Positions 1-64,000 of a DNA stretch of 64,000 bases are shown here, piece after piece. This stretch comes from Halobaculum litoreum (GTDB taxonomy: Archaea > Halobacteriota > Halobacteria > Halobacteriales > Haloferacaceae), in contig NZ_CP126156.1 of NCBI RefSeq assembly GCF_030127125.1, positions 620,001 through 684,000 of the forward strand, written 5' to 3'. A program made the translations under genes and the position numbers. The notes below the pieces were generated by a model. The model did no database searches, was not told where the DNA came from, and saw only the letters and a program-made list of their open reading frames with translations. Positions within the stretch are counted from its first letter, which is position 1. Every line of letters begins with the position of its first letter.

Positions 1-1747
1 TCCGCGATCCCGGAGACGATGCCCAGCCCGAGCCCCGTCCCGGTTCCACCGGTGTAGCCGAACTCGAGCACGCGGTCGCGTTCGTCCGGGGGGATCCCCG
101 GGCCGTCGTCGGCGACCGCGAACCCCGACTCGTCGACGCGGTCGACGGTCACGGCGACCGACTCGCCGGCGTGTTCGACCGCGTTGCGGAAGAGGTTCTC
201 CAACAGCGCCCGCAGCCGCTTCGGGTCGGCCTCGACGACGGTGTCGGCGGCCACCGTCAGGGTGGCCGACGGGGCGTCGACGGTCGTCCAGGCGTCGGCC
301 GCGGCGTCGGCGATCGAGACCGGCGAGGCGTCGGTGACCGGGTCGTTCACGCCCCGGAGCGACTCCAGGGAGGCCACCAGCTCGAACAGGCGTTCGACGC
401 CGCTGTCGACCGCGTCGAGGTTCCGCCGCACCGCCTCGTCGCCGGGGGCGGTCGCCTCGCGCGCGAGGTCGGTCCGCCCCGAGATGAGCGGATCGCGTTG
501 CGCGCGTCGTGGGCGACGGCGCCGGCGAGCGACTCCAGCCGGTCGCGCTCCTCGCGGAGCAGCCGTTCCCGCTCGGCCTGTTCGGACACCTCGCGACAGA
601 CGCGCGCGACGCTGGTGTCGGCGCCGACGACCGACTCGCGGGGGACGTGCAGCACCTCGAACGTCCGCGTCCGCTCCCCGCAGACGACCTCGACGCGCTG
701 GGAGACGGCCGCCCCCGCCTCGACGGCGCGCTCGGAGTGGTCCGCGAGCGCCGACGCCACGTCCGACGGCAGGAGGTCCCGGTCGGTCGACCCCACCGCC
801 GCCTCCGGCGACACGCCGAGGAGGTCGCCGCACGCCTCGTTGACGAGCCGGTAGCGGCCGTCCTCCAGCACGGCCATCGCGTCGTCGGCGTGCTCGACGA
901 GGACGCGGTGGCGCTCGGCGCGGGCGCGCTCCGTCTCCGAGTCGGTGACGTCGGCGACGGCGACGACGACGTACTCCGTCTCGCGGCCCTCCGACACCGG
1001 CGCCGCGTCCGCGGCGATCAGACGGCGGGTCCCGTCGGGGAACGCGATCGCGTGGCGGACGTCGTACACCGCCTCGCCCGTTCGAGCCGCCGTCTCGTAG
1101 GCGGACTCGCCGGTCGTGTAGCGGCCGCCGAGGTCGACGTACTCCCACGTCGGCGCCGGGTACGTCTCGCCGGGCGGCTCCGACACCGGGCCGCTCCGGG
1201 GGTCCCCGTCGCCCCCGAGCCGGAGGATCTCCCGTGCCCGGCGGTTGGCGTACACGATGTCGTCGCCGTCGGTGTCCACGAGGAGGACGCCGTTGGGGGT
1301 GGTCTCCAGCACGGTGCCGAACAGCCGTCGCTCCGCCCGGAGGGCCGCCTCCGTCCGGCGACGATCCACCGCCGCCTCCACGCGGTCGGCCAACTGCGTG
1401 TACGAGTCGCTCCCGCCCTTACGGACGTAGTCGGTGACGCCGGCGGAGATCGCGTCGCTCGCGACCTCCTCGCTCCCGCGCCCGGTGAACAGCAGGAACG
1501 GGAGGTCCGGCCAGCGCTCGCGCACGCTCGCGAGGAGGTCGAGGCCGTCGCGCCCGGGCAGCTCGTAGTCGCTCACGACGCAGTCGACCGGGGGGTCCCC
1601 GGCCGCGACGACCGCCTCGGCGTCGTCGGGACCCGCCACGGTCGTGACGGTCACGTCGTCGAGCGACCGGCGCAGTCGCTCCGCGACCAGTTGCCGGATC
1701 CCCCTGTCGTCGTCGACGCACACCACGTGTGCGGGGGAGCCACTCAT
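1..1747 (-). CDS. Hybrid sensor histidine kinase (REC-PAS-PAS-HisKA-HATPase), 3' end off the window, frameshifted
   Basis: Cytoplasmic signal-transduction kinase with no membrane segment. Starting at ATG 1747 (the first Met before the receiver fold), residues 1-120 are a response-receiver domain (CVDDD acidic pocket, SDYELPG phospho-Asp site), followed by two PAS domains, an H-box (VAHDARNAI) and, near the left edge, a HATPase G-box reading GYTGGTGTGLGLGIVSGIA. The H-box and the ATPase domain lie in different minus-strand frames, switching near 477-490. Adding one G to the 4-base run at 477-480 joins them as RNAIRSSRGRTDLAREAT. As given, translation derails and stops at 347. REC-first hybrid kinases are common in haloarchaea, but the stimulus cannot be told. 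The gene continues past base 1. Confidence 0.85.
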
Positions 1748-1873
1748 CGACGCGCTGTACCGATGCGGCTCCCATAACGTTGTCCGTTGCTCGCGACTCC
1801 GCGACGCCGCACGCAACGGCGCCCGCGCCGCCGTCGATTCCCCGCTCCCGCCCGCCCGGCGGTTGTTCCCCCG

Positions 1874-2797
1874 CTACTCCGGCGCGAGCGCCGTCTCGAC
1901 GCCGCTGGCGAGCGCGATCTCCAGCGACCGGGTCGCCTTGGTCGCCTCCGCCTCGTTCTCCATGAGCACCGTCTCGCTGGGGAACAGGTCCTCGCCGAGC
2001 ACGAGCCCGTGCTCGCGCGCGGTGCCGCCCGTGACGGTGAGGTAGACGCCCACGCCCGCCTCGGCGATGGCGGCCTCCTCCTCCTGCCCGGCGTCGGGGT
2101 AGACGAACTCCACGCCGGCGAGCGCGTCGGTGCCGATGACCGCCTCCACGAGGCGCTCGTAGCGGGGCGAGATGCACAGCGGCCCCTCGTAGTCGGCGAC
2201 GAACGCGCGGTCGAGGTCCTCGCCGTCCGGGACCGCGTCCGGCGTCGCCATCAGCGTGTGGCGGACCGTGTCGCCGAGCCCCGTCGCGACGCGGACGTCG
2301 GTGTCTCGGGGGTCGATCCGGGCGTTCACGTCCGCGAGGTCGGCGACCCCCTCCGGCTCCAGTCCGACGACCTCCTCGAGGACGAGGTCCGCCGAGTCGA
2401 ACCCCAGCGCGACGTCGTGGGTGCGCAGCGCGCGGAACGGCTCCTCGCGGCCGACCAGCCGGACCGTGGTACCGTCGACGTCGACGAGCGCGGAGTCGAA
2501 CACGATCCGGCGCGGGTGGCCCTCGCGGTCGTCGCGCATCAGCGTGTACTCCGGCCCGCGGCCGTCGGGGTCGCTGTAGGCGGCGAGCCGCTCGTACACC
2601 CCGCGGTCGTCGGCCTGTCGGCCCTTCGTCACCGCCTTCTCGTAGCGGAGCGTCGAGGAGACGTCGTCCGCGAGCGCGGTCGCGTCCTCGTCCGCGAGCG
2701 CGGTCGCGTCCTCGCCCGCGACCGCCGCGAACCGTTCGAGGGTGGCCTCCAGCGGCCGCCCCTTGCGGGGCACGGCGACGGAGACGGGTCTGCTCAT
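1874..2797 (-). CDS. HisG-like protein (ATP phosphoribosyltransferase fold, divergent)
   Basis: A 307-residue soluble protein that I assign only tentatively. The N-terminus (SVAVPRKGR) matches the start of ATP phosphoribosyltransferase, and the stretch AGVGVYLTVTGGTAREHGL near residue 255 resembles the phosphoribosyl-binding loop of HisG (TGTTLRANGL in classic members), inside a periplasmic-binding-like fold. The rest is divergent, and it has an insert with a duplicated DEDATALA unit near residue 35. It could be a paralogue without HisG activity; no other his gene is nearby. Start ATG 2797 is chosen because homology begins there and the upstream codons are Arg-rich non-coding sequence. It lies downstream of the acidic coiled-coil gene on the same strand, 58 nt apart. 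Confidence 0.5.
   Translation of the reverse strand: MSRPVSVAVPRKGRPLEATLERFAAVAGEDATALADEDATALADDVSSTLRYEKAVTKGRQADDRGVYERLAAYSDPDGRGPEYTLMRDDREGHPRRIVFDSALVDVDGTTVRLVGREEPFRALRTHDVALGFDSADLVLEEVVGLEPEGVADLADVNARIDPRDTDVRVATGLGDTVRHTLMATPDAVPDGEDLDRAFVADYEGPLCISPRYERLVEAVIGTDALAGVEFVYPDAGQEEEAAIAEAGVGVYLTVTGGTAREHGLVLGEDLFPSETVLMENEAEATKATRSLEIALASGVETALAPE
2667..2714 (-). repeat. Perfect 24-bp tandem duplication inside the HisG-like gene
   Basis: Two identical 24-base units (2667-2690 and 2691-2714) sit head to tail, in frame, and encode DEDATALA twice. The multiple of three keeps the reading frame open. Confidence 0.9.
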
Positions 2798-2855
2798 TGG
2801 CGGAACGTGGGAACCCCCGTGCAAAAGCGGCGCGTTTCGACCGCGCGCCCGGTCG

Positions 2856-4511
2856 CTACTCCTCGTTGGCCGCCTCGCCGTCGACGCCGGCGCCGTCCGC
2901 ACCGCCCGCGCCGCCCGCGCCGCCGGGACCGAACACCGACGAGAGGCGCTCGCGGAACTGCTCGAACTCGGCCAGTTCGTCGTGGACGGCCTCCATCTCG
3001 GCGCGCACCTCCGACAGTTCGTCGTCGACCATCGCCGAGACGGACTCCACGTCGTCGGCGACGGAGGCGACCTCCTCGCGGATCTCGGCGACCGCCTCGT
3101 CCTCGTCGGCGACCTCCTCGGCGAGGTCGTCGAGGTCAGCGCGCACCTCAGACAGCGACGCCTCCAGCGCCTCCTCCGTCTCCGCGAGGTCGTCGCCCCA
3201 GCCGTCGACCTCGTCCCAGACGGCGTCGACCTCCTCGTTGGCGGAGGCGACGTCCGAGCGGAGCGTCTCCACGTCGTCGTGGAGCGTCTCGCGCTCGTCC
3301 GCGGCGGCGTCGAGTTCGCTCCACGTCTCGTCGAGCGACTCGTCCAGCGCGTCGAGATCCGCCTGCAGCCCGTCCATCCACTCGCTCGCGATGCCGTTCT
3401 CGTCGATGAACTCCTCCATCGCGTCGGCGTAGGCGGCCATGTCCTCGACCTTCGACTGGAGGCGGGCGATCCGCGCGTCGACGCTCGTCGAGTAGTCGAG
3501 CTCCAGCTCCTCCTTCAGCACCGCCCGGTCCGCCTCCGAGACGTTCCCGGAGCGGAGCTCCTCCGCGAGCGCGGCCGCGACGCCGCCGGCGGCGACGCCG
3601 GCCGCGGGGGTCGCGGGCGCGACGTCGTCCGCCGCCTCGTCCTCGTCGTCGGCGTCGGCGTCTGCGGCATCGTCGTCCACGTCGACACCGTCGCCGCCGA
3701 GGTCGAGCGGCTCGTCCGCCGGCACGTCGTCGTCGGGGTCGCCGTCCCCCTCGTCGGCGTCGACCTCGTCCGGCTCCTCGCCGTCGAGGTCGAGCGGCTC
3801 CGGCGCCTCGTCGTCCGCCTCGGCGACCGCCTCCGCGTCGTCGTCCTCGTACTCGTCGTCGTCCTCGTCCGTCGCCTCCGCCTCGTCGTCGCCGAGGTCG
3901 AGCGGCTCGTCGGCCGGCGAGTCCCCGAGGTCGTCGTCCGCCTCGGCGGCCTCGTCGTCGAGCCCGAGCGGGTCGTCGTCCCCGTCGGGCGCGTCGGCGA
4001 CGCCGAGGTCGTCCTCGGCGGCCGCCAGATCCAGCCCGCCGTCGTCGTCCCCGCCGTCGCCGCCGGCGAGCACGTCGCGGACGGCCTGCGAGGAGTCGTC
4101 GCCGAGCACGTCGGCCACGTCGCCGACGGGGTCGTCCCCCTCCGCCACCTCCTCGACGGTCGGCTCCGTGAGGAACCGCGACCCGTCCTCGGCGTCGGGG
4201 TCGTCCATCCGGATGCCGTAGACGGTGACGACCTCCTCGCCGGGGTCGAGCCGGCGTCGGTACTCGACGCGGTGGTCCTGGTAGGCGGTCCAGTGCTCGG
4301 ACTCGTACTCCGGGTGGAACCCGATGCGGTCCATCGGGAAGTCCTCCGGGATGTGGTCGACGAGACTGAACTCCGTCGGCTCGTCCCGGTCGGAGCGGAG
4401 GGTGAACTCGATGGCGGGTACGGGGAACTCGTCGGCGCTGTACCGCTTGTCGACGGTCACACCGTCCCCCTCGACGGTGACGCCGCCGTCTGCGTCGGGC
4501 CCCTGACTCAT
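2856..4511 (-). CDS. Haloarchaeal acidic coiled-coil protein with repeated DEPLDL motifs
   Basis: A 551-residue protein of unknown function. Residues 1-115 form a predicted beta-rich domain (FSLVDHIPEDFPMDRIGFHP, then a Tyr/Arg-rich strand). Residues 115-335 are extremely Asp/Glu-rich and low complexity, holding repeated copies of a [DE]PL[DG]L-type motif (DPLGLDD, EPLDLGDD, EPLDLDGE, EPLDLGGD). Residues 360-540 form a long heptad-type coiled coil rich in Asp, Glu, Ala, Leu and Val, ending in a Gly/Ala tail. There is no signal peptide or membrane span. ATG 4511 is chosen because a TATA-like box (accgagtgaggtacggtgtat region, 4515-4540) precedes it. The layout suggests a structural or scaffolding protein with a disordered linker presenting short docking motifs; this is inference. 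Confidence 0.75.
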   Translation of the reverse strand: MSQGPDADGGVTVEGDGVTVDKRYSADEFPVPAIEFTLRSDRDEPTEFSLVDHIPEDFPMDRIGFHPEYESEHWTAYQDHRVEYRRRLDPGEEVVTVYGIRMDDPDAEDGSRFLTEPTVEEVAEGDDPVGDVADVLGDDSSQAVRDVLAGGDGGDDDGGLDLAAAEDDLGVADAPDGDDDPLGLDDEAAEADDDLGDSPADEPLDLGDDEAEATDEDDDEYEDDDAEAVAEADDEAPEPLDLDGEEPDEVDADEGDGDPDDDVPADEPLDLGGDGVDVDDDAADADADDEDEAADDVAPATPAAGVAAGGVAAALAEELRSGNVSEADRAVLKEELELDYSTSVDARIARLQSKVEDMAAYADAMEEFIDENGIASEWMDGLQADLDALDESLDETWSELDAAADERETLHDDVETLRSDVASANEEVDAVWDEVDGWGDDLAETEEALEASLSEVRADLDDLAEEVADEDEAVAEIREEVASVADDVESVSAMVDDELSEVRAEMEAVHDELAEFEQFRERLSSVFGPGGAGGAGGADGAGVDGEAANEE

Positions 4512-4652
4512 GGATACACCGTACCTCACTCGGTATAAAAAGCCACCGGGCCGATTATCGCTCGGGTCGGAACGTGGGCCGCGGGTCGCGGTCGACGGGC
4601 CCGCGTCGGTTCGCCCGGGACGCCTCACCCGGGACGCCTCACCGACCGTGGC

Positions 4653-5099
4653 TCACTCGGTGACGACGGTCACCGGTCGGTCGGCCTCGAGGATGATCCG
4701 CTGGGTGTCGTCGCCGAACAGGGCCTTCCCCGTCGGGGAGCGCTTCGCGCCGGTGACGAACACGTGGTCGCAGTCGCGCTCGCGCGCCTCCCGCAGCACC
4801 GTCTCGGCCCGCTCGCCGACGCTGCCGACCGCCTCGTACTCGATGCCGACCCCCTCCAGCACCTCGCGGCCGATGTCGGAGGCGTACGCGCGGGCCCCCT
4901 CGACGGCCTGCCCGACGCTGTACGTGGAGTCGCCGCGCGTCACCTGCTGGAGCTGCTCGCGCTGTTCGTCGTACTCGTCCTCGTCGGTGACGTGCAACAG
5001 GGTGAGCGTCGCGTCGACGCCGGCGGCGAGTTCGCCCGCCTCGCGGGTCAGCGTCTTGGCGGTCTCGGTCGGCCCGACGACGGCGAGTGCGTGGTCCAT
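4653..5099 (-). CDS. Universal stress protein (UspA family)
   Basis: 148 residues, the usual length of a single-domain UspA protein. The N-terminal ALAVVGPTETAKTL strand-loop and the C-terminal HVFVTGAKRSPTGKALFGDDTQ stretch correspond to the family core and the G-2x-G-9x-G(S/T)-type ATP-binding loop, here relaxed. It is a cytoplasmic dimer, role in stress response generic. Start ATG 5099 sits right at the beginning of homology. A second UspA paralogue is encoded at 33493-33999 on the other strand. Confidence 0.85.
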   Translation of the reverse strand: MDHALAVVGPTETAKTLTREAGELAAGVDATLTLLHVTDEDEYDEQREQLQQVTRGDSTYSVGQAVEGARAYASDIGREVLEGVGIEYEAVGSVGERAETVLREARERDCDHVFVTGAKRSPTGKALFGDDTQRIILEADRPVTVVTE

Positions 5100-5189
5100 A
5101 CGCCCCGACTGTGGACAGGGGGATGAAAAACCCCGCTGTTCGGACGCGTCCGGCCGCACTGCGGGCGGCCGCGGTCGAGGCCCGGCGTC

Positions 5190-6041
5190 TCAGAGGTCGA
5201 TCCGGTCGCCGATCTCGACGACCTCGAGCCGCTCGGGGAACGCGAAGCTCCGGACGTGCTCGTGGAGGGCCGTCGGGTCGGCGGTCAGCCCCTTCCACAT
5301 GTCCCAGTGGCTCGGGAGCAGCCGGTCGGCCCGGAGCGCCTCGGCGATCTCGACGGCCTGGTTCTCGTCGCAGTACCACCGAGTGCGCTGCGGTTCGCGG
5401 GTCTCCTTGTCCGGGACCCGGCCGACGGAGCCGAACGCGACGACCGCGAGGTCGACGTCGTACGTCTCGCCCAGATCGGCGAAGCCGTCGTGGGGCTTGG
5501 TGTCGCCGCCGTGGAAGACCGTGGTGTCGCCGTACCGGATCACGTAGCCGACGGGGTGGGTCGCGTCCGCGTCGGCGACCTCGACCACGTCGATCTCGAA
5601 CCCGCCCACCGAGAACGAGTCGCCCTCGTCGACCTCGTTCAGCTGGTCGGGATCCACGTCCCAGCCGTCGGTCCACCCCTCCGTCTCGGTCACGGCGAGG
5701 GAGTCGTCGGCCGCGTAGAACGGCGCCCCGGAGTTCGCGAGGATCGGCGCCTGCGACGGGCCGTGGGTGTGGTCGGTGTGCTCGTGGGTCGCCAGCACCG
5801 CGTCGGCGTCGTACACGTCGTGGGGGTCGAACGGGACGGGGATCATCCGCACCGTCCGCGGCGGGTCGCCGAGGCCGACGTACGGGTCGATCCAGACGCT
5901 CGTCTCGTCGCTCCCCTTCAGGACGAAGCCGTTGCAGCCGAGGTACCAGACGGCCACGCCGTCGGGTTCGGCGGCCTCGATCGTTCGCGGGAGCCAGTCG
6001 CCCCAGTCGGACGCGATCCGCGGGTCGCTCGTGTCGCTCAT
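5190..6041 (-). CDS. Metallo-beta-lactamase fold hydrolase (UlaG-like)
   Basis: 283 residues. The metal-binding signature THEHTDH is at residues 85-91, followed by the family's later His (FHGGDTKPHDGF) and Asp ligands, and a C-terminal DRLLPSHWDMWKG His. The arrangement resembles the UlaG (L-ascorbate-6-phosphate lactonase) branch rather than RNase J or glyoxalase II, but the substrate cannot be read. ATG 6041 is preceded about 25 nt upstream on the minus strand by a TATA-like cttactg (6061-6070), consistent with a leaderless transcript. Divergent from the small ORF at 6204. Confidence 0.85.
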   Translation of the reverse strand: MSDTSDPRIASDWGDWLPRTIEAAEPDGVAVWYLGCNGFVLKGSDETSVWIDPYVGLGDPPRTVRMIPVPFDPHDVYDADAVLATHEHTDHTHGPSQAPILANSGAPFYAADDSLAVTETEGWTDGWDVDPDQLNEVDEGDSFSVGGFEIDVVEVADADATHPVGYVIRYGDTTVFHGGDTKPHDGFADLGETYDVDLAVVAFGSVGRVPDKETREPQRTRWYCDENQAVEIAEALRADRLLPSHWDMWKGLTADPTALHEHVRSFAFPERLEVVEIGDRIDL

Positions 6042-6181
6042 GGCCCCCGGTTCCCGGAGGGGGCAGTAAGGCGTGTCGGCTCGCCCGGCGGACCCGTCCC
6101 GCATCCGACCGTCCGGATCGTCCCTCGGGACGACGTTTCACGCCGGCTACCGTCGGGAACCCGGCTCCTAACTATCAGTCG

Positions 6182-6197
6182 TGGGGCCTTCGCCCCA
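6182..6197. other. Perfect 6-bp stem hairpin (TGGGGC-CTTC-GCCCCA)
   Basis: A perfect inverted repeat with a 4-nt loop, 6 nt before the ATG at 6204. It could act as a short RNA hairpin or a protein-binding site for the small ORF. No T-tract follows, so it is not a convincing terminator. Confidence 0.5.
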
Positions 6198-6203
6198 AAG
6201 CAT

Positions 6204-6338
6204 ATGCCGGAGAGCACGACACCGAGTGACATGGAGACGGGAGTACACCGGACCCTGGAGTTCGCGGCGATGCGCGACAACATCGCGGAGTGCGTCGACC
6301 TCCTCGACGCACAGACGTTCGGCTACCGGTCGAGTTAG
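6204..6338 (+). CDS. Possible small protein (44 aa)
   Basis: A short ORF ending LDAQTFGYRSS, not matched to a known family. In its favour: a TATA-like cctaactatc lies about 30 nt upstream (6167-6176), as expected for a leaderless haloarchaeal gene; the composition is not Arg-rich like spurious frames here; and its TAG (6336-6338) overlaps by two bases the TAA of the convergent membrane-protein gene (6335-6337), a compact arrangement typical of real neighbours. Against: very short and no recognisable domain. An internal ATG at 6231 is an alternative start. Confidence 0.4.
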   Translation: MPESTTPSDMETGVHRTLEFAAMRDNIAECVDLLDAQTFGYRSS

Positions 6339-6916
6339 TCCCCGTCCCACGCCCGGTTCAGGTCGCGTCCGACCATCCCGAGGCCGGGGAGCGTGGCGAG
6401 CGAGTTGATCAGGCCGCCTACGAGCGGCAGCGCCGTCAGCGCCGCGAACACCAGCGCGCCCACCAGCACCTCCGTCCCGCCGGGCTCGCCGCCGTCCCTC
6501 GTGACGGCGGTCCCGACCACCACGACGACGACCGCCGTGCCGAGGATCCCCATCGCGGCGAGGACGAACATGCCGGGGATGGCGATCAGGAGCCCGATCA
6601 CGGTGAGCCCGATCAGCACCAACACGATCGGCACGCCGATGCCGGTGATCAGCCCCCAGACGACCGTCTCGCCAGGGTCGTCGCGGAACTCCCGAACCTT
6701 CGCCGTGGCGTACGCGGGCTTGACGGCGACGAGGACGCCGCCGAGCAGGAGGTAGACGACGAGGCCGACGCCGAAGTCGAGGAGGACAGCCGCCCCGGCG
6801 TCGAGTCCCGTCGCCGGGTCCCGGACGCCGGACTGTGCGGCGGCGCTCCCGACGGCGACGGCCGCGAGCGCGACGGCCGCGCCGGCGGCGCCGACGAGCG
6901 TGCGTGTGGAGGGCAT
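6335..6916 (-). CDS. Multi-span membrane protein, function unknown
   Basis: 193 residues with an N-terminal hydrophobic segment (1-28, signal-like, ending GSAAAQSG) and three or four further spans (about 45-70, 90-135, 150-175). A soluble loop (KPAYATAKVREFRDDPGE) lies between spans 2 and 3. Gly- and Val-rich helices resemble haloarchaeal proteins annotated only as hypothetical. ATG 6916 is supported by a TATA-like ctattcac about 27 nt upstream at 6940-6948. Divergent from the lipoprotein gene at 7001. Confidence 0.7.
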   Translation of the reverse strand: MPSTRTLVGAAGAAVALAAVAVGSAAAQSGVRDPATGLDAGAAVLLDFGVGLVVYLLLGGVLVAVKPAYATAKVREFRDDPGETVVWGLITGIGVPIVLVLIGLTVIGLLIAIPGMFVLAAMGILGTAVVVVVVGTAVTRDGGEPGGTEVLVGALVFAALTALPLVGGLINSLATLPGLGMVGRDLNRAWDGD

Positions 6917-7000
6917 CGTCGGCGAAGGCGTCGCCGAGCGTGAATAGCTTGTGATCGTGATCTCCCGAAGACACTTACCGCGGCTCGGCGAGCCGGCGGT

Positions 7001-8053
7001 GTGCACAGACGCGCCCTCCTCGCGTCGGTCGCGCTCGGCGCGGCCGGCTGTCTCGCGCCCGCTGGCGACTCGGCCGCGAGCGCGACCCGGTCGGCGCCGC
7101 CCGCCGACACGGCCGAGTCGTCGACGACCGACCCCGAACTCGGCGTCCCGGCCGGCGAGGCCGGCGGCCCCCCGCCCGACGACACGGTCGCGCGCGTGGT
7201 CTGGTGGGGATCAGAGCGACCGACGGACCCCGTTCGACTGGTGGCCGAGCCCCGGTCGGGCGGGCTCCCGGCCGCGACGTTCCGGTTCTCGCTCGTCAAC
7301 GACAGCGACCGCCGGTTCGCGTACAACCCGTACGACTGGGGGCTGTGGAAACGTGTCGACGGCTCGTGGTTCTACGTCGCGCCGCGGATCGTCCCGCAGC
7401 CACTCTCGTTCCTTCCGCCGGGCGGGACGGAAACGTGGACGCTCGTCGTCGGCGGCGACGACGAGTCGGCGGCGGGCGAGGGGGCCGGGGACGCGATCAC
7501 CACCGACCGCCTCGGCGGCGGGACGTACGCCTTCGAGACCGACGGCTCGTTCGAGGGGCAACGGTACACGGAGTCGACGAGGCTGGCGGTTCGGTTCGTC
7601 CTGTCGGGCGACCCCCTGACGCCGACGCTCGACAGTTCGGTGACGGAGACGACCCGCGACGGCTCGACGGTGACAGTCCGCACCGACGTGCCCTCCGGCG
7701 AGGACACCCGGCCGTGCGTGTTCGTCGTCGAGCGCGTCGACGAGCCGACCGCCGAGCGCAGGATCGCCGAACAGATCGTCCGCGACCCGCTGTTGCGGAA
7801 GACGCTCCCGGCGTTCGAGGCGGGTGTCGACCGCGTGCGCTTGGTGGAGCCGAACGGGGCGGTCCCGCCCTTCGGCGTGAGCGAGCCCCGGACGTTCCGC
7901 TACGCGGGGGAGTCGTACCGAGTCACCGCACACGAAGCCGAGCCGGGAACGGCGACGGAATCGGGAACGGCGACGGAATCGGGGACGGAGACGGAATCGG
8001 GAACGGTGACGGAATCGGGGACGGTGACGGAATCGGGCACCGCCGGCGGGTAG
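7001..8053 (+). CDS. Haloarchaeal lipoprotein with C-terminal TESG repeats
   Basis: 350 residues starting at GTG 7001. The N-terminus has a twin-Arg pair followed by a hydrophobic stretch and a lipobox (ALGAAGC, Cys17), so it is probably exported by Tat and lipid-anchored. After a Ser/Thr/Pro-rich linker comes a beta-rich middle (residues 75-310) with aromatic-rich loops (NPYDWGLWKRVDGSWFYVAP) reminiscent of immunoglobulin-like surface domains. The C-terminus is a run of six-residue ATESGT/VTESGT units. A TATA-like cacttacc lies at 6969-6977. Probably a surface protein; its ligand is unknown. Confidence 0.75.
   Translation: MHRRALLASVALGAAGCLAPAGDSAASATRSAPPADTAESSTTDPELGVPAGEAGGPPPDDTVARVVWWGSERPTDPVRLVAEPRSGGLPAATFRFSLVNDSDRRFAYNPYDWGLWKRVDGSWFYVAPRIVPQPLSFLPPGGTETWTLVVGGDDESAAGEGAGDAITTDRLGGGTYAFETDGSFEGQRYTESTRLAVRFVLSGDPLTPTLDSSVTETTRDGSTVTVRTDVPSGEDTRPCVFVVERVDEPTAERRIAEQIVRDPLLRKTLPAFEAGVDRVRLVEPNGAVPPFGVSEPRTFRYAGESYRVTAHEAEPGTATESGTATESGTETESGTVTESGTVTESGTAGG
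7945..8034 (+). repeat. Five 18-bp tandem repeats at the 3' end of the lipoprotein gene
   Basis: Five head-to-tail 18-base units (starts 7945, 7963, 7981, 7999, 8017) of consensus ggRacggNgacggaatcg, each encoding six residues of the type GTxTES. Units 1 and 2 are identical; the others differ by one to three bases. Such an array can change copy number by slippage. Confidence 0.9.
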
Positions 8054-8069
8054 CCGGCGACCGGGCGAC

Positions 8070-9107
8070 CTACCAGGTGCCGTGGAACGTGTCGAACTCC
8101 AGGTTCTCCAGCGGCTCGTTGCCCACCGCGATCTCGTACTCGCCGGGCGTGAGCATCGGCTTGTGGAAGCGGGGGCCGTCGTCGGTCGTGATGCGCGGAC
8201 AGCCGGTGTTGACGAACGCGTCGAAGTCGAAGTTGCGGAGGCGGTCCGGCGTCACCTCGTCCATCGTGATGAGGTGGGCGTTGTCGTTCTCCTCGACGAT
8301 CTCCTCGGCCTTCTCCCAGCGACCCTGCCCGATCTTCGTGCAGAAGATGACGCCGAACGTGTCGGCGTCCATCGCGCGGTGGACGGCGCCGTAGCGCTGC
8401 TTGAGGAACTTCTCGGTGTCGGCGACCTTCACGACGTTGTTGACGGGGTCGCCGATGACGACCGTCTTGTCGGGGTGTTCCATCGCGAGGCCGAGCGGGT
8501 GGAACTTCCCGCCGCCGACGTACAGTACCTGGTCGGCGTCGATGTCGGCGGAGGCGTAGTTGCAGCCGAGCACCTGCCCCTCGTGGGTGAGGCGGTCGTC
8601 GCCGCGGCGGGTGTGCACCTCGTAGCCGCGCTCCTCCAGCCAGTCGACCATGTCGCCGAAGAGGTTCATGTGCTGGGCCGTCGTGACGAGGCCCACGTCG
8701 GGGTCGTCCTCGGGGTCCGCGAGCTCCGCCAGCGACTCCTCCATGATCGGGAAGGGGTCGACGTTCGAGAACAGCGGGACGTAGATGATCTTGTCCGACT
8801 CCTTCATCGGCGAGTGGCCGAAGTGGACGAACACGTCACACCGGCGCATGAGGTAGGTGTCGAGGTCGCACGCGCCGTAGCACGGCTGCCCGGAGATGAG
8901 GTAGGTGACGTCGTCGGTCAGCTCGCGGAGGTCGTCGGCGACCGCGGGCGCGCGGCGCTTCAGCCCCTCCGGGAACTGGAGGCCGACCTTGTCGGCGTCG
9001 CGCTCCTCGACCGCCTCGACGATGCGGTCGAGTTCGTAGTCCCACTCGCGGTCGTGTTTGAGCGACATCCCCGTCTTGGTGAGGTCGCCCTCGGTCCGCT
9101 GGCTCAT
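8070..9107 (-). CDS. dph2: 2-(3-amino-3-carboxypropyl)histidine synthase (diphthamide biosynthesis)
   Basis: 345 residues, the normal length for archaeal Dph2. It transfers the 3-amino-3-carboxypropyl group of S-adenosylmethionine to a histidine of elongation factor 2, the first step of diphthamide synthesis, using a [4Fe-4S] radical mechanism. The three conserved cysteine regions are visible: QPCYGAC (Cys76 and Cys80), LGCNYAS and NTGCPRI near residue 290. ATG 9107 begins the conserved protein. Methionine adenosyltransferase, which makes its cosubstrate, is also in this window at 15334. Confidence 0.95.
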   Translation of the reverse strand: MSQRTEGDLTKTGMSLKHDREWDYELDRIVEAVEERDADKVGLQFPEGLKRRAPAVADDLRELTDDVTYLISGQPCYGACDLDTYLMRRCDVFVHFGHSPMKESDKIIYVPLFSNVDPFPIMEESLAELADPEDDPDVGLVTTAQHMNLFGDMVDWLEERGYEVHTRRGDDRLTHEGQVLGCNYASADIDADQVLYVGGGKFHPLGLAMEHPDKTVVIGDPVNNVVKVADTEKFLKQRYGAVHRAMDADTFGVIFCTKIGQGRWEKAEEIVEENDNAHLITMDEVTPDRLRNFDFDAFVNTGCPRITTDDGPRFHKPMLTPGEYEIAVGNEPLENLEFDTFHGTW

Positions 9108-9218
9108 TGCACCCGGATACCGACTGGAGCCGGTTAAGCGGCGCGCTCCACGAACACCCGCGAGAACGCCTCGCACGGCGCCGATACCGCCTTGTCGAAC
9201 GCCGCCGCATCCCGAGGC

Positions 9219-10165
9219 GTGACCGGACACCGCTTCCACGTCGTCGACGTGTTCACCCGCGGCGGCGAGCGCTTCACCGGCAACCAACTGGCCGTGTTCC
9301 ACGACGCCGCCGACGTCGACGCCGCGGCGGCGCTCGCGCTCACCCGCGAGACGAACTTCTCCGAGTGCACCTTCGTCGACGGGCCCCGCGCCGACGACGG
9401 GGACGGGGCCGGCTACGACGTGCGGATCTTCGACCCGGCCGAGGAGATCCCGTTCGCGGGCCACCCGACGCTCGGCACGGCCGCGGTCCTGCGCGAACTC
9501 GTCGGCGGTGGCGGTGGCGGTGGAGTTAGCGAGCGCGACACCGGCGACCCGCCCGACGGCCCGCCGGACGACCTCACCCTCCATCTCGGCGTCGGCCCGA
9601 TCGACGTGTGGGTCGAGGCGCGCGACGGCCGCGAGGAGTACTGGATGCGACAGATCACCCCGGACCTCGGCGGCAGCGTCGCGCCCGAACTGGTCGCCCC
9701 CGCGCTCGGCCTCGACGCCGCTGACGTCGACCGCCGCGCGCCCGTTCGGTCGGTGTCGACCGGGCTCCCGACGCTGGTCGTCCCCCTCACGTCGGTCGCG
9801 GCCGTCGAGCGGGCCGCGACGACCGACCCCGCCTACACCGACCTGCTCGACGCGGTCGGCGAGCACAACCTCCTCGTCGTCGCGCGCGGCGGCGTCGACG
9901 GCGGCGACCTCCACGCCCGGGTGTTCGCCGACTACGCCGGCGTCCCCGAGGACCCCGCGACCGGGTCGGCGGCCGGCTGTCTCGCCGGCTGGCTGCTCGA
10001 ACACGGGTGGCTCGGCGACGGGCCGGTCGCGGCGACGGTCGAACAGGGGTACGAACTGGGCCGCCCCTCCCGCCTCCGGATCCGCGCCGAGCGCGACGTG
10101 GACGGCGCCCCCGCGGTCGAGGTGGGGGCGGCGTCGTCCCCGTCGCCGAGGGACGACTGTTGTAG
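9219..10165 (+). CDS. PhzF family isomerase/epimerase, C-terminal frameshift
   Basis: PhzF/diaminopimelate-epimerase-fold protein. It shows the family signature FTGNQLAV (near residue 25), the NFSECTF segment with the catalytic Glu, GHPTLG, and the C-terminal DPATGSAAG loop. Homology begins right at GTG 9219. Near 10124-10128 a run of five G shifts the frame. Adding one G gives the ordinary ending VEVGGGVVPVAEGRLL and a stop at 10163-10165, about 315 residues. As given, the frame reads on to 10298 into the convergent exchanger gene with an Arg/His-rich tail, which is not believable. Substrate unknown. Confidence 0.8.
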
Positions 10166-10187
10166 CGCCGGCGGCCGAACGCGCGGC

Positions 10188-11207
10188 TCACACGCCCGGC
10201 ACCAGCCGCGTCACGCCGAGCGTCTCCAACACCATCCACACGAGGAACACGCCGTACATGGCGAGCAACGCGATCGCCTCGGGCCGGTCCAGCTCTAAGT
10301 CCGTCCGCGTGACGACGAGGAACCCGAGCGTCGCGATCGTCAGGAAGCCCATCATCGGGACGGCCGTGCCGAAGTCGAGGTCGATGCGCCCGCCGGGCAC
10401 GAGTAACACGCCGACCGGGACGGCCACCAGGAGGTCGAAGGTGTTGCTCCCGAGCACGTTCGCGAGGCTCGTCGGCCCGCGGCCGGCCTCGGCCGCCCGC
10501 ACCGAGACGACGGTGTCCGGCAGGCTGGTCCCGGCGGCGACGACGGTCAGCCCCCAGACGGCCGAGGGGACGCCGAGGGCGGCCTCCAGCGACACCGCCG
10601 CCTCGACGAGCGCCTCGACGCCGACGAGGATGCCGAGGATCGACCCGACGAGGAGCAGCCACTGCCGGCCCGCGTCCACGTCGTCGACGTCGGGAGCGTC
10701 GTAGTCGGACACGTCCTGCGCTTGGATGAACAGGTACACCGCGTACAGCCCGAGCGGGATGAGCGCCAGCGGTCGCGTCAGCGTCGAGACGAGCCCGTCG
10801 GCGACCGGCTGTGGGGTGTAGATCACCCCGAGCGAGAAGGTGAGCAACAGGACCGCGACCGCGAGCATGTAGAACTGCGTCTCCTTGTACACGACGTCGC
10901 GGTCGGCGCGGAGCCCGCGGCCGCGGAGCGCGCTCCACCCCGGGATGACGAGGATGTTGAACACCGCCGAGCCGACGATGGCGCCCACCCCGAGGTCGAA
11001 GTTGTCGTACAGCAACACCGAGAACACGACGCTCGTCAGTTCCGGGAACGACGAGCCGATGGCGGCGATCACCGCGCCCTGCACGACCGCGGGGAGGCCG
11101 TAGTGGGCGCCGAGGCGCTCGCTCGCGGATTCGAGGCGGCCGCCGGCGACCCAGACGATCGCCGTTCCCACGGCGATGAGCCCGACCGCGGCGAGGACTG
11201 AGACCAT
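10188..11207 (-). CDS. Sodium/calcium exchanger (CaCA family)
   Basis: 339 residues, about ten membrane spans. The two inverted alpha-repeats that form the ion pathway are clear: alpha-1 AAIGSSFPELTSVVFS followed by GSAVFNI, and alpha-2 VVAAGTSLPDTVVSV followed by LGSNTFDLLV. They carry the conserved Glu in the first repeat and Asp in the second. A charged cytoplasmic loop (DVSDYDAPDVDDVDAG) lies between the halves. It probably extrudes Ca2+ or exchanges another cation for Na+. ATG 11207 immediately precedes the first span. Confidence 0.92.
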   Translation of the reverse strand: MVSVLAAVGLIAVGTAIVWVAGGRLESASERLGAHYGLPAVVQGAVIAAIGSSFPELTSVVFSVLLYDNFDLGVGAIVGSAVFNILVIPGWSALRGRGLRADRDVVYKETQFYMLAVAVLLLTFSLGVIYTPQPVADGLVSTLTRPLALIPLGLYAVYLFIQAQDVSDYDAPDVDDVDAGRQWLLLVGSILGILVGVEALVEAAVSLEAALGVPSAVWGLTVVAAGTSLPDTVVSVRAAEAGRGPTSLANVLGSNTFDLLVAVPVGVLLVPGGRIDLDFGTAVPMMGFLTIATLGFLVVTRTDLELDRPEAIALLAMYGVFLVWMVLETLGVTRLVPGV

Positions 11208-11250
11208 ACCGGTCGGCCGGCCGCCGAGGTCGAAAACCCTCCGACTCCGA

Positions 11251-11877
11251 CTACGCGATGTCGCGGGAGGTGTCGATGGCGACCTGCTCCTCGAGCTTCA
11301 GCTTCACCGTCTCGTCGAGCGCGCGCCCGCCGCGGAACTTCGGCACGGCCAGCTTGTTCACCACGTCCGTCCCGCGGATCTCGGTGTCGAGGTCCCAGAC
11401 GACGTCGGCGACGTGCTCGGTCATCCCGCGGTTCACGGGCTCGTCGCGCCCCTTCATCGCGTGGAGGAAGGCGACGCTGCCCGTGTTCACCATCGCGGTC
11501 TGCAGCTCGGTGAGGAACCGCCGGTAGCGCGAGCGGTCGGTCCGCTCCAGCGGGTCGACCACGTCGACGATGAGGTTCGCCCGCTCGGGGAGCGCCCCGA
11601 CGAGCCGGTTGGCGGCGTCCAGCGGCGCGTCGCCGCCGATGTCGCGCACCGTCGGGGTGCCCACCCGCGAGCGCGTGCGGTCCAGCGCGTCCCGCACCGC
11701 CTGGTCCGACCGCATCGTCGTGAGGTACAGCGTGCCGCGCGCCGCCGTCAGCTCGTACAACAGCAGCTCCGACTGGCTGGCCGGGTCCGCGGAGAAGGAG
11801 ACGATGCTGCCCGCCGGGATCCCGCCGTCGAACCGACGGTCGAGCACCTCGATCCCGGTCGACAGCCGCTCCTGCAT
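11251..11877 (-). CDS. RecA/KaiC-superfamily protein with degenerate P-loop
   Basis: 208 residues with the fold of haloarchaeal RAD55/KaiC-like proteins. The N-terminus STGIEVLDRRFDGGIPAGS is the typical lead-in to a KaiC Walker A. The Walker A itself reads SADPASQSELLL, without the invariant Gly-Lys-Ser/Thr, so ATP hydrolysis is doubtful. A Walker-B-like strand (LIVDVVDPLE) remains. It ends with EEQVAIDTSRDIA. It lies 37 nt downstream of the MinD-like gene on the same strand, probably co-transcribed. Likely a regulatory or assembly partner; function not known. Confidence 0.8.
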   Translation of the reverse strand: MQERLSTGIEVLDRRFDGGIPAGSIVSFSADPASQSELLLYELTAARGTLYLTTMRSDQAVRDALDRTRSRVGTPTVRDIGGDAPLDAANRLVGALPERANLIVDVVDPLERTDRSRYRRFLTELQTAMVNTGSVAFLHAMKGRDEPVNRGMTEHVADVVWDLDTEIRGTDVVNKLAVPKFRGGRALDETVKLKLEEQVAIDTSRDIA

Positions 11878-11914
11878 GCGACACACTGACGAACCGCTGT
11901 GTGATAATCGTTTC

Positions 11915-12581
11915 TCACGCGATCCGACGGGATTTTTCCGGGACCGCCGCCGTCCCCGCCAGCGCCGTCGCGAGCGCGTCGTACGTCGATTCGATCCGTT
12001 CCGACCCCACGACCGGCGGGTCGACCCGCGGCACCGTCGCGAGGACACGACAGCCCAGCAGGGCCGACAGCCCCGGCGGCGCGACCGTCGCGCGGGAGAC
12101 CACCGCGCCGACGACGGGCGTCCCCAGTCGCCGGGCGACGGCGACGGTCTTCGCCGTGTCCCGCGCCGCGGCCGCGCACGCCTCGGTGACGACGAGGACG
12201 CCGTCGGCGGCGCGCAGCGGGGCGACGGCGTCGGACGCGGCGCCCGCCGGACAGTCGACGAGGACGGCCGTCTCCGCCGGGGGTCGGCGGCGACCGCGCG
12301 GAACAGCCGGCCGGGGTCGACGTCGTCGGGGCCGCCGGCGCCGGGAGTAGTAGGCCGTCCGCCGTCCCGTCGACCGGAACCGCGGCGTCGAGCGGGCCGG
12401 CGCCCCCGCCGTCGAGCGCGGCCGTCCGCCGCGGGCCGCCGACGAGCGCGCCCAGATCCGGCAGGTCCCAGTCGCCGTCGACCGCGAGCGTCGGCCGGCC
12501 CCGCCGACCGAACGCCCGCGCCAGTTCGACCGTCGCGGTCGTCTTCCCCGTGCCGCCCTTGCCGCTCGCGATGGCCAACAC
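11915..12581 (-). CDS. MinD/ParA-like P-loop ATPase, two frameshifts
   Basis: The N-terminus is a deviant Walker A (ASGKGGTGKTTATVELA) with the signature lysine of MinD/ParA/Mrp proteins, followed by DGDWDLPDLG. The middle and C-terminus (TAVLVDCPAGAASDAV, GVLVVTEACAAAARDTAKT, VVGAVVSRAT) continue the family fold but in another frame. Two single-base losses restore one protein of about 222 residues: one near 12328-12335, giving PAGPDDVDPGRLF, and one in the five-G run at 12279-12283, giving AADPPAETAVLVDCP. Likely a membrane- or DNA-associated positioning ATPase working with the RecA-like protein downstream. Confidence 0.8.
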
Positions 12582-12688
12582 GGGGACGCTGTGTCGCTAT
12601 CCGGTTTCAACGCTCGCGTCGCCGGCGCCGCCGCTGTCCGACGGGCGCGCGGAGAACGGGGGTCGCCGACGCCGCGGGCCGGTGCCGG

Positions 12689-13087
12689 TCAGTCCTGACA
12701 GCAGCCGCCGGCCTCGCCGCCGAAGTCGACGAGCAGTTCCGCCGAGATGGCCTCGTTGAGCCGTTCGAGGCGGTCTCGGAGCTCGTCTTGCGCTTCGACG
12801 TACTCCTTCATCACCGGGAGCGCGTGGAGTTCCTGTTGGGCGGCCTGCACCTTCTCGAGCGTCTCCTGGTCGGCGCGGCCGGCCTGCCGCGCCATCGCGA
12901 ACTCCTGGCGGAGCTGTTCGAACTCGGAGATGCGCTCCTGTGCTTCCTCGTCGGCCTGCACCGCCGCCTTCGCCTCCTCGAAGCGCCGGTACGTCGGCGT
13001 GTCGGCGATGGCGTCGCCGAGTTCGCGCGCGAGGGCCTCGACCGAGTCGTCCGTCGCCGCCTCCGGGGCGTCGGTCTCGATGCTCAT
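12689..13087 (-). CDS. YlbF/YmcA family protein (DUF964)
   Basis: 132 residues, almost all helical. The core (RRFEEAKAAVQADEEAQERI, then FEQLRQEFAMARQAG) matches the YlbF/YmcA family, which in bacteria forms a complex with YaaT that affects RNA turnover and development. Bacterial members can carry Fe-S clusters via cysteines; here a Cys pair sits at the C-terminus in GGCCQD, a possible metal site. ATG 13087 is the only sensible start. The archaeal role is unknown. Confidence 0.8.
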   Translation of the reverse strand: MSIETDAPEAATDDSVEALARELGDAIADTPTYRRFEEAKAAVQADEEAQERISEFEQLRQEFAMARQAGRADQETLEKVQAAQQELHALPVMKEYVEAQDELRDRLERLNEAISAELLVDFGGEAGGCCQD

Positions 13088-13160
13088 ACCTGGGGTAGGA
13101 ATCGGCGGCTGTTAAGCCCCGCGACTGGGGATCCGCGCGGTCGCGGCGGCCGTCGCCCCC

Positions 13161-13421
13161 TCACACGACCGCGGCGTACGCCGCCGCCGCGAGCGTGACG
13201 AGCACGACGAGGACGATCCAGTTGCGGGCGGTGTCGACCGCGCCGTACGGACCGCCCTTCCGGCTGAAGAGGTACGCGAAGTAGACGACCAGCGGCGCCA
13301 GCCGCAGCGGCGTCGACACCGCGATGCCGACCAGGAGGTCGACGCCGACGGTGAGGACGAGCGCGCCGGCGGCGGCCGCGCCGGCCACCGTGAGGTCCTC
13401 GCGGGCGTCGTCGAGATCCAT
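13161..13421 (-). CDS. Small membrane protein (86 aa)
   Basis: Two to three predicted membrane spans (about 12-35, 40-52 and 64-84) separated by a short basic loop, FSRKGGPYG. The acidic N-terminus DLDDAREDL is probably cytoplasmic. No family recognised. It stands between ylbF and the FKBP gene on the same strand. Confidence 0.65.
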   Translation of the reverse strand: MDLDDAREDLTVAGAAAAGALVLTVGVDLLVGIAVSTPLRLAPLVVYFAYLFSRKGGPYGAVDTARNWIVLVVLVTLAAAAYAAVV

Positions 13422-13522
13422 CTACACGCCGGGTGGACCGATCGGAAGTAATCGGTGTCGGTTCGCGGTCGGGTCGGCGCCGGGTCGGTCGCGCCGACCT
13501 GGCCGACCGGGGACGCGGGGCG

Positions 13523-14539
13523 TTACTCCTCGGCGTCCTCGAGCTCCTCGACGAGCTCGTCGGCGTCGACGTCGACGTCGTCCATGTCCACGTCGTCGAG
13601 GGCCTCCTCGATGTCCTCGCCGCCCATGCCGCCGCCCATACCGCCCATCATGCCGCCCATGCCGCCCATCATGCCGCCGGAGCCGTCGATGACCTCCTCG
13701 ACGACGACGCGGTCGAGGTCGAGGCGGCCCATGATGTCCTGGGCGATCTGCTGCTTGGAGAACATCCACTGCTGGTTCATCTGCATCATCGGGGTGGCCT
13801 CGATGTACAGCGTGCGGCGCTCGACCTCCTCGGTCTCGGTCTCCTTGTCGACCTCGCCGGTCTCCTCGTCGGTCTCGACGGTGACGGGGACCTCCTGCTC
13901 GACGGTCTCGACCTCGATGCGGACCTCGGGGGCCTCCTGGAGGTACATCCCGAGCAGGCCGGCGGCCTGCTCCTCCTCGTCGTCGACGACGCCGAGGATC
14001 TCGTACTCGTACTCCAGGTCGTCGCCCGCCAGCGGGTGGTTGAAGTCGACGCGCGAGCGCCCGCCGATGACCGTCTCGACGTACCCCTGCTCGCCGTCGA
14101 TGGTGACCTGCGCGCCGGGGTAGCGGTCGTCCTCCGGGATCTTCTCGGCGCTCACCGTGCGCACGTCGTCGGGGTCGAACTCGCCGAACGCCTCCGCGGC
14201 GGGGACGACGACGGTGTTGCCGTCGCCGACCGCCTTGCCGAGCAGGTCCTCGTCGACGGAGTCGAACACGTGCCCCTCGCCGACGACGACGGTTCGCGGG
14301 GAGAAATCGTACTCGTCGTCGTCGATGCCGGCCTCCTCGGCGACCTCCTTGCGCGTGGTGTCGACGACGCGACCCTCCTCGTCGCCCTCGGTCGCGGTGC
14401 GGACGGTGTAGTCCAGCCGGACGAAGTCGCCGTTCTGGATCCCGTCGGTGGACTCCTCGGTCTCGGACTCGGCGTCCTCGCTCGCCTCATCGCCGGCGTC
14501 GGCGGCCTCGGCCGCCTCCGCCTGCTCTTCTTCGCTCAT
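13523..14539 (-). CDS. slyD: FKBP-type peptidyl-prolyl isomerase (SlyD-like) with Gly/Met-rich tail
   Basis: 338 residues, longer than bacterial SlyD. An acidic extension (1-32) is followed by an FKBP domain (GDFVRLDYTVR, then an insert-in-flap region and NHPLAGDDLEYEYEILGV, the closing FKBP strand). Next is a domain of about 90 residues (EVRIEVETVEQEVPVTVETD to YIEATP) seen in long archaeal FKBPs, and a tail GGMMGGMGGMMGGMGGGMGG followed by acidic helices. It catalyses prolyl isomerisation and acts as a chaperone. The Met-rich run could bind metal or act as a sticky chaperone surface. ATG 14539 is supported by a TATA-like ctgttaag near 14561-14571. Confidence 0.9.
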   Translation of the reverse strand: MSEEEQAEAAEAADAGDEASEDAESETEESTDGIQNGDFVRLDYTVRTATEGDEEGRVVDTTRKEVAEEAGIDDDEYDFSPRTVVVGEGHVFDSVDEDLLGKAVGDGNTVVVPAAEAFGEFDPDDVRTVSAEKIPEDDRYPGAQVTIDGEQGYVETVIGGRSRVDFNHPLAGDDLEYEYEILGVVDDEEEQAAGLLGMYLQEAPEVRIEVETVEQEVPVTVETDEETGEVDKETETEEVERRTLYIEATPMMQMNQQWMFSKQQIAQDIMGRLDLDRVVVEEVIDGSGGMMGGMGGMMGGMGGGMGGEDIEEALDDVDMDDVDVDADELVEELEDAEE

Positions 14540-14673
14540 GTGCCCACCGTCGCTCGTCCGCTTCTTAACAGTCACGTTTCGGTCGGACGGCCCACAGGAC
14601 CCGTGATCGACGGACGGCGCGACGATCGGCCGGTCGCGCCACCCTTTTCCTCGCCCGGTACGACCGCCGCGAT

Positions 14674-15249
14674 ATGTACGAGGTGGAGGTGAAGGTCCGC
14701 GCCGACCACGACGCCGTCCGCGCCCGGCTCGACGCCGTCGGCGCCGAGCACACCCGGCGGGTCGAGCAGGTCGACACCTACTACGACGCCCCGCACCGCG
14801 ACTTCGCGGAGACCGACGAGGCCCTCCGGCTCCGACGCGAGACGGTCCGCGAGGCGTCGGGCGACGACGGCCACGACGGGCGCGAGGGTCGAACCGAGAC
14901 GCGGGTGACGTACAAGGGCCCCCTCGTCGAGGCCGCGTCGAAGACCCGCGAGGAGTTCGAGACAGCCGTCGCGGACGCCGGGGCCGTCGAGGGCATCCTC
15001 GCCGGGCTGGGGTTCGAGCCGGCCGCCACCGTCGAGAAGGAGCGCGACTGCTACGCCGTCGACGGCTACACCGTCACCGTCGACGCCGTCGCCGGGGTCG
15101 GGGAGTTCGTCGAGGTCGAACGCGAGGCCGCCGAGGCGGACATCGAGGCGGCGCGGGAGGGCGCGTACGCCGTCCTCCGGGAGCTCGGTCTCGACCCCGA
15201 CGACCAGATCCTGACCTCCTACCTCGGCCTCCTGTTGGAGGGGCAATAG
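14674..15249 (+). CDS. cyaB: CYTH domain protein, class IV adenylate cyclase-like (CyaB)
   Basis: 191 residues. The defining ExExK motif is EVEVK at residues 3-7. Basic strands lining the tunnel (LRLRRETV, TRVTYKGPL, KTREEFE) and the EKERDCY/GEFVEVE pairs follow in the order of CyaB-type CYTH proteins. In archaea this class is annotated as adenylate cyclase or thiamine/tri-phosphatase; the sequence cannot decide between cyclase and triphosphatase activity. Start ATG 14674 leaves no N-terminal extension. Confidence 0.88.
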   Translation: MYEVEVKVRADHDAVRARLDAVGAEHTRRVEQVDTYYDAPHRDFAETDEALRLRRETVREASGDDGHDGREGRTETRVTYKGPLVEAASKTREEFETAVADAGAVEGILAGLGFEPAATVEKERDCYAVDGYTVTVDAVAGVGEFVEVEREAAEADIEAAREGAYAVLRELGLDPDDQILTSYLGLLLEGQ

Positions 15250-15301
15250 TCGCCGGAGAATACCTCAGAGTTATCTCCGTGCCCCGGACTGTTTTCGCAA
15301 G

Positions 15302-15307
15302 TTATAG
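15302..15307 (+). promoter_or_regulatory. TATA-like box of the methionine adenosyltransferase gene
   Basis: The AT-rich hexamer ttatag, in an otherwise G+C-rich background, is centred 29 nt before ATG 15334, the spacing expected for a leaderless haloarchaeal transcript. Confidence 0.6.
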
Positions 15308-15333
15308 TGCGACCGGTGTCCTCACGCCGGACA

Positions 15334-16560
15334 ATGAGGAACATCCAGGTCTCCGAGCTCGACCGGCGCGCGGTCGAGGACCAGGAGGTAGAGATCGTCG
15401 AGCGGAAGGGGATCGGCCACCCCGACTCCATCTGCGACGGCATCGCCGAGGCCGTCTCCCGCGGCCTCTCGCAGCTGTACCTCGACCGCGTCGGGCACGT
15501 GCTCCACTACAACACCGACGAGACGCAGTTGGTCGCGGGCCGCGCGGCCCCCGCCTACGGCGGCGGCGAGGTGCTCGACCCGATCTACGTGCTCGTCGTC
15601 GGCCGCGCGACGAAGGAGTACGAGTTGGAGACGGACGACGGCCGGACGCGCGAACTCACCCTCCCCGTCGAGCGCGTCGCGCTGGAGTCGGCCCGCGACT
15701 ACGTCGAGGAGCACGTCCCCGAGCTCGAGGTGGGCTCGGACATCGTGATCGACGTCGACCTCGGCGAGGGCTCGGGCGACCTGCAGGACGTGTTCGGCGA
15801 GGACGACGTGCAGGTGCCGATGGCGAACGACACCTCCTTCGGCGTCGGCCACGCGCCGCTCACGGAGACCGAGCGGATCGTGCTGGAGGCCGAGCGCGAA
15901 CTGAACGGCGCGTACGCCGCGGACAACCCCGAACTCGGGCAGGACGTGAAGATCATGGGCAAGCGCGAGGGCGACGTCATCGACATCACCGTCGCCGCCG
16001 CGATGATCGACGCCCACATCGCCGACCAGGCGGAGTACGTGGCGGCGACCGAGCGCGTCGAGGCGTTCGTCACCGACCTCGCGCAGTCGCACACCGACCG
16101 CGAGGTGCACGTCGACGTGAACACCGCCGACGACCTCGAGGAGGGCTCCATCTACCTCACGACGACCGGCACCTCCGCCGAGCAGGGCGACGACGGCTCC
16201 GTCGGCCGCGGCAACCGCGCCAACGGGCTCATCACGCCGAACCGCCCGATGAGCATGGAGGCGACCTCTGGCAAGAACCCGGTGAACCACATCGGGAAGA
16301 TCTACAACCTCCTGTCGACGGACATCGCCGAGGCCGTCACCCAGGAGGTCGACGGCATCCGCGACCTGCAGGTCCGGCTCCTCTCGCAGATCGGCCGGCC
16401 GATCGACCGGCCGCACGTCGCCGACGCGCAGGTCGTCACCGAGGAGGGCGTCGCCGTCTCCGACATCGAGGAGGAAGCGACCGCGATCATCGACGAGCGC
16501 CTCGCCAACGTCACCGACGTGACCCGCCGGGTCATCGAGGGCGAGCTGTCGACGTTCTGA
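15334..16560 (+). CDS. mat: S-adenosylmethionine synthetase, archaeal type
   Basis: 408 residues, typical of archaeal MAT (unlike the bacterial MetK sequence family). It makes S-adenosylmethionine from methionine and ATP. Conserved features are [17 protein letters not shown] near the N-terminus, the NTDETQL segment, [23 protein letters not shown], the Gly-rich [16 protein letters not shown] loop, and the [14 protein letters not shown] signature. ATG 15334 is preceded by a TATA box (15302). S-adenosylmethionine feeds dph2 and fibrillarin, both in this window. Confidence 0.97.
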
Positions 16561-16700
16561 GGGGGCGCACCCCACCGGTTTTCGAGTGTGTCTGACGCCG
16601 AGCGGACGCGCCGGCGAGCGCGGGGGGCTCCGCTCGGCCGTCGGCGCCGCTCGGGCGGGGGGAGTGTCGGTCTCGGAGAGGCCGTCCGGGAGGCGGCTCC

Positions 16701-17075
16701 TCAGACCGCGCCGAGTTCGCGCGCGAGGTACGTCGCGATGTCGGTGTCGGCCGACTCGACGAAGCGGGCGACCTCCGCGCCGTCCCGGAAGACGACCACC
16801 GTGGGGATGTGCGTGACGCCGTACTCGTCCATGCCGGGCCCCCGCTTCTCGCCGTCGACCTTCTCGACGGGGAACTGCTCGACGCGCTCGCCGGGCACGC
16901 CGGCCGCCGCGAGCGCGGCCGCGAACCGCGGCAGTTGCCCGGTGCAGTCGGGACACCAGTCGCCGCCCCACACCTTGTACGTCAGGTCGTCGTCGCCGAG
17001 GGCGGCGACCACGTCGGCGTTCGCGTCGGCGTCGAAGCCGTCGCCCGGTTCCATCGTCGAGAGGCTCGCACTCAT
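16701..17075 (-). CDS. Thioredoxin family protein (CPDC active site)
   Basis: 124 residues with a thioredoxin fold. The redox motif WCPDC spans residues 40-44 and the cis-proline region reads THIPTVVVF. The extended spacing before the motif and the Pro-Asp dipeptide differ from classic CGPC thioredoxin and suggest a specialised reductase. No signal peptide, so cytoplasmic. Divergent from cysK, 152 nt apart, in a small thiol-related neighbourhood. ATG 17075 is preferred; ATG 17054 is an alternative. Confidence 0.87.
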   Translation of the reverse strand: MSASLSTMEPGDGFDADANADVVAALGDDDLTYKVWGGDWCPDCTGQLPRFAAALAAAGVPGERVEQFPVEKVDGEKRGPGMDEYGVTHIPTVVVFRDGAEVARFVESADTDIATYLARELGAV

Positions 17076-17227
17076 GCCCGACAGTGGGGCTGGACGGCGG
17101 TTAAGCGCGACGCCGGCGGCAGATCCGACGGTGCGGCGTGACGGGCCGGCCGCGCTCGTGCGCCGCGACCGCCGGACGGCTTGCCGTCGACGCGAGGCCC
17201 TTTAGTCGCGACGCGAGTAGCGTGGGT

Positions 17228-18199
17228 ATGGACGAATCCGTCCTCGACACCATCGGGACGCCGCTGGTGCGGGTGAACTCGCCGCCGGGCGCGACGGTGG
17301 CGGCGAAACTGGAGTCGCGCAACCCCGGCGGCTCCGCCAAGGACCGACCGGCGCTCCGCATGATCGAACGGGCGGAAGCGGCCGGCGAGATCCGGCCGGG
17401 CGACGCGCTCGTGGAGCCGACCTCCGGCAACACGGGGATCGGCCTCGCGATGGCCGGCGCGGCGAAGGGGTACGACGTCACGCTCGTGATGCCCGCCTCC
17501 AAGAGCGAGGAGCGCCGGCGCGTCATGGCCGCCTACGGGGCCGACCTCGAACTGGTCGACGGCGGCATCGAGGACGCGAAAGCCCGCGCCGACGAACTGG
17601 AGGCCGGGGGGATGACGCAGCTCCGACAGTTCGACAACCCCGCCAACCCCGAGGCGCACTACGAGACGACCGCCGAGGAGGTGCTCGCCCAGTTGGACGG
17701 CCGCGAGCCGGACGCCCTCGTCGCGGGCGTCGGCACCGGCGGGACGATCACCGGGATCGGCCGACGGCTCCGCGAGGAGTTCCCCGGGATGGACGTGGTC
17801 GCCGTCGAACCCGTCGACTCGGCGGTGCTGTCGGGCGAGGAGCCGACGGCCGACTCCTTCCAGGGGATGGGACCGGGGTTCGTCAGCCCGAACCTCGACA
17901 CGGACCTGCTCGACGGCGTGCTCACCGTCGACGTCGAGGAAGCGGAGGCGGAGTGCCGCCGCCTCGCCCGCGAGGAGGGGATCCTCGTCGGACAGTCCTC
18001 GGGCGCCTCGCAGGTCCGGGCGTACGACGTGGCCGCGGCGTTCGCCGCCGGCGACGACCCCGGCTACCGCGACGTCGCCGTCGACGGGTGGGCGCCCCGC
18101 GAGGACGACCGCGTCGGCGTCGCCGGCGACGACCCGCTGGTGCTCACGGCGTTCTGGGACTCCGGCGAGCGCTACCTCTCGACGGGCCTGTTCGACTGA
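17228..18199 (+). CDS. cysK: Cysteine synthase (O-acetylserine sulfhydrylase family)
   Basis: 323 residues, fold-type II PLP enzyme that makes cysteine from O-acetylserine (or phosphoserine) and sulfide. The PLP-binding lysine is Lys38 in NPGGSAKDR, the substrate loop is PTSGNTG, and the phosphate cup is GTGGT near residue 178. The C-terminus ends ERYLSTGLFD as in CysK/CysM. The C-terminal part contains a modest Asp-rich insertion (GWAPREDDRVG), normal for haloarchaea. ATG 17228 begins homology. Confidence 0.93.
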   Translation: MDESVLDTIGTPLVRVNSPPGATVAAKLESRNPGGSAKDRPALRMIERAEAAGEIRPGDALVEPTSGNTGIGLAMAGAAKGYDVTLVMPASKSEERRRVMAAYGADLELVDGGIEDAKARADELEAGGMTQLRQFDNPANPEAHYETTAEEVLAQLDGREPDALVAGVGTGGTITGIGRRLREEFPGMDVVAVEPVDSAVLSGEEPTADSFQGMGPGFVSPNLDTDLLDGVLTVDVEEAEAECRRLAREEGILVGQSSGASQVRAYDVAAAFAAGDDPGYRDVAVDGWAPREDDRVGVAGDDPLVLTAFWDSGERYLSTGLFD

Positions 18200-18211
18200 G
18201 ACGGCGACGAC

Positions 18212-19075
18212 TCACTCCGCCAGCAGGAACTCCTCGACCAGTTCGAGGAAGCGGTCCGGGCACTCTCTGGGCGGCCAGTGGCCACAGTCGGGGAGGACGC
18301 GTGTCGTCGCGTCGGGGATCAGCGTCCCCGCGCGGACCGCCCACGCGACCGGGACCAGCGGGTCGGCTTCGCCGTGGACGACGAGCGTCGGGACCGTCAG
18401 GTCCGGAAGCCGGTCGACGTAGTTCGTCCGGAGCCCGGTCGGACCCACCTCGCTGCGCTGGAACGCGGTGAACGACCGCCCCGCGTCCCCGCGGCGGACG
18501 GCCCGCACCGCGTCGTCGAGGAGTGCGGGCGTCACGGCGTCCCCGGACCCGACGATGCCCCTGAGCGCGACCCACAGGAGTAGCCGACTCCGTCGCAGCG
18601 CCGCCCACGCGAGGTCGGTAACGAACGGGAGGCGGGTGAACAGGTAGCCGAGCGGGCCGCCCGGGATCCGACCGCCGAGTCCGTAGCTGTCGACGAGCAC
18701 CAGTCGGTCGACCCGGTCGGGCGCGTCGAGCGTGTACCCGAGTGCGGCCCCGCCGCCCATCGAGACACCGACGAGCGCGACGCGGTCGAGACCCACCGCG
18801 TCGAGGAACCCCGCGAGCGTGTCCCGGTAGTACGGGATCGAGTACGGGGCGTCCGGGCGGTCGGAGCCGCCGTAGCCGGGCCAGTCGAGGGCGTACACCG
18901 GCCGCACGTCGGCGAGCGCCGGGAACGTCTCACGCCACGACAGCGCCGCCTCGTCGAGGCCGCCGCCGTGGAGCAACACTACCGGAACCCCGTCGCGCCC
19001 CTCGCCGGCGACGTGGTAGCGGACGCGTACGCCGTCGACGACGACGGTCCGCGAGTCCGCGCAGGCGACGCGCAC
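18212..19075 (-). CDS. Alpha/beta hydrolase
   Basis: 287 residues. The oxyanion segment is LLHGGGLDE, the nucleophile elbow GVSMGG gives the catalytic Ser, and the C-terminal VVHGEADPLVP and DCGHWPPRECPD supply the acid and His. The N-terminal half-strand VVVDGVRVRYHVAGEG is a common start for esterase or epoxide-hydrolase-like members. Start GTG 19075 lies 2 nt after the stop of the upstream gene (TAA 19078-19080), suggesting translational coupling. Substrate not predictable. Confidence 0.88.
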   Translation of the reverse strand: MRVACADSRTVVVDGVRVRYHVAGEGRDGVPVVLLHGGGLDEAALSWRETFPALADVRPVYALDWPGYGGSDRPDAPYSIPYYRDTLAGFLDAVGLDRVALVGVSMGGGAALGYTLDAPDRVDRLVLVDSYGLGGRIPGGPLGYLFTRLPFVTDLAWAALRRSRLLLWVALRGIVGSGDAVTPALLDDAVRAVRRGDAGRSFTAFQRSEVGPTGLRTNYVDRLPDLTVPTLVVHGEADPLVPVAWAVRAGTLIPDATTRVLPDCGHWPPRECPDRFLELVEEFLLAE

Positions 19076-19077
19076 GG

Positions 19078-19533
19078 TTACCCCTCGAACTCCGCGCGCG
19101 TCACCCGCACCCGGACGGTCTCGTCGACGTCGCGGAGGTCGTACGTCGGGAGGTCGGCGTCGTCGCTGCGCGCGAGGTACATCGGCTCGACGAGCGCCCC
19201 CTCCGCGACGCCGTACACCTTCAGGAACCGGTCGGTCTCCTCGCGGCGGATCGCGTCGTTGCGGACGGCCGTCGCGAGGTCGCGCGAGAGCCACTCGTCG
19301 GGGTCGACCGAGGGCTCGCGGATCAACACCTCGTCGACGAAGCGCACGAGGTACCAGTTGAGGTCGTTGCACAGCGACACCGCCGCGCCGAGGCTGACGG
19401 TGTCGAGCGCCAGCGAGTTCTCGAACGGCGCGCGCAGGTCGTAGGTGGCGAGCGCCTCGCGCGCCGTCTCCCGCGAGAGCAGCTCGAAGCGGAGGTCGGC
19501 CTCGGGGTCGCCGACGAGACAGACCGTGGTCAT
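19078..19533 (-). CDS. Conserved haloarchaeal protein (possibly DUF5804)
   Basis: 151 residues beginning TTVCLVGDPEADLRFELLS. It looks like the short haloarchaeal family I associate with DUF5804, but that name is from memory and unverified. Features: an N-terminal beta-alpha unit, a helix containing LCNDLNWYLVRFVDEVL, and a C-terminal strand RVRVTRAEF. No catalytic motif or membrane span. First gene of a two-gene unit with the alpha/beta hydrolase. Confidence 0.65.
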   Translation of the reverse strand: MTTVCLVGDPEADLRFELLSRETAREALATYDLRAPFENSLALDTVSLGAAVSLCNDLNWYLVRFVDEVLIREPSVDPDEWLSRDLATAVRNDAIRREETDRFLKVYGVAEGALVEPMYLARSDDADLPTYDLRDVDETVRVRVTRAEFEG

Positions 19534-19623
19534 ACTCGCCGGTCGCCGCCGGCCGGCAAAGCGGTTACGCTCGGGCGGCCGCGCGGCGGCGTCGCGAGCG
19601 CGGGGGTGGCGAGGGGGATCGCC

Positions 19624-21809
19624 TCACTCCCGTGCGCCCCACTCCAGCGCGGCCCGGAGGTCGTGGTTCGGGGGCGAACACGTGAAGTCGCGGCAGGCGT
19701 ACGCCGTGGGGGCGTCGTCGCGCGCCGCCCGCCCCCGCCAGACCGGCGGCGCCTCCTCGAGGCCCAGCGTCGCCAGCCACGCGTCGAGGCCGTCGTCGCT
19801 CGACGGCCGCGGCGCGACGATCACGCCCGGGAGGTAGCGGCTCGCGAGCGTGTCCCACCACTCCGCGGGGAGGTCGTCGCACGCCAGCGTCAGCTCGAAC
19901 GGGCCGCTCTCGGCGCGGGCGGCCGCCAGCGCCAGGGTCACGTGTTCCAGCGGCGACGTCGTCACCGCGTCGGCGTGGGTCGCGAGCACGTCCCGGGCGA
20001 CCGCCTCGAAGTCGGCGTCCGGCGCGAACACGTCGAGGTCGAGCAGCAGCCGCGTCGCGACGCCGAGGCTCGACGGCGTGGAGGCGTCGCTCGGCTCCTG
20101 CGGGCGGACGACGGCTCCTCGCCGTCGGCGGGCGTCGCGTAGATGGTGCCGTCGGCCTCGTCGTAGAACGCGTCGACGACGACGCGCGCCAACTCGAGCG
20201 CGAACGCGAGGTGGTCGACCTCGCCGGTGACGCCGTACAGCTCCAGCGCGGCGCGCCCGAGGTACGCGTAGTCCTCGAGGTAGCCGACGCCCTTCACCTC
20301 GCCGTCGCCGACGGCGTCGCCCTCGCGTTCGATGTACCGGCGGCTGAGTCGGTCGCCGTCCCAGAGGTGGTCGCGGACGAACGCGAGCGCCCGCTCGCCG
20401 CGGTCGGCGAGCGCGGGGTCGAGGGTGCGGGCCCCCGCGGCGAACGCCGAGATCGCCAGCCCGTTCCACCCGGCGAGCACCTTCTCGTCGCGCGGCGGGC
20501 GCTCGCGCTCGGCCTCCCGGAAGTCGAACAGCGCGGTCCGGGCGTGCACCAGGCGCTCGCGCACCTCGTCCACCGACAGGTCGTACTCGTCGGCGAGGTC
20601 GTCGGCGGGCGTCGCGCGGGTGAGCACCGTCGTGCCGCGCTCGAAGTTGCCGCCCGGCTCGACGCCGAAGCGATCGCACACCAGATCGACCGTCTCCTCG
20701 TCGTCGAGGCCGGCGGCGGCGAGCGCCTCGGCGACCGTCTCGGGCGTCCACACGTAGAACTCGCCCTCGCCCTCGCCGGAGTCGGCGTCGAGGGTGCCGT
20801 AGAAGCCGCCGTCGGGGTGGGACAGTTCGCGCTCCATGAACGCGAGCGTCTCCTGTGCGGTGCGGGCGTAGGTGGGTCGCCCGACGAGGCGGTGGGCGTC
20901 GAGGAACACGCGCGCCAACTCGGCGTTGTCGTACAGCATCTTCTCGAAGTGGGGGACGACCCACTCGCGGTCGGTGCAGTAGCGGTGGAACCCGCCGCCC
21001 ACCTGGTCGTACAGGCCGCCGTCGGCCATCGCGTCGAGCGTCTCGACGGCGACGTTCAGCGGCTCCTCGCGGCCGCTGCGCGCGTACGCCTGCATGAGCA
21101 GGTCGACGCGGCCGGTCTGCGGGAACTTCGGCCCCTTCCGGCCGAACCCCCCGTGCTCGCGGTCGGCGCTCCGGAGGGCGGCGGTGACGGCGTCGGAGAG
21201 CACGTCGGCGTCGGGGAGGGCGTCGCCGGCCTCGTCCGCGGCCGCGCCGTCCCGGGTCGGCGCCGGCGACCCGTCGCCGGACGACTCCAACTCGTCGCGC
21301 GCGGCGCTCGTCCACTGCTCGGCGCGGGCCTCCATGTCCGCGCGCTGCTCGGGGTCGTTCCAGGAGTTCGCGAGGTTGCGACAGATCTCGAGGAACCCCG
21401 GCATCCCCTGGCGCCCGTCGCGCGGGAAGTACGTGCCGACGTAGAACGGCTTCCCGTCGGGCGTGAGCCACACCGAGAGGGGCCAGCCGCCGCGCCCGTT
21501 GACGAGCTGGTTCACGGTCTGGTACACGCGGTCGACGTCGGGGCGCTCCTCGCGGTCGACCTTGACGGGGACGAACGACTCGTTCAACACCTCGGCGACC
21601 GCTTCGTCCTCGAACGACTCCTCCTCCATGACGTGACACCAGTGGCACGCCGAGTAGCCGACCGACAGGAAGACCGGCACGTCGCGCTCGCGGGCCGCCG
21701 CGAGCGCGTCGTCGTCCCACGGCTGCCAGTGCACGGGGTTGTCGGCGTGCTGGCGCAGGTAGGGGCTGGCTTCCTCGTCCAGCCGGTTTCGCGCCGTCGG
21801 ATCGCTCAT
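19624..21809 (-). CDS. Thioredoxin-domain glycosidase-like protein (DUF255, YyaL/SSP411 family), frameshifted
   Basis: About 728 residues once one base is restored. Residues 1-165 are the DUF255 thioredoxin-like domain (NPVHWQPWDD, SVGYSACHWCHVMEEESF with CHWC, GGWPLSVWLTPDG). The rest is an (alpha/alpha)6 barrel of the spermatogenesis-associated SSP411 type (GGFHRYCTDREWVVPHFEKM, DADSGEGEGEFY, AGWNGLAISAF). Near 20113 the frame breaks after GEEP; the other frame continues VVRPQEPSDASTPSSLGVAT to the normal C-terminus at 19624. Adding one base repairs it. Archaeal function unknown; the fold suggests carbohydrate or thiol chemistry. ATG 21809 starts the conserved SDPTARNRLDEEASPYL. Confidence 0.88.
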
Positions 21810-21966
21810 TGTCGGCGCGTCGGCGGCGGGAGGGATAAGCGGGCCGGCCGCGGAACGACACGGCCCGCGATCGCGCCCCGCGCGACGCCGATCCGATACA
21901 CGAACACGCACAACGAGACCCACAGACACCGCAAAGACTACACGCCCGTGCACGGTGTCGTCGGGT

Positions 21967-23253
21967 ATGACGGAGACCGTACTCCTGGTCGGCGGCGGCG
22001 GTCGCGAACACGCCATCGCCCGCGCGCTCGCCGACGACGCCGCGCTGTACGCCTGTGCGAGCAACCGCAACCCCGGCATCGCCGCGCTGGCCGACGGCTT
22101 CGAGACGGCCGAGGAGCGCGACGCCGACGCCGTCGTCGCCTACGCGGAGGCCGTGGACGCGGACCTCGCGGTCATCGGCCCGGAGTCGGCGCTGGAGGCG
22201 GGGGTCGCCGACGCGCTCGACGCCGCCGGCGTGTACACGTTCGGCCCGCGCGCCGCCGAGGCGCGCATCGAGACGGACAAGGCGTTCCAGCGGCGGTTCA
22301 TGGACGAGCACGACGTCCCCGGCAACCCGGACTTCGCGACGTTCGACGACGCGGGGGCCGCCGCCGACTACGTCGCCGAGTACGACGGCGACGTGGCGGT
22401 CAAGCCGGTGGGGCTCACCGGCGGGAAGGGCGTCCGCGTGACGGGCGACCAGCTCACGACCGAGGCGGCGGTCGAGTACATCCGCGACGCCGAGTGGGAC
22501 GAGTGGGTGATCGAGGAGCGCCTCGTCGGCGAGGAGTTCACCGTGCAGGCGTTCGTCGCCGACGGCGAGGTGCGCACGACGCCCGCGGTGCAGGACCACA
22601 AGCGCGCCTACGAGGGCGACGAGGGACCCAACACCGGCGGGATGGGGAGCTACACCGACACCGGACTGACGCTCCCGTTCATGGACGAGGCCGACTACGA
22701 GGCCGCCGTCGACGTGATCGAGGCGGTCGTCGACGCCCTCCCCGAGTACAAGGGCGTGCTGTACGGCCAGTTCATGCTCACCGCCGAGGGGCCGAAGGTG
22801 GTGGAGTTCAACGCCCGCTTCGGCGACCCCGAGGCGATGAACACCCTGCCCGTGCTGGAGACGCCGTTCCTCGACGTGCTGACGGCCGCCCGGGACGGCG
22901 AGTCGCTCCCCGACCTCTCCTTCTCCGGGGAGGCGACCGTCTGTAAGTACGCGGTGCCCGCGGGCTACCCGGTCGAGCCGGACGCCGGCGCGCGCATCGA
23001 GGTCGACGAGTCGAGCGTCGGCGACGCCCTCCTCTTCTACGCGAGCGTCGACCAGCGCGAGGACGGCCTGTACACGACCACCTCGCGCTCCTTCGCGGTC
23101 GTCGGGCTGGGCGACTCCATCGCCGAGGCCGAGGCCGACGCCGAGGCGGCGCTGTCGACGGTCGACGACGGGTTCCACGTCCGCCACGACATCGGCACCG
23201 CCGACCTCGTGCGGTCGCGCGTCGACCACATGGCCGCCTTGCGCGGCGAGTAG
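21967..23253 (+). CDS. purD: Phosphoribosylamine--glycine ligase
   Basis: 428 residues, ATP-grasp enzyme of purine synthesis that joins phosphoribosylamine and glycine. The N-terminus VLLVGGGGREHAIARAL is the PurD signature. The ATP-grasp core includes KPVGLTGGKGV, EEFTVQAFVADG, and the HKRAYEGDEGPNTGGMGSY loop, followed by VVEFNARFGDPEAMN. ATG 21967 directly precedes the signature. No other purine genes are adjacent. Confidence 0.96.
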   Translation: MTETVLLVGGGGREHAIARALADDAALYACASNRNPGIAALADGFETAEERDADAVVAYAEAVDADLAVIGPESALEAGVADALDAAGVYTFGPRAAEARIETDKAFQRRFMDEHDVPGNPDFATFDDAGAAADYVAEYDGDVAVKPVGLTGGKGVRVTGDQLTTEAAVEYIRDAEWDEWVIEERLVGEEFTVQAFVADGEVRTTPAVQDHKRAYEGDEGPNTGGMGSYTDTGLTLPFMDEADYEAAVDVIEAVVDALPEYKGVLYGQFMLTAEGPKVVEFNARFGDPEAMNTLPVLETPFLDVLTAARDGESLPDLSFSGEATVCKYAVPAGYPVEPDAGARIEVDESSVGDALLFYASVDQREDGLYTTTSRSFAVVGLGDSIAEAEADAEAALSTVDDGFHVRHDIGTADLVRSRVDHMAALRGE

Positions 23254-23328
23254 CTCCGCCGGCGACACGGGGGTTCCCCGCCGCCGCCGACGCACGAGAT
23301 TGATAACCGCGGGCGCCGACACCGAACC

Positions 23329-23931
23329 GTGAGCAGCGACGACGCCGCGACACCCGAGGAGACGGCCGCCGAGGCCGACGACGCGGTCGACGACGGGCCG
23401 CCGGCCCGCTACGACCGCCTGGAGCGGCACCCGACGCCCGGCGGGCGCAACTCCCTGCGCTACTGGACGGACGCGAAGTCGCCCGCGACGGTCGCGCTCA
23501 ACTACCTCGTCGTGTGGCTGATCCGGGTCTCCCCGAGCCTGCGGCTCAAGAGTTGGCTCCTCCGCCGCCTCGGCGCGACCGTCGGGGCAGGGGTCTCGTG
23601 GGGGTTGGAGGCGACGCCGGACGTGTTCTGGCCCGAGCGGATCGCGGTGGGCGACGACGTCATCGTCGGCTACGACTCCGTCCTCCTGTGTCACGAGTTC
23701 CTGCAGGACGAGTACCGCCTCGGCGACGTGGTCGTCGGCGACCGGGCGATGCTGGGCGCGAACGTGACCGTCCTCCCGGGCGTCCACATCGGCGCCGACG
23801 CGCAGGTGGCCGCGAACTCGCTGGTCGCCGACGACGTGCCCCCGGGCACGACCGTCGCGGGCGTCCCGGCCGAACCGGTGGCGCGCGACGGCTCGACGGA
23901 CGAGCGGTCCGACGACGACGCCGGGGAGTGA
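23329..23931 (+). CDS. Hexapeptide-repeat acyltransferase (LbH family)
   Basis: 200 residues from GTG 23329. After an acidic 35-residue leader and a hydrophobic helix (VALNYLVVWLIRVSP) comes a left-handed beta-helix of hexapeptide repeats (IAVGDDVIVGYDSVLL, VVVGDRAMLGANVTVLPGVHIGADAQVAANSLV, ending VAGVPAEPV). This is the WbbJ/NodL/LacA type O-acetyltransferase arrangement. It probably acetylates a sugar or lipid headgroup at the inner membrane face. Convergent with mscS. Confidence 0.85.
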   Translation: MSSDDAATPEETAAEADDAVDDGPPARYDRLERHPTPGGRNSLRYWTDAKSPATVALNYLVVWLIRVSPSLRLKSWLLRRLGATVGAGVSWGLEATPDVFWPERIAVGDDVIVGYDSVLLCHEFLQDEYRLGDVVVGDRAMLGANVTVLPGVHIGADAQVAANSLVADDVPPGTTVAGVPAEPVARDGSTDERSDDDAGE

Positions 23932-23937
23932 GGACCC

Positions 23938-24795
23938 CTACTCGCGGACCCGGACGATCCCTTCGGTGAACGCCCGGCGGTTCGGCACGACGTACTCGGC
24001 GCCGTCGCTCTCGACGTGCGTGACGAACACGTTCACCTCCTGGACGACGCCGTCGGTGTCGCCGATGCGGACGCGGTCGCCGATGCTGTACGGCTGTTCG
24101 AGCAGGAGGTACAGCCCCGCCGCGCCCGACGCCAGCAGGTCGCGGAAGGCGAGCCCGCACAGCAACACGAGCGCGAAGCCGTAGGTGCCGAGCAGGACGA
24201 CCAGCGCGGCGGTGTCGACGCCGACCTGCCCGAGCGCGACCAGCGCCGCGACGAAGATGACCGACCACTTCGCGGCCGTCGGGACGACGCCGGTCTGCGG
24301 GAGCTTCACGCCGCGGAGCCGGTCGTTGACGAGCAGCTCGACCTTGTCGCCGACGACGAGGCCGACGATGAGCACGAGGACCGCGAGGAACAGGGCGGGG
24401 AGGAACTCGGCGGTACGGTTCCAGAAGTCGGAGATGTAGCGCACCTGCGCGATGGTGAGCGCGACGATGACGCTCAGGATGAAGATGAAGTACCCCGAGA
24501 GGTTCGCGACCAGCGACACCGTCGACGTGCCGAACTCGCGGGCGGTGCGCTCGAAGGCGGTGCCCTCGATGGTCTCGGGGACGCCGGCGCCGACGAGGAT
24601 CCGCCGGTTGATCCGGACGACGAGGAAGCCGAGGAACGCCCCGAGGACGATCACCCCGAACGCCAGCCACAGCCGGGCCGGCAGGCTCGTCACCGCGCCG
24701 GCGACGGCGTCGGTCGCCGACTGGAGCGGCGTCGGGACGGGAGCGGCGCCGGGAGCCACGCTCGCGGCCGACGGGGGCGAGGCGAACTGGCGCAT
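23938..24795 (-). CDS. mscS: Mechanosensitive ion channel (MscS family)
   Basis: 285 residues. Membrane spans lie at about 42-62, 95-115, 135-155, 173-190 and a pore-lining region GTYGFALVLLCGLAFRDLLASGAAGLYLL, followed by the beta-domain signature QPYSIGDRVRIGDTDGVV and VVPNRRAFTEG. It relieves turgor on hypo-osmotic shock. It starts 3 nt after the stop of dacZ on the same strand, so the two are almost certainly co-transcribed. The C-terminal domain is short, ending just after the beta barrel. Confidence 0.92.
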   Translation of the reverse strand: MRQFASPPSAASVAPGAAPVPTPLQSATDAVAGAVTSLPARLWLAFGVIVLGAFLGFLVVRINRRILVGAGVPETIEGTAFERTAREFGTSTVSLVANLSGYFIFILSVIVALTIAQVRYISDFWNRTAEFLPALFLAVLVLIVGLVVGDKVELLVNDRLRGVKLPQTGVVPTAAKWSVIFVAALVALGQVGVDTAALVVLLGTYGFALVLLCGLAFRDLLASGAAGLYLLLEQPYSIGDRVRIGDTDGVVQEVNVFVTHVESDGAEYVVPNRRAFTEGIVRVRE

Positions 24796-24798
24796 CCG

Positions 24799-25611
24799 TC
24801 AGTACTCCTCCGGGTCGAGTTCGAGGACGAGCGACCCGCCCTTGAACGCGCGAACGAGCCCGTCGGACTCCGAGAGGACGATGGCGATGGCGTTCGTGTC
24901 GCGGGTGATGGCGCCGCCGGCCATGTGGCGCGCGCCCAACCCCTTCGGGATGTCGACGCCCTCCGCGCCCGGTTCGAGGTAGCGGTACGCCGAGACGATC
25001 TTGCCGGAGTCGCTGATGACGAACGCGCCGTCGAGCCGGGAGAACTCCTTGAGCATCACGTTCACGATGGGGTCGCCGACGTGGACGTGCGACTTCTCGA
25101 AGGGGTTGTAGCTCAGCGGGCGGGACTTGTTCATCACCTTCCCCGCGTCGCCGACGACGAACAGCGCGCCGACGGGCTTGCCCTTCTGCCCCTTCTTCCC
25201 CAACTCGATCGCCACGTCGAACACGTCGCGCACGACGTTGGGGTCCGCGCGGGAGTTGGCGAACAGGTCGAAGATGCCCGAGTGCATCGACTCGGTGACG
25301 GGCGTGCGCACGACGCCGTCGATGGGGTCGCCGAACACGCCGACCGCGCAGGCGATCACGTCGCCCTCGGCGCAGTAGCCGTGGTCCATCGCGCCCTCGA
25401 TCCCGAAGCGGATCCGGTCGCGGACGTTGTCGAACTCCAGCGGGAGTTCGACGTACCGCTCGGCGTCGTGGTCGTTCTCCGGGGCGACGACGACCGCCGG
25501 TTCGTCGTCGATCACCCGGTAGTCGTCGTAGGTCGATCCCGTCGGCGAGAAGAGGAACACCCCGTCGACGTCCGCGACGAGGTCGGCGAGGAGGTCGGCC
25601 GAGGTAGTCAT
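24799..25611 (-). CDS. dacZ: Diadenylate cyclase (c-di-AMP synthase)
   Basis: 270 residues. The DisA_N catalytic signature is present: DGA at 194-196 (LDGAFVISDSG) and RHMAGGA from 228, with downstream TNAIAIVLSES. The preceding half (AMDHGYCAEGDVIACAVGVF, TPVTESMHSGIFDLF) resembles the PK-like N-terminal domain of archaeal DacZ. It condenses two ATP to c-di-AMP, which in Haloferax is essential and osmolarity-linked (established for the family). Located immediately upstream of mscS. ATG 25611 begins the conserved protein. Confidence 0.93.
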   Translation of the reverse strand: MTTSADLLADLVADVDGVFLFSPTGSTYDDYRVIDDEPAVVVAPENDHDAERYVELPLEFDNVRDRIRFGIEGAMDHGYCAEGDVIACAVGVFGDPIDGVVRTPVTESMHSGIFDLFANSRADPNVVRDVFDVAIELGKKGQKGKPVGALFVVGDAGKVMNKSRPLSYNPFEKSHVHVGDPIVNVMLKEFSRLDGAFVISDSGKIVSAYRYLEPGAEGVDIPKGLGARHMAGGAITRDTNAIAIVLSESDGLVRAFKGGSLVLELDPEEY

Positions 25612-25724
25612 GCGTCCAAGGTTTCTCGGCGCGGGCATATCGGTTTCGGCACCGTCATGCGTCCGTCTTGCGGTCCGGCCGGGCCGCCCCGGCGTCGCCG
25701 CCGTCAGACGGGGCGGCGCCCCGG

Positions 25725-26861
25725 TCAGGCCACGTCCTGTCCGCACAGTTGGACCGCCCAGGCGTCGGCGTCGGTCGGGTCGACGTCGGCCGCCGTCCAC
25801 GGCACCCGCCCGCGGGGGTCGGCGTCCGCGGGGACGGGGGAGCGCACGACCTGCGTCGTCCGGGTGGCGACACTCGAGAGGGGGAACGCGTCGTCCCGCC
25901 GGAAGCCGCACCGACGGAGGGCTTCGGGGGGGACTGTCGTCCCCGCGCACTTCACCACGTCGGCGTCCGCGGCGTCGGCGACGACCGCCGACAGCAGCGC
26001 CTCGTAGCTCCCGGCCGGCGCCGAGCCGTCGGCCGGCTGGACGTCCATCACCCACACCTGCCGGAGGTCGTCCTCGGTCGCCGCCGCGACCAGACCCGCG
26101 ACCGGTTCGCCCGCGGACCGGACGAGGTACGCCGTCGGGTCCCAACGGGGGTTCGCGAACCGCCACCGGTAGAACGGGACGTCCCGGCGGACGTGCACCT
26201 CGTCGGGGACGCCGGCGCGGTACAGGTCGACCAGCGTCGTCGCGGGGACCGCGTCGTGGCGCTCGACGGTCCACCCGTCGGCGTCGCTCCCGGTCGCCAG
26301 CGACGAGACGCCGCGCACGAGGGAGAGGCCGGCCTGTCCGAGCGCGAGCGCGCCCTTCGCCCCGAGGCGGTCGGTCGGCAGCCGGTCGCCGGCGAGCCGT
26401 TCGAGGTCCTGCACGCGGTAGTGCGTGGGGACCGACCCGACCTCGGTCCACCCCTGGTCGCGCAGTCCGGGGAGGATCGCCTCCGAGGGGTAGTTGAAGT
26501 AGCAGCCGGCGGGACCGTCGGCGTAGCGGTCGAGGAGCCCCTCGGTCATCATGGTGAACACGCCGCGTCGGCGGTGGTCGGGATGCACCATCCAGTCGGC
26601 CGGCTGGAACGCCAGCGCGGTGCGGTCCCCGACGGCGAGCCTGAAGGCCACGCACGGCTCGGCACCGACGATCGATCCGTCGGTCTCGGCGACGACCATC
26701 GGAACCTCGTCGACGTAGGGGTTCTCCTCGAAGCGCCAGCGGAACCAGTCACGGCCCTTCCGCCGGCCCCAGACCGCCTCGTACAGGTCGAGGAACCCGG
26801 ATCTGTCGCCGGGATCGTACCCTCGGATCGTCGTCTGCGGGTGGGTCGACGCGGATCCCAT
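25725..26861 (-). CDS. GNAT family N-acetyltransferase (two-domain)
   Basis: 378 residues. The N-terminal half has the GNAT acetyl-CoA loop DHRRRGVFTMMTEGL near residue 95, preceded by the strand ADWMVHP. The C-terminal half, from about 205, is a second degenerate GNAT-like repeat (DVPFYRWRFANPRWDP, VWVMDVQPADGS). This organisation resembles FemAB/GNAT proteins in archaeal surface-polysaccharide clusters. No signal peptide. ATG 26861 is preceded by a TATA-like cattacc about 30 nt upstream. The 300 nt to tRNA-Leu hold that promoter and nothing else I can support. Confidence 0.82.
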   Translation of the reverse strand: MGSASTHPQTTIRGYDPGDRSGFLDLYEAVWGRRKGRDWFRWRFEENPYVDEVPMVVAETDGSIVGAEPCVAFRLAVGDRTALAFQPADWMVHPDHRRRGVFTMMTEGLLDRYADGPAGCYFNYPSEAILPGLRDQGWTEVGSVPTHYRVQDLERLAGDRLPTDRLGAKGALALGQAGLSLVRGVSSLATGSDADGWTVERHDAVPATTLVDLYRAGVPDEVHVRRDVPFYRWRFANPRWDPTAYLVRSAGEPVAGLVAAATEDDLRQVWVMDVQPADGSAPAGSYEALLSAVVADAADADVVKCAGTTVPPEALRRCGFRRDDAFPLSSVATRTTQVVRSPVPADADPRGRVPWTAADVDPTDADAWAVQLCGQDVA

Positions 26862-27161
26862 GTGAGCGCACGCGACGTGTATCGAGTTGGTAATGGGGAG
26901 CTTTCCCGCCGCCGGCTCGCCGCGGCCGAGCGCGCCCCGGTCGCCGGTCGCCCGCGTCGGGCCGGCGCCCGGACCGTGTCTCGGGCTATCGGTTCGGTGT
27001 TCGATTAGTCGGACCGTTCCGGACGCGACACCGCAGTCGGGACCTCCGGCGGGTCGGCGGACGGCGGACCGGTGACGGCCGCGTCGCTCGGCCGTGTCCC
27101 TCGCGTCGCCTCGGGTCGGCGTGGAGAACCGTCCGGGGGCTCGCGGCGCTCGCCCCACGCA

Positions 27162-27246
27162 TGCGCGGGACCGGATTCGAACCGGCGGACCCCTATGGGA
27201 CAGCGTCCTAAGCGCTGCGCCGTTGGCCTGGCTTGGCTACCCGCGC
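27162..27246 (-). tRNA. tRNA-Leu (anticodon UAG)
   Basis: An 85-nt cloverleaf with acceptor GCGCGGG/CCCGCGC (27240-27246 with 27163-27169) and discriminator A at 27162. The anticodon stem-loop CAGCG-CTTAGGA-CGCTG gives UAG, and the T-arm GGTTCGAATCC is standard. The long variable arm is typical of class II tRNA-Leu. No intron; CCA not encoded. A TATA-like acttacc lies about 30 nt upstream of its 5' end (27270-27280). Confidence 0.95.
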
Positions 27247-27298
27247 TCGCCCTCACGTACCCCGAATCGCGGTAAGTAGCTGTCGGACCGGGGCGACA

Positions 27299-27305
27299 GT
27301 TTATG
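27299..27305 (+). promoter_or_regulatory. TATA-like box of the TFB-like gene
   Basis: gtttatg, centred 30 nt before ATG 27332, fits a leaderless start and argues against using the out-of-frame ATG inside it (27303) as the start. Confidence 0.5.
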
Positions 27306-27331
27306 AGCGACGACCCCGAAGCGCCGACCGG

Positions 27332-27640
27332 ATGTACCGGGCACGCGACGAGGTCGACAACGAGGAGTGGCTCGCGCAGCTCCAGCGCGCCGCCGAGTCG
27401 CTCGACCTCTCCTCGGAGGCCCGTTCGAACGCCACCGACCTGTTCCTCTCGGGCGTCCCCGAGGCCGACCGCTCGAAGCCCGCGATGGCGGCGGCGGCGC
27501 TGTACGCCGGCGCCCTCATCGCCGGCGACGAGCGGCCGCAGACCGCCGTCGCCGAGGCGATGGACGCCACCCGGCTCTCCGTCCAACAACACTGGAAGGA
27601 CGTCCTCGAGGACGCCGGCTTCCGCCCGCCGTCGTGGTGA
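27332..27640 (+). CDS. Single cyclin-fold TFB-like protein
   Basis: 102 residues. The segment SKPAMAAAALYAGALIAGDERPQTAVAEAMDATRLSVQQHWKDVL has the helix pattern of a TFIIB/cyclin repeat ending in a helix-turn-helix, as in archaeal transcription factor B. Full TFB has a zinc ribbon and two repeats, so this is a one-repeat derivative, perhaps a DNA-binding regulator. ATG 27332 is favoured by homology and by the TATA box 30 nt upstream. Confidence 0.7.
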   Translation: MYRARDEVDNEEWLAQLQRAAESLDLSSEARSNATDLFLSGVPEADRSKPAMAAAALYAGALIAGDERPQTAVAEAMDATRLSVQQHWKDVLEDAGFRPPSW

Positions 27641-27676
27641 GCGGCGCGGCCGCCGGCCCCGCCGCCCGACGCGACC

Positions 27677-27892
27677 CTACTCGGTGAGCAGTCGGTACGC
27701 CAACAGCGCCAACCCCGCGAACGCCGCGAGCTGGCCCAGCAGGAACAGCGCCCCGCCGACGTACGCGAGCAGGCTGCCGGGGTCGCGGCCGCCGACCCGG
27801 ATCGCCTGATAGCCGAACAGGAGCGCGAGCCCGCCGGCGAGGAGCAGCTGTGTCGCGCGCGAGCGCCGCGTCAGCCAGCCGACGGCGTCCAC
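27677..27892 (-). CDS. Small two-span membrane protein (71 aa)
   Basis: From GTG 27892: a basic N-terminus (WLTRRSRATQ), a first span (LLLAGGLALLFGYQAI), a Gly/Asp loop, and a long second hydrophobic region (LLAYVGGALFLLGQLAAFAGLALLAYRLL). It starts 7 nt after the coaD stop, so it is probably the second gene of a coaD operon. No known family. Confidence 0.6.
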   Translation of the reverse strand: MDAVGWLTRRSRATQLLLAGGLALLFGYQAIRVGGRDPGSLLAYVGGALFLLGQLAAFAGLALLAYRLLTE

Positions 27893-27899
27893 GGGCGAC

Positions 27900-28400
27900 C
27901 TACTCCGCGTCCGGCGGGGCGGTGCCGCGGCCCTCGCGCTCGGGCGTGAGGTTCCCGTGCCGGTCGATCTCGCCCCGGACGATCCGTGTCGAGGAGATGC
28001 GGTCGCCGTCCTCGGCGGGGACGTGGTCGACGACCTCGATCCGCAGGCTCGGGAGGCCCTTCTGCTCGCGGATCTCGTTGACCCGTTCGGCGCCCGACTG
28101 CGTCTCCGGGGAGACGATGAGCGCGTCGAACCCCGGCTCGATCGCGATCCCGGTCGGCTTCGTGAGTTCGCGGATCTCGTACCGCCGGCCGTACTCGTCG
28201 GCCAACGGCGACAGCTCCGCCTCGAGGTCGCGCCGGCGCTCCTCGAACGGGCGGACGTAGCGGTCCGTGTGGCGCGTCTCCGGGGCCAGCTCGTCGGACG
28301 TGAGCCCGACGGTGAGGTCCCCGAGTTCGAACGCGCGCTCGAACAGCGCGCGGTGGCCGTCGTGGACCGGATCGAACGTCCCGCCCAGCGCGACGTGCAT
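27900..28400 (-). CDS. coaD: Phosphopantetheine adenylyltransferase, archaeal type
   Basis: 166 residues. The nucleotidyltransferase signature GGTFDPVHDGHRALF (T/HxGH class) opens the protein, and the closing ISSTRIVRGEI contains the ISSTR ATP-binding motif. It adenylates 4'-phosphopantetheine in coenzyme A synthesis. Length and the SDELAPETRHTDR insert fit the archaeal CoaD group. ATG 28400 chosen because homology starts at residue 1. Confidence 0.93.
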   Translation of the reverse strand: MHVALGGTFDPVHDGHRALFERAFELGDLTVGLTSDELAPETRHTDRYVRPFEERRRDLEAELSPLADEYGRRYEIRELTKPTGIAIEPGFDALIVSPETQSGAERVNEIREQKGLPSLRIEVVDHVPAEDGDRISSTRIVRGEIDRHGNLTPEREGRGTAPPDAE

Positions 28401-28475
28401 ACCCGGCGGTGGTGGCCCCGACACCTAAAAGCGACGTTACTCCCCGTCGCCGCCGTCGCGGCCGGCTCGCGGGCG

Positions 28476-29003
28476 TTACTCGTCGGCCTCGGTCGTCTCG
28501 ACCGAGATCCGAACCGGGTCGTCGGACCCGTCGTCCGTGCCGCCGTCGCCGCTGAGGCGCGCGTCGAGGTTGAACACCGTGTTGAGTTGGTCCTGCACCT
28601 CGCCGACCGCACCCTCGACGAGCGCCGCCGGCTCGATGGCCTCGTACTCGTAGGGGTTGTTGCCGGCGCCGGCCGCCTCCCGTTTCGTCCGGGTCACCGT
28701 CTCCTCGCCGTGGAGCTCCGCCAGCGCCTCGCGGACGGTGCTCGGGTACAGCCCGGTGCCCTCGGCGACCTCGTCGCTCGTCGACCCCGGGTGTTCGCGG
28801 AGGTAGACGTAGATCCGGGCGCGCGTCTCCGTGTCGAGCAGCCACGACAGCAGGTCGACGATCCGCTCGTCGAAGCCGTCGGCGACCTCCGTCGCGCTCT
28901 CCTCGATCCGCTCGGCGGCCTCCCTGAGCTCGCCGCGCTCGCGCTCCTCGTCGGCGGCGCCGTCCGACTCGTGGCCGTCCTCGGTGGCTTCGTCGGTAGA
29001 CAT
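28476..29003 (-). CDS. Helix-turn-helix transcriptional regulator
   Basis: 175 residues. An acidic coiled N-terminus (1-50) is followed by a winged-helix domain (LDTETRARIYVYLREHPGSTSDEVAEGTGLYPSTVREALAEL, helix-turn-helix about residues 65-95; wing RTKREAAGAGNNPYEYEAI). The C-terminus EVQDQLNTVFNLDARL may dimerise. Resembles haloarchaeal ArsR/TrmB-like regulators. It shares a strand with gshA upstream and coaD downstream; target genes unknown. Confidence 0.82.
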   Translation of the reverse strand: MSTDEATEDGHESDGAADEERERGELREAAERIEESATEVADGFDERIVDLLSWLLDTETRARIYVYLREHPGSTSDEVAEGTGLYPSTVREALAELHGEETVTRTKREAAGAGNNPYEYEAIEPAALVEGAVGEVQDQLNTVFNLDARLSGDGGTDDGSDDPVRISVETTEADE

Positions 29004-29104
29004 GTGTCGCTAGCCGCTGGTCGGAACTGCGGAGGGAAAACCCCGTCGCCCGGTACGGTTCCCGATAGCCGGGAGGACCCGCACGGACGGCGCCGCGACG
29101 CCGG

Positions 29105-30220
29105 TCACGCGTCGTGTTCGTCGAGCAGGAGCGCGCGGCACAGCGCGTCGAGGCCGCCGGCGTCGCGGATGCGGCGCTGGCGGGCCGCGCCCGACTCCCG
29201 CTCCAGCAGGAACCGGGGGCCCTCGACGCCGAGCCGGTCGCACTGGCGGTCGACGACCGTCGGGAGGTCCACCGTCGACTCGCCGTCGCGGTCGAGGAAC
29301 GACGCGTCGCGGCCGTGGCGGACCGCGCGCCACTTGTTCTCGTCGAGGAGTTCCCGGCGGAGCCCGCGGCCGTCGCCGCCGGCCGCCGCGTCCGGCGCCG
29401 CCTCGTCCTCGTAGCGTTCGGCGAGGTCGACGACGAGCGCGTGCACCCACTCGACGAACGCGACGACGACGTCGGGGTTCGACTGGCCGTCGGGGGTGCG
29501 CACCTCGACGGTGCCGTGGCCGGTGTGCGGGCGCACGTCGAACCACAGCTCGCCGCGGTCCTCGATGGAGCCGTGCTCGACCATCCGACGCTCGAAGTCC
29601 CGGTACGCCGCGAACGAGTCGAAGTAGCCCGGCATCCCCGTGTTGGGGAGGTTCTCGAACACCGTCGCGCGCGCCGACGCCAAGCCCGTGTCGAACCCGT
29701 TCCAGAACGGGGAGTTGGCCGACAGCGCGAGCATCGGCGGGAGGCTCCACCGCAGTTCGTTCGCGACCCACGTCGCCTTGTCCGCGTCGTCGACGCCGAC
29801 GTGGACGTGGAGGCCGGCGGTCGTGTTGCGGTGTTGCGGGTAGCGGATCCGGTCCAACTGCGAGCGGTAGCGGGGCTTCTCGGCGTGGTCGAGGTCGCGC
29901 CACACCGCCGCGGGGTGGAGGCCCGCGCCCGCGACCCGGAGGTCGTACGACCCGGCGTGCTCGACGAGCGCCTCGCGGACGGCGACGACGCGGTCGCGGA
30001 CGTCGCCGGGGTCCTCGATCAGCGGCGTCTGACTCTCGACGACGAACTTGAACAGTTCGTGGTCGATGCGTCCCGCGAGCGGCTCGGGCGGCTCGCGCTC
30101 GCCGTACACCAGTCGGTCGCTCCCGGAGGCGGGGCGGCCCTCGTCGTCGACGACGTAGAACTCCTCCTCGACACCCAGGGTGCCCATCCGGTCGAACGCC
30201 GCGGCCGAACCCGTGTCCAT
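29105..30220 (-). CDS. gshA: Glutamate--cysteine ligase (GCS2 type)
   Basis: 371 residues, GCS2/YbdK family. The family opening [11 protein letters not shown] (metal-binding Glu residues) is at 15-25, with [44 protein letters not shown] and [13 protein letters not shown] following in order. It makes gamma-glutamylcysteine, the main low-molecular-weight thiol of haloarchaea. ATG 30220 is leaderless, with a TATA box at 30241-30253. Catalytic His and Glu are intact. Confidence 0.93.
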
Positions 30221-30240
30221 CGGCGACGGCTTCGACGTGG

Positions 30241-30253
30241 GGCGATAAATAGG
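30241..30253 (-). promoter_or_regulatory. TATA-like box of gshA
   Basis: Minus-strand sequence cctatttatcgcc, centred 28 nt upstream of ATG 30220, in a G+C-rich background. Confidence 0.65.
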
Positions 30254-30326
30254 TCGGGAAACCGGGCGTGTCGTGTCCGCGGCCGTGGCTGTCGACGCCG
30301 TCGCGGCCGACCACGCCGACGCGGCG

Positions 30327-30962
30327 TCACTTCGGCGTCGCCACGACGCCGAGGTGGTCCTCGTGGTAGCGGTCCAGCGACCGGGTCTCCAGCACCTCGT
30401 ACGCCTCCCGCAGCTCCGCGAGCACCTCGTCGAACACGGCGTCGGGAGCGGCGGCGACGTCCTCCGAGCGGGCCTTCACCGCGAGCAGGAGGCGGCCGTC
30501 CTCGGCGAGGAACCGCCGATTGCGCACCGCCACGTCCGCCTGCCCGCGGGTCGCGACGTCCTGCACGAGCACGTCGCAGTCGGCCTCGACGACGTGGGCG
30601 TACGTCTCCGGCCGGCGCGCGTCCTTGAGCAGCGGGAACAGGTTCGGGCGCGACGCACAGGCGTCGAGGAGGTCGCGGACGGGGCGCGGCGAGAACTCGA
30701 CGGCGTACGTCGGCCCCGCGAAGTCGGCGACGTGGCTCACGGTGGTGCCGTTGGCCGCCCCGAGGTACAGGGCCGTCTCGCCGCCCGCCAGCCCGGTGTC
30801 CATCCCGAGCGCCAGCATCGCGCCGAGCTTCGAGCGCCCGGCGTCCCACGCGCGCCACTCGCCGTCGGTCGGCTCGCCGTACACCGGCTCGCCACGGGTG
30901 CAGAGCCGCTCGCGACCGTCGACCTCGCGGCGTTCCACGCCCTCCGGGAGGGTGTCACTCAC
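30327..30962 (-). CDS. flpA: Fibrillarin-like rRNA/tRNA 2'-O-methyltransferase
   Basis: 211 residues, S-adenosylmethionine-dependent methyltransferase of archaeal C/D box sRNPs. Recognisable: GEPVYGE and [17 protein letters not shown] near the N-terminus, the methyl-donor site [24 protein letters not shown], and the [11 protein letters not shown] motif. It works with Nop5, whose gene overlaps its start: GTG 30962 and the nop5 stop share 8 bases (GTGAGTGA). The GTG is preferred over upstream codons because homology begins there. Confidence 0.95.
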
Positions 30963-31821
30963 CGTCGCCACCCCCGCCGGCCGCGTCGGGGGCACGCGCA
31001 CGGATCGTGCGCATCCGCTCGTCCAACTCCGCCTCCAGTTCGGGGCGGTAGTCGCCGGAGTAGTGGTCGATGCGGGCGGCGATGGTGAGCTTCCCGGCGA
31101 GCGCGCGGGAGGCGGAGCCGCGGTCCTCGGGGCGGGTGCCGCGGACGTACTCGTGGGTGTAGATGATCCCGTGTTTCGGCGAGGAGCCGTGGCCGCGGAG
31201 GTGCGCGAACAGCGCGTCCTCCGCCCCGAGCACCTGCAGGGTGCCGGAGGGCTTCTTCGCCAGCGGCTCCAGTCCGCCCGCCAGCGAGATCAGGCGGGCG
31301 GCGAGCACCGGCCCCGCCAGCGCCGCGAGGTTCGGCGCGGCGACCGGCGCGCGCGACTCGATGAACCCCGCCAACTCGTCGGCCTCCGCGGCGAGGTCGG
31401 CGACGCGCGTCGCCAGCGACACCACGCGCTCCTCGGCGGGTCCGTCGGGGTCGCGCTCGGCGAGGGCGCGACAGCCGTCGACACCGGTGCCAGCGTCGGG
31501 GAACAGCGTCCCGGCCCACTCCGAGACGCGCTCGGCGAGTTCGTTGGCGACGCGCTCGGCGTCGTCCATGGCGCGGACGGCGTGGAGCAGTTGGCGGTCG
31601 TCGGCGCGCTCGCGCTCGTCGACCGCGGCGCGGGTCGCCGCGACCGTCGCCTCGCGCAGTTTCGCGTAGTAGTCGTCCTCGTCGGTCGCGAACCCGGCGT
31701 CGACGGCCGCGGCCGGCCAGTCGGCGGGCGCGTTCGCCGAGCCGTCCCTGACGCGGTCGGCCGGCGTCTCCTCGTCGCCGACGGCGAACCAGCCCGCGGC
31801 CGCGGCGTCGTTGCTCGTCAT
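30955..31821 (-). CDS. nop5: NOP5/NOP56-family C/D box ribonucleoprotein protein
   Basis: 288 residues. A haloarchaeal N-terminal domain and coiled coil (residues 60-150) precede the Nop domain, with APNLAALAGPVLAARLISLAGG, GTLQVLGAEDALFAHL and SSPKHGIIYTHEY. It scaffolds fibrillarin and the box C/D guide RNA with L7Ae. Partner fibrillarin is the next gene, overlapping by 8 bases. ATG 31821 lies about 29 nt downstream of a TATA-like gctaatca. Confidence 0.94.
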   Translation of the reverse strand: MTSNDAAAAGWFAVGDEETPADRVRDGSANAPADWPAAAVDAGFATDEDDYYAKLREATVAATRAAVDERERADDRQLLHAVRAMDDAERVANELAERVSEWAGTLFPDAGTGVDGCRALAERDPDGPAEERVVSLATRVADLAAEADELAGFIESRAPVAAPNLAALAGPVLAARLISLAGGLEPLAKKPSGTLQVLGAEDALFAHLRGHGSSPKHGIIYTHEYVRGTRPEDRGSASRALAGKLTIAARIDHYSGDYRPELEAELDERMRTIRARAPDAAGGGGDGE

Positions 31822-31916
31822 ACGGGCCCGTTCCCCGCCGCCGTTGATTAGCGTTGTCTCCGCGGGCGGGGATACGAACCGAGTAACCTTTGCCCGCTAC
31901 TGTTCACCACCCGGCC

Positions 31917-33119
31917 ATGCAACAGCCGGACCTCGACCGACCCGAGGCGCCCGACGTCGGCGAACTCACCCCGCCCGAGCGCACGCTGATGGGCCCCGGC
32001 CCGAGCGACGTCGATCCGCGGGTGCTCCGCGCGATGAGCACGCCGCTGGTCGGCCACCTCGACCCCGCGTTCGTCGACATCATGGACGAGACCCAGGAGC
32101 TGCTCCGCTACACGTTCCGGACCGACAACCGGTGGACCATCCCCGTCTCCGGCACGGGGTCGGCGTCGATGGAGGCGGCCATCGGCAACCTCGTCGAGCC
32201 GGGCGACACGATGCTCGTGCCCACGAACGGCTACTTCGGCGGCCGGATGGCCGAGATGGCGCGTCGCGCCGGCGGCGACGTCGTCGAGGTCGACGCCCCG
32301 TGGGGCGAGCCGCTCGACCCCGTCGACGTGCAGGCCGCCTTCGACGAACACCAGCCCGACGTGTTCGGGTTCGTCCACGCCGAGACCTCGACCGGCGTGT
32401 TGCAGCCGGCGGTGTCGGAGCTGACGAGCATCGCCCACGACCACGACGCGTTCGTGATCGCCGACTGCGTCACCTCGCTGGGCGGCGTCCCGCTGGAGGT
32501 CGACGAGTGGGACGTCGACGCCGCCTACTCCGGGCCCCAGAAGTGTCTCTCGTGTCCGCCCGGCGCGTCGCCGCTGACGCTGAACGACCGCGCGATGGAC
32601 AAGGTGCTCTCCCGCGAGGAGCCCGCCCGCTCGTGGTACCTCGACCTGTCGCTGCTGGAGGGGTACTGGGGCGAGGAGCGCGCGTACCACCACACGGCGC
32701 CGATCACGAACGTGTACGCGCTCCGCGAGGCGCTGCGGCTCGTCGCCGAGGAGGGTATCGAGGCGCGCTGGAGGCGCCACCGCGAGACCGCGGGCGCGCT
32801 CAAGGCCGGGCTGGAGGCGATGGGGCTGGAGACGAACGCCGCCGAGGAGTACTGGCTGCCGAGCCTCAACGCGGTGCGCGTGCCCGACGGCGTCGACGAC
32901 GGCGCCGTCATCGCGGACCTGCTGGAGCACTACGACCTGGAGATCGCCTCCGGTCTCGGCGACCTCGCGGGGGAGATCTTCCGGATCGGCTGTATGGGCC
33001 ACTCCGCGCGGCCGGGGAACGTCTCGCTGCTCGTCTCCGCGCTCGGCCAGACGCTCGCCGAGCACGGCGCCGCCGTCGACGTCGGGGCGGGCGTCGAGGC
33101 GACCGCCGAGCGGCTGTAA
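31917..33119 (+). CDS. Class V aminotransferase (alanine--glyoxylate/serine--pyruvate type)
   Basis: 400 residues, PLP fold type I class V. The PLP lysine is Lys209 in SGPQKCLSCPPG. The N-terminal MGPGPSDVDPRVLRAMSTPLVGHLDP is characteristic of alanine:glyoxylate aminotransferase, along with IPVSGTGSASMEA and ADCVTSLGGVPLEVD (PLP Asp). Likely works in glyoxylate, serine or alanine turnover. ATG 31917 is supported by homology. Divergent from nop5. Confidence 0.9.
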   Translation: MQQPDLDRPEAPDVGELTPPERTLMGPGPSDVDPRVLRAMSTPLVGHLDPAFVDIMDETQELLRYTFRTDNRWTIPVSGTGSASMEAAIGNLVEPGDTMLVPTNGYFGGRMAEMARRAGGDVVEVDAPWGEPLDPVDVQAAFDEHQPDVFGFVHAETSTGVLQPAVSELTSIAHDHDAFVIADCVTSLGGVPLEVDEWDVDAAYSGPQKCLSCPPGASPLTLNDRAMDKVLSREEPARSWYLDLSLLEGYWGEERAYHHTAPITNVYALREALRLVAEEGIEARWRRHRETAGALKAGLEAMGLETNAAEEYWLPSLNAVRVPDGVDDGAVIADLLEHYDLEIASGLGDLAGEIFRIGCMGHSARPGNVSLLVSALGQTLAEHGAAVDVGAGVEATAERL

Positions 33120-33193
33120 CGGCCCCTCACCCCGACGCCGTCGTCCCGACGGCCACCAGGTCCAAGTGTCGTGCGGGGCGACCTGCGGGTCAC

Positions 33194-33421
33194 ATGGACG
33201 AGGTACTCGAGGCCGCGGAGGTCGTGGCGGACTCGGAACTGGAGGGGGCCGTCGTCTGGCTGTGCAGGGTCGTCGGCATCCTGCTCGCGGTGGCCGGCGC
33301 GGGGCTGTGGCTGTTCACCGGCGCCGGGCTGTTGTGGCTCCCGGCGATCCTCATGGTCGGCGGCCTCCTGCTGGCGACGGTGCCCCAACTCCTGCTGGAG
33401 TTGGCCGGCGTGTTCGCCTGA
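33194..33421 (+). CDS. Small membrane protein (75 aa)
   Basis: Acidic N-terminus (DEVLEAAEVVADSELEG) followed by two hydrophobic segments (about 20-40 and 44-70) separated by a short turn. No domain recognised. The 74-nt gap after the aminotransferase and 71-nt gap before uspA make co-transcription possible but unproved. Confidence 0.6.
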   Translation: MDEVLEAAEVVADSELEGAVVWLCRVVGILLAVAGAGLWLFTGAGLLWLPAILMVGGLLLATVPQLLLELAGVFA

Positions 33422-33492
33422 CACGGGCGGGCCGACCGGACGCGGCGCCGCGTCGACCACTTTTTCGTCTCGCCGTCCCAACGGGACGCCGT

Positions 33493-33999
33493 ATGTACGA
33501 GGACATCCTGCTGGCGACCAACGGCGGCAACGCGTCGATCAACGCCACCGACCACGCGCTGGAACTGGCCGCGGACCGCGCCCGACTGCTCGACGACCTC
33601 GACGTGGCCGTCGAGCGGGAGGCGACGCTGCACGCGCTGTTCGTCGTCGACGAGGCCGCGATCACGACGTACTCGGGCGACGAGTACGTCGACGGCCACG
33701 AGGGGCCGGAGTACGGCTTCGAGGACCTCGGCGAGGAGACGCTCGCCGACGTGCGCGAGCGCGGCGAGGCCGCCGGCGTCTCCGTCGAGACGTACCTCCA
33801 GCACGGCACGCCCGAGGAGACGATCCTCGAGGTGGCCGACGAGGTCGACGCCGACCTGATCGTCGCCGGGAGCCAGCGCCGTCCCGACGAGTACCGGATG
33901 CTCGTGGGGAGCGTCACCGAGCGCGTCGTCCGCGCGAGCGACCGCCCCGTGCTGGTCGTGAAGACGCCCGTCGACGAGGCGGGCGAGCCGCTCGTGTGA
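33493..33999 (+). CDS. Universal stress protein (UspA family)
   Basis: 168 residues. The N-terminal DILLATNGG loop and the C-terminal ATP-binding stretch AGSQRRPDEYRMLVGSVTERVVRASDRPVLVV (G-2x-G-9x-G-like) are characteristic. Has an insert around residue 60 (TTYSGDEYVDGHEG). Paralogue of the UspA at 4653. ATG 33493 is the first codon of homology. Confidence 0.88.
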   Translation: MYEDILLATNGGNASINATDHALELAADRARLLDDLDVAVEREATLHALFVVDEAAITTYSGDEYVDGHEGPEYGFEDLGEETLADVRERGEAAGVSVETYLQHGTPEETILEVADEVDADLIVAGSQRRPDEYRMLVGSVTERVVRASDRPVLVVKTPVDEAGEPLV

Positions 34000-34023
34000 G
34001 GCGGCCGCCGCGCGGTCGCACGC

Positions 34024-35280
34024 TCACCACTCGCCGAGCGCGTTCGCGCCGTGGAAGCGCCACAACACGCCGAGGAAGGTGAGCGCGCCGAGCACGGCGA
34101 ACCCGCCGCCGAGGTAGAACACCGAGTCCATCCCGACGTTCGCCATCAGCCACCCGCCGACGACGGGCGCGATCACGGAGCCGGGGCGCCACACCAACTC
34201 GCGGATGCCGAAGCTGGAGGCGACGCCCTCCCCGTCGCTGCCCTCGTCGGCGAACAGCGCCATGCTCGCGGGCTCGCGGAAGCTGTCGGCGACTCCCAGC
34301 CCGCAGTTGAGGAGGACGAGGGGGACGAACGCGGCGGAGACCGCCCCGACGACGGGGTAGGCGGTCGGGAGCCCGAGCGCCTCGCCGAGCATCGGCGTGA
34401 ACGGCACCGCGAGCGCGACGAGGCCGTACGCGCCGCCGCCGGCGAACACGAACAGCGCGCGGCCGGCGGAGTCGGAGAGGCGGCCGGTGTACGGCTGGAA
34501 CAGCATGTTCGTGAACTTCTCGGAGACGGTGATGACGGCGACCGCGAACGCGGGGTACGCGAGCCCGCCGTTGACCGCGGCGTAGCCCGCGAAGAACGGG
34601 ATCCAGTTGCGGACGAGCGTGACGGCGACGGCGTACTGGGCGCGGAAGGAGGTGAGCGTGAGGATCCGACGGTTCACCGCCAGATCGGAGAACGGGAACC
34701 CCTCGATGCGGGTGTCGTCGTCGGACAGCAGCAGCGCGGTCGCGCCGAAGGTGACGACGTACAGCGCGGAGATGAGGAGGAACACCTCGCGGGCGCCGTC
34801 GAAGTAGTCGTACAGGAACCCCGCCGACAGGCCGCCGAGGATGGAGGCGGCGAAGGCGGCGGCGTTGGCGCGACCGATCCGGTTGGCGCGCGTGCCGCGC
34901 GTCGCGAGTTCGCCGACCAGCCCCAGCGTCATCAGCCCCATCCCGGTGAACACGACGCCCTGTGCCGCGCGGACGGCGAGCAGTTGGGGCTCGGTCGCGG
35001 CGAACGCGAACGCCCCGTACGTGGCGATGCCGACGGCGAGCGTGCCAAGCAGGACCAGTCGCTTGTCGTAGCGGTCGCCCGCCCACGCGAGCGGGACGAC
35101 CATCACGGTCTGGGCGAGCGTGTAGACGGTGTAGAACAGGCCCGCGCCGACGCCCGCGATGCCGAGGTCGGCCGCCAGCTTCGGGAAGAGGATGACCAGC
35201 GAGATGCTCCCGAAGCCGCCGGCGAACCGCGAGAGGTACAGCGTCCAAAACTGGAGGGGCGAGGCCGAGGAGTCGGTCAC
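34024..35280 (-). CDS. Major facilitator superfamily transporter
   Basis: 418 residues, twelve predicted spans. The loop between spans 2 and 3 reads GDRYDKRLVLLG, the MFS motif A. The N-terminus FWTLYLSRFAGGFG starts span 1. A short acidic cytoplasmic region DDDTRIEG separates the halves. Substrate not predictable; could be an efflux or sugar/organic acid carrier. GTG 35280 chosen because span 1 follows directly and the upstream frame is Arg/Pro-rich. Confidence 0.9.
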   Translation of the reverse strand: MTDSSASPLQFWTLYLSRFAGGFGSISLVILFPKLAADLGIAGVGAGLFYTVYTLAQTVMVVPLAWAGDRYDKRLVLLGTLAVGIATYGAFAFAATEPQLLAVRAAQGVVFTGMGLMTLGLVGELATRGTRANRIGRANAAAFAASILGGLSAGFLYDYFDGAREVFLLISALYVVTFGATALLLSDDDTRIEGFPFSDLAVNRRILTLTSFRAQYAVAVTLVRNWIPFFAGYAAVNGGLAYPAFAVAVITVSEKFTNMLFQPYTGRLSDSAGRALFVFAGGGAYGLVALAVPFTPMLGEALGLPTAYPVVGAVSAAFVPLVLLNCGLGVADSFREPASMALFADEGSDGEGVASSFGIRELVWRPGSVIAPVVGGWLMANVGMDSVFYLGGGFAVLGALTFLGVLWRFHGANALGEW

Positions 35281-35368
35281 GTTCCGGCGTTCGCGGGGGG
35301 AGTGAAATGGCCGTCGAACCCGCGCGGTCGACTGGGGGGCTCTTGACCCCGGCGGGCGTACCGCCGGC

Positions 35369-35820
35369 GTGGTCTCCCTGCTCGACACGTACATCGAGAA
35401 CCGCGAGCGCGTCCAGCCGGACGACACCAACAACTACGACACCGCCCACGGCGGCAACGTCGCCAAGTGGATGGACGAGGTCGGCGCGATGTCGGCGATG
35501 CGCCTCGCGGGCAACCCCTGTGTCACGGCCAGCATCGACCGGCTCGACTTCGCGCGCCCCATCCCGCGGGGCGACACCTGCGTCATCGAGTCGTACGTGT
35601 ACGCGACGGGACGCACCTCGGTGCGGGTCCGTCTGCGGGCGTTCCGCGAGACGCCGGAGACCGGCGCGCGCGAGTTGACGACGGAGGCGACGTTCGTCTT
35701 CGTCGCGCTCGACGAGGACCGCCGGCCCACGCCGGTGCCGGATCTGGCGGTCGACGGCGAGCGCGAGGAAGAAGCCGGCGGGCGGCGCTGGCGGCCGAAC
35801 CGGACGAGCCGGACCGGTAG
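35369..35820 (+). CDS. Acyl-CoA thioesterase (hotdog fold), C-terminal frameshift
   Basis: Hotdog-domain thioesterase. Conserved are NYDTAHGGNVAKWMDEVGAMSAMRLAG and the Asp in TASIDRLDFARPIPRGDT. After VPDLAVDGEREEEA the given frame becomes Arg-rich and runs to 35947, overlapping the next gene. Adding one base near 35777 instead gives RAALAAEPDEPDR and a stop at 35818-35820, a protein of about 150 residues, the usual size. GTG 35369 start. It hydrolyses acyl-CoA, chain length unknown. Confidence 0.82.
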
Positions 35821-35943
35821 GCCGGTGCGGCGCCGTGGTCCGTCCCCCGACCACGCCGGAACCGTCCCGGCGACGGCGTTCGAGGCGACGACCCGGGTCG
35901 TCGCCGGCGGCAGACTTATCCGTGTGAGGTCGAACGGACGGCA

Positions 35944-36321
35944 GTGAGTTCCCCACGGCCGCCACAGGTACTCGCCGATGAAGTCGTCGCGAGCGACGAC
36001 CGCGACGGCCGGCCGCTCGTCGTCGCCGGACCGCCGAACGCCCTCGACGGCGAGGCGTCCGGCGTCGGCGACGCGCTCCTCGTCGGCGACGGCGGCACGG
36101 TCTCGACGTTCTTCCGCGGGTTCACAAGGACCGAGTTGGACGGCCCGCCGGCGGCGTGGGACCTCAACTTCGACCGCGAGGTGTGGGGGCCGCGCGACGG
36201 CTGGGTGTCGTTCACGACCGACCAGACGTTCCTCGGCGGCACCGACGACCCCGCGGACGTCGTCGCGGAACTGCGGATCGTCGCGGGACAGCTGTCGGAG
36301 TTGGAAGCCGTGACGCGGTGA
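35944..36321 (+). CDS. Hypothetical haloarchaeal protein (125 aa)
   Basis: From GTG 35944, preceded about 30 nt upstream by a TATA-like cttatcc. A soluble acidic protein with the pattern VVAGPPNALDGEASGVGDALLV, then a region rich in aromatic residues (TFFRGFTRTELDGPPAAWDLNF, WGPRDGWVSFTTDQTF). It ends in a helix AELRIVAGQLSELEAV. No known family. Confidence 0.6.
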   Translation: MSSPRPPQVLADEVVASDDRDGRPLVVAGPPNALDGEASGVGDALLVGDGGTVSTFFRGFTRTELDGPPAAWDLNFDREVWGPRDGWVSFTTDQTFLGGTDDPADVVAELRIVAGQLSELEAVTR

Positions 36322-36326
36322 GCGGC

Positions 36327-36376
36327 GCTCGTCGTCGTTGCGCCGCGAGAAGGACGGGCTTGGAGGGAGTTGAACC
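36327..36376 (+). repeat. Direct repeat copy 1 (partial duplication of tRNA-Lys 3' end and flank)
   Basis: A 50-base sequence nearly identical (48 of 50) to 36461-36510. It contains the last 22 nt of the tRNA-Lys gene (minus strand GGTTCAACTCCCTCCAAGCC) plus the flank downstream of that tRNA. 134 bp separate equivalent positions. Confidence 0.85.
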
Positions 36377-36460
36377 ACGCCGTGGGCTCGCTTCGCTCGC
36401 CCCCGTCTACCTCAACTCCCGCCGCGCGGATCGAGCCCCGCGGCGCGGACGACTCGCTTC

Positions 36461-36510
36461 GCTCGTCGTCGTTGCGCCGCGAGAGTGACGGGCTTGGAGG
36501 GAGTTGAACC
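36461..36510 (+). repeat. Direct repeat copy 2 (within tRNA-Lys 3' end and flank)
   Basis: Second copy of the 50-base direct repeat, covering the 3' third of the intact tRNA-Lys and the sequence beyond it. The two differences from copy 1 lie at the boundary (gagtgac against gaaggac). Confidence 0.85.
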
Positions 36511-36562
36511 CCCGACCGACGGATTAAGAGTCCGTCGCTCTCCCTGACTGAGCTACAAGCCC
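36489..36562 (-). tRNA. tRNA-Lys (anticodon CUU)
   Basis: 74-nt cloverleaf. The acceptor GGGCTTG (36556-36562) pairs with CAAGCCC (36490-36496), discriminator G. Anticodon stem ACGGA-CTCTTAA-TCCGT gives CUU. D-arm GCTCAGTCAGGGAGAGC and T-arm GGGGGTTCAACTCCCTC are complete. No intron; CCA not encoded. A TATA-like tcttttagc at 36590-36597 sits about 30 nt upstream of the 5' end. Confidence 0.96.
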
Positions 36563-36671
36563 TTGCGTTTCCACGAAGCGAGGGTACGCTAAAAGACCTT
36601 CCGTTTCCCGGACGGCGCCGGCGTGAACGAACATCACCGCTTAAGTGCCGTCCGGCCGGATTCCGGGCTAC

Positions 36672-38144
36672 ATGAGTACCGGGGTCACCGTCTCCTCGAT
36701 GTCGACCTACGCCATCCTCGGGTGTGGGAGCGTCGGCCACGCGGTCGCCGACGAGTTGACCGACGAGGAGAAGGACGTGCTGATCCTCGACCGCGACGAG
36801 TCGCGCGTCGAGGCGTTGCGCGACCAGGACCTGAACGCGCAGGTGCAGGACATCGCCGAGCCCGGCGTGGTCGACGCGGTCGCCGACCGCGACGTGATCC
36901 TCATCCTCTCGTCGGACGTCGACGCCAACAAGGCCGCCGTCCGCGCCATCCGCGAGCGCGGCTCCGACCAGTACGTCGTCGTCCGCGCCTCCGACCCCGT
37001 CAGCGAGGACGAACTCGCCGACCTCGGCGCGGACGTGGTGATCAACCCCTCCACCGTCATCGCCGACTCCGCGCTCCGCTCGCTCGAGTCGGGCGAGTTG
37101 GAGTACAAGGCCCGCCAGCTGGCGGACATCCTCCGCGCGACGAACGGGAAGCTCGCGGTGCTGGCACACGACAACCCCGACCCCGACTCCATCGCCGCCG
37201 CCGTCGCGCTGACGGCCATCGCGGCCGAGTACGGCGTCGAGGCCGACATCCTCTACGACGGCGAGATCGGCCACCAAGAGAACCGCGCGTTCGTGAACAC
37301 GCTCGGCATCGAACTGCACGCCCGCGAGGACGCCCAGCCATTGTCGGAGTACGGCGCGCTCGCGCTCGTCGACTACGCCGAGACCGGCGGCGACGACATC
37401 GACGCCGACGTCGACGTGTACATCGACCACGACGAGCCGGAGGCCCTCATCGACGCCGAGTTCACCGACATCCGGAAGAACGTCTCCGCCACGTCGACGA
37501 TCCTCACGAAGTACCTCCAGGAGTTCGACCTCTCTCCCAGCGAGACGGTCGCGACCGCCCTGCTGTACGGGATCCGCGCTGAGACGGTCGACTTCAAGCG
37601 CGACACCACGCCCGCCGACCTCACCGCCGCGGCGTACCTCCACCCGTTCGCCAACCACGACACGCTCGAGGACGTCGAGTCGCCGAGCATGAGCCCGGAG
37701 ACGTTGGACGTGCTCGCGGAGGCGATCCAGAACCGCGAGGTCCACGGCAGCCACCTCATCTCCAACGCCGGGTTCGTTCGCGACCGCGAGGCGCTCGCGC
37801 AGGCGGCCCAACAGCTCCTCAACCTCGAGGGGATCACCACCTCCGCGGTGTTCGGCATCGCAGAGGACACCATCACGCTCGCGGCGCGCTCGAAGGACAT
37901 CCGCATCAACATCGGCAACGTCCTGCGCGACGGCTTCTCGGACGTCGGCGAGGCGGTCGGCCACTCCAAACAGGGCACCGCCGAGATCCCGCTCGGGCTG
38001 TTCACGGGCATCGAGGCGACCGAGTCGAACCGCGACACGCTCCTCCAGCTGTCGGAGGAGGCGGTGCGGAAGAAGCTGTTCGACGCGATGGGCGTCGAGA
38101 GTTCGCCCGGGTCGGGGTCGCCGGAGTCGGCGAACGGGTCGTAA
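36672..38144 (+). CDS. TrkA-N/DHH-DHHA1 domain phosphoesterase
   Basis: 490 residues. The N-terminal TrkA-N Rossmann domain (MSTYAILGCGSVGHAVADEL; residues 10-130) binds NAD(H) or nucleotide. The DHH domain (residues 150-350) has DNPDPDSIAAAVAL, DYAE and the YIDHDEP metal motif (DHD, not classic DHH). The DHHA1 domain follows (HGSHLISNAGFVRDREALAQ and the closing GHSKQGTAEIPLG). This combination resembles archaeal relatives of GdpP/NrnA phosphodiesterases and fits a c-di-AMP or nanoRNA phosphodiesterase. ATG 36672 has a TATA-like gcttaag at 36639-36645. Confidence 0.85.
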   Translation: MSTGVTVSSMSTYAILGCGSVGHAVADELTDEEKDVLILDRDESRVEALRDQDLNAQVQDIAEPGVVDAVADRDVILILSSDVDANKAAVRAIRERGSDQYVVVRASDPVSEDELADLGADVVINPSTVIADSALRSLESGELEYKARQLADILRATNGKLAVLAHDNPDPDSIAAAVALTAIAAEYGVEADILYDGEIGHQENRAFVNTLGIELHAREDAQPLSEYGALALVDYAETGGDDIDADVDVYIDHDEPEALIDAEFTDIRKNVSATSTILTKYLQEFDLSPSETVATALLYGIRAETVDFKRDTTPADLTAAAYLHPFANHDTLEDVESPSMSPETLDVLAEAIQNREVHGSHLISNAGFVRDREALAQAAQQLLNLEGITTSAVFGIAEDTITLAARSKDIRINIGNVLRDGFSDVGEAVGHSKQGTAEIPLGLFTGIEATESNRDTLLQLSEEAVRKKLFDAMGVESSPGSGSPESANGS

Positions 38145-38635
38145 CTACTGTTCCATCCACCAGGACGTCGTTCTCGGGACCACTCCGCGAGCCTCCGTCG
38201 GCAGCCGCGGCGTTCCCGGGCCGGTTCTCGACGCCGATAGGTTCGGAGCAACGTTTATGTGGTACGTGGTACCATGATGCATGTATAGGAGGTGGTCGTC
38301 ATCGAAGGACACACACGGACGGACGACCGGGACCGACCGACCGACCCGCACGCTGCGGGCGGTCGTACCTTCGGCAGCGACGAGGACCGCGGCGAAATCG
38401 GGTATCGGGCGGGAACCTGCACAGCGAGCTAACCGGGCACCGAGCGACGATCGGCACAGCGCGGGAACCGAGTATCGAGCGGCGACCGGCACAGCGCGGG
38501 AACCACACCTGCCACGACGAGCGGTCCGCCGGTCGGACCCCTCATCGGGCGTCCTGTTGCGAGTACCCGGGAGTGGTCACTCCCGAACGCGTCGACCGGT
38601 CGAAGAACCGAACGGCGCCCGCCGTTATCGGGCGA
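38145..38635. other. Intergenic region with promoter-like elements, palindromes and an 18-bp direct repeat
   Basis: No supportable gene over 490 nt. Seen: a TATA-like cgtttatg (38252-38259) followed about 20 nt later by ATG 38274 of a 4-codon ORF; a TGGTAC direct repeat forming ggtacgtggtacc around 38261-38273; the palindrome atgcat; an SD-like aggaggtgg (38287-38295); and an 18-base direct repeat cggcacagcgcgggaacc at 38452-38469 and 38487-38504. The open frame 38281-38670 is Arg-rich and not believable. Confidence 0.6.
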
Positions 38636-38929
38636 TCAGACCTGCTGTTCCTCGGCGGTTTCGTCCTTGAGCCGCTCGATGGTGTCGTTGATCAGGATGA
38701 CGTCGCCGACCGCGCGGACCCAGCGGTACGGGATCATGACGCCCTTACCGGGCTCGATCCGGCTCGCGAACAGTTCGTCGCTCAGTTGCGACAGCGCGAG
38801 CCCGGTGACGGTCTGCCCGTCCAGGTCGAGGCGCACGTCCTCGACCTCCCCCACGAAGACGCCGTTGTTGGAGTAGACCTCCCGCCCGACGAGGGTGGTG
38901 ATCTCCTGCGGCGCCGCGTCTGCGTGCAT
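38636..38929 (-). CDS. PRC-barrel domain protein
   Basis: 97 residues with a complete PRC-barrel (EITTLVGREVYSNNGVFVGEVEDVRLDLDGQTVTGL, then GKGVMIPYRWVRAVGDVILI). In archaea such single-domain proteins occur near cell-division or RNA-processing genes; a role with CdpB-type division proteins is possible but not shown. ATG 38929 is preceded by a clear TATA box at 38951-38963. Confidence 0.88.
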   Translation of the reverse strand: MHADAAPQEITTLVGREVYSNNGVFVGEVEDVRLDLDGQTVTGLALSQLSDELFASRIEPGKGVMIPYRWVRAVGDVILINDTIERLKDETAEEQQV

Positions 38930-38950
38930 ACGCCGTTCTGCGGTACGGCG

Positions 38951-38963
38951 GGTCTTAAAATCG
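38951..38963 (-). promoter_or_regulatory. TATA-like box of the PRC-barrel gene
   Basis: Minus-strand cgattttaagacc, centred 28 nt before ATG 38929: a strong leaderless haloarchaeal promoter match. Confidence 0.65.
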
Positions 38964-39062
38964 TTCCTCGCACACCGACGCGTGTCCGACGCCCGGCACA
39001 CGGGGCGGCGGCGCGGTCGGCCCGGGGCGGCCGCGTGGTCGACGTAGCCGTGGGACCGCCGC

Positions 39063-41303
39063 CTACTCGGGGGCGATGGCCTCGACGGGGTGTTCGGTTC
39101 GGCCCCCGAGGAGCGCGTCCAACTGCTCACAGCAGGAGGTGCCCGACGCGAGCACGCGCTCGGCGTCGCCGAACTGGTCGGCCAGCGGCTCGCCGACGTC
39201 CATCGACAGCGCGTAGTACTCCGACTTGTAGCCGAAGCTGCCCGCCATCCCGCAACACTCGGTGTCGGAGACGGTCACGCCGTAGCCGAGGCGCTCCAGC
39301 ACCGCGACGGTGTGGTCCGCGAGCCCGAGCGTGCGCTGCTGGCAGTGGGCGTGGTAGGCGACGGGCGCGCCGTCGCCCGCGGTCAGCCCCTCGGCGGCGG
39401 CGCCGTTCTCCAGCAGCCCGAACACGTACTCCAGCACCTCGTAGCTGTTCGCGGCGAGGCGCTCGGCACCGTCCCCGCCGAGGAGCGTTCCGTACTCGCG
39501 GTCGAACGCCGCGAGGTCGCTCGGCTCGACGACGACCACGTCCCGGCCCGCGTCGACCTCGGGGAGCAGCGCGTCGCGGCAGCGTTCGGCCTTCCGGCGC
39601 GCGGTCTCGACCATCCCCTGCGACAGCGGCGCGCGACCGCTCCCGACCGCCGCCGACTCCGGGACCGTCACCCGCACGCCGAGCGCCTCCAGCGTGCGGA
39701 CCGCCGCCTTCCCGCGGTCGACGGCGACGTGGTTGGTGTAGATGTCGGGGTACAGCACCGCCTCGCGGCGGGCCATCGACTCGCTCACCCGCGGGCCGCC
39801 GCGGGCCGCGAACCAGTCCACGAGCGTCTCGCGCCGGAACGACGGGAGGTCGCGCTCCCGCGTGACGCCGAGCCAGCGGTCCATCGCGGCGCGCACCGGC
39901 CCGAGGTTCGCCCCCCAGTTCGACACCGGCGCGGTCGCGCTCCCCAGCCGCGCCAGCGTCTCGAAGTTGCCGAACAGTCGCTTGGCCGGGTCCAGTCCGC
40001 CGGGTTCGTCGTCCGGCGTCAGCCCCTCGACGAGCGAGTCGAACGTGCCGGGGTCGGCGCCGCGGTTCACGCGGTCGCGGACGACGGTGTTGATCCACGG
40101 GATGTCGATCTCGACGGGACACGCGGGGACGCACCGCGTGCAGCCCGTACAGAGGTCGTTGAACTCGGCGGCGGTGTCGAGCCCCTCGACGCCGGCCTCC
40201 CAGCCGGTGGCGATGCCGCCGGAGTACGTCTCCCCGCCGAAGGCGTGGCCGCCGACCGACTGGAAGTTGCCACAGGAGTTCGAGCAGGCGCCACAGCGGA
40301 TGCAGTACAGCGTCTCGCGGAGGTCGTCGTCCGCGCGCATGTCGAGCCTGCCGTTGTCGACGAGCACGAGGTGGAACTCCCGGTCGGGGTGCGGGTCGGT
40401 CGCGCCGTCGCCCGTCCGGGCCCCCGGCGCGGCCATCGGCTCGTCGGGGGCGGCGAAGTCGACCGGCGGCGACGGCGTCGGCGGCGTGAGCAACGACACG
40501 TACGAGGTGATGTCCTGTCCGGTGCCGGAGCGGCCGATCAGCTCGACGAACGGGGCCAGATCTTCGACGGAGGGGACCACCTTCTCGACGCCCGCGACCG
40601 CGACGTGCGTGTCGGGGACGACCGCGGTCTTGCGGGCGTTCCCCTCGCTGGTGACGAGCGCGAGCGACCCCGAGTCGGCGGTGAGGAAGTTCGCCCCCGT
40701 CACGCCCACGTCGGCCTCGCGGATCTCCGCGAGGAGCTTCTCGCGGGCGAACCGCGTCAGCTCCTCGGCGGTCTCCGGGCGGTCGTCGGCGGGGAGGTCG
40801 AACGTCTCCGCGAACAGGTCGGCGATCCCCTCCCGGGACTTGTGGATCGCGGGCCCGACGATGTGGCTCGGCGCCTCGTCGGCCAACTGGAGCACCCACT
40901 CCCCGAGGTCGGTCTCGGTGACGCGCGCGCCGTCGGCCTCGAGCGCCGCGTTCAGCTCCACCTCCTCGGTGGTCATCGACTTGCTCTTGACGACGTTCGC
41001 GCCGTCGACCACCTCGCGTACGTAGGCGGTCGCGTCGTCGTCGTCGGCGGCGACGTACAGGTGGCCGCCGCGCGCCTCCACCGCCTCGCGGAGGTCGTCG
41101 ATCAGCTCGGGCAGGCGCTCGATCGCGTCCTCCTTGATCGCCCGCGCCTCCCCCTTCAACGCCTCGTACTCGTCGAGTGTCGCCGTCGAGTCGATGCGCC
41201 CGCGGTTGAAGCCGCGCGTGTTCTCGGCGACGGCGTCGCCCTCCGTCTCCAGCAGGTGCCGGATGCGGCGAGCCCGCTCGGCCTTGGAGTCGGGCTTACT
41301 CAT
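39063..41303 (-). CDS. LutB-LutA type fused iron-sulfur lactate-oxidation protein
   Basis: 746 residues. Residues 60-280 are a LUD domain (DGANVVKSKSMTTEEVELNAALEADG, VGVTGANFLTADSGSLALVTSEGN). Two ferredoxin-like Cys clusters follow (CIRCGACSNSCGNF about 331, CTGCTRCVPACP about 386), then CCG heterodisulfide-reductase-like repeats (HAHCQQRTLG, TECCGMAGSFGYKSEYYALS about 680). In bacteria LutA (CCG) and LutB (LUD plus 4Fe-4S) are separate proteins of the L-lactate oxidase; here they are fused. LutC-like partner overlaps upstream by 8 bases. Confidence 0.88.
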   Translation of the reverse strand: MSKPDSKAERARRIRHLLETEGDAVAENTRGFNRGRIDSTATLDEYEALKGEARAIKEDAIERLPELIDDLREAVEARGGHLYVAADDDDATAYVREVVDGANVVKSKSMTTEEVELNAALEADGARVTETDLGEWVLQLADEAPSHIVGPAIHKSREGIADLFAETFDLPADDRPETAEELTRFAREKLLAEIREADVGVTGANFLTADSGSLALVTSEGNARKTAVVPDTHVAVAGVEKVVPSVEDLAPFVELIGRSGTGQDITSYVSLLTPPTPSPPVDFAAPDEPMAAPGARTGDGATDPHPDREFHLVLVDNGRLDMRADDDLRETLYCIRCGACSNSCGNFQSVGGHAFGGETYSGGIATGWEAGVEGLDTAAEFNDLCTGCTRCVPACPVEIDIPWINTVVRDRVNRGADPGTFDSLVEGLTPDDEPGGLDPAKRLFGNFETLARLGSATAPVSNWGANLGPVRAAMDRWLGVTRERDLPSFRRETLVDWFAARGGPRVSESMARREAVLYPDIYTNHVAVDRGKAAVRTLEALGVRVTVPESAAVGSGRAPLSQGMVETARRKAERCRDALLPEVDAGRDVVVVEPSDLAAFDREYGTLLGGDGAERLAANSYEVLEYVFGLLENGAAAEGLTAGDGAPVAYHAHCQQRTLGLADHTVAVLERLGYGVTVSDTECCGMAGSFGYKSEYYALSMDVGEPLADQFGDAERVLASGTSCCEQLDALLGGRTEHPVEAIAPE

Positions 41304-41841
41304 CTCGCCCCTCCCGTGTGCCGTCGGCGCCGGGGTCGCCGTCGGCCGCCTCCACGAGCACCACGTCGACCTCGCGCGGGCCGTGCGCGCCGATGACGAG
41401 GTCGCCCATGTCGGCGGTCGCGGAGGGGCCGGTCGCCAACACGGCGCTGGCGCCGTCGCGCAGTCGGTCCCCGAGGGCGTCGATCGCCTCGCGCATCCCC
41501 GGCACGAGGTCGGCGGCGCGCACGACGACGACGTGGCGCTCCGGGAACAGCGACACCTGCTCGCTGCCGGCGGCGTCGGCCGGCAGGACGACGGTCCCGT
41601 AGTCGGCGATGCCGAGGCTCGCGGCGGTGACGCCGGTGGCGGCGGCGTCGAGGTCGGCCGGCGTCGGATCGGTGGCGACCGACGGCGGCAGGGCGAGGCC
41701 GTCGGGCAACGCGACGCCGACGGCCGGCGGATCCACCAGGGTCGCGACCGCGTCGGTGACGCCGTCGGGAGCGACCCGGTGGACGGTGGCGTGGTGTCGC
41801 TCGACGTTCTCGACGAACGCCGACCGCGTGTCCGTGGTCAT
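41296..41841 (-). CDS. LUD domain protein, LutC-like
   Basis: 181 residues. Late LUD motifs visible are ASLGIADYGTVVLPADAAGSEQVSLFPERHVVVVRAADLV and ATGPSATADMGDLVIGAHGPREVDVVLV, typical of LutC (YkgG). First gene of the operon, overlapping the start of the fused lutB-A by 8 bases. Together they would oxidise lactate, electrons passing through the Fe-S clusters. ATG 41841. Confidence 0.88.
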   Translation of the reverse strand: MTTDTRSAFVENVERHHATVHRVAPDGVTDAVATLVDPPAVGVALPDGLALPPSVATDPTPADLDAAATGVTAASLGIADYGTVVLPADAAGSEQVSLFPERHVVVVRAADLVPGMREAIDALGDRLRDGASAVLATGPSATADMGDLVIGAHGPREVDVVLVEAADGDPGADGTREGRDE

Positions 41842-41917
41842 GTCGGGACCTTGCGAAGCCGGGCGCTTGTGTGTTGCGTTGACACGGGCCGCGAAGCGCG
41901 GAAGCACTCCCCCGCGG

Positions 41918-41926
41918 GCTTATGTC
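41918..41926 (+). promoter_or_regulatory. TATA-like element in the lutC / FAD-dehydrogenase divergent region
   Basis: gcttatgtc, centred about 31 nt upstream of ATG 41954 in the 112-nt gap between the two divergent lactate genes. Confidence 0.45.
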
Positions 41927-41953
41927 ACTCGCACACACACCGAGACACACCCG

Positions 41954-44900
41954 ATGTCTTCCGATCTCCCGTCCCCGCCCGGCGACGGGCCGGACCTGAC
42001 GGACGCCGACTACGACTACGCGGCCGACGACGTGGCCGAGCCCGGCCTCGTCGCCGACCTCGAGGACCTGGTCGACGGCGACGTCCGGTTCGACACCTAC
42101 TCCAAACAGCTGTACGCGACCGACGCCTCGGCGTACCGGCGCACCCCCATCGGCGTCGTCCTCCCGCGCCACACCGACGACGTGGCCGCGGTGATGTCGT
42201 ACTGTGCCGCCGAGGGGATCCCGGTGCTCCCGCGCGGCGGCGGCACGTCGTTGGCCGGCCAGACGGTGAACGAGGCGGTCGTCCTCGACTTCACCCGCTA
42301 CATGGACGGCATCCACGAGGTCGACCCCGACGCGCGCGAGGCGACCGTCGACGCCGGCGCCGTCGTCGAGGCGGTCAACGAGGCCGCGGCGCCCCACGGG
42401 CTGAAGTTCGGCCCGGACCCGGCGTGGCGCGACAAGTCCGCCGTCGGCGGCGCCATCGGCAACAACTCCACCGGCTCGCACTCGCTGAAGTACGGCAAGA
42501 CCGACGCGTACGTCGAGGAGGTGGAGGTCGTGCTCGCGGACGGCTCCGTCGAGACGTTCGGGGAGGTCGCGGTCGAGACGATGCGCGCGGAGGCGGACCC
42601 GGACGGCGAGCTGCTGGAGCGCATCTACGCCGAACTCGTCCGCATCGTCGACGAGGAGGCCGACGCCGTGACCGAGCGGTACCCGGACATGAAGCGCAAC
42701 GTCTCCGGGTACAACCTCGACGTGCTCGTCGACGAGGCGCGCGGCGAGTGGGCCGACCAGGGGATCGGTGCCGGCGGCACCGGCGAGCCGGGGACGGTGA
42801 ACCTCGCTCGACTGCTGTGTGGGAGCGAGGGGACGCTCGGCATCGTCACCGAGGCGACCGTCTCGCTGGTCGAGGTGCCCGAGACGAAGGCGGTCGCGCT
42901 GCTCACCTACGACTCGCTGAACGAGGCGATGGACGACGTGGCGCCGATCCTCGAACACGACCCCGCGGCCGTCGAGGTGATGGACGACACGCTCCTCGAT
43001 CTGGCCCGCCAGACGACGGAGTTCGGGGACGTCGTCGGCCTGCTCCCGGACGGCACCGACTCGGTCCTGCTCGTGGAGTTCTACGCCGAGGACGACGACG
43101 AGGGGCGCGAGAAGGTGGCGGACCTGGTCGCGGACCGGTGCCCCGGCACCGACACCGTCGTCGAGCCGACCGCCGACCGGGTCGACACCGACGAGCCGAT
43201 CCGGGCGCGGGCGGCGATGGAGGCCCACGACGCCGACGAGCGCGCGACGTTCTGGAAGATGCGCAAGTCCGGGCTGCCGATCCTCCTCGGGCGCACCTCC
43301 GACGCCAAGCACATCTCGTTCATCGAGGACTGCGCGGTGCCGCCCGAACACCTCTCCGAGTACGTCGAGGGGTTCCAGGAGCTGCTCGAGGAGGTCGGCA
43401 CGTTCGCGTCGTTCTACGCCCACGCCGGGCCGGGCGTGCTCCACGTCCGCCCGCTGGTGGACACGAAGTCGCTGGAGGGGATGGAGCAGTTGGAGCGCAT
43501 CGCCGAGGGGGCGACCGACCTCGTCGTGGAGTACGGCGGCAGCGTCTCCGGCGAGCACGGCGACGGCCGCGCGCGCACCCAGTGGAACCGGAAGCTGTAC
43601 GGCGACGACCTCTGGAACGTGTTCCGCGACCTCAAGGCGGCGTTCGACCCGGACTGGCTGCTCAACCCGGGCAACGTCTGCGGCGACCACTCGCTCACCG
43701 AGCACCTCCGGTTCGACCCGGAGTACGCCTTCGACGCGGGGTTCGACCCCGAACTCCACTGGGACAACGAGAACGGCTTCCGGGGGATGGCGGAGCTGTG
43801 TCACGGCTGCGGCGGCTGTCGCGGCGGCCAGTCGACGACCGGCGGCGTGATGTGCCCGACGTTCCGCGCGGCCGACGAGGAGATCCAGAGCACCCGCGGC
43901 CGGGCGAACCTCCTCCGTGGCGCGATGTCGGGAGAGCTCCCGGCGGATCCGTTCTCCGAGGAGTTCGCCGACGAGGTGCTGGACCTGTGTATCGGCTGTA
44001 AGGGCTGCAAGCGCAACTGTCCCAGCGGCGTCGACATGGCGAAATTGAAGGCCGAAGTCGCCCACGAGCGCCACGAGCGCGAGGGGGCGAGCCTGCGCGA
44101 CCGCCTGTTCGCCAACATCAACCTCGTCTCGCGCGTCGGGTCGGCGCTGGCGCCGCTGTCGAACTGGGCGACGAAGCTCCCGGGGTCGGGGGTGGTCGCC
44201 GAGAAGGCGCTCGGGATCGCCGCCGAGCGCGACCTCCCGGCGTTCCGCCGGACGACGCTGCGCGACTGGTACGAGGCCCGCGGCGGGTCGGCGGTGAGCG
44301 AGGCCGACGCGGACCGGATCGCGGTGCTCGTCCCGGACACCTACACCAACTACAACCACCCCGAGGCGGGGAAGGCGGCGGTGCGGGTGCTGGAGGCGGC
44401 GGGCGTGCGCGTCGAACTCGCGGACGTGGAGGACACCGGGCGACCGGCCCACAGCATGGGCTTCCTCGACACCGCCCGCGAGCGGACGGCCGCGGCGGTC
44501 GACGACCTCGCGCCGCGGGTGGACGAGGGCCGCGACGTGGTCGTCGTCGAGCCGAGCGAGGCCGTGATGCTCCAGTCTGACCTGCTCGACTTCCACGACA
44601 CCGCGGCCGCCGCCGCGGTCGCCGCCAACAGCTACGGCGTGCTGGAGTACGTCGACGCGTTCCGGCTCGACGAGGCGATGGACCTCGCCGGGGACGGCTC
44701 GCTCACCTACCACGGGCACTGCCACCAGAAGGCGACGAAGAAGGACCACCACGCCGTCGGCGTCCTCCGGCGCGCGGGGTACGCCGTCGACCCGCTCGAC
44801 TCCACGTGCTGCGGGATGGCCGGGAGCTTCGGCTACGAGGCCGAACACTACTCGATGAGCACGGCCATCGCGAGCATCCTCTACGACCAAGTCGACGCCA

Positions 44901-45019
44901 GTCCGGGCGAGACGGTCGTCGCGCCGGGCGCCTCGTGTCGCTCGCAGTTGGGCGACCGCGAGGGCGCCGGCGAGGAGCCGCCGCATCCGGTCGAGAAGCT
45001 GGCCGCCGCGCTGGCGTGA
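41954..45019 (+). CDS. FAD-linked and Fe-S D-lactate (or glycolate) dehydrogenase, GlcD-GlcF fusion
   Basis: 1021 residues. Residues 40-550 are a GlcD/D-lactate-dehydrogenase FAD module (LPRGGGTSLAGQTVNE near 94; GGAIGNNSTGSHSLKYGKT; LLCGSEGTLGIVTEA). Residues 610-700 hold Fe-S clusters (CHGCGGCR near 615, CIGCKGCKRNCP near 678). The C-terminal third carries CCG repeats (HGHCHQKATKK, DSTCCGMAGSFGYEAEHY near 950) as in GlcF. Fused forms like this are known as Dld in haloarchaea. Divergent from lutC/lutB-A with a shared 112-nt promoter region; D-lactate is the likelier substrate by context. Confidence 0.9.
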   Translation: MSSDLPSPPGDGPDLTDADYDYAADDVAEPGLVADLEDLVDGDVRFDTYSKQLYATDASAYRRTPIGVVLPRHTDDVAAVMSYCAAEGIPVLPRGGGTSLAGQTVNEAVVLDFTRYMDGIHEVDPDAREATVDAGAVVEAVNEAAAPHGLKFGPDPAWRDKSAVGGAIGNNSTGSHSLKYGKTDAYVEEVEVVLADGSVETFGEVAVETMRAEADPDGELLERIYAELVRIVDEEADAVTERYPDMKRNVSGYNLDVLVDEARGEWADQGIGAGGTGEPGTVNLARLLCGSEGTLGIVTEATVSLVEVPETKAVALLTYDSLNEAMDDVAPILEHDPAAVEVMDDTLLDLARQTTEFGDVVGLLPDGTDSVLLVEFYAEDDDEGREKVADLVADRCPGTDTVVEPTADRVDTDEPIRARAAMEAHDADERATFWKMRKSGLPILLGRTSDAKHISFIEDCAVPPEHLSEYVEGFQELLEEVGTFASFYAHAGPGVLHVRPLVDTKSLEGMEQLERIAEGATDLVVEYGGSVSGEHGDGRARTQWNRKLYGDDLWNVFRDLKAAFDPDWLLNPGNVCGDHSLTEHLRFDPEYAFDAGFDPELHWDNENGFRGMAELCHGCGGCRGGQSTTGGVMCPTFRAADEEIQSTRGRANLLRGAMSGELPADPFSEEFADEVLDLCIGCKGCKRNCPSGVDMAKLKAEVAHERHEREGASLRDRLFANINLVSRVGSALAPLSNWATKLPGSGVVAEKALGIAAERDLPAFRRTTLRDWYEARGGSAVSEADADRIAVLVPDTYTNYNHPEAGKAAVRVLEAAGVRVELADVEDTGRPAHSMGFLDTARERTAAAVDDLAPRVDEGRDVVVVEPSEAVMLQSDLLDFHDTAAAAAVAANSYGVLEYVDAFRLDEAMDLAGDGSLTYHGHCHQKATKKDHHAVGVLRRAGYAVDPLDSTCCGMAGSFGYEAEHYSMSTAIASILYDQVDASPGETVVAPGASCRSQLGDREGAGEEPPHPVEKLAAALA

Positions 45020-45116
45020 GGCCGGAGCCGCGCGGCGCCGCACCCCTTCCCCGCCGGCGACGCCGCCGGCGTGCCCGGCGCGACAGCGTTAACACGTGTC
45101 GTGCCGACCCGGCCGT

Positions 45117-45314
45117 ATGAATCGACTGACGGCGCTCCCGCTGATCGGCTTCCTCTCGGTGTTCGGGGTGTTGTACTTCTTCGGCCGCGGTTCCGACGGC
45201 GTCCCGCTGAACGACAGCGTCGGCGGGTTCCTGCTGGGCCTGCTCGCCGTCCTCGCCCTGGTGGCCGGGTTCTCGTTCGCCCGCGGCTACCGCGGCGACG
45301 ACGAGACGGAGTGA
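45117..45314 (+). CDS. Small membrane protein (65 aa)
   Basis: Two predicted spans (LTALPLIGFLSVFGVLYFFG and VGGFLLGLLAVLALVAGFSFARGY) with a polar loop and an acidic cytoplasmic tail (RGDDETE). ATG 45117 is preceded by a gttaacac TATA-like stretch about 30 nt upstream. Convergent partner is the aminotransferase gene at 45436. Confidence 0.65.
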   Translation: MNRLTALPLIGFLSVFGVLYFFGRGSDGVPLNDSVGGFLLGLLAVLALVAGFSFARGYRGDDETE

Positions 45315-45435
45315 GGGAGCGGCCGTCCGCGTCCGGGTTCGGGGACGCGCGACGGGCGCACGCCGGCCGGCCCGGACGAACGAACACGTCGTCGAGGGCG
45401 TCGCCGACCACGACCGCGTCGTCGCCGTGTGACGC

Positions 45436-46575
45436 CTACAGGTCGTCGAGAACGGCGCCGAACGCCGCCAGCGCGGCCTCGCAGTCGTCGGGGGTCCGAC
45501 CCAGCGAGACGCGGACCCCCTCGTCGAGCCCGAAGAACCGCCCCGGGACGACGAGCACGCCGGCGTCCCACGCCGCCGCGGCGACGGCGTCGCCGTCGGC
45601 GCGCTCGTGTTCGAGGTAGGCGAACGGCGCCCCGGCGTCGACGTGGCCCGAGAGGTCGTCGCGTCCGTCGACGAACGACCGGAGGAGGTCGTGGTTCGTG
45701 CGGCAGTGCTCGCGCGCCTCGGCGACGAGCGCGTCGCGGTTGGCGAAGAACCGTCGGGCGAGGGCGGTACTCGGGGCCGCCAGCGCCGGGACGTACTGCT
45801 CGACCTGTCGCGCCCGCTCGACGAACCGCTCGGGGCCGACGATCCACCCGACGCGCAGGCCGCCGAGGCCGTGGAACTTGGTCAGCGACCCGACGGCGAC
45901 CGTCGACGGCAGGCCCGCGCCGGTCGGCCCGCCGAACGGCCCCGCGCCGTCGTCGACGGTGTACGGCGCGTACACCTCGTCGACGAGCAGGTAGCCGCCC
46001 TCGTCGTCGACGGCGGCCGCCACCTCCGCCAGCGTCGACCGCGTCGACAGCCGGCCCGTCGGGTTGTGCCGGTTCGTCACCGTCGCGTGCCCGAGCGGCC
46101 CGGGCAGGTCGGCCGCCGCCGCCGCCACCCGCTCGGCGTCGAGCGCGGCGTCGCCGTCCGGCCGGCGGAAGCGACCGACCCGGAGCCCCAGCGTGCGCGG
46201 CGTCTCGACGAGCGGCTCGTACCCCGGCTTCTCGACCAGCGCCCACGGGCGCGGGGCCTCCTCGTCACCGTCGCCGGACTCGGCTGCGGGCGCTCGCTCG
46301 CGTGCCAGCGCGCCCGCCGTCGCGCTCGCGAGGAAGCCGGCGTGTGTCGCGCCCGCCGCCGGCAACACCCGCGACTCGTGGACGTCGTACTCCGCGGCCA
46401 CGTACTCGCGGAGGCCGGTGTCGTCGTCCGGGGCGTCCAGCCCGGCGAGCCGCGGCGGCACGGGGTCGGCGTGCGTCGGCGGCGCGACGCTCCGGAGGTC
46501 GCTGGAGCCGAGGTCGTGGTCGGCGGCCTCGGGACGACCCTCGATCCACTGGAGGTACGAGAGCGGCGGAAACAT
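45436..46575 (-). CDS. Class I/II PLP-dependent aminotransferase
   Basis: 379 residues, PLP fold type I. Conserved: NRHNPTGRLS (Asn near 171), LLVDEVYAPYT (PLP Asp near 199), GSLTKFHGLGGLRVGW with catalytic Lys233, and the C-terminal GVRVSLGRTPDD containing the substrate Arg. Amino substrate unknown; the closest pattern is the MalY/histidinol-phosphate/aspartate group. ATG 46575 begins MFPPLSYLQW, a compact N-terminus. Confidence 0.88.
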   Translation of the reverse strand: MFPPLSYLQWIEGRPEAADHDLGSSDLRSVAPPTHADPVPPRLAGLDAPDDDTGLREYVAAEYDVHESRVLPAAGATHAGFLASATAGALARERAPAAESGDGDEEAPRPWALVEKPGYEPLVETPRTLGLRVGRFRRPDGDAALDAERVAAAAADLPGPLGHATVTNRHNPTGRLSTRSTLAEVAAAVDDEGGYLLVDEVYAPYTVDDGAGPFGGPTGAGLPSTVAVGSLTKFHGLGGLRVGWIVGPERFVERARQVEQYVPALAAPSTALARRFFANRDALVAEAREHCRTNHDLLRSFVDGRDDLSGHVDAGAPFAYLEHERADGDAVAAAAWDAGVLVVPGRFFGLDEGVRVSLGRTPDDCEAALAAFGAVLDDL

Positions 46576-46611
46576 ACACCGGCGTTCGGGGCGCGGGGCA
46601 AAAGCGCTCCG

Positions 46612-47064
46612 TCACCGGCGTGACCCCGACCCCTCCCGGAGCGGGGCGTACGCCGCGGCGGCGGCCGCGAGTGCGTCGTCGACGCCGGGGTACCGCGCGA
46701 GGTGCGCCGGGCACCCGCAGTCGGAGGAACCGAACCCCGGCACCGGCTCGGCGGCGGCCCCGTCGGCCGCCAGCGTCCGCGCGACCCGACACTCCGCGTC
46801 GCGACCGCCGCCCGCGCGCTCGACGCCGACGAGCGACACCGCCGGGTGCCCGCCGAGGTAGTCGACGTGCCAGTGGCGGACGCCGTGGTCGCCGGCCGCG
46901 ACGCGTCGGTGGCGGTCGACCCGCGAGAAGCCGCCGGCGCCAAGCGCGCTGCCGGTGTAGGCGTAGCCGCCGGCGGGGAGCCGGCGGTCGCCGAGCGCGC
47001 CCACCGCGACGTCGATCGGCCGCGGAACCGCGAACACCAGCGTGTAGGTGCCGCCGTCGCTCAC
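46612..47064 (-). CDS. DUF123 GIY-YIG-like domain protein
   Basis: 150 residues. TYTLVFAVPRPIDVAVGALG, LPAGGYAYTGSALGAGGFSRVDRHRR, HWHVDYLGG and SDCGCPAHLARY match the DUF123 domain, found alone or fused to endonuclease III in archaea and related to GIY-YIG nucleases. The GTG at 47064 overlaps the stop of ogt by 4 bases (GTGA), so the two are translationally coupled, supporting a DNA-repair role. Confidence 0.87.
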   Translation of the reverse strand: MSDGGTYTLVFAVPRPIDVAVGALGDRRLPAGGYAYTGSALGAGGFSRVDRHRRVAAGDHGVRHWHVDYLGGHPAVSLVGVERAGGGRDAECRVARTLAADGAAAEPVPGFGSSDCGCPAHLARYPGVDDALAAAAAAYAPLREGSGSRR

Positions 47065-47564
47065 GGGTCGGGGCGGTCGCCGGCGTCCGTGTCGTCCCCG
47101 TCGGCCCGCGTCGGGGCGTCCGCGAGCGTCGTCTGGACGGACTCGCTGCGCTCGTGGTCGAGGAGGCGACGCTTCAGCGCCGGCCCGCCCGCCGCCGAGA
47201 AGCCGCCGACCCCGTCGGCGGCGACGACGCGGTGGCACGGCACGAGCAGCGGGACGGGGTTGCGGCCGCAGGCCGCGCCGACCGGCTGCGGCGCGTTGCC
47301 GAGGTCGGCGGCGACGTCGCCGTACGTCCGCGTCTCGCCGTACGGGATGGCCGCCATCGCGCCCATCACGCGGCCGAGGAAGCCGTCCGGGTAGCGCACC
47401 GGGAGGTCGAACGACTCGCGGCTCCCCGTCCGGTACTCCCGCGCCTGCCGGCGGATCTCGTCGGTCGGGGCGTCGACGTACGCGGCGTCCACGACGAGTT
47501 CGCCGCCCGGCACCGTCAGCGTCACCGGGTCGTCGTACTCGCGCGCCTTCGCCCTCCGGTCCAT
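47061..47564 (-). CDS. ogt: Methylated-DNA--protein-cysteine S-methyltransferase
   Basis: 167 residues. The suicide-cysteine motif PCHRV (Cys110) and the preceding helix-turn-helix region IPYGETRTYGDVAADLGNAPQPVGAACGRNPVPLLV are complete. It removes O6-alkyl groups from guanine and is inactivated on transfer. The C-terminal 25 residues are a haloarchaeal acidic tail. ATG 47564. Confidence 0.94.
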   Translation of the reverse strand: MDRRAKAREYDDPVTLTVPGGELVVDAAYVDAPTDEIRRQAREYRTGSRESFDLPVRYPDGFLGRVMGAMAAIPYGETRTYGDVAADLGNAPQPVGAACGRNPVPLLVPCHRVVAADGVGGFSAAGGPALKRRLLDHERSESVQTTLADAPTRADGDDTDAGDRPDP

Positions 47565-47645
47565 ACCGAGGGGGTCACACCCCGGCGGTAATCAATGCTG
47601 GCCCCGACGGGAGCGCTTTTCCCGGGTCGGCGGCTACTACAGCGT

Positions 47646-48071
47646 ATGCGACATCCGGCCGACAGGCTCGCGGCGCTCCCGGACGCCGCGTTCGCCGGCT
47701 TCGTCGAGCGGCTCGGCGCCGTCTGGCCGGTGTACGACGCCGCCGCCGCCCCCGTGACGCCGGACGGGACGGCGGAGCTGTCGCTCGCGCGCGAGCGACC
47801 GGACGGGGAACCGGAGCGGGCGGTCGTGCGGGTGTGTCGCGCGGACGTGACCGTCGCGGACGTGAACGACTTCGCCGTGTTCGTCGCCGAGCGCGGGCTC
47901 TCGTTCGCGGTGCTGGCGACCGTCGGCGACGTCGCGCCGGAGGCGACCCGTCGCGCCCGGGCGGCGCCCGTCGACCTGTACGACGGCGTCGGACTGGTGT
48001 CGCTGGCGCGCGACGCCGGTATCGACGTCCCCGGCGCCGACGCCGACCGCGACCCGGGGGTCGACCCGTGA
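47646..48071 (+). CDS. Restriction-endonuclease-like (Mrr-like) fold protein, short
   Basis: 141 residues. The arrangement of a strand with ELSLARERPDG, RVCRADVTVADVNDFAVFVAERGLSFAVLATVGDV, then RRARAAPVDLYDGVGLVSLARDAGI resembles the end of an Mrr-like nuclease fold, but catalytic D...ExK residues are not clear. It could be an inactive relative. ATG 47646; its stop overlaps the next GTG by 4 bases. Confidence 0.45.
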   Translation: MRHPADRLAALPDAAFAGFVERLGAVWPVYDAAAAPVTPDGTAELSLARERPDGEPERAVVRVCRADVTVADVNDFAVFVAERGLSFAVLATVGDVAPEATRRARAAPVDLYDGVGLVSLARDAGIDVPGADADRDPGVDP

Positions 48072-48529
48072 CCCGCGTCGAGGCCGGCGTCGAGGTGGAC
48101 GCCGCCCCCGAGGCCGTGTGGCGGGTGCTGCTCGCGTTCGACGACTACCCCGACTGGAACCCGCTGATCCGGCGCGTCGACGGCCGCGCGGAGGCCGACC
48201 GGCGCCTCCGAGTCCTCCTCACCCAGCGGGGGCTCCCCCCGACGGTCATCGCGCCGACCGTGACGCGCGTCGAGCCGGCGCGCGAACTGGCGTGGCGCTC
48301 GGCGGCGCCCGTCCCCGGGTCGTTCGACGCCACCCACCGGTTCCTGCTGGAGCCGCTCGACGACGGCACCCGGACGCGGTTCACGCAGGTCGAGACGTTC
48401 GGAGGCGTCGCCGGCGCGCTCGTCCCCGGCCCGCTGCGCGACCGGCTCCGCGCCGGCTTCGAGACGATGAACGAGGCGCTGCGCGAGCGCGCGGAGTCGA
48501 CCATCCCGGTCGCCGACGCCCGCGAGTAG
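48068..48529 (+). CDS. SRPBCC/START-like ligand-binding protein
   Basis: 153 residues. AGVEVDAAPEAVWRVLLAFDDYPDWNPLI is the standard SRPBCC opening; RRFLLEPL-like and RTRFTQVETFGGVAGALV strands and a long closing helix follow. A hydrophobic pocket protein, ligand unknown. GTG 48068 overlaps the previous stop by 4 bases. Confidence 0.88.
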   Translation: MTRVEAGVEVDAAPEAVWRVLLAFDDYPDWNPLIRRVDGRAEADRRLRVLLTQRGLPPTVIAPTVTRVEPARELAWRSAAPVPGSFDATHRFLLEPLDDGTRTRFTQVETFGGVAGALVPGPLRDRLRAGFETMNEALRERAESTIPVADARE

Positions 48530-48597
48530 CGACCCGCGCCGCGGCGGCCGGGGCGACCGGAACCGGTAAGCGCGCGCCGGCCCACGGATCGACAGCC

Positions 48598-51000
48598 GTG
48601 GACGACACCGTCGAGTGGCTGCGCTCGCGCCCGTACTACGAGGGACAGGTCGCCGACAGCCGCACCCTCCCGGGGCGCGAGGCCGCCTTCGCCGACGTGG
48701 AGTTGGAGCCCCGACTGGCGAGCGCGCTCGCCGACGACGGCATCGACTCGCTGTACCGCCACCAGGCCGAGGCCGTCGAGGCGGTGCGCGACGGCGGCGA
48801 CGTGGTGCTCGCGACCCGGACCGCGAGCGGGAAGTCGCTCGCGTACACCGTGCCCGCGTTCGAGCGGGCGATGGACCACGGCGGCCGGACGCTGTACCTC
48901 GCGCCGCAGAACGCGCTGATCGCCGACCAGGAGGAGACGCTGTCGGAGCTGGCCCACGGGCTCGGCTTCGGGTCGCGCGTCTCCGTCGAACAGTACACCG
49001 GCCGCCTGTCGAAGGCCGAGAAGCGGGACGTGCGCGACCGCCAGCCGACAGTCCTGCTGTCGAACCCGGACATGCTCCACTACGGGCTGCTCCCGTGGGC
49101 GTACAAGCACTGGGAGTGGTTCTTCGGCTCGCTGGAGACGGTCGTCATCGACGAGGTGCACGGCTACCGGGGCGTGTTCGGGAGCCACGTCGCGCTGGTG
49201 ATGCGCCGGCTCAACCGGATCTGCGAGCGCTACGGGGCGGACCCGCAGTTCGTCTGCTGTTCGGCCACCATCGGCAACCCCGTCGAGCACGCCGCCCGCG
49301 TCACGGCGCGGCCGGAGTCGACCTTCACGCTCGTCGACGAGGACACCTCCGCGCGCGGCCCGCGCCACTGGGTGCTGTGGAACCCACCGGAGTACACCGG
49401 CGAGCAGGCGGATCGGCAGTCGGGACGGCGCAAGTCGAGCCACACCGAGACGAAGCGGCTGTTCTGCGACCTCGTGCAGGAGGGGTACCAGACGCTGGTG
49501 TTCACCCGCGCCCGCCAGACCGCCGAGCGGTACGCGACCGACGCCGCCAAGGAGTTGCGCCGGCGCGGCGAAGGGGACGTCGCCAATCGCGTGGAGGCGT
49601 ACCAGGCGAGCCTCACGAACGAGCGCCGCCGCGAGATCGAACGCGGCCTCCACAGCGGCGACGTGGCGGGCGTGTGGTCGACGAACGCGCTGGAACTCGG
49701 CGTCGACGTCGGGGGGCTGGACGCGGTGATCCTCGACGGCTACCCCGGCACGCGGATGTCCGCGTTCCAGCAGGCCGGCCGCGCGGGGCGCGGCACCGAC
49801 GACGCGCTCGTCGTCATGGTCGGCGGCGAGGACCAACTCGACCAGTACCTGATGGCGAACCCGGACGACCTGTTCGAGGGCGACCCCGAGCGGGCGATGG
49901 TCGACCCGGAGAACGCCGAGTTGCTGCCGAGTCACGTCGCCAGCGCCGCCGACGAGAACTGGCTGCGCCCCGAGGACGCGAGCCACTTCGGCGACTCCTT
50001 CGAGTCCGTGGTGGAGGCGCTGGAGGCCGACGGCACCCTCGAACGGATGGACACCTCCCGGGGGCCGCGATGGACGTACGACGGGCCGGGGAGCGCCCAA
50101 CACTCGATGAGCCTGCGCACCATCGACGACCGCGAGGTCGACCTCGTGGACGCCCGCAACAACGACACGATCGCGTCGCTGTCGTTCGGCGACGCGCTGC
50201 GCGACGCCCACCCCGGCGCCATCTACCACCACCAGGGGCAGACGTACGAGGTCGACGAGTTGGACCTCGGCAAAGACGTGGCCCGTCTCCGGCCGACGTG
50301 GGCCGACTACTACACCCGGGTGCTGACCGACAAGGACGTGACCGTCAACGAGGACCTCCGGAGCCGGCCGCTCGACGCCCGCGACGACGTCGAGGTGCGG
50401 TTCGCGGACGTCACCGTCGCCGAACAGATCACCGGCTTCGAGCGCAAGGACGGCTCGACCGGCGAGACGATGGGCGCGGAGGCGCTCGACCTGCCGGAGA
50501 CGGAGCTGCGGACGCGGGGGTTGTACTACACCGTCCCCGAGGACGTGGAACGCGAGATGCGCGCGCTGGCGACCGCGGCGGGCCGCGGCGAGGCGGGGTT
50601 CAACGGCGGCATCCACGCGGCCGAGCACGGCTCCATCTCGCTCATGCCGCTGGACCTGCTGTGTGACCGCGCCGACATCGGCGGCGTGTCGACGCCGTTC
50701 CACCCACACACCGGGCAGTCGACGGTGTTCATCTACGACGGCTACCCCGGCGGCGTCGGGCTGACGCGGGCGTCGTACCGGTCGGCCGACCGCCTGCTCG
50801 CGCGGACGGCGAAGATGATCGCCGCCTGCGACTGCGCCGACGGCTGTCCGGCGTGTGTCCAGTCGCCCCACTGCGGCAACGCCAACGAGCCGCTGTCGAA
50901 GCCCGAAGCGGTCGTCCTGCTGAACGCGCTCGCCGGCACCGACGAGCCGGTGCCGGCCGCGACGGACCGTCCGAACGACGGCGGGTCGGACGACACCTGA
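48598..51000 (+). CDS. DEAD/DEAH box helicase with DUF1998 zinc-binding C-terminus
   Basis: 800 residues. Motif I is TASGKS (75-80), motif II DEVH near 184, motif III CCSATIGNP, motif VI QQAGRAGRGTDD. The C-terminal CDCADGCPACVQSPHCGN is a four-Cys zinc-binding site, as in DUF1998/Hrq1-like RecQ4-type helicases. It unwinds DNA or RNA with ATP; archaeal relatives are implicated in repair. GTG 48598 chosen by homology. Confidence 0.9.
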   Translation: MDDTVEWLRSRPYYEGQVADSRTLPGREAAFADVELEPRLASALADDGIDSLYRHQAEAVEAVRDGGDVVLATRTASGKSLAYTVPAFERAMDHGGRTLYLAPQNALIADQEETLSELAHGLGFGSRVSVEQYTGRLSKAEKRDVRDRQPTVLLSNPDMLHYGLLPWAYKHWEWFFGSLETVVIDEVHGYRGVFGSHVALVMRRLNRICERYGADPQFVCCSATIGNPVEHAARVTARPESTFTLVDEDTSARGPRHWVLWNPPEYTGEQADRQSGRRKSSHTETKRLFCDLVQEGYQTLVFTRARQTAERYATDAAKELRRRGEGDVANRVEAYQASLTNERRREIERGLHSGDVAGVWSTNALELGVDVGGLDAVILDGYPGTRMSAFQQAGRAGRGTDDALVVMVGGEDQLDQYLMANPDDLFEGDPERAMVDPENAELLPSHVASAADENWLRPEDASHFGDSFESVVEALEADGTLERMDTSRGPRWTYDGPGSAQHSMSLRTIDDREVDLVDARNNDTIASLSFGDALRDAHPGAIYHHQGQTYEVDELDLGKDVARLRPTWADYYTRVLTDKDVTVNEDLRSRPLDARDDVEVRFADVTVAEQITGFERKDGSTGETMGAEALDLPETELRTRGLYYTVPEDVEREMRALATAAGRGEAGFNGGIHAAEHGSISLMPLDLLCDRADIGGVSTPFHPHTGQSTVFIYDGYPGGVGLTRASYRSADRLLARTAKMIAACDCADGCPACVQSPHCGNANEPLSKPEAVVLLNALAGTDEPVPAATDRPNDGGSDDT

Positions 51001-51063
51001 TCGGAACCGATATGCGGTTGCACCGACGAATTTTGCCCGAACCGCAATCCGCCGATTTCGAGA

Positions 51064-51083
51064 GGTACAACGCCCGTTGTACC
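51064..51083. promoter_or_regulatory. Inverted-repeat operator upstream of the sugar ABC operon
   Basis: Perfect 8-bp palindrome GGTACAAC-gccc-GTTGTACC. Immediately downstream lies an AT-rich element catatttt (51084-51091), and a second TATA-like cttaag at 51120-51125. Positioned 65 bp before the translation start region, it looks like a repressor/activator site; the binder is unknown. Confidence 0.65.
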
Positions 51084-51147
51084 ATATTTTCACTCACAGC
51101 GGAGTAAACTTCGGAAAGTCTTAAGTGTCGTCTGGAGGAACCGTGAC

Positions 51148-51174
51148 ATGGCTCCACGCACGGAGGAACGATGA
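51148..51174 (+). CDS. Possible leaderless upstream ORF (8 codons) before the sugar-binding protein
   Basis: ATG 51148 lies 26 nt after the TATA-like cttaag (51120), the leaderless distance. It encodes MAPRTEER and stops at TGA 51172-51174, overlapping the ATG (51171) of the substrate-binding protein, which has its own SD-like ggagga at 51162. Could couple translation. Only position supports this. Confidence 0.35.
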   Translation: MAPRTEER

Positions 51175-52457
51175 TGAAGGACACGGAACTCAACAGACGA
51201 GACGTACTGAAGGGCGCCGGCGGCGTCGGCGCCGCGGGCATGCTCGGCCTCGCCGGCTGTATGGGCGGCGGCGGTGGCGGCGGCAACGCCCCCGTCGAGG
51301 TGCTCCACGGCTGGACGGGCGGCGACGGCGCGACGGCCGCCGATGCCCTCGAGGAGGCGTTCAACGAGGCCCACCCCGACACCGAACTCGACATGAACCC
51401 CATCGGCGGGGGCGGCAACCAGAACCTGGACGCGGTCGTCGCGAACCGCCTCCAGAACGACAACCCGCCGAGTTCGTTCGCGAACTGGCCGGGCCCCAAC
51501 CTCGCGCGCTACGAGGGCGTGTTGGGCGACATCTCCGACCTCTGGGAGGAGGCCGGCTTCACCGACTCCCACATCGACGAGGCCGTCGACCTGCACCAGT
51601 ACAACGGCGCGTTCCGCGCCGTCCCACTCGGGTCGCACCGGCTCAACTGCCTGTTCTACAACGTCTCCGTCGTCGAGGAGGCGGGGGTCGACCCCGACTC
51701 GCTGACGAGCGCGGAGGACCTGCTCGGCGCGCTGGAGACGGTCGCCACCGAGACGGACAAGATCCCGATGACCCACGGCGGGAGCGGGACCTGGACGAAG
51801 GCGCAGCTGTTCGGCGTCATGCTGCTGTCGACGGCCGGCTACGACAGCTACATGAGCTTCGTCGACGGCAGCCCGAACCGCGGCGACGTGGTCGGCGCGC
51901 TCGACGCGCTCGCGACGGTGTTCGAGAACTACATCAACGAGGACTCCGCGTCGATCGGGCTGACGGAGTCCAACCAGAACATCATCGAGGGCGAGGCCGC
52001 CTTCATCCACCAGGGCAACTGGGCGGCCGGCGCGTATCGGAACGCGGACGGGTTCGACTACAACGAGGACTGGGGCTTCAAGACGTTCCCCGGGACGGAG
52101 GGGATGTACACGCTCCACTTCGACTCGTTCCTCTACCCGTCGAACAACCCGAGCCCCGAGGCGACGCGGACGTGGCTCGAGTTCGTCGGCGGCACGGAAG
52201 CCCAGATCGCGTTCAACCAGTACAAGGGCTCGATCCCGACGCGGACGGACGTCGACATGGGCGAGTTCGGCCCGTACCTGCAGGAGACCGCCGAGGACTT
52301 CGCGAACGCCGAGCAGCGCCCGCCGAACATCCAGCACGGGCTGGGCATCTCCGCGGAGCAGCGCTCGGCGCTCAACGACGTGATCGCCAGCGAGTTCTCC
52401 GGCCCGTACAACGTCGAGGCCGCCGCCGACGGCATCGTCGACGCCGTCTCAAACTGA
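51171..52457 (+). CDS. Sugar ABC transporter substrate-binding lipoprotein
   Basis: 428 residues. A Tat signal with lipobox is visible: NRRDVLKGAGGVGAAGMLGLAGC, with an Arg pair and the lipidated Cys29, followed by a Gly-rich linker. The mature part is a family 1-type extracellular solute-binding protein (GWTGGDGATAADALEEAFNE, FIHQGNWAAGAY). First gene of the operon that includes two permeases and an ATPase. ATG 51171 (or 51174) directly follows ggagga. Substrate is probably a mono- or oligosaccharide; not more precise. Confidence 0.92.
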   Translation: MMKDTELNRRDVLKGAGGVGAAGMLGLAGCMGGGGGGGNAPVEVLHGWTGGDGATAADALEEAFNEAHPDTELDMNPIGGGGNQNLDAVVANRLQNDNPPSSFANWPGPNLARYEGVLGDISDLWEEAGFTDSHIDEAVDLHQYNGAFRAVPLGSHRLNCLFYNVSVVEEAGVDPDSLTSAEDLLGALETVATETDKIPMTHGGSGTWTKAQLFGVMLLSTAGYDSYMSFVDGSPNRGDVVGALDALATVFENYINEDSASIGLTESNQNIIEGEAAFIHQGNWAAGAYRNADGFDYNEDWGFKTFPGTEGMYTLHFDSFLYPSNNPSPEATRTWLEFVGGTEAQIAFNQYKGSIPTRTDVDMGEFGPYLQETAEDFANAEQRPPNIQHGLGISAEQRSALNDVIASEFSGPYNVEAAADGIVDAVSN

Positions 52458-52467
52458 GCGCGTCCCC

Positions 52468-53517
52468 ATGCGCGACATTCTTTCGAGCACTCGAACACGG
52501 CTCCGGCGCGCCCTGCGCGGCGGGGACAGTGACGACGACGCCGTGACGGACGACGGCCGCGTCGCGACCGACGGCGGGACGGCCGCGGGCGGCGCGGCCG
52601 GCGCGGCCGGCACCGGGGGGCTCCTCGACCGCCTCGACGAGCGGATCGGCGAGGACTTCACCGAGTCGGCGGTGTTCTGGCTGCCGCCGTTCCTCCTGAT
52701 GGGGCTGTTCGTGTACGGCGCCATCGCGTGGAACTTCGTCATCTCGCTGACCGACTACCAGGGGTTCGTGGGGCCGGACTACTCGGACCTCGACTTCGAG
52801 ATGTACGTCCGGGCGGCCAACGACGCCGGCGTGATCGAGGCGACGGTCAACACGTTCCTGTTGGTTGTCTCGTTCACGGCGGTCGCGCTCGCCTTCGGAC
52901 TGGTGTTGGCGATCCTCGTCGACCGCGACATCCGCTTCGAGAACACGTTCCGCACCATCTACCTGCTCCCGATGAGCCTGTCGTTCGTGGTGACGGCGCA
53001 GTTCTGGCTGTGGATGTACAACTTCAACAACGGCGTCGTGAACATCCTCCTCGGCACGGTCGGGATCGGCCCGATCAACTGGATCGGCAACTCACAGATC
53101 GTGTTGTGGGCGGTCGTGTTCGCGCTGGTGTGGCAGTTCTCGGGGTACACGATGGTCGTGTACCTCGCGGGCCTGCGCGCCATCCCGCGGGAGCACTTCG
53201 AGGCCGCACGCGTCGACGGCGCGTCGACGCTGAAGATGTACTGGCGGGTGATCGTCCCGCAGTTGAAGGGGTCGACCATCAGCGCCGCCATCGTCCTGAT
53301 GGTGTTCGCGCTGAAGGCGTTCGACTTCCTCTACTCGCTGGTCAGCGGCTACCGCCCGCCGAACGGCACGGACATCCTCGCGACCAAGATGGTCCGCGAG
53401 GCGTACAGCGTGAACAACTGGGCGTACGCGTCGGCCATCGCCATCATCCTGTTCCTGATGGCGCTGTCGATCATCGGCCCGTACCTCTACTACCAGTACA
53501 GCAAGGGTGAGCTATGA
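52468..53517 (+). CDS. Sugar ABC transporter permease (MalF-like)
   Basis: 349 residues. A 60-residue acidic/Gly-Ala leader precedes six predicted membrane spans. The cytoplasmic EAA loop reads YLAGLRAIPREHFEAARVDGASTLKMYWRVIVPQLK, the ABC permease signature. It starts 10 nt after the binding-protein stop and its own TGA overlaps the next ATG by 4 bases (ATGA). Confidence 0.93.
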   Translation: MRDILSSTRTRLRRALRGGDSDDDAVTDDGRVATDGGTAAGGAAGAAGTGGLLDRLDERIGEDFTESAVFWLPPFLLMGLFVYGAIAWNFVISLTDYQGFVGPDYSDLDFEMYVRAANDAGVIEATVNTFLLVVSFTAVALAFGLVLAILVDRDIRFENTFRTIYLLPMSLSFVVTAQFWLWMYNFNNGVVNILLGTVGIGPINWIGNSQIVLWAVVFALVWQFSGYTMVVYLAGLRAIPREHFEAARVDGASTLKMYWRVIVPQLKGSTISAAIVLMVFALKAFDFLYSLVSGYRPPNGTDILATKMVREAYSVNNWAYASAIAIILFLMALSIIGPYLYYQYSKGEL

Positions 53518-54455
53518 GCGACGCACCAACCACCGACGGCGAACAGTCGGGCGCCCTCGCGGGCGTCCGCGAGGACCTCGCGGGACTGGACGGCTACCGC
53601 GTCGCGCTGTACGCGGCCGTGCTCGGCCTGACGGCCTTCTACCTGACGCCGATCGAGTCGGGGCTCGTCACCGCGTTCAAGACGAACCCGGAGGGCGTCT
53701 CCTCGACGCTCCCGTTCGCGCCGCCGCCGGGCGAGTTCTTCACGCTGGAGAAGTGGGAGACCGCCGTCCAGGCGCTCGGGCGGGGCATGGTCAACAGCGC
53801 CCTGTACGCCGTCCCCGCGACGGTGATCTCGGCGCTGTTGGGGAGCTTCGCCGCCTACGGGCTGACGCAGGCCGACTGGCGCGCCCGCTACAAAGCGCCG
53901 ATCCTCGCGATGTTCGTCGCGGCGATCTTCATCCCGTACCAGGCGGTGCTCGTCCCCCTCTCGCAGTTCTGGGGGTCGGTGCCGCTGGCGGAGGTGTTGA
54001 CCCCGCTGTGGGTCGCCGGCGTCCCGCGGGCGTACACCGGCGTGATCGAGCTGATCGTCACGCACGTCGCCTACGGGATCCCGATCTGTATGGTGCTGTT
54101 CCGCGGCTACTACACGACCGTCAGCGAGGAGATGATCGAGGCCGCGCGCCTCGACGGGGCGACGTTCGCGCGGGTGTACCGCCGGATCGTCTTCCCCATC
54201 TCGACGCCGATGTTCGCGGTCGTCCTCATCTACCAGTTCACCCAGATCTGGAACGACCTCCTGTTCGCGCTGATCCTCGTGTCCACCGAGTCGAGCCCGG
54301 CCGCGCCGGTCGTGCTCATCCTCGCGGGCCTCGGGGAGTCGCAGGAGGGACAGGACTTCGCGCTCCGGATGGCCGGGGCGTTCGTGGCCGCGCTGCCGAC
54401 GCTCATCGTGTACGTCCTGTTCGGCGACGAGTTCGCCGAGGGGGTCGCCTCGTGA
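53514..54455 (+). CDS. Sugar ABC transporter permease (MalG-like)
   Basis: 313 residues, about six spans. EAA loop: RGYYTTVSEEMIEAARLDGATFARVYRRIVFPIS. Overlaps the first permease by 4 bases, so the pair is translationally coupled. An acidic N-terminus precedes span 1 at about residue 30. Confidence 0.93.
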   Translation: MSDAPTTDGEQSGALAGVREDLAGLDGYRVALYAAVLGLTAFYLTPIESGLVTAFKTNPEGVSSTLPFAPPPGEFFTLEKWETAVQALGRGMVNSALYAVPATVISALLGSFAAYGLTQADWRARYKAPILAMFVAAIFIPYQAVLVPLSQFWGSVPLAEVLTPLWVAGVPRAYTGVIELIVTHVAYGIPICMVLFRGYYTTVSEEMIEAARLDGATFARVYRRIVFPISTPMFAVVLIYQFTQIWNDLLFALILVSTESSPAAPVVLILAGLGESQEGQDFALRMAGAFVAALPTLIVYVLFGDEFAEGVAS

Positions 54456-54568
54456 ACCGACGCGGACGGGGCGCGACGCCGACCGCCGCAACACCCACGG
54501 TCCCGGGCGAGGGACCCACGACTATCGACCGGCTCGGGTCGCCGCGCCGGACACACGGAGGGATCTGA
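54452..54568 (+). CDS. Possible 38-codon ORF bridging permease and ATPase genes
   Basis: GTG 54452 overlaps the permease TGA as GTGA, and its own TGA (54566-54568) leaves 1 nt before ATG 54570 of the ATPase. The product is basic and Thr/Gly-rich (begins VNRRGRGATPTAA), unlike the acidic proteome, so the ORF may be accidental or act only in translational coupling. An SD-like ggaggg lies at 54559-54564. Confidence 0.25.
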   Translation: MNRRGRGATPTAATPTVPGEGPTTIDRLGSPRRTHGGI

Positions 54569-54569
54569 C

Positions 54570-55718
54570 ATGGCACGACTCGAACTCGACGACGTACGGA
54601 AGGTGTTCACCGACGACGACGGCTCCGACATCGTCGCCGTCGACGACGTGAGCGTCGACATCGCGGACGGGGAGTTCCTCGTCCTCGTGGGCCCCTCGGG
54701 CTGCGGGAAGTCGACGACGCTGCGGATGATCGCCGGGCTGGAGTCGGTCTCCGGCGGCGACATCCGCCTCGGCGGCCGCTCGATCGTGAACAAGAAGCCG
54801 CAGAACCGGGACATCGCGATGGTGTTCCAGTCGTACGCGCTGTACCCGCACATGACGACGCGCCAGAACATGTCCTTCGGACTCGAGGAGTCCACGGACC
54901 TCTCCGACGAGGAGATCGCCGAGCGCGTCGAGAACGCCGCCGACCTGCTGTCGATCCCGGAGCTGCTCGACCGCAAGCCCGGCGAGCTGTCCGGCGGCCA
55001 GCAGCAGCGCGTCGCGCTCGGCCGCGCCATCGTGCGCGAGCCCGAGGTGTTCCTGATGGACGAGCCGCTGTCCAACCTGGACGCGAAGCTCCGCTCGCAG
55101 ATGCGGACGGAGCTCCAGCGCATTCAGGAGGATCTGGACACCACGACCGTGTACGTCACCCACGACCAGACGGAGGCGATGACGATGGGCGACCGGATCG
55201 CCGTCCTCGACGGCGGCGAACTCCAGCAGGCGGGGACGCCCCTGGAGTGTTACCACCGCCCGGCGAACCGCTTCGTCGCGGGGTTCATCGGCGAGCCGTC
55301 GATGAACTTCTTCGACATGGACGTCGAGGGCGACCGCCTCGTCGGCGACCGCTTCGAGTACGCGCTGACCGACGAGCAGGCGACCGCCGTCGCGAACGCG
55401 GGCACCGTCACCCTCGGGATCCGCCCCGAGGACATCGCGGTGACGGTGGGCTCGGAGGCGACCGCCGACAACGAGTTCCCGACCGTCGTCGACGTGGTGG
55501 AGCCGATGGGCAACGAGAACGCCGTGTACCTCGGCTTCGAGGCCGACCCGACGAACCCGTTCGTCGCCACCGTCGGCGGGATGCGCCAGCTCGACGCGGA
55601 CGAGCGCGTCGTCGCGCGGTTCCCGGCGGACGCGATCCACCTGTTCGACGGGGCGACGGGCGAGGCGCTGCACAACCGCGCGCTCGACGAGGGCGCCGAG
55701 GTCGAGCCGCGCGTCTGA
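54570..55718 (+). CDS. Sugar ABC transporter ATP-binding protein (MalK/UgpC type)
   Basis: 382 residues. Walker A GPSGCGKST (41-49), signature ELSGGQQQR, Walker B FLMDEPLSNLDAK, and switch His in VYVTHDQTEA. The C-terminal part (FIGEPSMNFFDMDVEG, TLGIRPEDIAV) is the regulatory OB-like MOI domain of MalK/UgpC. It energises the two permeases upstream. SD-like ggaggg just before the ATG at 54570. Confidence 0.94.
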   Translation: MARLELDDVRKVFTDDDGSDIVAVDDVSVDIADGEFLVLVGPSGCGKSTTLRMIAGLESVSGGDIRLGGRSIVNKKPQNRDIAMVFQSYALYPHMTTRQNMSFGLEESTDLSDEEIAERVENAADLLSIPELLDRKPGELSGGQQQRVALGRAIVREPEVFLMDEPLSNLDAKLRSQMRTELQRIQEDLDTTTVYVTHDQTEAMTMGDRIAVLDGGELQQAGTPLECYHRPANRFVAGFIGEPSMNFFDMDVEGDRLVGDRFEYALTDEQATAVANAGTVTLGIRPEDIAVTVGSEATADNEFPTVVDVVEPMGNENAVYLGFEADPTNPFVATVGGMRQLDADERVVARFPADAIHLFDGATGEALHNRALDEGAEVEPRV

Positions 55719-55771
55719 GCGGCCCGCCACTCGTCTCGCCGACGCGCGCGCCGTCGTCGGCCCGCGCCCGG

Positions 55772-55858
55772 TCAGACCACGCTGATCACGATCCCGAGCA
55801 GGACCAGCGCGAGGATCACGAGCGACACGATCAGGAAGAACAGGTCGGAGCCGTCCAT
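55772..55858 (-). CDS. Single-span microprotein (28 aa)
   Basis: ATG 55858 gives MDGSDLFFLIVSLV followed by more hydrophobic residues to VVISVV-like end: one membrane helix with an acidic N-terminus. Too short to be found by size filters but composition is clearly protein-like. It lies 53 nt after the ABC operon on the opposite strand. Function unknown. Confidence 0.5.
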   Translation of the reverse strand: MDGSDLFFLIVSLVILALVLLGIVISVV

Positions 55859-55908
55859 GCGCCCCGCTACGCCGGCGGCGCCGAAAACGTTCGGGTACGC
55901 CGGTCGGG

Positions 55909-56529
55909 TCAGAGGTCGACGTCCGGTTCGTCCAGACTCCGCGCGTGGAGGTACGCGGCCGCGACCTGGAGACAGACGCCGAGCACGAGCGCGGTGACGG
56001 CGACCGTGGCGACGTCCAGGCTCACCCCGCTGGGCGCGTAGGGGTTCCCGCCGCCGAAGTCGACCCACGCGCGCACCGTGTCGACGCCGCCGAACCCGAG
56101 CAGCACGAACGTGTACGTCGCGACGGTGGCGACGCCGCCTGTCGCGAGCCCCACCATCGAGCCGAGGTCCTCGAGGTTGAGCACCGAGTGGGCGGTGTGT
56201 TCGTCGAAGTCGTCGCCGCGCGCGAGGCGGATGGCCGCCACGGCGACGAGTCCGAGGCCGCCGGCCGCGACGACGCCGACGGCGACGAGCGCGACGAGGC
56301 CGACCTTCGGCGCCGCCGCGGCGACCGGGCCGCCGAAGTAGGCCCGTCGGAGCTCCGCCGGCAACAGCGCCAGCACGGGGAGCACGCCCGCCAGCACGTG
56401 GAGCAGGTAGCTCTGGAGCGTGAGTTTACGGGTTACCGACTGTTTGAACCAGCCGAACCGCTGGTAGCGAACCCGTTCGTACGCTGAGTCGGACAGGAGC
56501 GCGGAGGCGATCGGGTCGTCACGGGTCAT
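55909..56529 (-). CDS. Membrane protein, function unknown (206 aa)
   Basis: Four to five predicted membrane spans (about 40-60, 78-102, 125-150, 170-192). The cytoplasmic N-terminus is charged (SAYERVRYQRFGWFKQSVTRKLTLQS); a loop GDDFDEHTAHSVLNLEDLGSM links spans. ATG 56529 has a TATA-like gtatcgttaag about 30 nt upstream (56555-56566). No family recognised. Confidence 0.7.
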   Translation of the reverse strand: MTRDDPIASALLSDSAYERVRYQRFGWFKQSVTRKLTLQSYLLHVLAGVLPVLALLPAELRRAYFGGPVAAAAPKVGLVALVAVGVVAAGGLGLVAVAAIRLARGDDFDEHTAHSVLNLEDLGSMVGLATGGVATVATYTFVLLGFGGVDTVRAWVDFGGGNPYAPSGVSLDVATVAVTALVLGVCLQVAAAYLHARSLDEPDVDL

Positions 56530-56683
56530 TGGCTGGAGTACGCCTCACCCGGCTTAACGATACTGCTTGTCACAGCCCGGCGATCGGATACCGACAGGGT
56601 AGGGCCACTCACACCCGTCGTACGGGCGGCCTTCCGTCCCCGAAGGTCGCGCCTACCGTCTCGGGCCGCGTCGACCGTCGGGG

Positions 56684-57022
56684 TCACCGCGCCGACCCGC
56701 GAGCGGCGTCCGCCGCCGACGCCCCGTACCCGCCGGCGGGGAGGCGCTCGACGCAGTTGCGGCAGAACCGGAACGTGTCGTCGTTGGCGGCGTCACAGCT
56801 GTGACACCGGACCGTCCCCGACCGGTCCGCCCCCGGCCCCCGCCGGACGCGTCCGTCCGCGGCGCCCGCGGTCGACTCCGGCGTCGACGCCGGCGCCGCG
56901 TCGGGGCCGTCGCTCACCCCGTGGCCGTCGCCGCCGTCGCGCCTGACGCCGGCGTACACCACTAACGCCACCTGCAGGGCGAACAGCGCGACGATGACGG
57001 CGAGGAACGTGACCTCGACCAT
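56684..57022 (-). CDS. Membrane-anchored zinc-ribbon protein (112 aa)
   Basis: One N-terminal membrane helix (FLAVIVALFALQVALVVYAGV) followed by a Pro/Ala/Asp-rich linker and a C-terminal zinc ribbon CHSCDAANDDTFRFCRNC. ATG 57022 is preceded by a TATA-like gtattag near 57052. Role unknown; could be a small adaptor. The ORF upstream of it is Arg-rich non-coding. Confidence 0.72.
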   Translation of the reverse strand: MVEVTFLAVIVALFALQVALVVYAGVRRDGGDGHGVSDGPDAAPASTPESTAGAADGRVRRGPGADRSGTVRCHSCDAANDDTFRFCRNCVERLPAGGYGASAADAARGSAR

Positions 57023-57337
57023 GTGTATCGTGCACATATGTCTCCCATCCGCTAATACGTTCCGTCGGTTGCCATCCGACGCGACCTCGGCGACCGCCGC
57101 GGTCGACCCGGTGATCCGGCCGCGGGGCTGCCAACGGGTAACGGAGGGCCGGACAGGATGACGGGCCCCGGCGTATTGCCCGCGGGCCGGGTGCGACACG
57201 GCGCCGGCGTCGGCGTCCACTCGACGCGGGCGTCTCGACGGAAGCATCTCCCACAAGATCGGCCCGTTCGGGCTGTTCGAACCGTTCCGCATCGACCCGC
57301 CGCCCCCGCTCGGGGTCGGCCGGGGCGCGGGGTCGGC
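57023..57337. other. Intergenic region, no gene
   Basis: 315 nt between the zinc-ribbon gene and msrA. Besides the TATA-like gtattag and the palindrome-like catatg near 57037, nothing is supportable: frames here are Arg/Pro-rich and lack homology. Confidence 0.6.
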
Positions 57338-57886
57338 TTACGCCTCCTGCGTCCGCGCGAGGTCGGCGAACTTCTCGCGCACCTTCCGGATCTTCGGCTC
57401 GGCGTTGAACGTGCAGTAGCTGTCGCCGGGGTTCTTATCGTAGTAGTCCTGGTGGTACTCCTCGGCCTCGTAGAACGCCTCGAGGGGTTCGATCTCGGTG
57501 ACGATCTCGTCGTCGTAGGCGCCCTCCTCGGCGAGTTCGACGACGAAGCGCTCGACCGTCTCGCGCTGCTCGTCCGTCTCGTAGAGGACGATGGAGCGGT
57601 ACTGGGTGCCCACGTCGGGGCCCTGTCGGTTCAGCGTCGTCGGGTCGTGGACGGTGAAGAACACGCCCAGCAGGTCCGCGTAGGTGATCTCGTCGGGGTC
57701 GTACTCGACGCGGGTGACCTCTGCGTGGCCCGTCTCCTCGCGGCACACCGCCTCGTAGGTAGGGTTCTCGACGTGGCCGCCGGCGTAGCCGGAGGTGACC
57801 TCGCGGACGCCCGCCAGTTCCTTGAACGCCGCCTCCGTGCACCAGAAGCAGCCGCCGCCGAACGTCGCGGTCTCGGTGTCGCTCAC
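57338..57886 (-). CDS. msrA: Peptide methionine sulfoxide reductase MsrA
   Basis: 182 residues, full length. The active-site GCFWC has the catalytic Cys13, with Cys16. It is followed by GYAGGHVENPTYEAVC and HDPTTLNRQGPDVGTQYRS, and the late EYHQDYYDKNP. It repairs methionine S-sulfoxide with thioredoxin. GTG 57886 is used because SDTETATFGGGCFWC begins the conserved protein. Confidence 0.95.
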   Translation of the reverse strand: MSDTETATFGGGCFWCTEAAFKELAGVREVTSGYAGGHVENPTYEAVCREETGHAEVTRVEYDPDEITYADLLGVFFTVHDPTTLNRQGPDVGTQYRSIVLYETDEQRETVERFVVELAEEGAYDDEIVTEIEPLEAFYEAEEYHQDYYDKNPGDSYCTFNAEPKIRKVREKFADLARTQEA

Positions 57887-58001
57887 GGGCGATCGGAGGT
57901 GCTCGCGCGGGTTAAGGCTCCCGCAGACGGCGACTCGGGCGGGCGCGCGGGCGCCGACGCGACGGACAAACGCTTTGGTCCCCCCGGCCGACGCATCCGT
58001 C

Positions 58002-58661
58002 GTGACCGGAGACGCCCAGTACGGGTCGGCGTCGCGCACCCCGCTGCGCCCCGAAGCGGTCCCCGCCGGGACCAACGTGTTGATCGCCGGCCCCGGACTC
58101 ACCGGGAAACGAGAGGTCCTCCTCGACCTGCTGGGGGCGGCCCCCGACCCGGCGGCGATGCTGGTGACGACGAAACACGGGGTCGACCGGTTCCGCGAGG
58201 GGTTCCGCGACCGCTACGGCGACGAGCGCTCGCTGCAGTTCGTCGACTGCGTCTCCCGACAGCGGTCGATGGCGGTCGCACGCGACACCGCGGCGGTGAG
58301 CCACGTGAGCGGCCCCGGCGACCTCACGGGGATCGGGATCCTCGCGAGCGGGCAGCTGTACGACTGGTACCGCGCCGACGAGCGGGTCCGCGGCGCGCTG
58401 GGTCTCCACTCGCTGTCGACGCTGTTGATGTACGCTGACCTCCGCCGGGTGTACCAGTTCATGCACGTCCTCACCGGGCGCGTCGACGGCGCCGACTGCG
58501 TCGGCGCGTACGCGCTCGACACGGTGGCGTCCGACCCGGAGCCGGCCGCCCGCTTCACGCAGCTGTGCGACGCGGTCGTCGACACCAGACAGACCGACGA
58601 GGGACGCGAACTGCGGGTCCGCGGCGGGCGGTTCGGCCCGCGCTCGTGGACCGCGTTCTGA
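58002..58661 (+). CDS. RecA/KaiC-like superfamily protein with altered P-loop
   Basis: 219 residues from GTG 58002. The Walker A-like segment is AGPGLTGKREVLLDLL: it has Gly-Lys but Arg instead of Ser/Thr. A KaiC-like strand (MLVTTKHGVDRF) and a Leu-rich helix follow. Similar haloarchaeal proteins accompany gas-vesicle or signalling genes and are annotated as HTR-like or DUF7504 (from memory, unverified). Probably a nucleotide-binding regulator. Confidence 0.72.
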   Translation: MTGDAQYGSASRTPLRPEAVPAGTNVLIAGPGLTGKREVLLDLLGAAPDPAAMLVTTKHGVDRFREGFRDRYGDERSLQFVDCVSRQRSMAVARDTAAVSHVSGPGDLTGIGILASGQLYDWYRADERVRGALGLHSLSTLLMYADLRRVYQFMHVLTGRVDGADCVGAYALDTVASDPEPAARFTQLCDAVVDTRQTDEGRELRVRGGRFGPRSWTAF

Positions 58662-58700
58662 GGGAGGGAGGCGACGGGCGTGGGGGGCGCGGCGGCGGTC

Positions 58701-59177
58701 TCAGTCGTCGTCGAGGTGTCGACCGACCAGATCGACCAGCGGCGACGCCTCGCGGTCGAACACGAACAGGATGCCGGACCACTCGCCGGTGGGGAAGGAG
58801 GCGACCAGTACCTCGTCGTACCAGCGGATCGTCGCGTCGAGCGTCCCGTAGTCGTGGAGGGGCGCGTCGCGCTGGGGGTCGCCCAGTCCCTTGAGTACGA
58901 GTTCCTCCATGCGCTGGCGCAGCTCCGCGGGCGGGAACTGCTCGCGGACGTCGTCGCGGACGAACAACGGTTCGATCGCTTGCCCCTCGTAGCGGACGGC
59001 CGTCCGGAGGGTCTCGACGTCCTCGCGGACCGACTCGATGAGGTCGCGGATCTCCGTGTCCAGCGTCGCGAGTTCGTCGGCCGCCCCGTCGAGTTCCTCG
59101 TCGAGGTCGGTCGGCGGGTCCTCCAGCTCCTCGGTCAGGGCCTCGTCGAGCGGCTCGGCGGGGGCGTCGTCGGTCAC
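58701..59177 (-). CDS. Conserved haloarchaeal protein (158 aa)
   Basis: An acidic coiled N-terminus (LDEALTEELEDPPTDLDEEL, DLIESVREDVETLRTAV) followed by a globular part with PLHDYGTLDATIRWYDEVLVASFPTGEWSGILFVFDREA. No known domain. GTG 59177 is preferred; ATG 59204 would add nine residues. Downstream of the CHY zinc-finger gene on the same strand, so perhaps co-transcribed. Confidence 0.65.
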   Translation of the reverse strand: MTDDAPAEPLDEALTEELEDPPTDLDEELDGAADELATLDTEIRDLIESVREDVETLRTAVRYEGQAIEPLFVRDDVREQFPPAELRQRMEELVLKGLGDPQRDAPLHDYGTLDATIRWYDEVLVASFPTGEWSGILFVFDREASPLVDLVGRHLDDD

Positions 59178-59272
59178 GGCGCGAACGTCGCCCCTGTGTC
59201 GCATCAAGCTACCGGTGGGGTCGACGGTGCCCGCCCGCCGCGGCGGCGACGGCCCCCGCCGCCCCGCCGTGG

Positions 59273-59626
59273 TCACCCCTCGACCGGGTCGACGCCCTCG
59301 AAGTAGCGGTCGTAGTGGCGCGCACAGCCGGGGTTGAACGCGGCGCCGCAGTCCGGGCACGCGAAGTCGGCCTCGAGGTACGTCCCGACCGCGAGGCGCG
59401 CGCCGCAGACGCCACACAGGACCGCGGGCTCGTCGAACCGGTCGCGCGGCCAGGCCGCGGCCGCGTGGTCGGCGGTCGCCTCGTGGCAGGCCGCACACGC
59501 GAAGAACGCCTCACAGCAGCCGAACCGGAGGGCGATCACGTCGGTCGGCCCGTCGTAGTGCCCGCAGCGCGTCTCGGGGCCGACGTCGACGCCGCGAACG
59601 GTCGTGTCGTGGACGCGTCGCCGCAC
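59273..59626 (-). CDS. CHY zinc-finger protein
   Basis: 117 residues. Zinc ligands recognisable: CGHYDG, CCEAFFACAACHEA, CGVCGA, and CPDCGAAFNPGCARHYDRYF, matching the CHY zinc finger of Pirh2-type proteins and bacterial/archaeal homologues. GTG 59626 gives a short basic leader RRRVHDTTVRGVDVGPETR. Function in archaea unknown. Confidence 0.85.
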   Translation of the reverse strand: MRRRVHDTTVRGVDVGPETRCGHYDGPTDVIALRFGCCEAFFACAACHEATADHAAAAWPRDRFDEPAVLCGVCGARLAVGTYLEADFACPDCGAAFNPGCARHYDRYFEGVDPVEG

Positions 59627-60445
59627 GACCGTACACGCGACGACGCGCGGCAAAACCGTTGCGGCGGTCGCCGTCGCGACGGTTATCGGCCGCCTTACTA
59701 TCTCCCGTCCGGCGCTGTGGTCGATCGCTCGCGGGGGCGGTACCCGGCCACGCCGGCGCGAGTGGGGGGACGACGGTCCTCGCCGCACCCGCGCGCCCCG
59801 CGCGGTGTGTACCCGGGAGACGGCCGGCTCTTCATGGACACCCTCGGGCGGCCCCGACGGGCCGCCCGCCCCGGGTCGACCACGCACGTCGTGTGACGAG
59901 CGCACGCTCGGTCCCGCAGTCGTGCCTCTCGCGCCCGTCCCGTCGAGGATACCGAACGAGTAACAATAGTCGCGAGCGCTCTCGCATAGATCACTCGCCG
60001 ACGGGGTTCGTCGCCGCCCCGACGCGAGTACCGTTCGAGTCGTGCGGCCGACCGACGCGGCGTCGGTCGACGACGCTCGGACACCGCCGACAGCGGCTCC
60101 CCGGCCGACTGTCTGCCATCGCATCGCACCACACCCGGTCGCGTTCTCCACGGCGCGACCGACTCCGGTTCCGGCCCGGCGGGTGATTCCCCAACCCGTC
60201 ACCCGCTTTCTTTGGTCACCCGACGCCTCGACCCGGAACATCGCCTCGGCGGGATCGATCGTCGTACTCGTCGGTCACGTCGTCGCCGTCCCCGCTCCGA
60301 ACGGGGGGTGGCTGCCGTCGCGTTCGGCGGTGGCGCGGAGTCGATCGCCCGTCACGGCACCGTCGGCCCCGGACGACCGGTCGGCGCGCGACCGCGTTCG
60401 GACGACTGGAGAAGGTATATACTGGGCGAGTCTGAGCATCCGACA
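59627..60445. other. Long intergenic region with AT-rich patches, no supportable gene
   Basis: About 820 nt. Frames here are Arg-rich and unrelated to known proteins. AT-rich patches occur near 59690-59715 (promoter-like for the CHY gene) and 59950-59998 (gagtaacaatag...ctcgcatagatca). I see no RNase P or SRP RNA signature. It could hold an unrecognised RNA. Confidence 0.55.
60415..60422 (+). promoter_or_regulatory. TATA box of the uridylyltransferase gene
   Basis: gtatatac, centred 27 nt before ATG 60446, one of the clearest leaderless promoters in the window. Confidence 0.7.
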
Positions 60446-61309
60446 ATGGAGATCAACAAGGCAGTCATCCCCGCGGGCGGGTACGGGACGCGGTTCCTGC
60501 CGGTGACGAAGGCACAGCCCAAGGAGATGATGCCGGTGCTGGACAAACCGACGATCCAGTACGTCGTCGAGGAGGTGGTCGAGGCGGGCATCGACGACAT
60601 CATCATCGTCACCGGCCGCGGGAAGAACTCCCTCGAGAACCACTTCGACAAGTCCTACGAGCTGGAGCACGAACTGGAGAAGAGCGGCAAGTACGACCGG
60701 CTGGAGCGGGTTCGGGGGATCACCGAGCTCGCCGACATCCACTACATCCGGCAACAGGACCGCAACGGGCTGGGGGAGGCCGTCATGTACGCCGAGGACC
60801 ACATCGGCGGCGAGCCGTTCGCGCTGCTGCTCGGCGACAACTTCATCCAAAGCGAGACGCCGCCGATCGCACAGCTGATCGAGACGGCCGAGGAGTACGG
60901 GGAGTCGGTCGTCGCGCTCGAAGAGATCCCGTGGGAGAACGTCTCCTCGTACGGGATCGCCGACGTCGAGGACACCGCCGGCGAGAGCTACCCCGTCCGG
61001 GACTTCGTGGAGAAGCCGGCGCGCGAGGACGCGCCGTCGAACCTCGCGATCGTCGGGCGGTACGTGTTCACGCCCGAGATCTTCGACCACCTGCGGGCGA
61101 TCGAGCCGGCGCCCGACGGCGAGATCGAGTTGACCGACGCGATGCGTCGGCTCGACCGCGTCCGCGGGCGCGCGGTCGACGGGGACCGCTTCCACATCGG
61201 GAACGTCCCCGACTGGCTGGAGGCGAACATCCAGATGGCGCTGCGCCACGACGACGGGGAGCTGTTCGAGACGGTCAGGCAGACGCTCCGGGAGGAACTC
61301 GAGGACTGA
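60446..61309 (+). CDS. aglF: UTP--glucose-1-phosphate uridylyltransferase (AglF/GalU type)
   Basis: 287 residues. NDP-sugar pyrophosphorylase motif AVIPAGGYGTRFLPVTKAQPKEMMPVLDKPTIQYVVEE, with substrate loops LLLGDNFI and VRDFVEKPAREDAPSNLAIVGRYVF. It makes UDP-glucose, feeding S-layer N-glycosylation in haloarchaea (AglF in Haloferax). The gene symbol is given by similarity; GalU-type paralogues cannot be excluded. Confidence 0.9.
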   Translation: MEINKAVIPAGGYGTRFLPVTKAQPKEMMPVLDKPTIQYVVEEVVEAGIDDIIIVTGRGKNSLENHFDKSYELEHELEKSGKYDRLERVRGITELADIHYIRQQDRNGLGEAVMYAEDHIGGEPFALLLGDNFIQSETPPIAQLIETAEEYGESVVALEEIPWENVSSYGIADVEDTAGESYPVRDFVEKPAREDAPSNLAIVGRYVFTPEIFDHLRAIEPAPDGEIELTDAMRRLDRVRGRAVDGDRFHIGNVPDWLEANIQMALRHDDGELFETVRQTLREELED

Positions 61310-61429
61310 GCCGCCCGGGCCCGGAGCTCGTCGGGGGAGAAGACGTCGAGCGGACGGTGCGACGGTGCGGTCGGCGGCGAGTCGGGCCGTCGACCCGCGG
61401 GACGGGCGTCGGTCGGCGACCGGCGCCGC

Positions 61430-61816
61430 TCAGAAGGGAGCCTGCGGCCCCTCGTCGTCCTCGCCGTCCGAGGACTCGCCGGGGAACGAGGGGGACATGC
61501 CGCCGTCGGAGTGACCCATGCCGCCGAGGTCGCCGTCCGCGCCCGAACCCATCCCGGTGTCGGCGACGACCTCGTTGATCTCGGGGATCTCCTTGGTCAT
61601 GCGCGACTTGATCGCCTGGATCGTCATCGGCGAGATGCCGCACCCGGAGCAGGCGCCGCCCAGCGAGATGTGGACCTCGCCCGTCTCGCGGTCGAGGTGC
61701 TGGATGGCCGCGCTCCCGCCGTGCATCTGGATCTGCGGGAAGTTGCGGCGCAGGAAGTTCGTCACGCGCTCGCGCAGTTCGTCCTCGCCGCCGTCGTCCT
61801 GAGAGTCGGCGCTCAT
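61430..61816 (-). CDS. NifU-type iron-sulfur scaffold protein
   Basis: 128 residues. The conserved Cys pair CSGCGISP (Cys56 and Cys59) in LGGACSGCGISPMTIQAI binds or delivers an Fe-S cluster. Preceded by the NifU helix NFLRRNFPQIQMHGG. A Gly/Ser/Met acidic C-terminal tail is haloarchaeal. ATG 61816 has a perfect TATA box at 61840-61848. Confidence 0.92.
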   Translation of the reverse strand: MSADSQDDGGEDELRERVTNFLRRNFPQIQMHGGSAAIQHLDRETGEVHISLGGACSGCGISPMTIQAIKSRMTKEIPEINEVVADTGMGSGADGDLGGMGHSDGGMSPSFPGESSDGEDDEGPQAPF

Positions 61817-61839
61817 ACGTGAGGTGAGTGGGGCGACGT

Positions 61840-61848
61840 GTATATACC
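61840..61848 (-). promoter_or_regulatory. TATA box of the NifU-type gene
   Basis: Minus-strand ggtatatac, centred 28 nt before ATG 61816: leaderless promoter. Confidence 0.7.
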
Positions 61849-61982
61849 TTGCTTCGACGGGGGCGCCGCGGCCGCGACCGTTCCGAGGAGGGACACACCG
61901 GATTTCGAGTGCTCCGATCCCGCGGGACACGCCCGGGGGTCGACCCGCCGTCGGCGGCCGCGACGCCGCGAGCCGGCTGGAG

Positions 61983-62056
61983 AGCCGGGGGCGGGATTCG
62001 AACCCGCGAAGTCTCGATTACAAGTCGAGTGCATGCACCGCCCATGCTCCCCCGGC
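61983..62056 (-). tRNA. tRNA-Thr (anticodon UGU)
   Basis: 74-nt cloverleaf. Acceptor GCCGGGG (62050-62056) pairs with CCCCGGC (61984-61990). Anticodon stem-loop CTCGA-CTTGTAA-TCGAG gives UGU. T-arm GCGGGTTCGAATCCCGC. No intron and CCA not encoded. A TATA-like ttaaac lies about 30 nt upstream on the minus strand, within the adjacent GNAT gene's 3' end. Confidence 0.94.
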
Positions 62057-62083
62057 GCGGTGCGTTACTACTGGAGCCTCCGT

Positions 62084-62626
62084 TTAATTGCTATCGCTTC
62101 CGGCACCGGGCAAGTGCTTCTCCAACTCGACGCGGTGGAGCGCGTAGCCGTGCCGTTCGTAGAAGCGGCGGGCGTTCGTGTTGGCGGCCATCGCCTCCAA
62201 CGACACGACGTCGGCGCCGCCGTCGGCCAACAGGGCCTCGGCGCGTTCGAGCAGCCGCGATCCGACGCCCCGGTCCCGGTACGCCGGTCGCACGTAGAGG
62301 TTGTACACGACCCCGCGGGCGACGTCCTGGGCGTATCGGCCGTCCTCCCGGCCGAAGCTGACGAACCCCACGAGGTCGTCGCCGTCGTCGTCGCCTCGGT
62401 CCGGGCCGCGAGCCGTCGCGACCAACAGTCCGCCGGAGACGGCCGCGCGCGCGACCGCGTCGGCGGCCGCGGTACGGTTGGGACCGGCGAGCAGGTGGGT
62501 CCCGTGCGGTCGCTGACCCTCGGCGAGTTCGATCCACAGGCCGGCGACCGCGTCGACGTCCTCGATGCTCCCCCGTTCGATCGCGACGCGCCCGCCGCTC
62601 CCGTCGTCCGAGCCGTCGCGAGTCAT
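62084..62626 (-). CDS. GNAT family N-acetyltransferase
   Basis: 180 residues, with the acetyl-CoA loop RPAYRDRGVGSRLLERAEALL and the later NTNARRFYERHGY helix-strand. Probably a protein or small-molecule acetyltransferase (RimI-like). ATG 62626. Its stop lies 27 nt before the tRNA-Thr gene, which is on the same strand. Confidence 0.9.
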   Translation of the reverse strand: MTRDGSDDGSGGRVAIERGSIEDVDAVAGLWIELAEGQRPHGTHLLAGPNRTAAADAVARAAVSGGLLVATARGPDRGDDDGDDLVGFVSFGREDGRYAQDVARGVVYNLYVRPAYRDRGVGSRLLERAEALLADGGADVVSLEAMAANTNARRFYERHGYALHRVELEKHLPGAGSDSN

Positions 62627-62715
62627 CGATGGGACGTGCGTGCCGCCCGGGCTTGGCGTTTGTGCCGCCGGGAGAACCTGTCGGCGCGTCGACCATCCGG
62701 CGGCGCTGAAAGAAC

Positions 62716-62724
62716 GGTTAAGTG
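62716..62724 (+). promoter_or_regulatory. TATA-like element upstream of the livH gene
   Basis: ggttaagtg, about 40 nt before ATG 62762. An SD-like gagaagga (62748-62755) lies 6 nt before the ATG, so a short leader is likely. Confidence 0.45.
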
Positions 62725-62761
62725 TATCGGGCCACCTCTCGAACCGTGAGAAGGAACACCA

Positions 62762-63871
62762 ATGGGCATTAGCGAAACGTACACACGCGGCAGAGAACTC
62801 GCCGTCGAACGGCCGTTCGTCCTCGTCGTGGCGGCCGTCCTCGCGCTGCTCGGGTTCGACGTCGTCCGCCAGTTGGCGACGCCCGGCGGGCTGTCGACCG
62901 CCCGACTCGCCACGTATCTCTGGGACGGGCTCGTCGTCGGCCTCTCGATCGGGCTCGCCGGCGTCGGCCTCTCGATGACGTACAGCATCCTGAACTTCGC
63001 GAACTTCGGTCACGGCGACTACGTCACCTCCGGCGCGTTCGCCGGCTGGGCGGTGACGTGGCTGTTCGCCGGCGCCGGCCAGTTCGACCTGTCGACGCTG
63101 CTGTTCATCGGCTCGCTGTCGACGACCGACCTCGGCGTGTCGATCCTGTCGACGCCGCTGGCGATCGTCGTCGGCCTCGTCGTCGCGGCGGCCGCCGCGA
63201 TCGTCCTCTCGCTGGCGATCGACCGGGTCGTCTACCGGCCGATGCGCGACCAGGAGGGGATCGCCCTGTTGATCGCGTCGATCGGCGTCGCGCTGGCGCT
63301 GCGCTACACGATCTACATCGTGTTCGGCCAGCGCACCCGCGGGCTCACCGACGCGCAGTCGGTGCCCGAGCTCGCGCTGCCGGTCGGCGGCGGCCAGACG
63401 CTCGCCATCGGCGGCCACGAGGTCACGCTCGTCGTCGTCGCCGCGACGCTCATGTTGGGCGTCCACCTCCTCTTGCAGACCACGAAGCTTGGGAAGGCGA
63501 TGCGCGCGATGGCCGACAACGAGGACCTCGCGCGCGTCACCGGGATCCCCACCGAGCGGGTCGTCCGCTTCACCTGGATCATCGGCGGCGGGCTCGCGGG
63601 CGCCGGCGGCTTCCTCATCGCGCTCGAACGCGGCGCGATGAACTTCCAGTTCGGCTGGGTCCTCCTGCTGCTCATCTTCGCGGCGGTCATCCTCGGCGGC
63701 ATCGGATCCATCTACGGCGCGATGTTCGGCGGCGTGACGATGGGGCTCGCACAGAACCTCTCGCTGGTGTGGATCCCCAGCGAGTTCTCCACGGTCGCCG
63801 CCTTCGGCGTCATGATCTTCGTCCTGCTGTTCAAGCCGGAGGGGCTGTTCTCCGGGGTGACGACGGCATGA
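62762..63871 (+). CDS. livH: Branched-chain amino acid ABC transporter permease (LivH-like)
   Basis: 369 residues, about eight spans. SILNFANFGHGDYVTSGAFAG and YRPMRDQEGIALLIASIGVALALRY are the LivH signatures, and GKAMRAMADNEDLARVTGI is the conserved ABC-facing loop. Imports branched-chain amino acids with LivM, LivG/F and a binding protein. Its TGA overlaps the next ATG by 4 bases. Confidence 0.94.
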   Translation: MGISETYTRGRELAVERPFVLVVAAVLALLGFDVVRQLATPGGLSTARLATYLWDGLVVGLSIGLAGVGLSMTYSILNFANFGHGDYVTSGAFAGWAVTWLFAGAGQFDLSTLLFIGSLSTTDLGVSILSTPLAIVVGLVVAAAAAIVLSLAIDRVVYRPMRDQEGIALLIASIGVALALRYTIYIVFGQRTRGLTDAQSVPELALPVGGGQTLAIGGHEVTLVVVAATLMLGVHLLLQTTKLGKAMRAMADNEDLARVTGIPTERVVRFTWIIGGGLAGAGGFLIALERGAMNFQFGWVLLLLIFAAVILGGIGSIYGAMFGGVTMGLAQNLSLVWIPSEFSTVAAFGVMIFVLLFKPEGLFSGVTTA

Positions 63872-64000
63872 GTTCGCCCACGGAGACCGCCGACGCCTCG
63901 GCCGCGACCGGCGCCGGCGACGGCCGCGAGATCCCCGGGTGGACGCCGTACCGCGCGTGGTTCCGCGACCAGTGGGCGCAGGGCGGCGCCGTCGCGTGGG
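63868..64000 (+). CDS. LivM-like permease, N-terminal fragment running off the window
   Basis: ATG 63868 overlaps the livH TGA (ATGA). The 44 visible residues (ending RAWFRDQWAQGGAVAW) are an Ala/Thr/Gly-rich leader before the first span, as in haloarchaeal LivM. Identification rests on the operon position. Confidence 0.7.
   Translation, partial: MSSPTETADASAATGAGDGREIPGWTPYRAWFRDQWAQGGAVAW

What the first reader, a model, noticed from the sequence alone, without database searches (positions are those of the whole stretch)
36672..38144. TrkA-N plus DHH-DHHA1 phosphoesterase is a candidate c-di-AMP phosphodiesterase
The N-terminal TrkA-N domain resembles K+-channel regulatory domains, which in bacteria bind c-di-AMP (RCK_C) or sit near such partners, and DHH-DHHA1 is the fold of GdpP/DhhP. 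With dacZ in the same window, this protein may degrade c-di-AMP and sense NAD(H). The metal motif reads DHD in place of DHH.
Basis: inference. Interest (0 to 1): 0.55.

Follow-up and report, generated by a model that had tools for sequence, protein, structure and literature searches.

The report
Worn c-di-AMP phosphodiesterase relative in haloarchaea
This protein of a salt-loving archaeon looks like an enzyme that destroys the signal molecule c-di-AMP, but comparison with its relatives suggests that its cutting site is worn down while its sensing half is kept, and that a sister protein with the opposite wear may do the cutting.

Summary
Confirmed: window 36672-38144 (+) encodes 490 aa, TrkA-N + DHH + weak DHHA1, with DHD for DHH; dacZ lies 11 kb away. 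By its LudBC neighbours it is the HVO_1690 gene, already on a published list of predicted c-di-AMP phosphodiesterases. Strong relatives are in 266 of 294 genomes of the phylum, and their presence tracks diadenylate cyclase (both absent in 20, mostly two clades). New here, to my knowledge: haloarchaea carry two such proteins with reciprocal decay. This one (type B) keeps the TrkA-N nucleotide motif in 69 of 69 sequences and the complete catalytic signature in 0 of 69 (second His lost in 115 of 144, at least one of five metal ligands in 80 of 144; this copy keeps those five). A paralog in the same genome (type A) keeps catalysis in 35 of 35 but the TrkA-N motif in 6 of 35. Orthologs outside haloarchaea keep both (17 of 17). 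Best reading: type B is a catalytically impaired regulator; type A is the better phosphodiesterase candidate. No activity was measured, and no contact between A and B is shown.

The parts
36672..38144 (+). type B TrkA-N-DHH-DHHA1 gene (490 aa), counterpart of HVO_1690 by neighbourhood
36708..37049 (+). TrkA-N (RCK_N) domain, residues 13-126; GxGxxG (17-22) and acidic residue D40 intact
   Evidence: fold matches KtrA rings with ATP/ADP and an RCK domain with NADH
37152..37574 (+). DHH domain
37167..37187 (+). motif I HDNPDPD (H166, D170, D172), kept in this protein, lost in many orthologs
37425..37433 (+). motif III DHD (252-254): second His replaced by Asp
37581..37583 (+). motif IV E304 in place of Asp
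37773..38048 (+). DHHA1 domain (weak), residues 368-459
   Evidence: under cut-off
37953..37964 (+). AVGH (428-431) in place of the substrate-site GGGH
24799..25611 (-). dacZ, diadenylate cyclase (270 aa, DACZ_N + DAC)
36489..36562 (-). tRNA-Lys (ctt), divergent upstream neighbour
38636..39130 (-). PRC-barrel protein (start codon uncertain)
39063..41303 (-). LudB-like LUD/Fe-S protein, the synteny anchor to HVO_1692
41296..41907 (-). LudC-like LUD protein

Best explanation
The protein is a catalytically impaired (pseudo)phosphodiesterase that works as a regulator. Shown by sequence: it is the ortholog of a gene of other members of the phylum that joins an intact RCK_N nucleotide-binding motif to an intact GdpP-like DHH-DHHA1 site; in haloarchaea this ortholog kept the RCK_N motif and lost catalytic residues, while a haloarchaeal paralog (type A) kept the catalytic residues and mostly lost the RCK_N motif. 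Inferred: the ancestral protein was a c-di-AMP phosphodiesterase gated by a cytosolic nucleotide such as NAD(H) or ATP/ADP; in haloarchaea the two jobs are split, type B sensing the nucleotide (and perhaps still holding c-di-AMP or pApA in its cleft) and controlling type A, possibly as a mixed oligomer, and type A (or the TrkA-less type C) hydrolysing c-di-AMP.
For: Reciprocal decay: TrkA GxGxxG + acidic residue in 69/69 B, 6/35 A, 17/17 outside haloarchaea; full catalytic signature in 0/69 B, 35/35 A, 17/17 outside. In 144 B rows H166 is kept in 91, D170 in 115, the second His in 29, the first G of GGH in 10; at least 12, 5, 16 and 4 changes on the tree; 21/21 at each in the outgroup. B is the most conserved group overall (mean pairwise identity 0.73 against 0.50-0.54), yet position 254 is at its 6th percentile of conservation. 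B is one clade (100/99) beside the non-haloarchaeal orthologs (99/97), active-site columns left out. Of 59 genomes of the order, 53 have B; 51 of these also have an A and/or C gene (typed; counted); the two without are 64-66% complete. Sites were read in 35 of the A genes and 18 C genes, all intact. Alanine at the second His: 100% loss in PyapApase (PMC8268124, passages), almost complete inactivation in DrRecJ-like (PMC11229311, passages). Kept in B: R406, G430, H431, T276, R310. Link to c-di-AMP: GdpP is the best match of the canonical profile, 69 bits; gene (E<=1e-40) and DAC are both absent in 20 of 294 genomes, 3 expected: family f24 10 of 10, genus g42 8 of 10 (the other 2 have both), and G045 and G133, whereas RCK_C is in 293 of 294.
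Against: This very protein keeps five metal ligands, and E304 also occurs in otherwise intact relatives (3 of 17 M, 17 of 18 C), so activity is possible. The Haloferax denitrificans copy is milder still: DHF and AET, but AGGH kept and DHHA1 just over its cut-off. 7 of 144 B rows keep all ligands and the second His, among them all four f40 rows read. In PyapApase the first His could be changed with almost no effect (PMC8268124), so residue rules are not absolute. DHHA1 is recognised at E<=0.001 in 41 of 43 members of A3, four of which are non-haloarchaeal. A phosphate-site Ser (404, SxR) is lost in 44 of 53 B, so ligand binding in the cleft is uncertain. Enrichment of lost positions at the active site is not significant on its own (4 of 10 lost, Fisher p 0.40). 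DAC without the gene: 8 of 294, 2 of 233 good genomes (G051, G006), and family f34 (DAC 3 of 4, A/B/C 0 of 4; 58-78% complete). Gene without DAC: 11 of 294, 5 of 233. Three of the ten f24 genomes have weak P0001 matches (E about 1e-6, counted as absent). Nothing shows that A and B touch; they are far apart in the window genome (166774 and 656672).
Confidence: 0.56

Rival explanations
1. One reading: the protein is an active c-di-AMP (or pApA) phosphodiesterase with a non-canonical site (DHD, Glu for Asp), gated by NAD(H) through TrkA-N.
For: Five metal ligands and a Glu at the sixth place are kept here; fold and profile nearest GdpP; gene presence tracks DAC; HVO_1690 is a listed candidate (PMC8305020 passages); some orthologs keep DHH.
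Against: Second His and GGGH lost here; many orthologs lose metal ligands while paralogs stay intact; mutants of the second His are inactive or nearly so in two relatives (PMC8268124, PMC11229311, passages).
Confidence: 0.2
2. The family is not about c-di-AMP: the canonical members are nanoRNases, pAp phosphatases or short-oligo exonucleases, and type B is a worn relative with a role in RNA or DNA turnover.
For: DHH-DHHA1 proteins such as NrnA take pAp, nanoRNA and c-di-AMP (PMC11229311, PMC8268124, passages); the archaeal PyapApase takes pAp but neither c-di-AMP nor pApA (PMC8268124); HVO_0990 and HVO_1690 are grouped under DNA recombination/repair in a proteome paper (PMC10294847, one passage).
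Against: GdpP scores above TmPDE, Rv2837c, DhhP and NrnA; co-loss with DAC in two clades.
Confidence: 0.15
3. Type B is a scaffold without ligand sensing, as Cdc45 and RecJdbh are degenerate DHH proteins that serve a complex structurally; the TrkA-N domain only assembles rings or dimers.
For: Degenerate DHH proteins with structural roles are known (PMC7776575, passages). RCK_N domains form oligomers (recalled; entry titles name octameric rings).
Against: The nucleotide motif GxGxxG + D40 is kept in 69 of 69 B, more than an interface should need, and is mostly lost in A.
Confidence: 0.09

Closest known systems
GdpP (c-di-AMP phosphodiesterase), DHH-DHHA1 module (5xsi, 5xt3; 9n0l 'Cyclic-di-AMP phosphodiesterase')
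   Same: DHH-DHHA1 fold and order; best match of the canonical archaeal profile and top Foldseek match of the model
   Different: TrkA-N in place of membrane/PAS/GGDEF parts (recalled); second DHH His, motif IV Asp and GGGH changed here
HVO_1690, listed as a predicted c-di-AMP phosphodiesterase of Haloferax volcanii (PMC8305020, passages; its source He et al. 2020 not held)
   Same: the Haloferax gene at this place beside ludBC; the H. denitrificans copy has LUD-domain neighbours, one of 733 aa like HVO_1692
   Different: the passages that I read say nothing of changed catalytic residues or of a paralog with the opposite decay; the H. volcanii sequence itself was not read here
KtrA/TrkA RCK_N regulators of K+ transport
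   Same: Rossmann nucleotide-binding domain with GxGxxG and acidic residue; best sequence match 3llv, from an Archaeoglobus 'exopolyphosphatase-related protein'
   Different: no RCK_C found; fused to DHH-DHHA1
Cdc45 / RecJdbh and other degenerate DHH proteins (PMC7776575, passages)
   Same: DHH scaffold that lost catalysis and kept a role
   Different: DHHA1 and TrkA-N present, tied to c-di-AMP by phylogenetic profile and not to the replisome

Membership tests
GdpP/DhhP-type DHH-DHHA1 phosphodiesterase | DHH followed by DHHA1 | tested here: met
   (DHHA1 by Pfam under its cut-off; fold match spans it)
GdpP/DhhP-type DHH-DHHA1 phosphodiesterase | six ligands for two metals (H, D, D, D, H, D) | tested here: inconclusive
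   five kept here, sixth is Glu; 64 of 144 ortholog rows keep the five
GdpP/DhhP-type DHH-DHHA1 phosphodiesterase | second His of the DHH motif | tested here: not met
   Asp254 here; His in 29 of 144 ortholog rows
GdpP/DhhP-type DHH-DHHA1 phosphodiesterase | GGGH-type motif of DHHA1 | tested here: not met
   AVGH here; first of the two conserved Gly kept in 10 of 144 ortholog rows
GdpP/DhhP-type DHH-DHHA1 phosphodiesterase | hydrolysis of c-di-AMP to pApA or AMP | not testable with these tools
   needs an assay
RCK/TrkA-N domain proteins | Rossmann fold with GxGxxG and acidic residue after beta-2 | tested here: met
c-di-AMP-binding RCK_C proteins | RCK_C (TrkA_C, PF02080) domain | tested here: not met
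   no PF02080 hit at E<=1
pseudoenzyme | catalytic residues variable while the rest is conserved | tested here: met
   at family level; this copy has lost the second His and GG but keeps five ligands
pseudoenzyme | absence of catalytic activity | not testable with these tools
   needs an assay

The most novel reading that the evidence does not exclude
Haloarchaea split an ancestral one-protein, nucleotide-gated c-di-AMP phosphodiesterase into two: an enzyme that lost its sensor (type A) and a sensor that lost its enzyme (type B, this gene), which work together in trans to set c-di-AMP, and so K+/osmotic balance, in response to the cell's NAD(H) or ATP state.
Probability: 0.37. Interest if true: 0.75.

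Novelty: new variant of a known kind. Interest (0 to 1): 0.57.

Why it matters
The enzymes that remove c-di-AMP and pApA in H. volcanii were stated to be unknown in 2021 (PMC8646023, passages), although dacZ is essential and its overexpression kills (PMC6741144, passages with the abstract). If this reading holds, a listed candidate (HVO_1690) is probably not the enzyme, the paralog is the one to assay first, and the pair is a natural case of a sensor-enzyme taken apart, with a prediction about which half reads the nucleotide. It is also a caution: a DHH call by profile does not show that the site is intact.

Tried and rejected
Same-window closeness to dacZ as evidence of function: rejected, not conserved (2 of 29 same-contig pairs within 20 kb). 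RCK_C as a tracker of c-di-AMP in this phylum: uninformative, 293 of 294 genomes have it. Gene neighbours of non-haloarchaeal orthologs: ORFs printed for nine genomes, the output cut in the middle; in the part shown I saw no shared K+ transporter; an NAD(P)HX-repair-like ORF is a divergent neighbour in two and M50-CBS plus TraB-like ORFs lie nearby in two others (named by eye, no family search); no conclusion. Viral contigs: 147 pattern matches, none a relative (close relatives only). NCBIfam: none of the 25 rows shown, of 55, reached its cut-off. Significance of loss at active-site positions by Fisher: p 0.40. E304 as a sign of decay: dropped, since intact relatives carry it too. The root of the paralog tree rests on one long branch (L006), so whether type A arose inside haloarchaea or is older is open. 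Rows set aside before counts: L223 (fragment); type D is one sequence; 13 of the 48 type A genes were not read for their sites. G301:C21 was not typed. The 144 B rows mix unnamed and named genomes and may count some species twice. Which of HVO_0756 and HVO_0990 is type A was not determined. The Fisher values treat genomes as independent, which they are not. On checking I added; seeing that the Haloferax copy is milder (AGGH kept), I lowered the main odds from 0.58 to 0.56 and raised the active-enzyme rival from 0.18 to 0.20 (novel case 0.38 to 0.37).

Full report
What is there. The ORF 36672-38144 (+) encodes 490 aa. Pfam gives TrkA_N (13-126, 72.5 bits), DHH (161-301, 41.1 bits) and a DHHA1 match of 20.4 bits, under the 25.9-bit cut-off. 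Relatives with canonical sites score 54.1 (L003), 46.2 (L002), 46.5 (L053) and 32.9 (L006) on DHHA1; the Haloferax denitrificans ortholog scores 26.4. The consensus of alignment A3 begins MSxGxTxSSMSTYAILG, which fits the start at 36672. dacZ lies at 24799-25611 on the other strand. The most similar named locus found is Halobaculum gomorrense, 93% over residues 1-475 (records very near the window's genome may be left out there). dN/dS against L148, L009 and L219 is 0.11, 0.22 and 0.18.

Which gene it is. Downstream lie a PRC-barrel gene and two LUD-domain genes, LudB- and LudC-like. In H. denitrificans (L152) the ortholog is followed on the other strand by a 733-aa LUD/Fe-S protein and a 167-aa LUD protein. 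In H. volcanii ludB (733 aa) and ludC are HVO_1692 and HVO_1693 (PMC8305020, passages). By neighbourhood this is therefore the HVO_1690 gene; the H. volcanii sequence itself was not read. That paper lists HVO_0756, HVO_0990 and HVO_1690 as predictions for c-di-AMP degradation after He et al. 2020 (not held) and says that the degrading enzyme had not been identified in Haloferax. PMC8646023 (passages) says the same in 2021. My ten searches of the held library (two of the lists were capped, 30 of 51 and 12 of 72) listed no paper that I recognised as a test of these genes or as a report of the reciprocal decay. The library lacks most subscription papers, and no supplement could be read.

The family. 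A strong relative (best E<=1e-40; a few are partial) is in 266 of 294 genomes of the phylum; 271 have any match at 1e-5. DAC is in 263 of 294. Handles missing from both capped tables were found by complement and tallied: both 255, gene only 11, DAC only 8, neither 20; among the 233 genomes at least 90% complete and at most 5% contaminated, 211, 5, 2 and 15 (Fisher). The genomes are not independent: the joint absences are family f24 (10 of 10, three of them with weak matches of E about 1e-6), genus g42 (8 of 10, the other two having both) and G045 and G133. So this is about two co-loss events, suggestive and no more. As a control, RCK_C is in 293 of 294, so the co-loss is not a general loss of TrkA-type domains. 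Counter-examples: f34 has DAC in 3 of 4 genomes and none of A, B or C in 4 of 4 (58-78% complete); G051 and G006 have DAC without a strong match.

Paralogs. The own genome has six DHH matches. L003 (type A, 486 aa) has TrkA_N and a canonical site; L002 (type C, 336 aa) and L006 (396 aa, hydrophobic N-terminal stretch by eye) have no TrkA_N hit and canonical ligands; L005 and L007 look RecJ-like by eye. In a tree of the DHH-DHHA1 part without the active-site columns, type B is one clade (100/99) and groups with the non-haloarchaeal orthologs (99/97); A (99/98) and C (100/99) are separate clades.

Decay of the catalytic site in B. In 52 unnamed B rows H166 is H37 Q12 K2 Y1, D170 is D40 E8 G4, H253 is H49 R2 N1, and the second His is His in 7. 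Among 76 named rows plus this protein, motif I reads HDD in 34, QDD in 23, HED in 11 and other in 9. Sixteen rows from further families include worse cases (YED with DHN; GDD with D234 lost; PDD with D234 and H431 lost) and five with all ligands and DHH. Over 144 B rows: H166 91, D170 115, D172 144, D234 140, D252 144, H253 141, second His 29, Asp304 0, first Gly of GGH 10, H431 143; minimum changes on the tree 12, 5, 0, 4, 0, 2, 16, 2, 4 and 1 in that order; the 21 outgroup rows are canonical at all but Asp304 (18). Seven of 144 keep all ligands (D or E at 304) and the second His, none of these also the Gly; 64 keep the five metal ligands H166, D170, D172, D234 and H253, among them this protein. 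H166 and D170 erode most, D172, D234 and H253 least; which metal each binds was not modelled here. Canonical groups are invariant at H166, D170, D172, D234, D252, H253, second His and GGH: A 32 of 32, M 17 of 17, C 18 of 18. The H. denitrificans copy is among the milder ones: HDD, DHF, AET, AGGH.

The reciprocal pattern. G17, G19, G22 and an acidic residue at 40 (TrkA-N nucleotide motif) are all present in 69 of 69 B, 6 of 35 A and 17 of 17 M; the full catalytic signature (D or E at 304 allowed) is in 0 of 69 B, 35 of 35 A and 17 of 17 M. Pfam still recognises TrkA_N in 22 of 23 type A proteins scanned, so the domain is there and its motif is worn. Mean conservation of the TrkA-N part is 0.78 in B and 0.55 in A and in M. 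B rows are 73% identical on average, A 54%, M 50%, C 52%, yet position 254 is among the most variable places in B (6th percentile). In 59 genomes of the order 53 have B and 48 have A; 51 of the 53 also have A and/or C; the two without are 64% and 66% complete (types read off by score, identity and range; counts).

What the lost residues do. In DrRecJ-like, H34, D38, D40, D95, H121 and D171 bind two metals and H122 is the second His; alanine at these residues almost abolished activity (PMC11229311, passages). In PyapApase H79A, the second His, lost all activity and D77A over 80%, while H78A had almost no effect (PMC8268124, passages). In CdnP, Ser292 and Arg294 contact a phosphate of a bound analog (PMC13077336, passages); by motif (SxR, matched by eye) the Arg is kept in B (R406, 52 of 53) and the Ser is mostly Ala (43 of 53).

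Fold. AlphaFold2 with 43 window or named-locus sequences: mean pLDDT 81, pTM 0.60. Foldseek: GdpP 5xt3 E 7e-17, then 5xsp, 8ioo, TmPDE, DhhP; the two domains are set differently (rmsd about 14-18 A over both). VIA-align: GdpP Z 22.5 over 303 residues at rmsd 13.9; pyrophosphatase 1wpn Z 22.3 over 175 residues at 2.5 A; TrkA-N on KtrA Z 16.6 over 118 residues at 1.5 A. Canonical-profile scores: GdpP 69 and 63, TmPDE 51, a mycobacterial NrnA homolog 46, Rv2837c 42, DhhP 38, DrRecJ-like 36, S. aureus NrnA 33 bits; pyrophosphatases up to 65 on the DHH domain only.

Reading. The sequence facts are the ortholog's loss of catalytic residues under purifying selection, the intact nucleotide motif, and the mirror image in the paralog. 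That the ancestral activity is on c-di-AMP is inferred from the GdpP nearness and the co-loss with DAC. That B acts on A is inferred from the mirror pattern and co-occurrence; no contact is shown. I give 0.56 to 'impaired regulator', 0.20 to 'active phosphodiesterase', 0.15 to 'other substrate family', 0.09 to 'pure scaffold'.

Noticed in passing
L003 1048-2505 (G000:C1:166774-168231): Type A paralog in the same genome: canonical DHH-DHHA1 site with a worn TrkA-N motif in most of its orthologs; the better c-di-AMP phosphodiesterase candidate.
   Followed up: yes
L006 913-2103: DHH-DHHA1 protein of 396 aa with a hydrophobic N-terminal stretch (by eye) and canonical site; no TrkA-N hit.
   Followed up: partly
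L002 976-1986: Type C: TrkA-less DHH-DHHA1, canonical ligands in 18 of 18 sequences, Glu at motif IV in 17; in 18 of 59 genomes of the order.
   Followed up: partly
handles of family f24 and genus g42: All ten sampled genomes of one family and eight of ten of one genus lack both a DAC match and a strong TrkA-N-DHH-DHHA1 match: natural members without c-di-AMP, if DAC is the only cyclase.
   Followed up: partly
G094:C1:1854238, G053:C1:2220829, G298:C1:1377982 and others: Partial DAC-like matches covering only model positions about 49-118 in several haloarchaea; in G298 this is the only DAC match.
   Followed up: no
G294, G303, G312 (family f34): Small, incomplete haloarchaeal genomes with DAC but no A, B or C match, which must remove c-di-AMP otherwise if they make it.
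   Followed up: no
window 36640-36672: A CTTAAG 32 bases before the ATG could be part of a promoter of a nearly leaderless transcript (by eye only).
   Followed up: no
L234 and L238 (around two non-haloarchaeal orthologs): An M50-peptidase-CBS-like ORF and a TraB-like ORF lie nearby in both genomes (named by eye).
   Followed up: no
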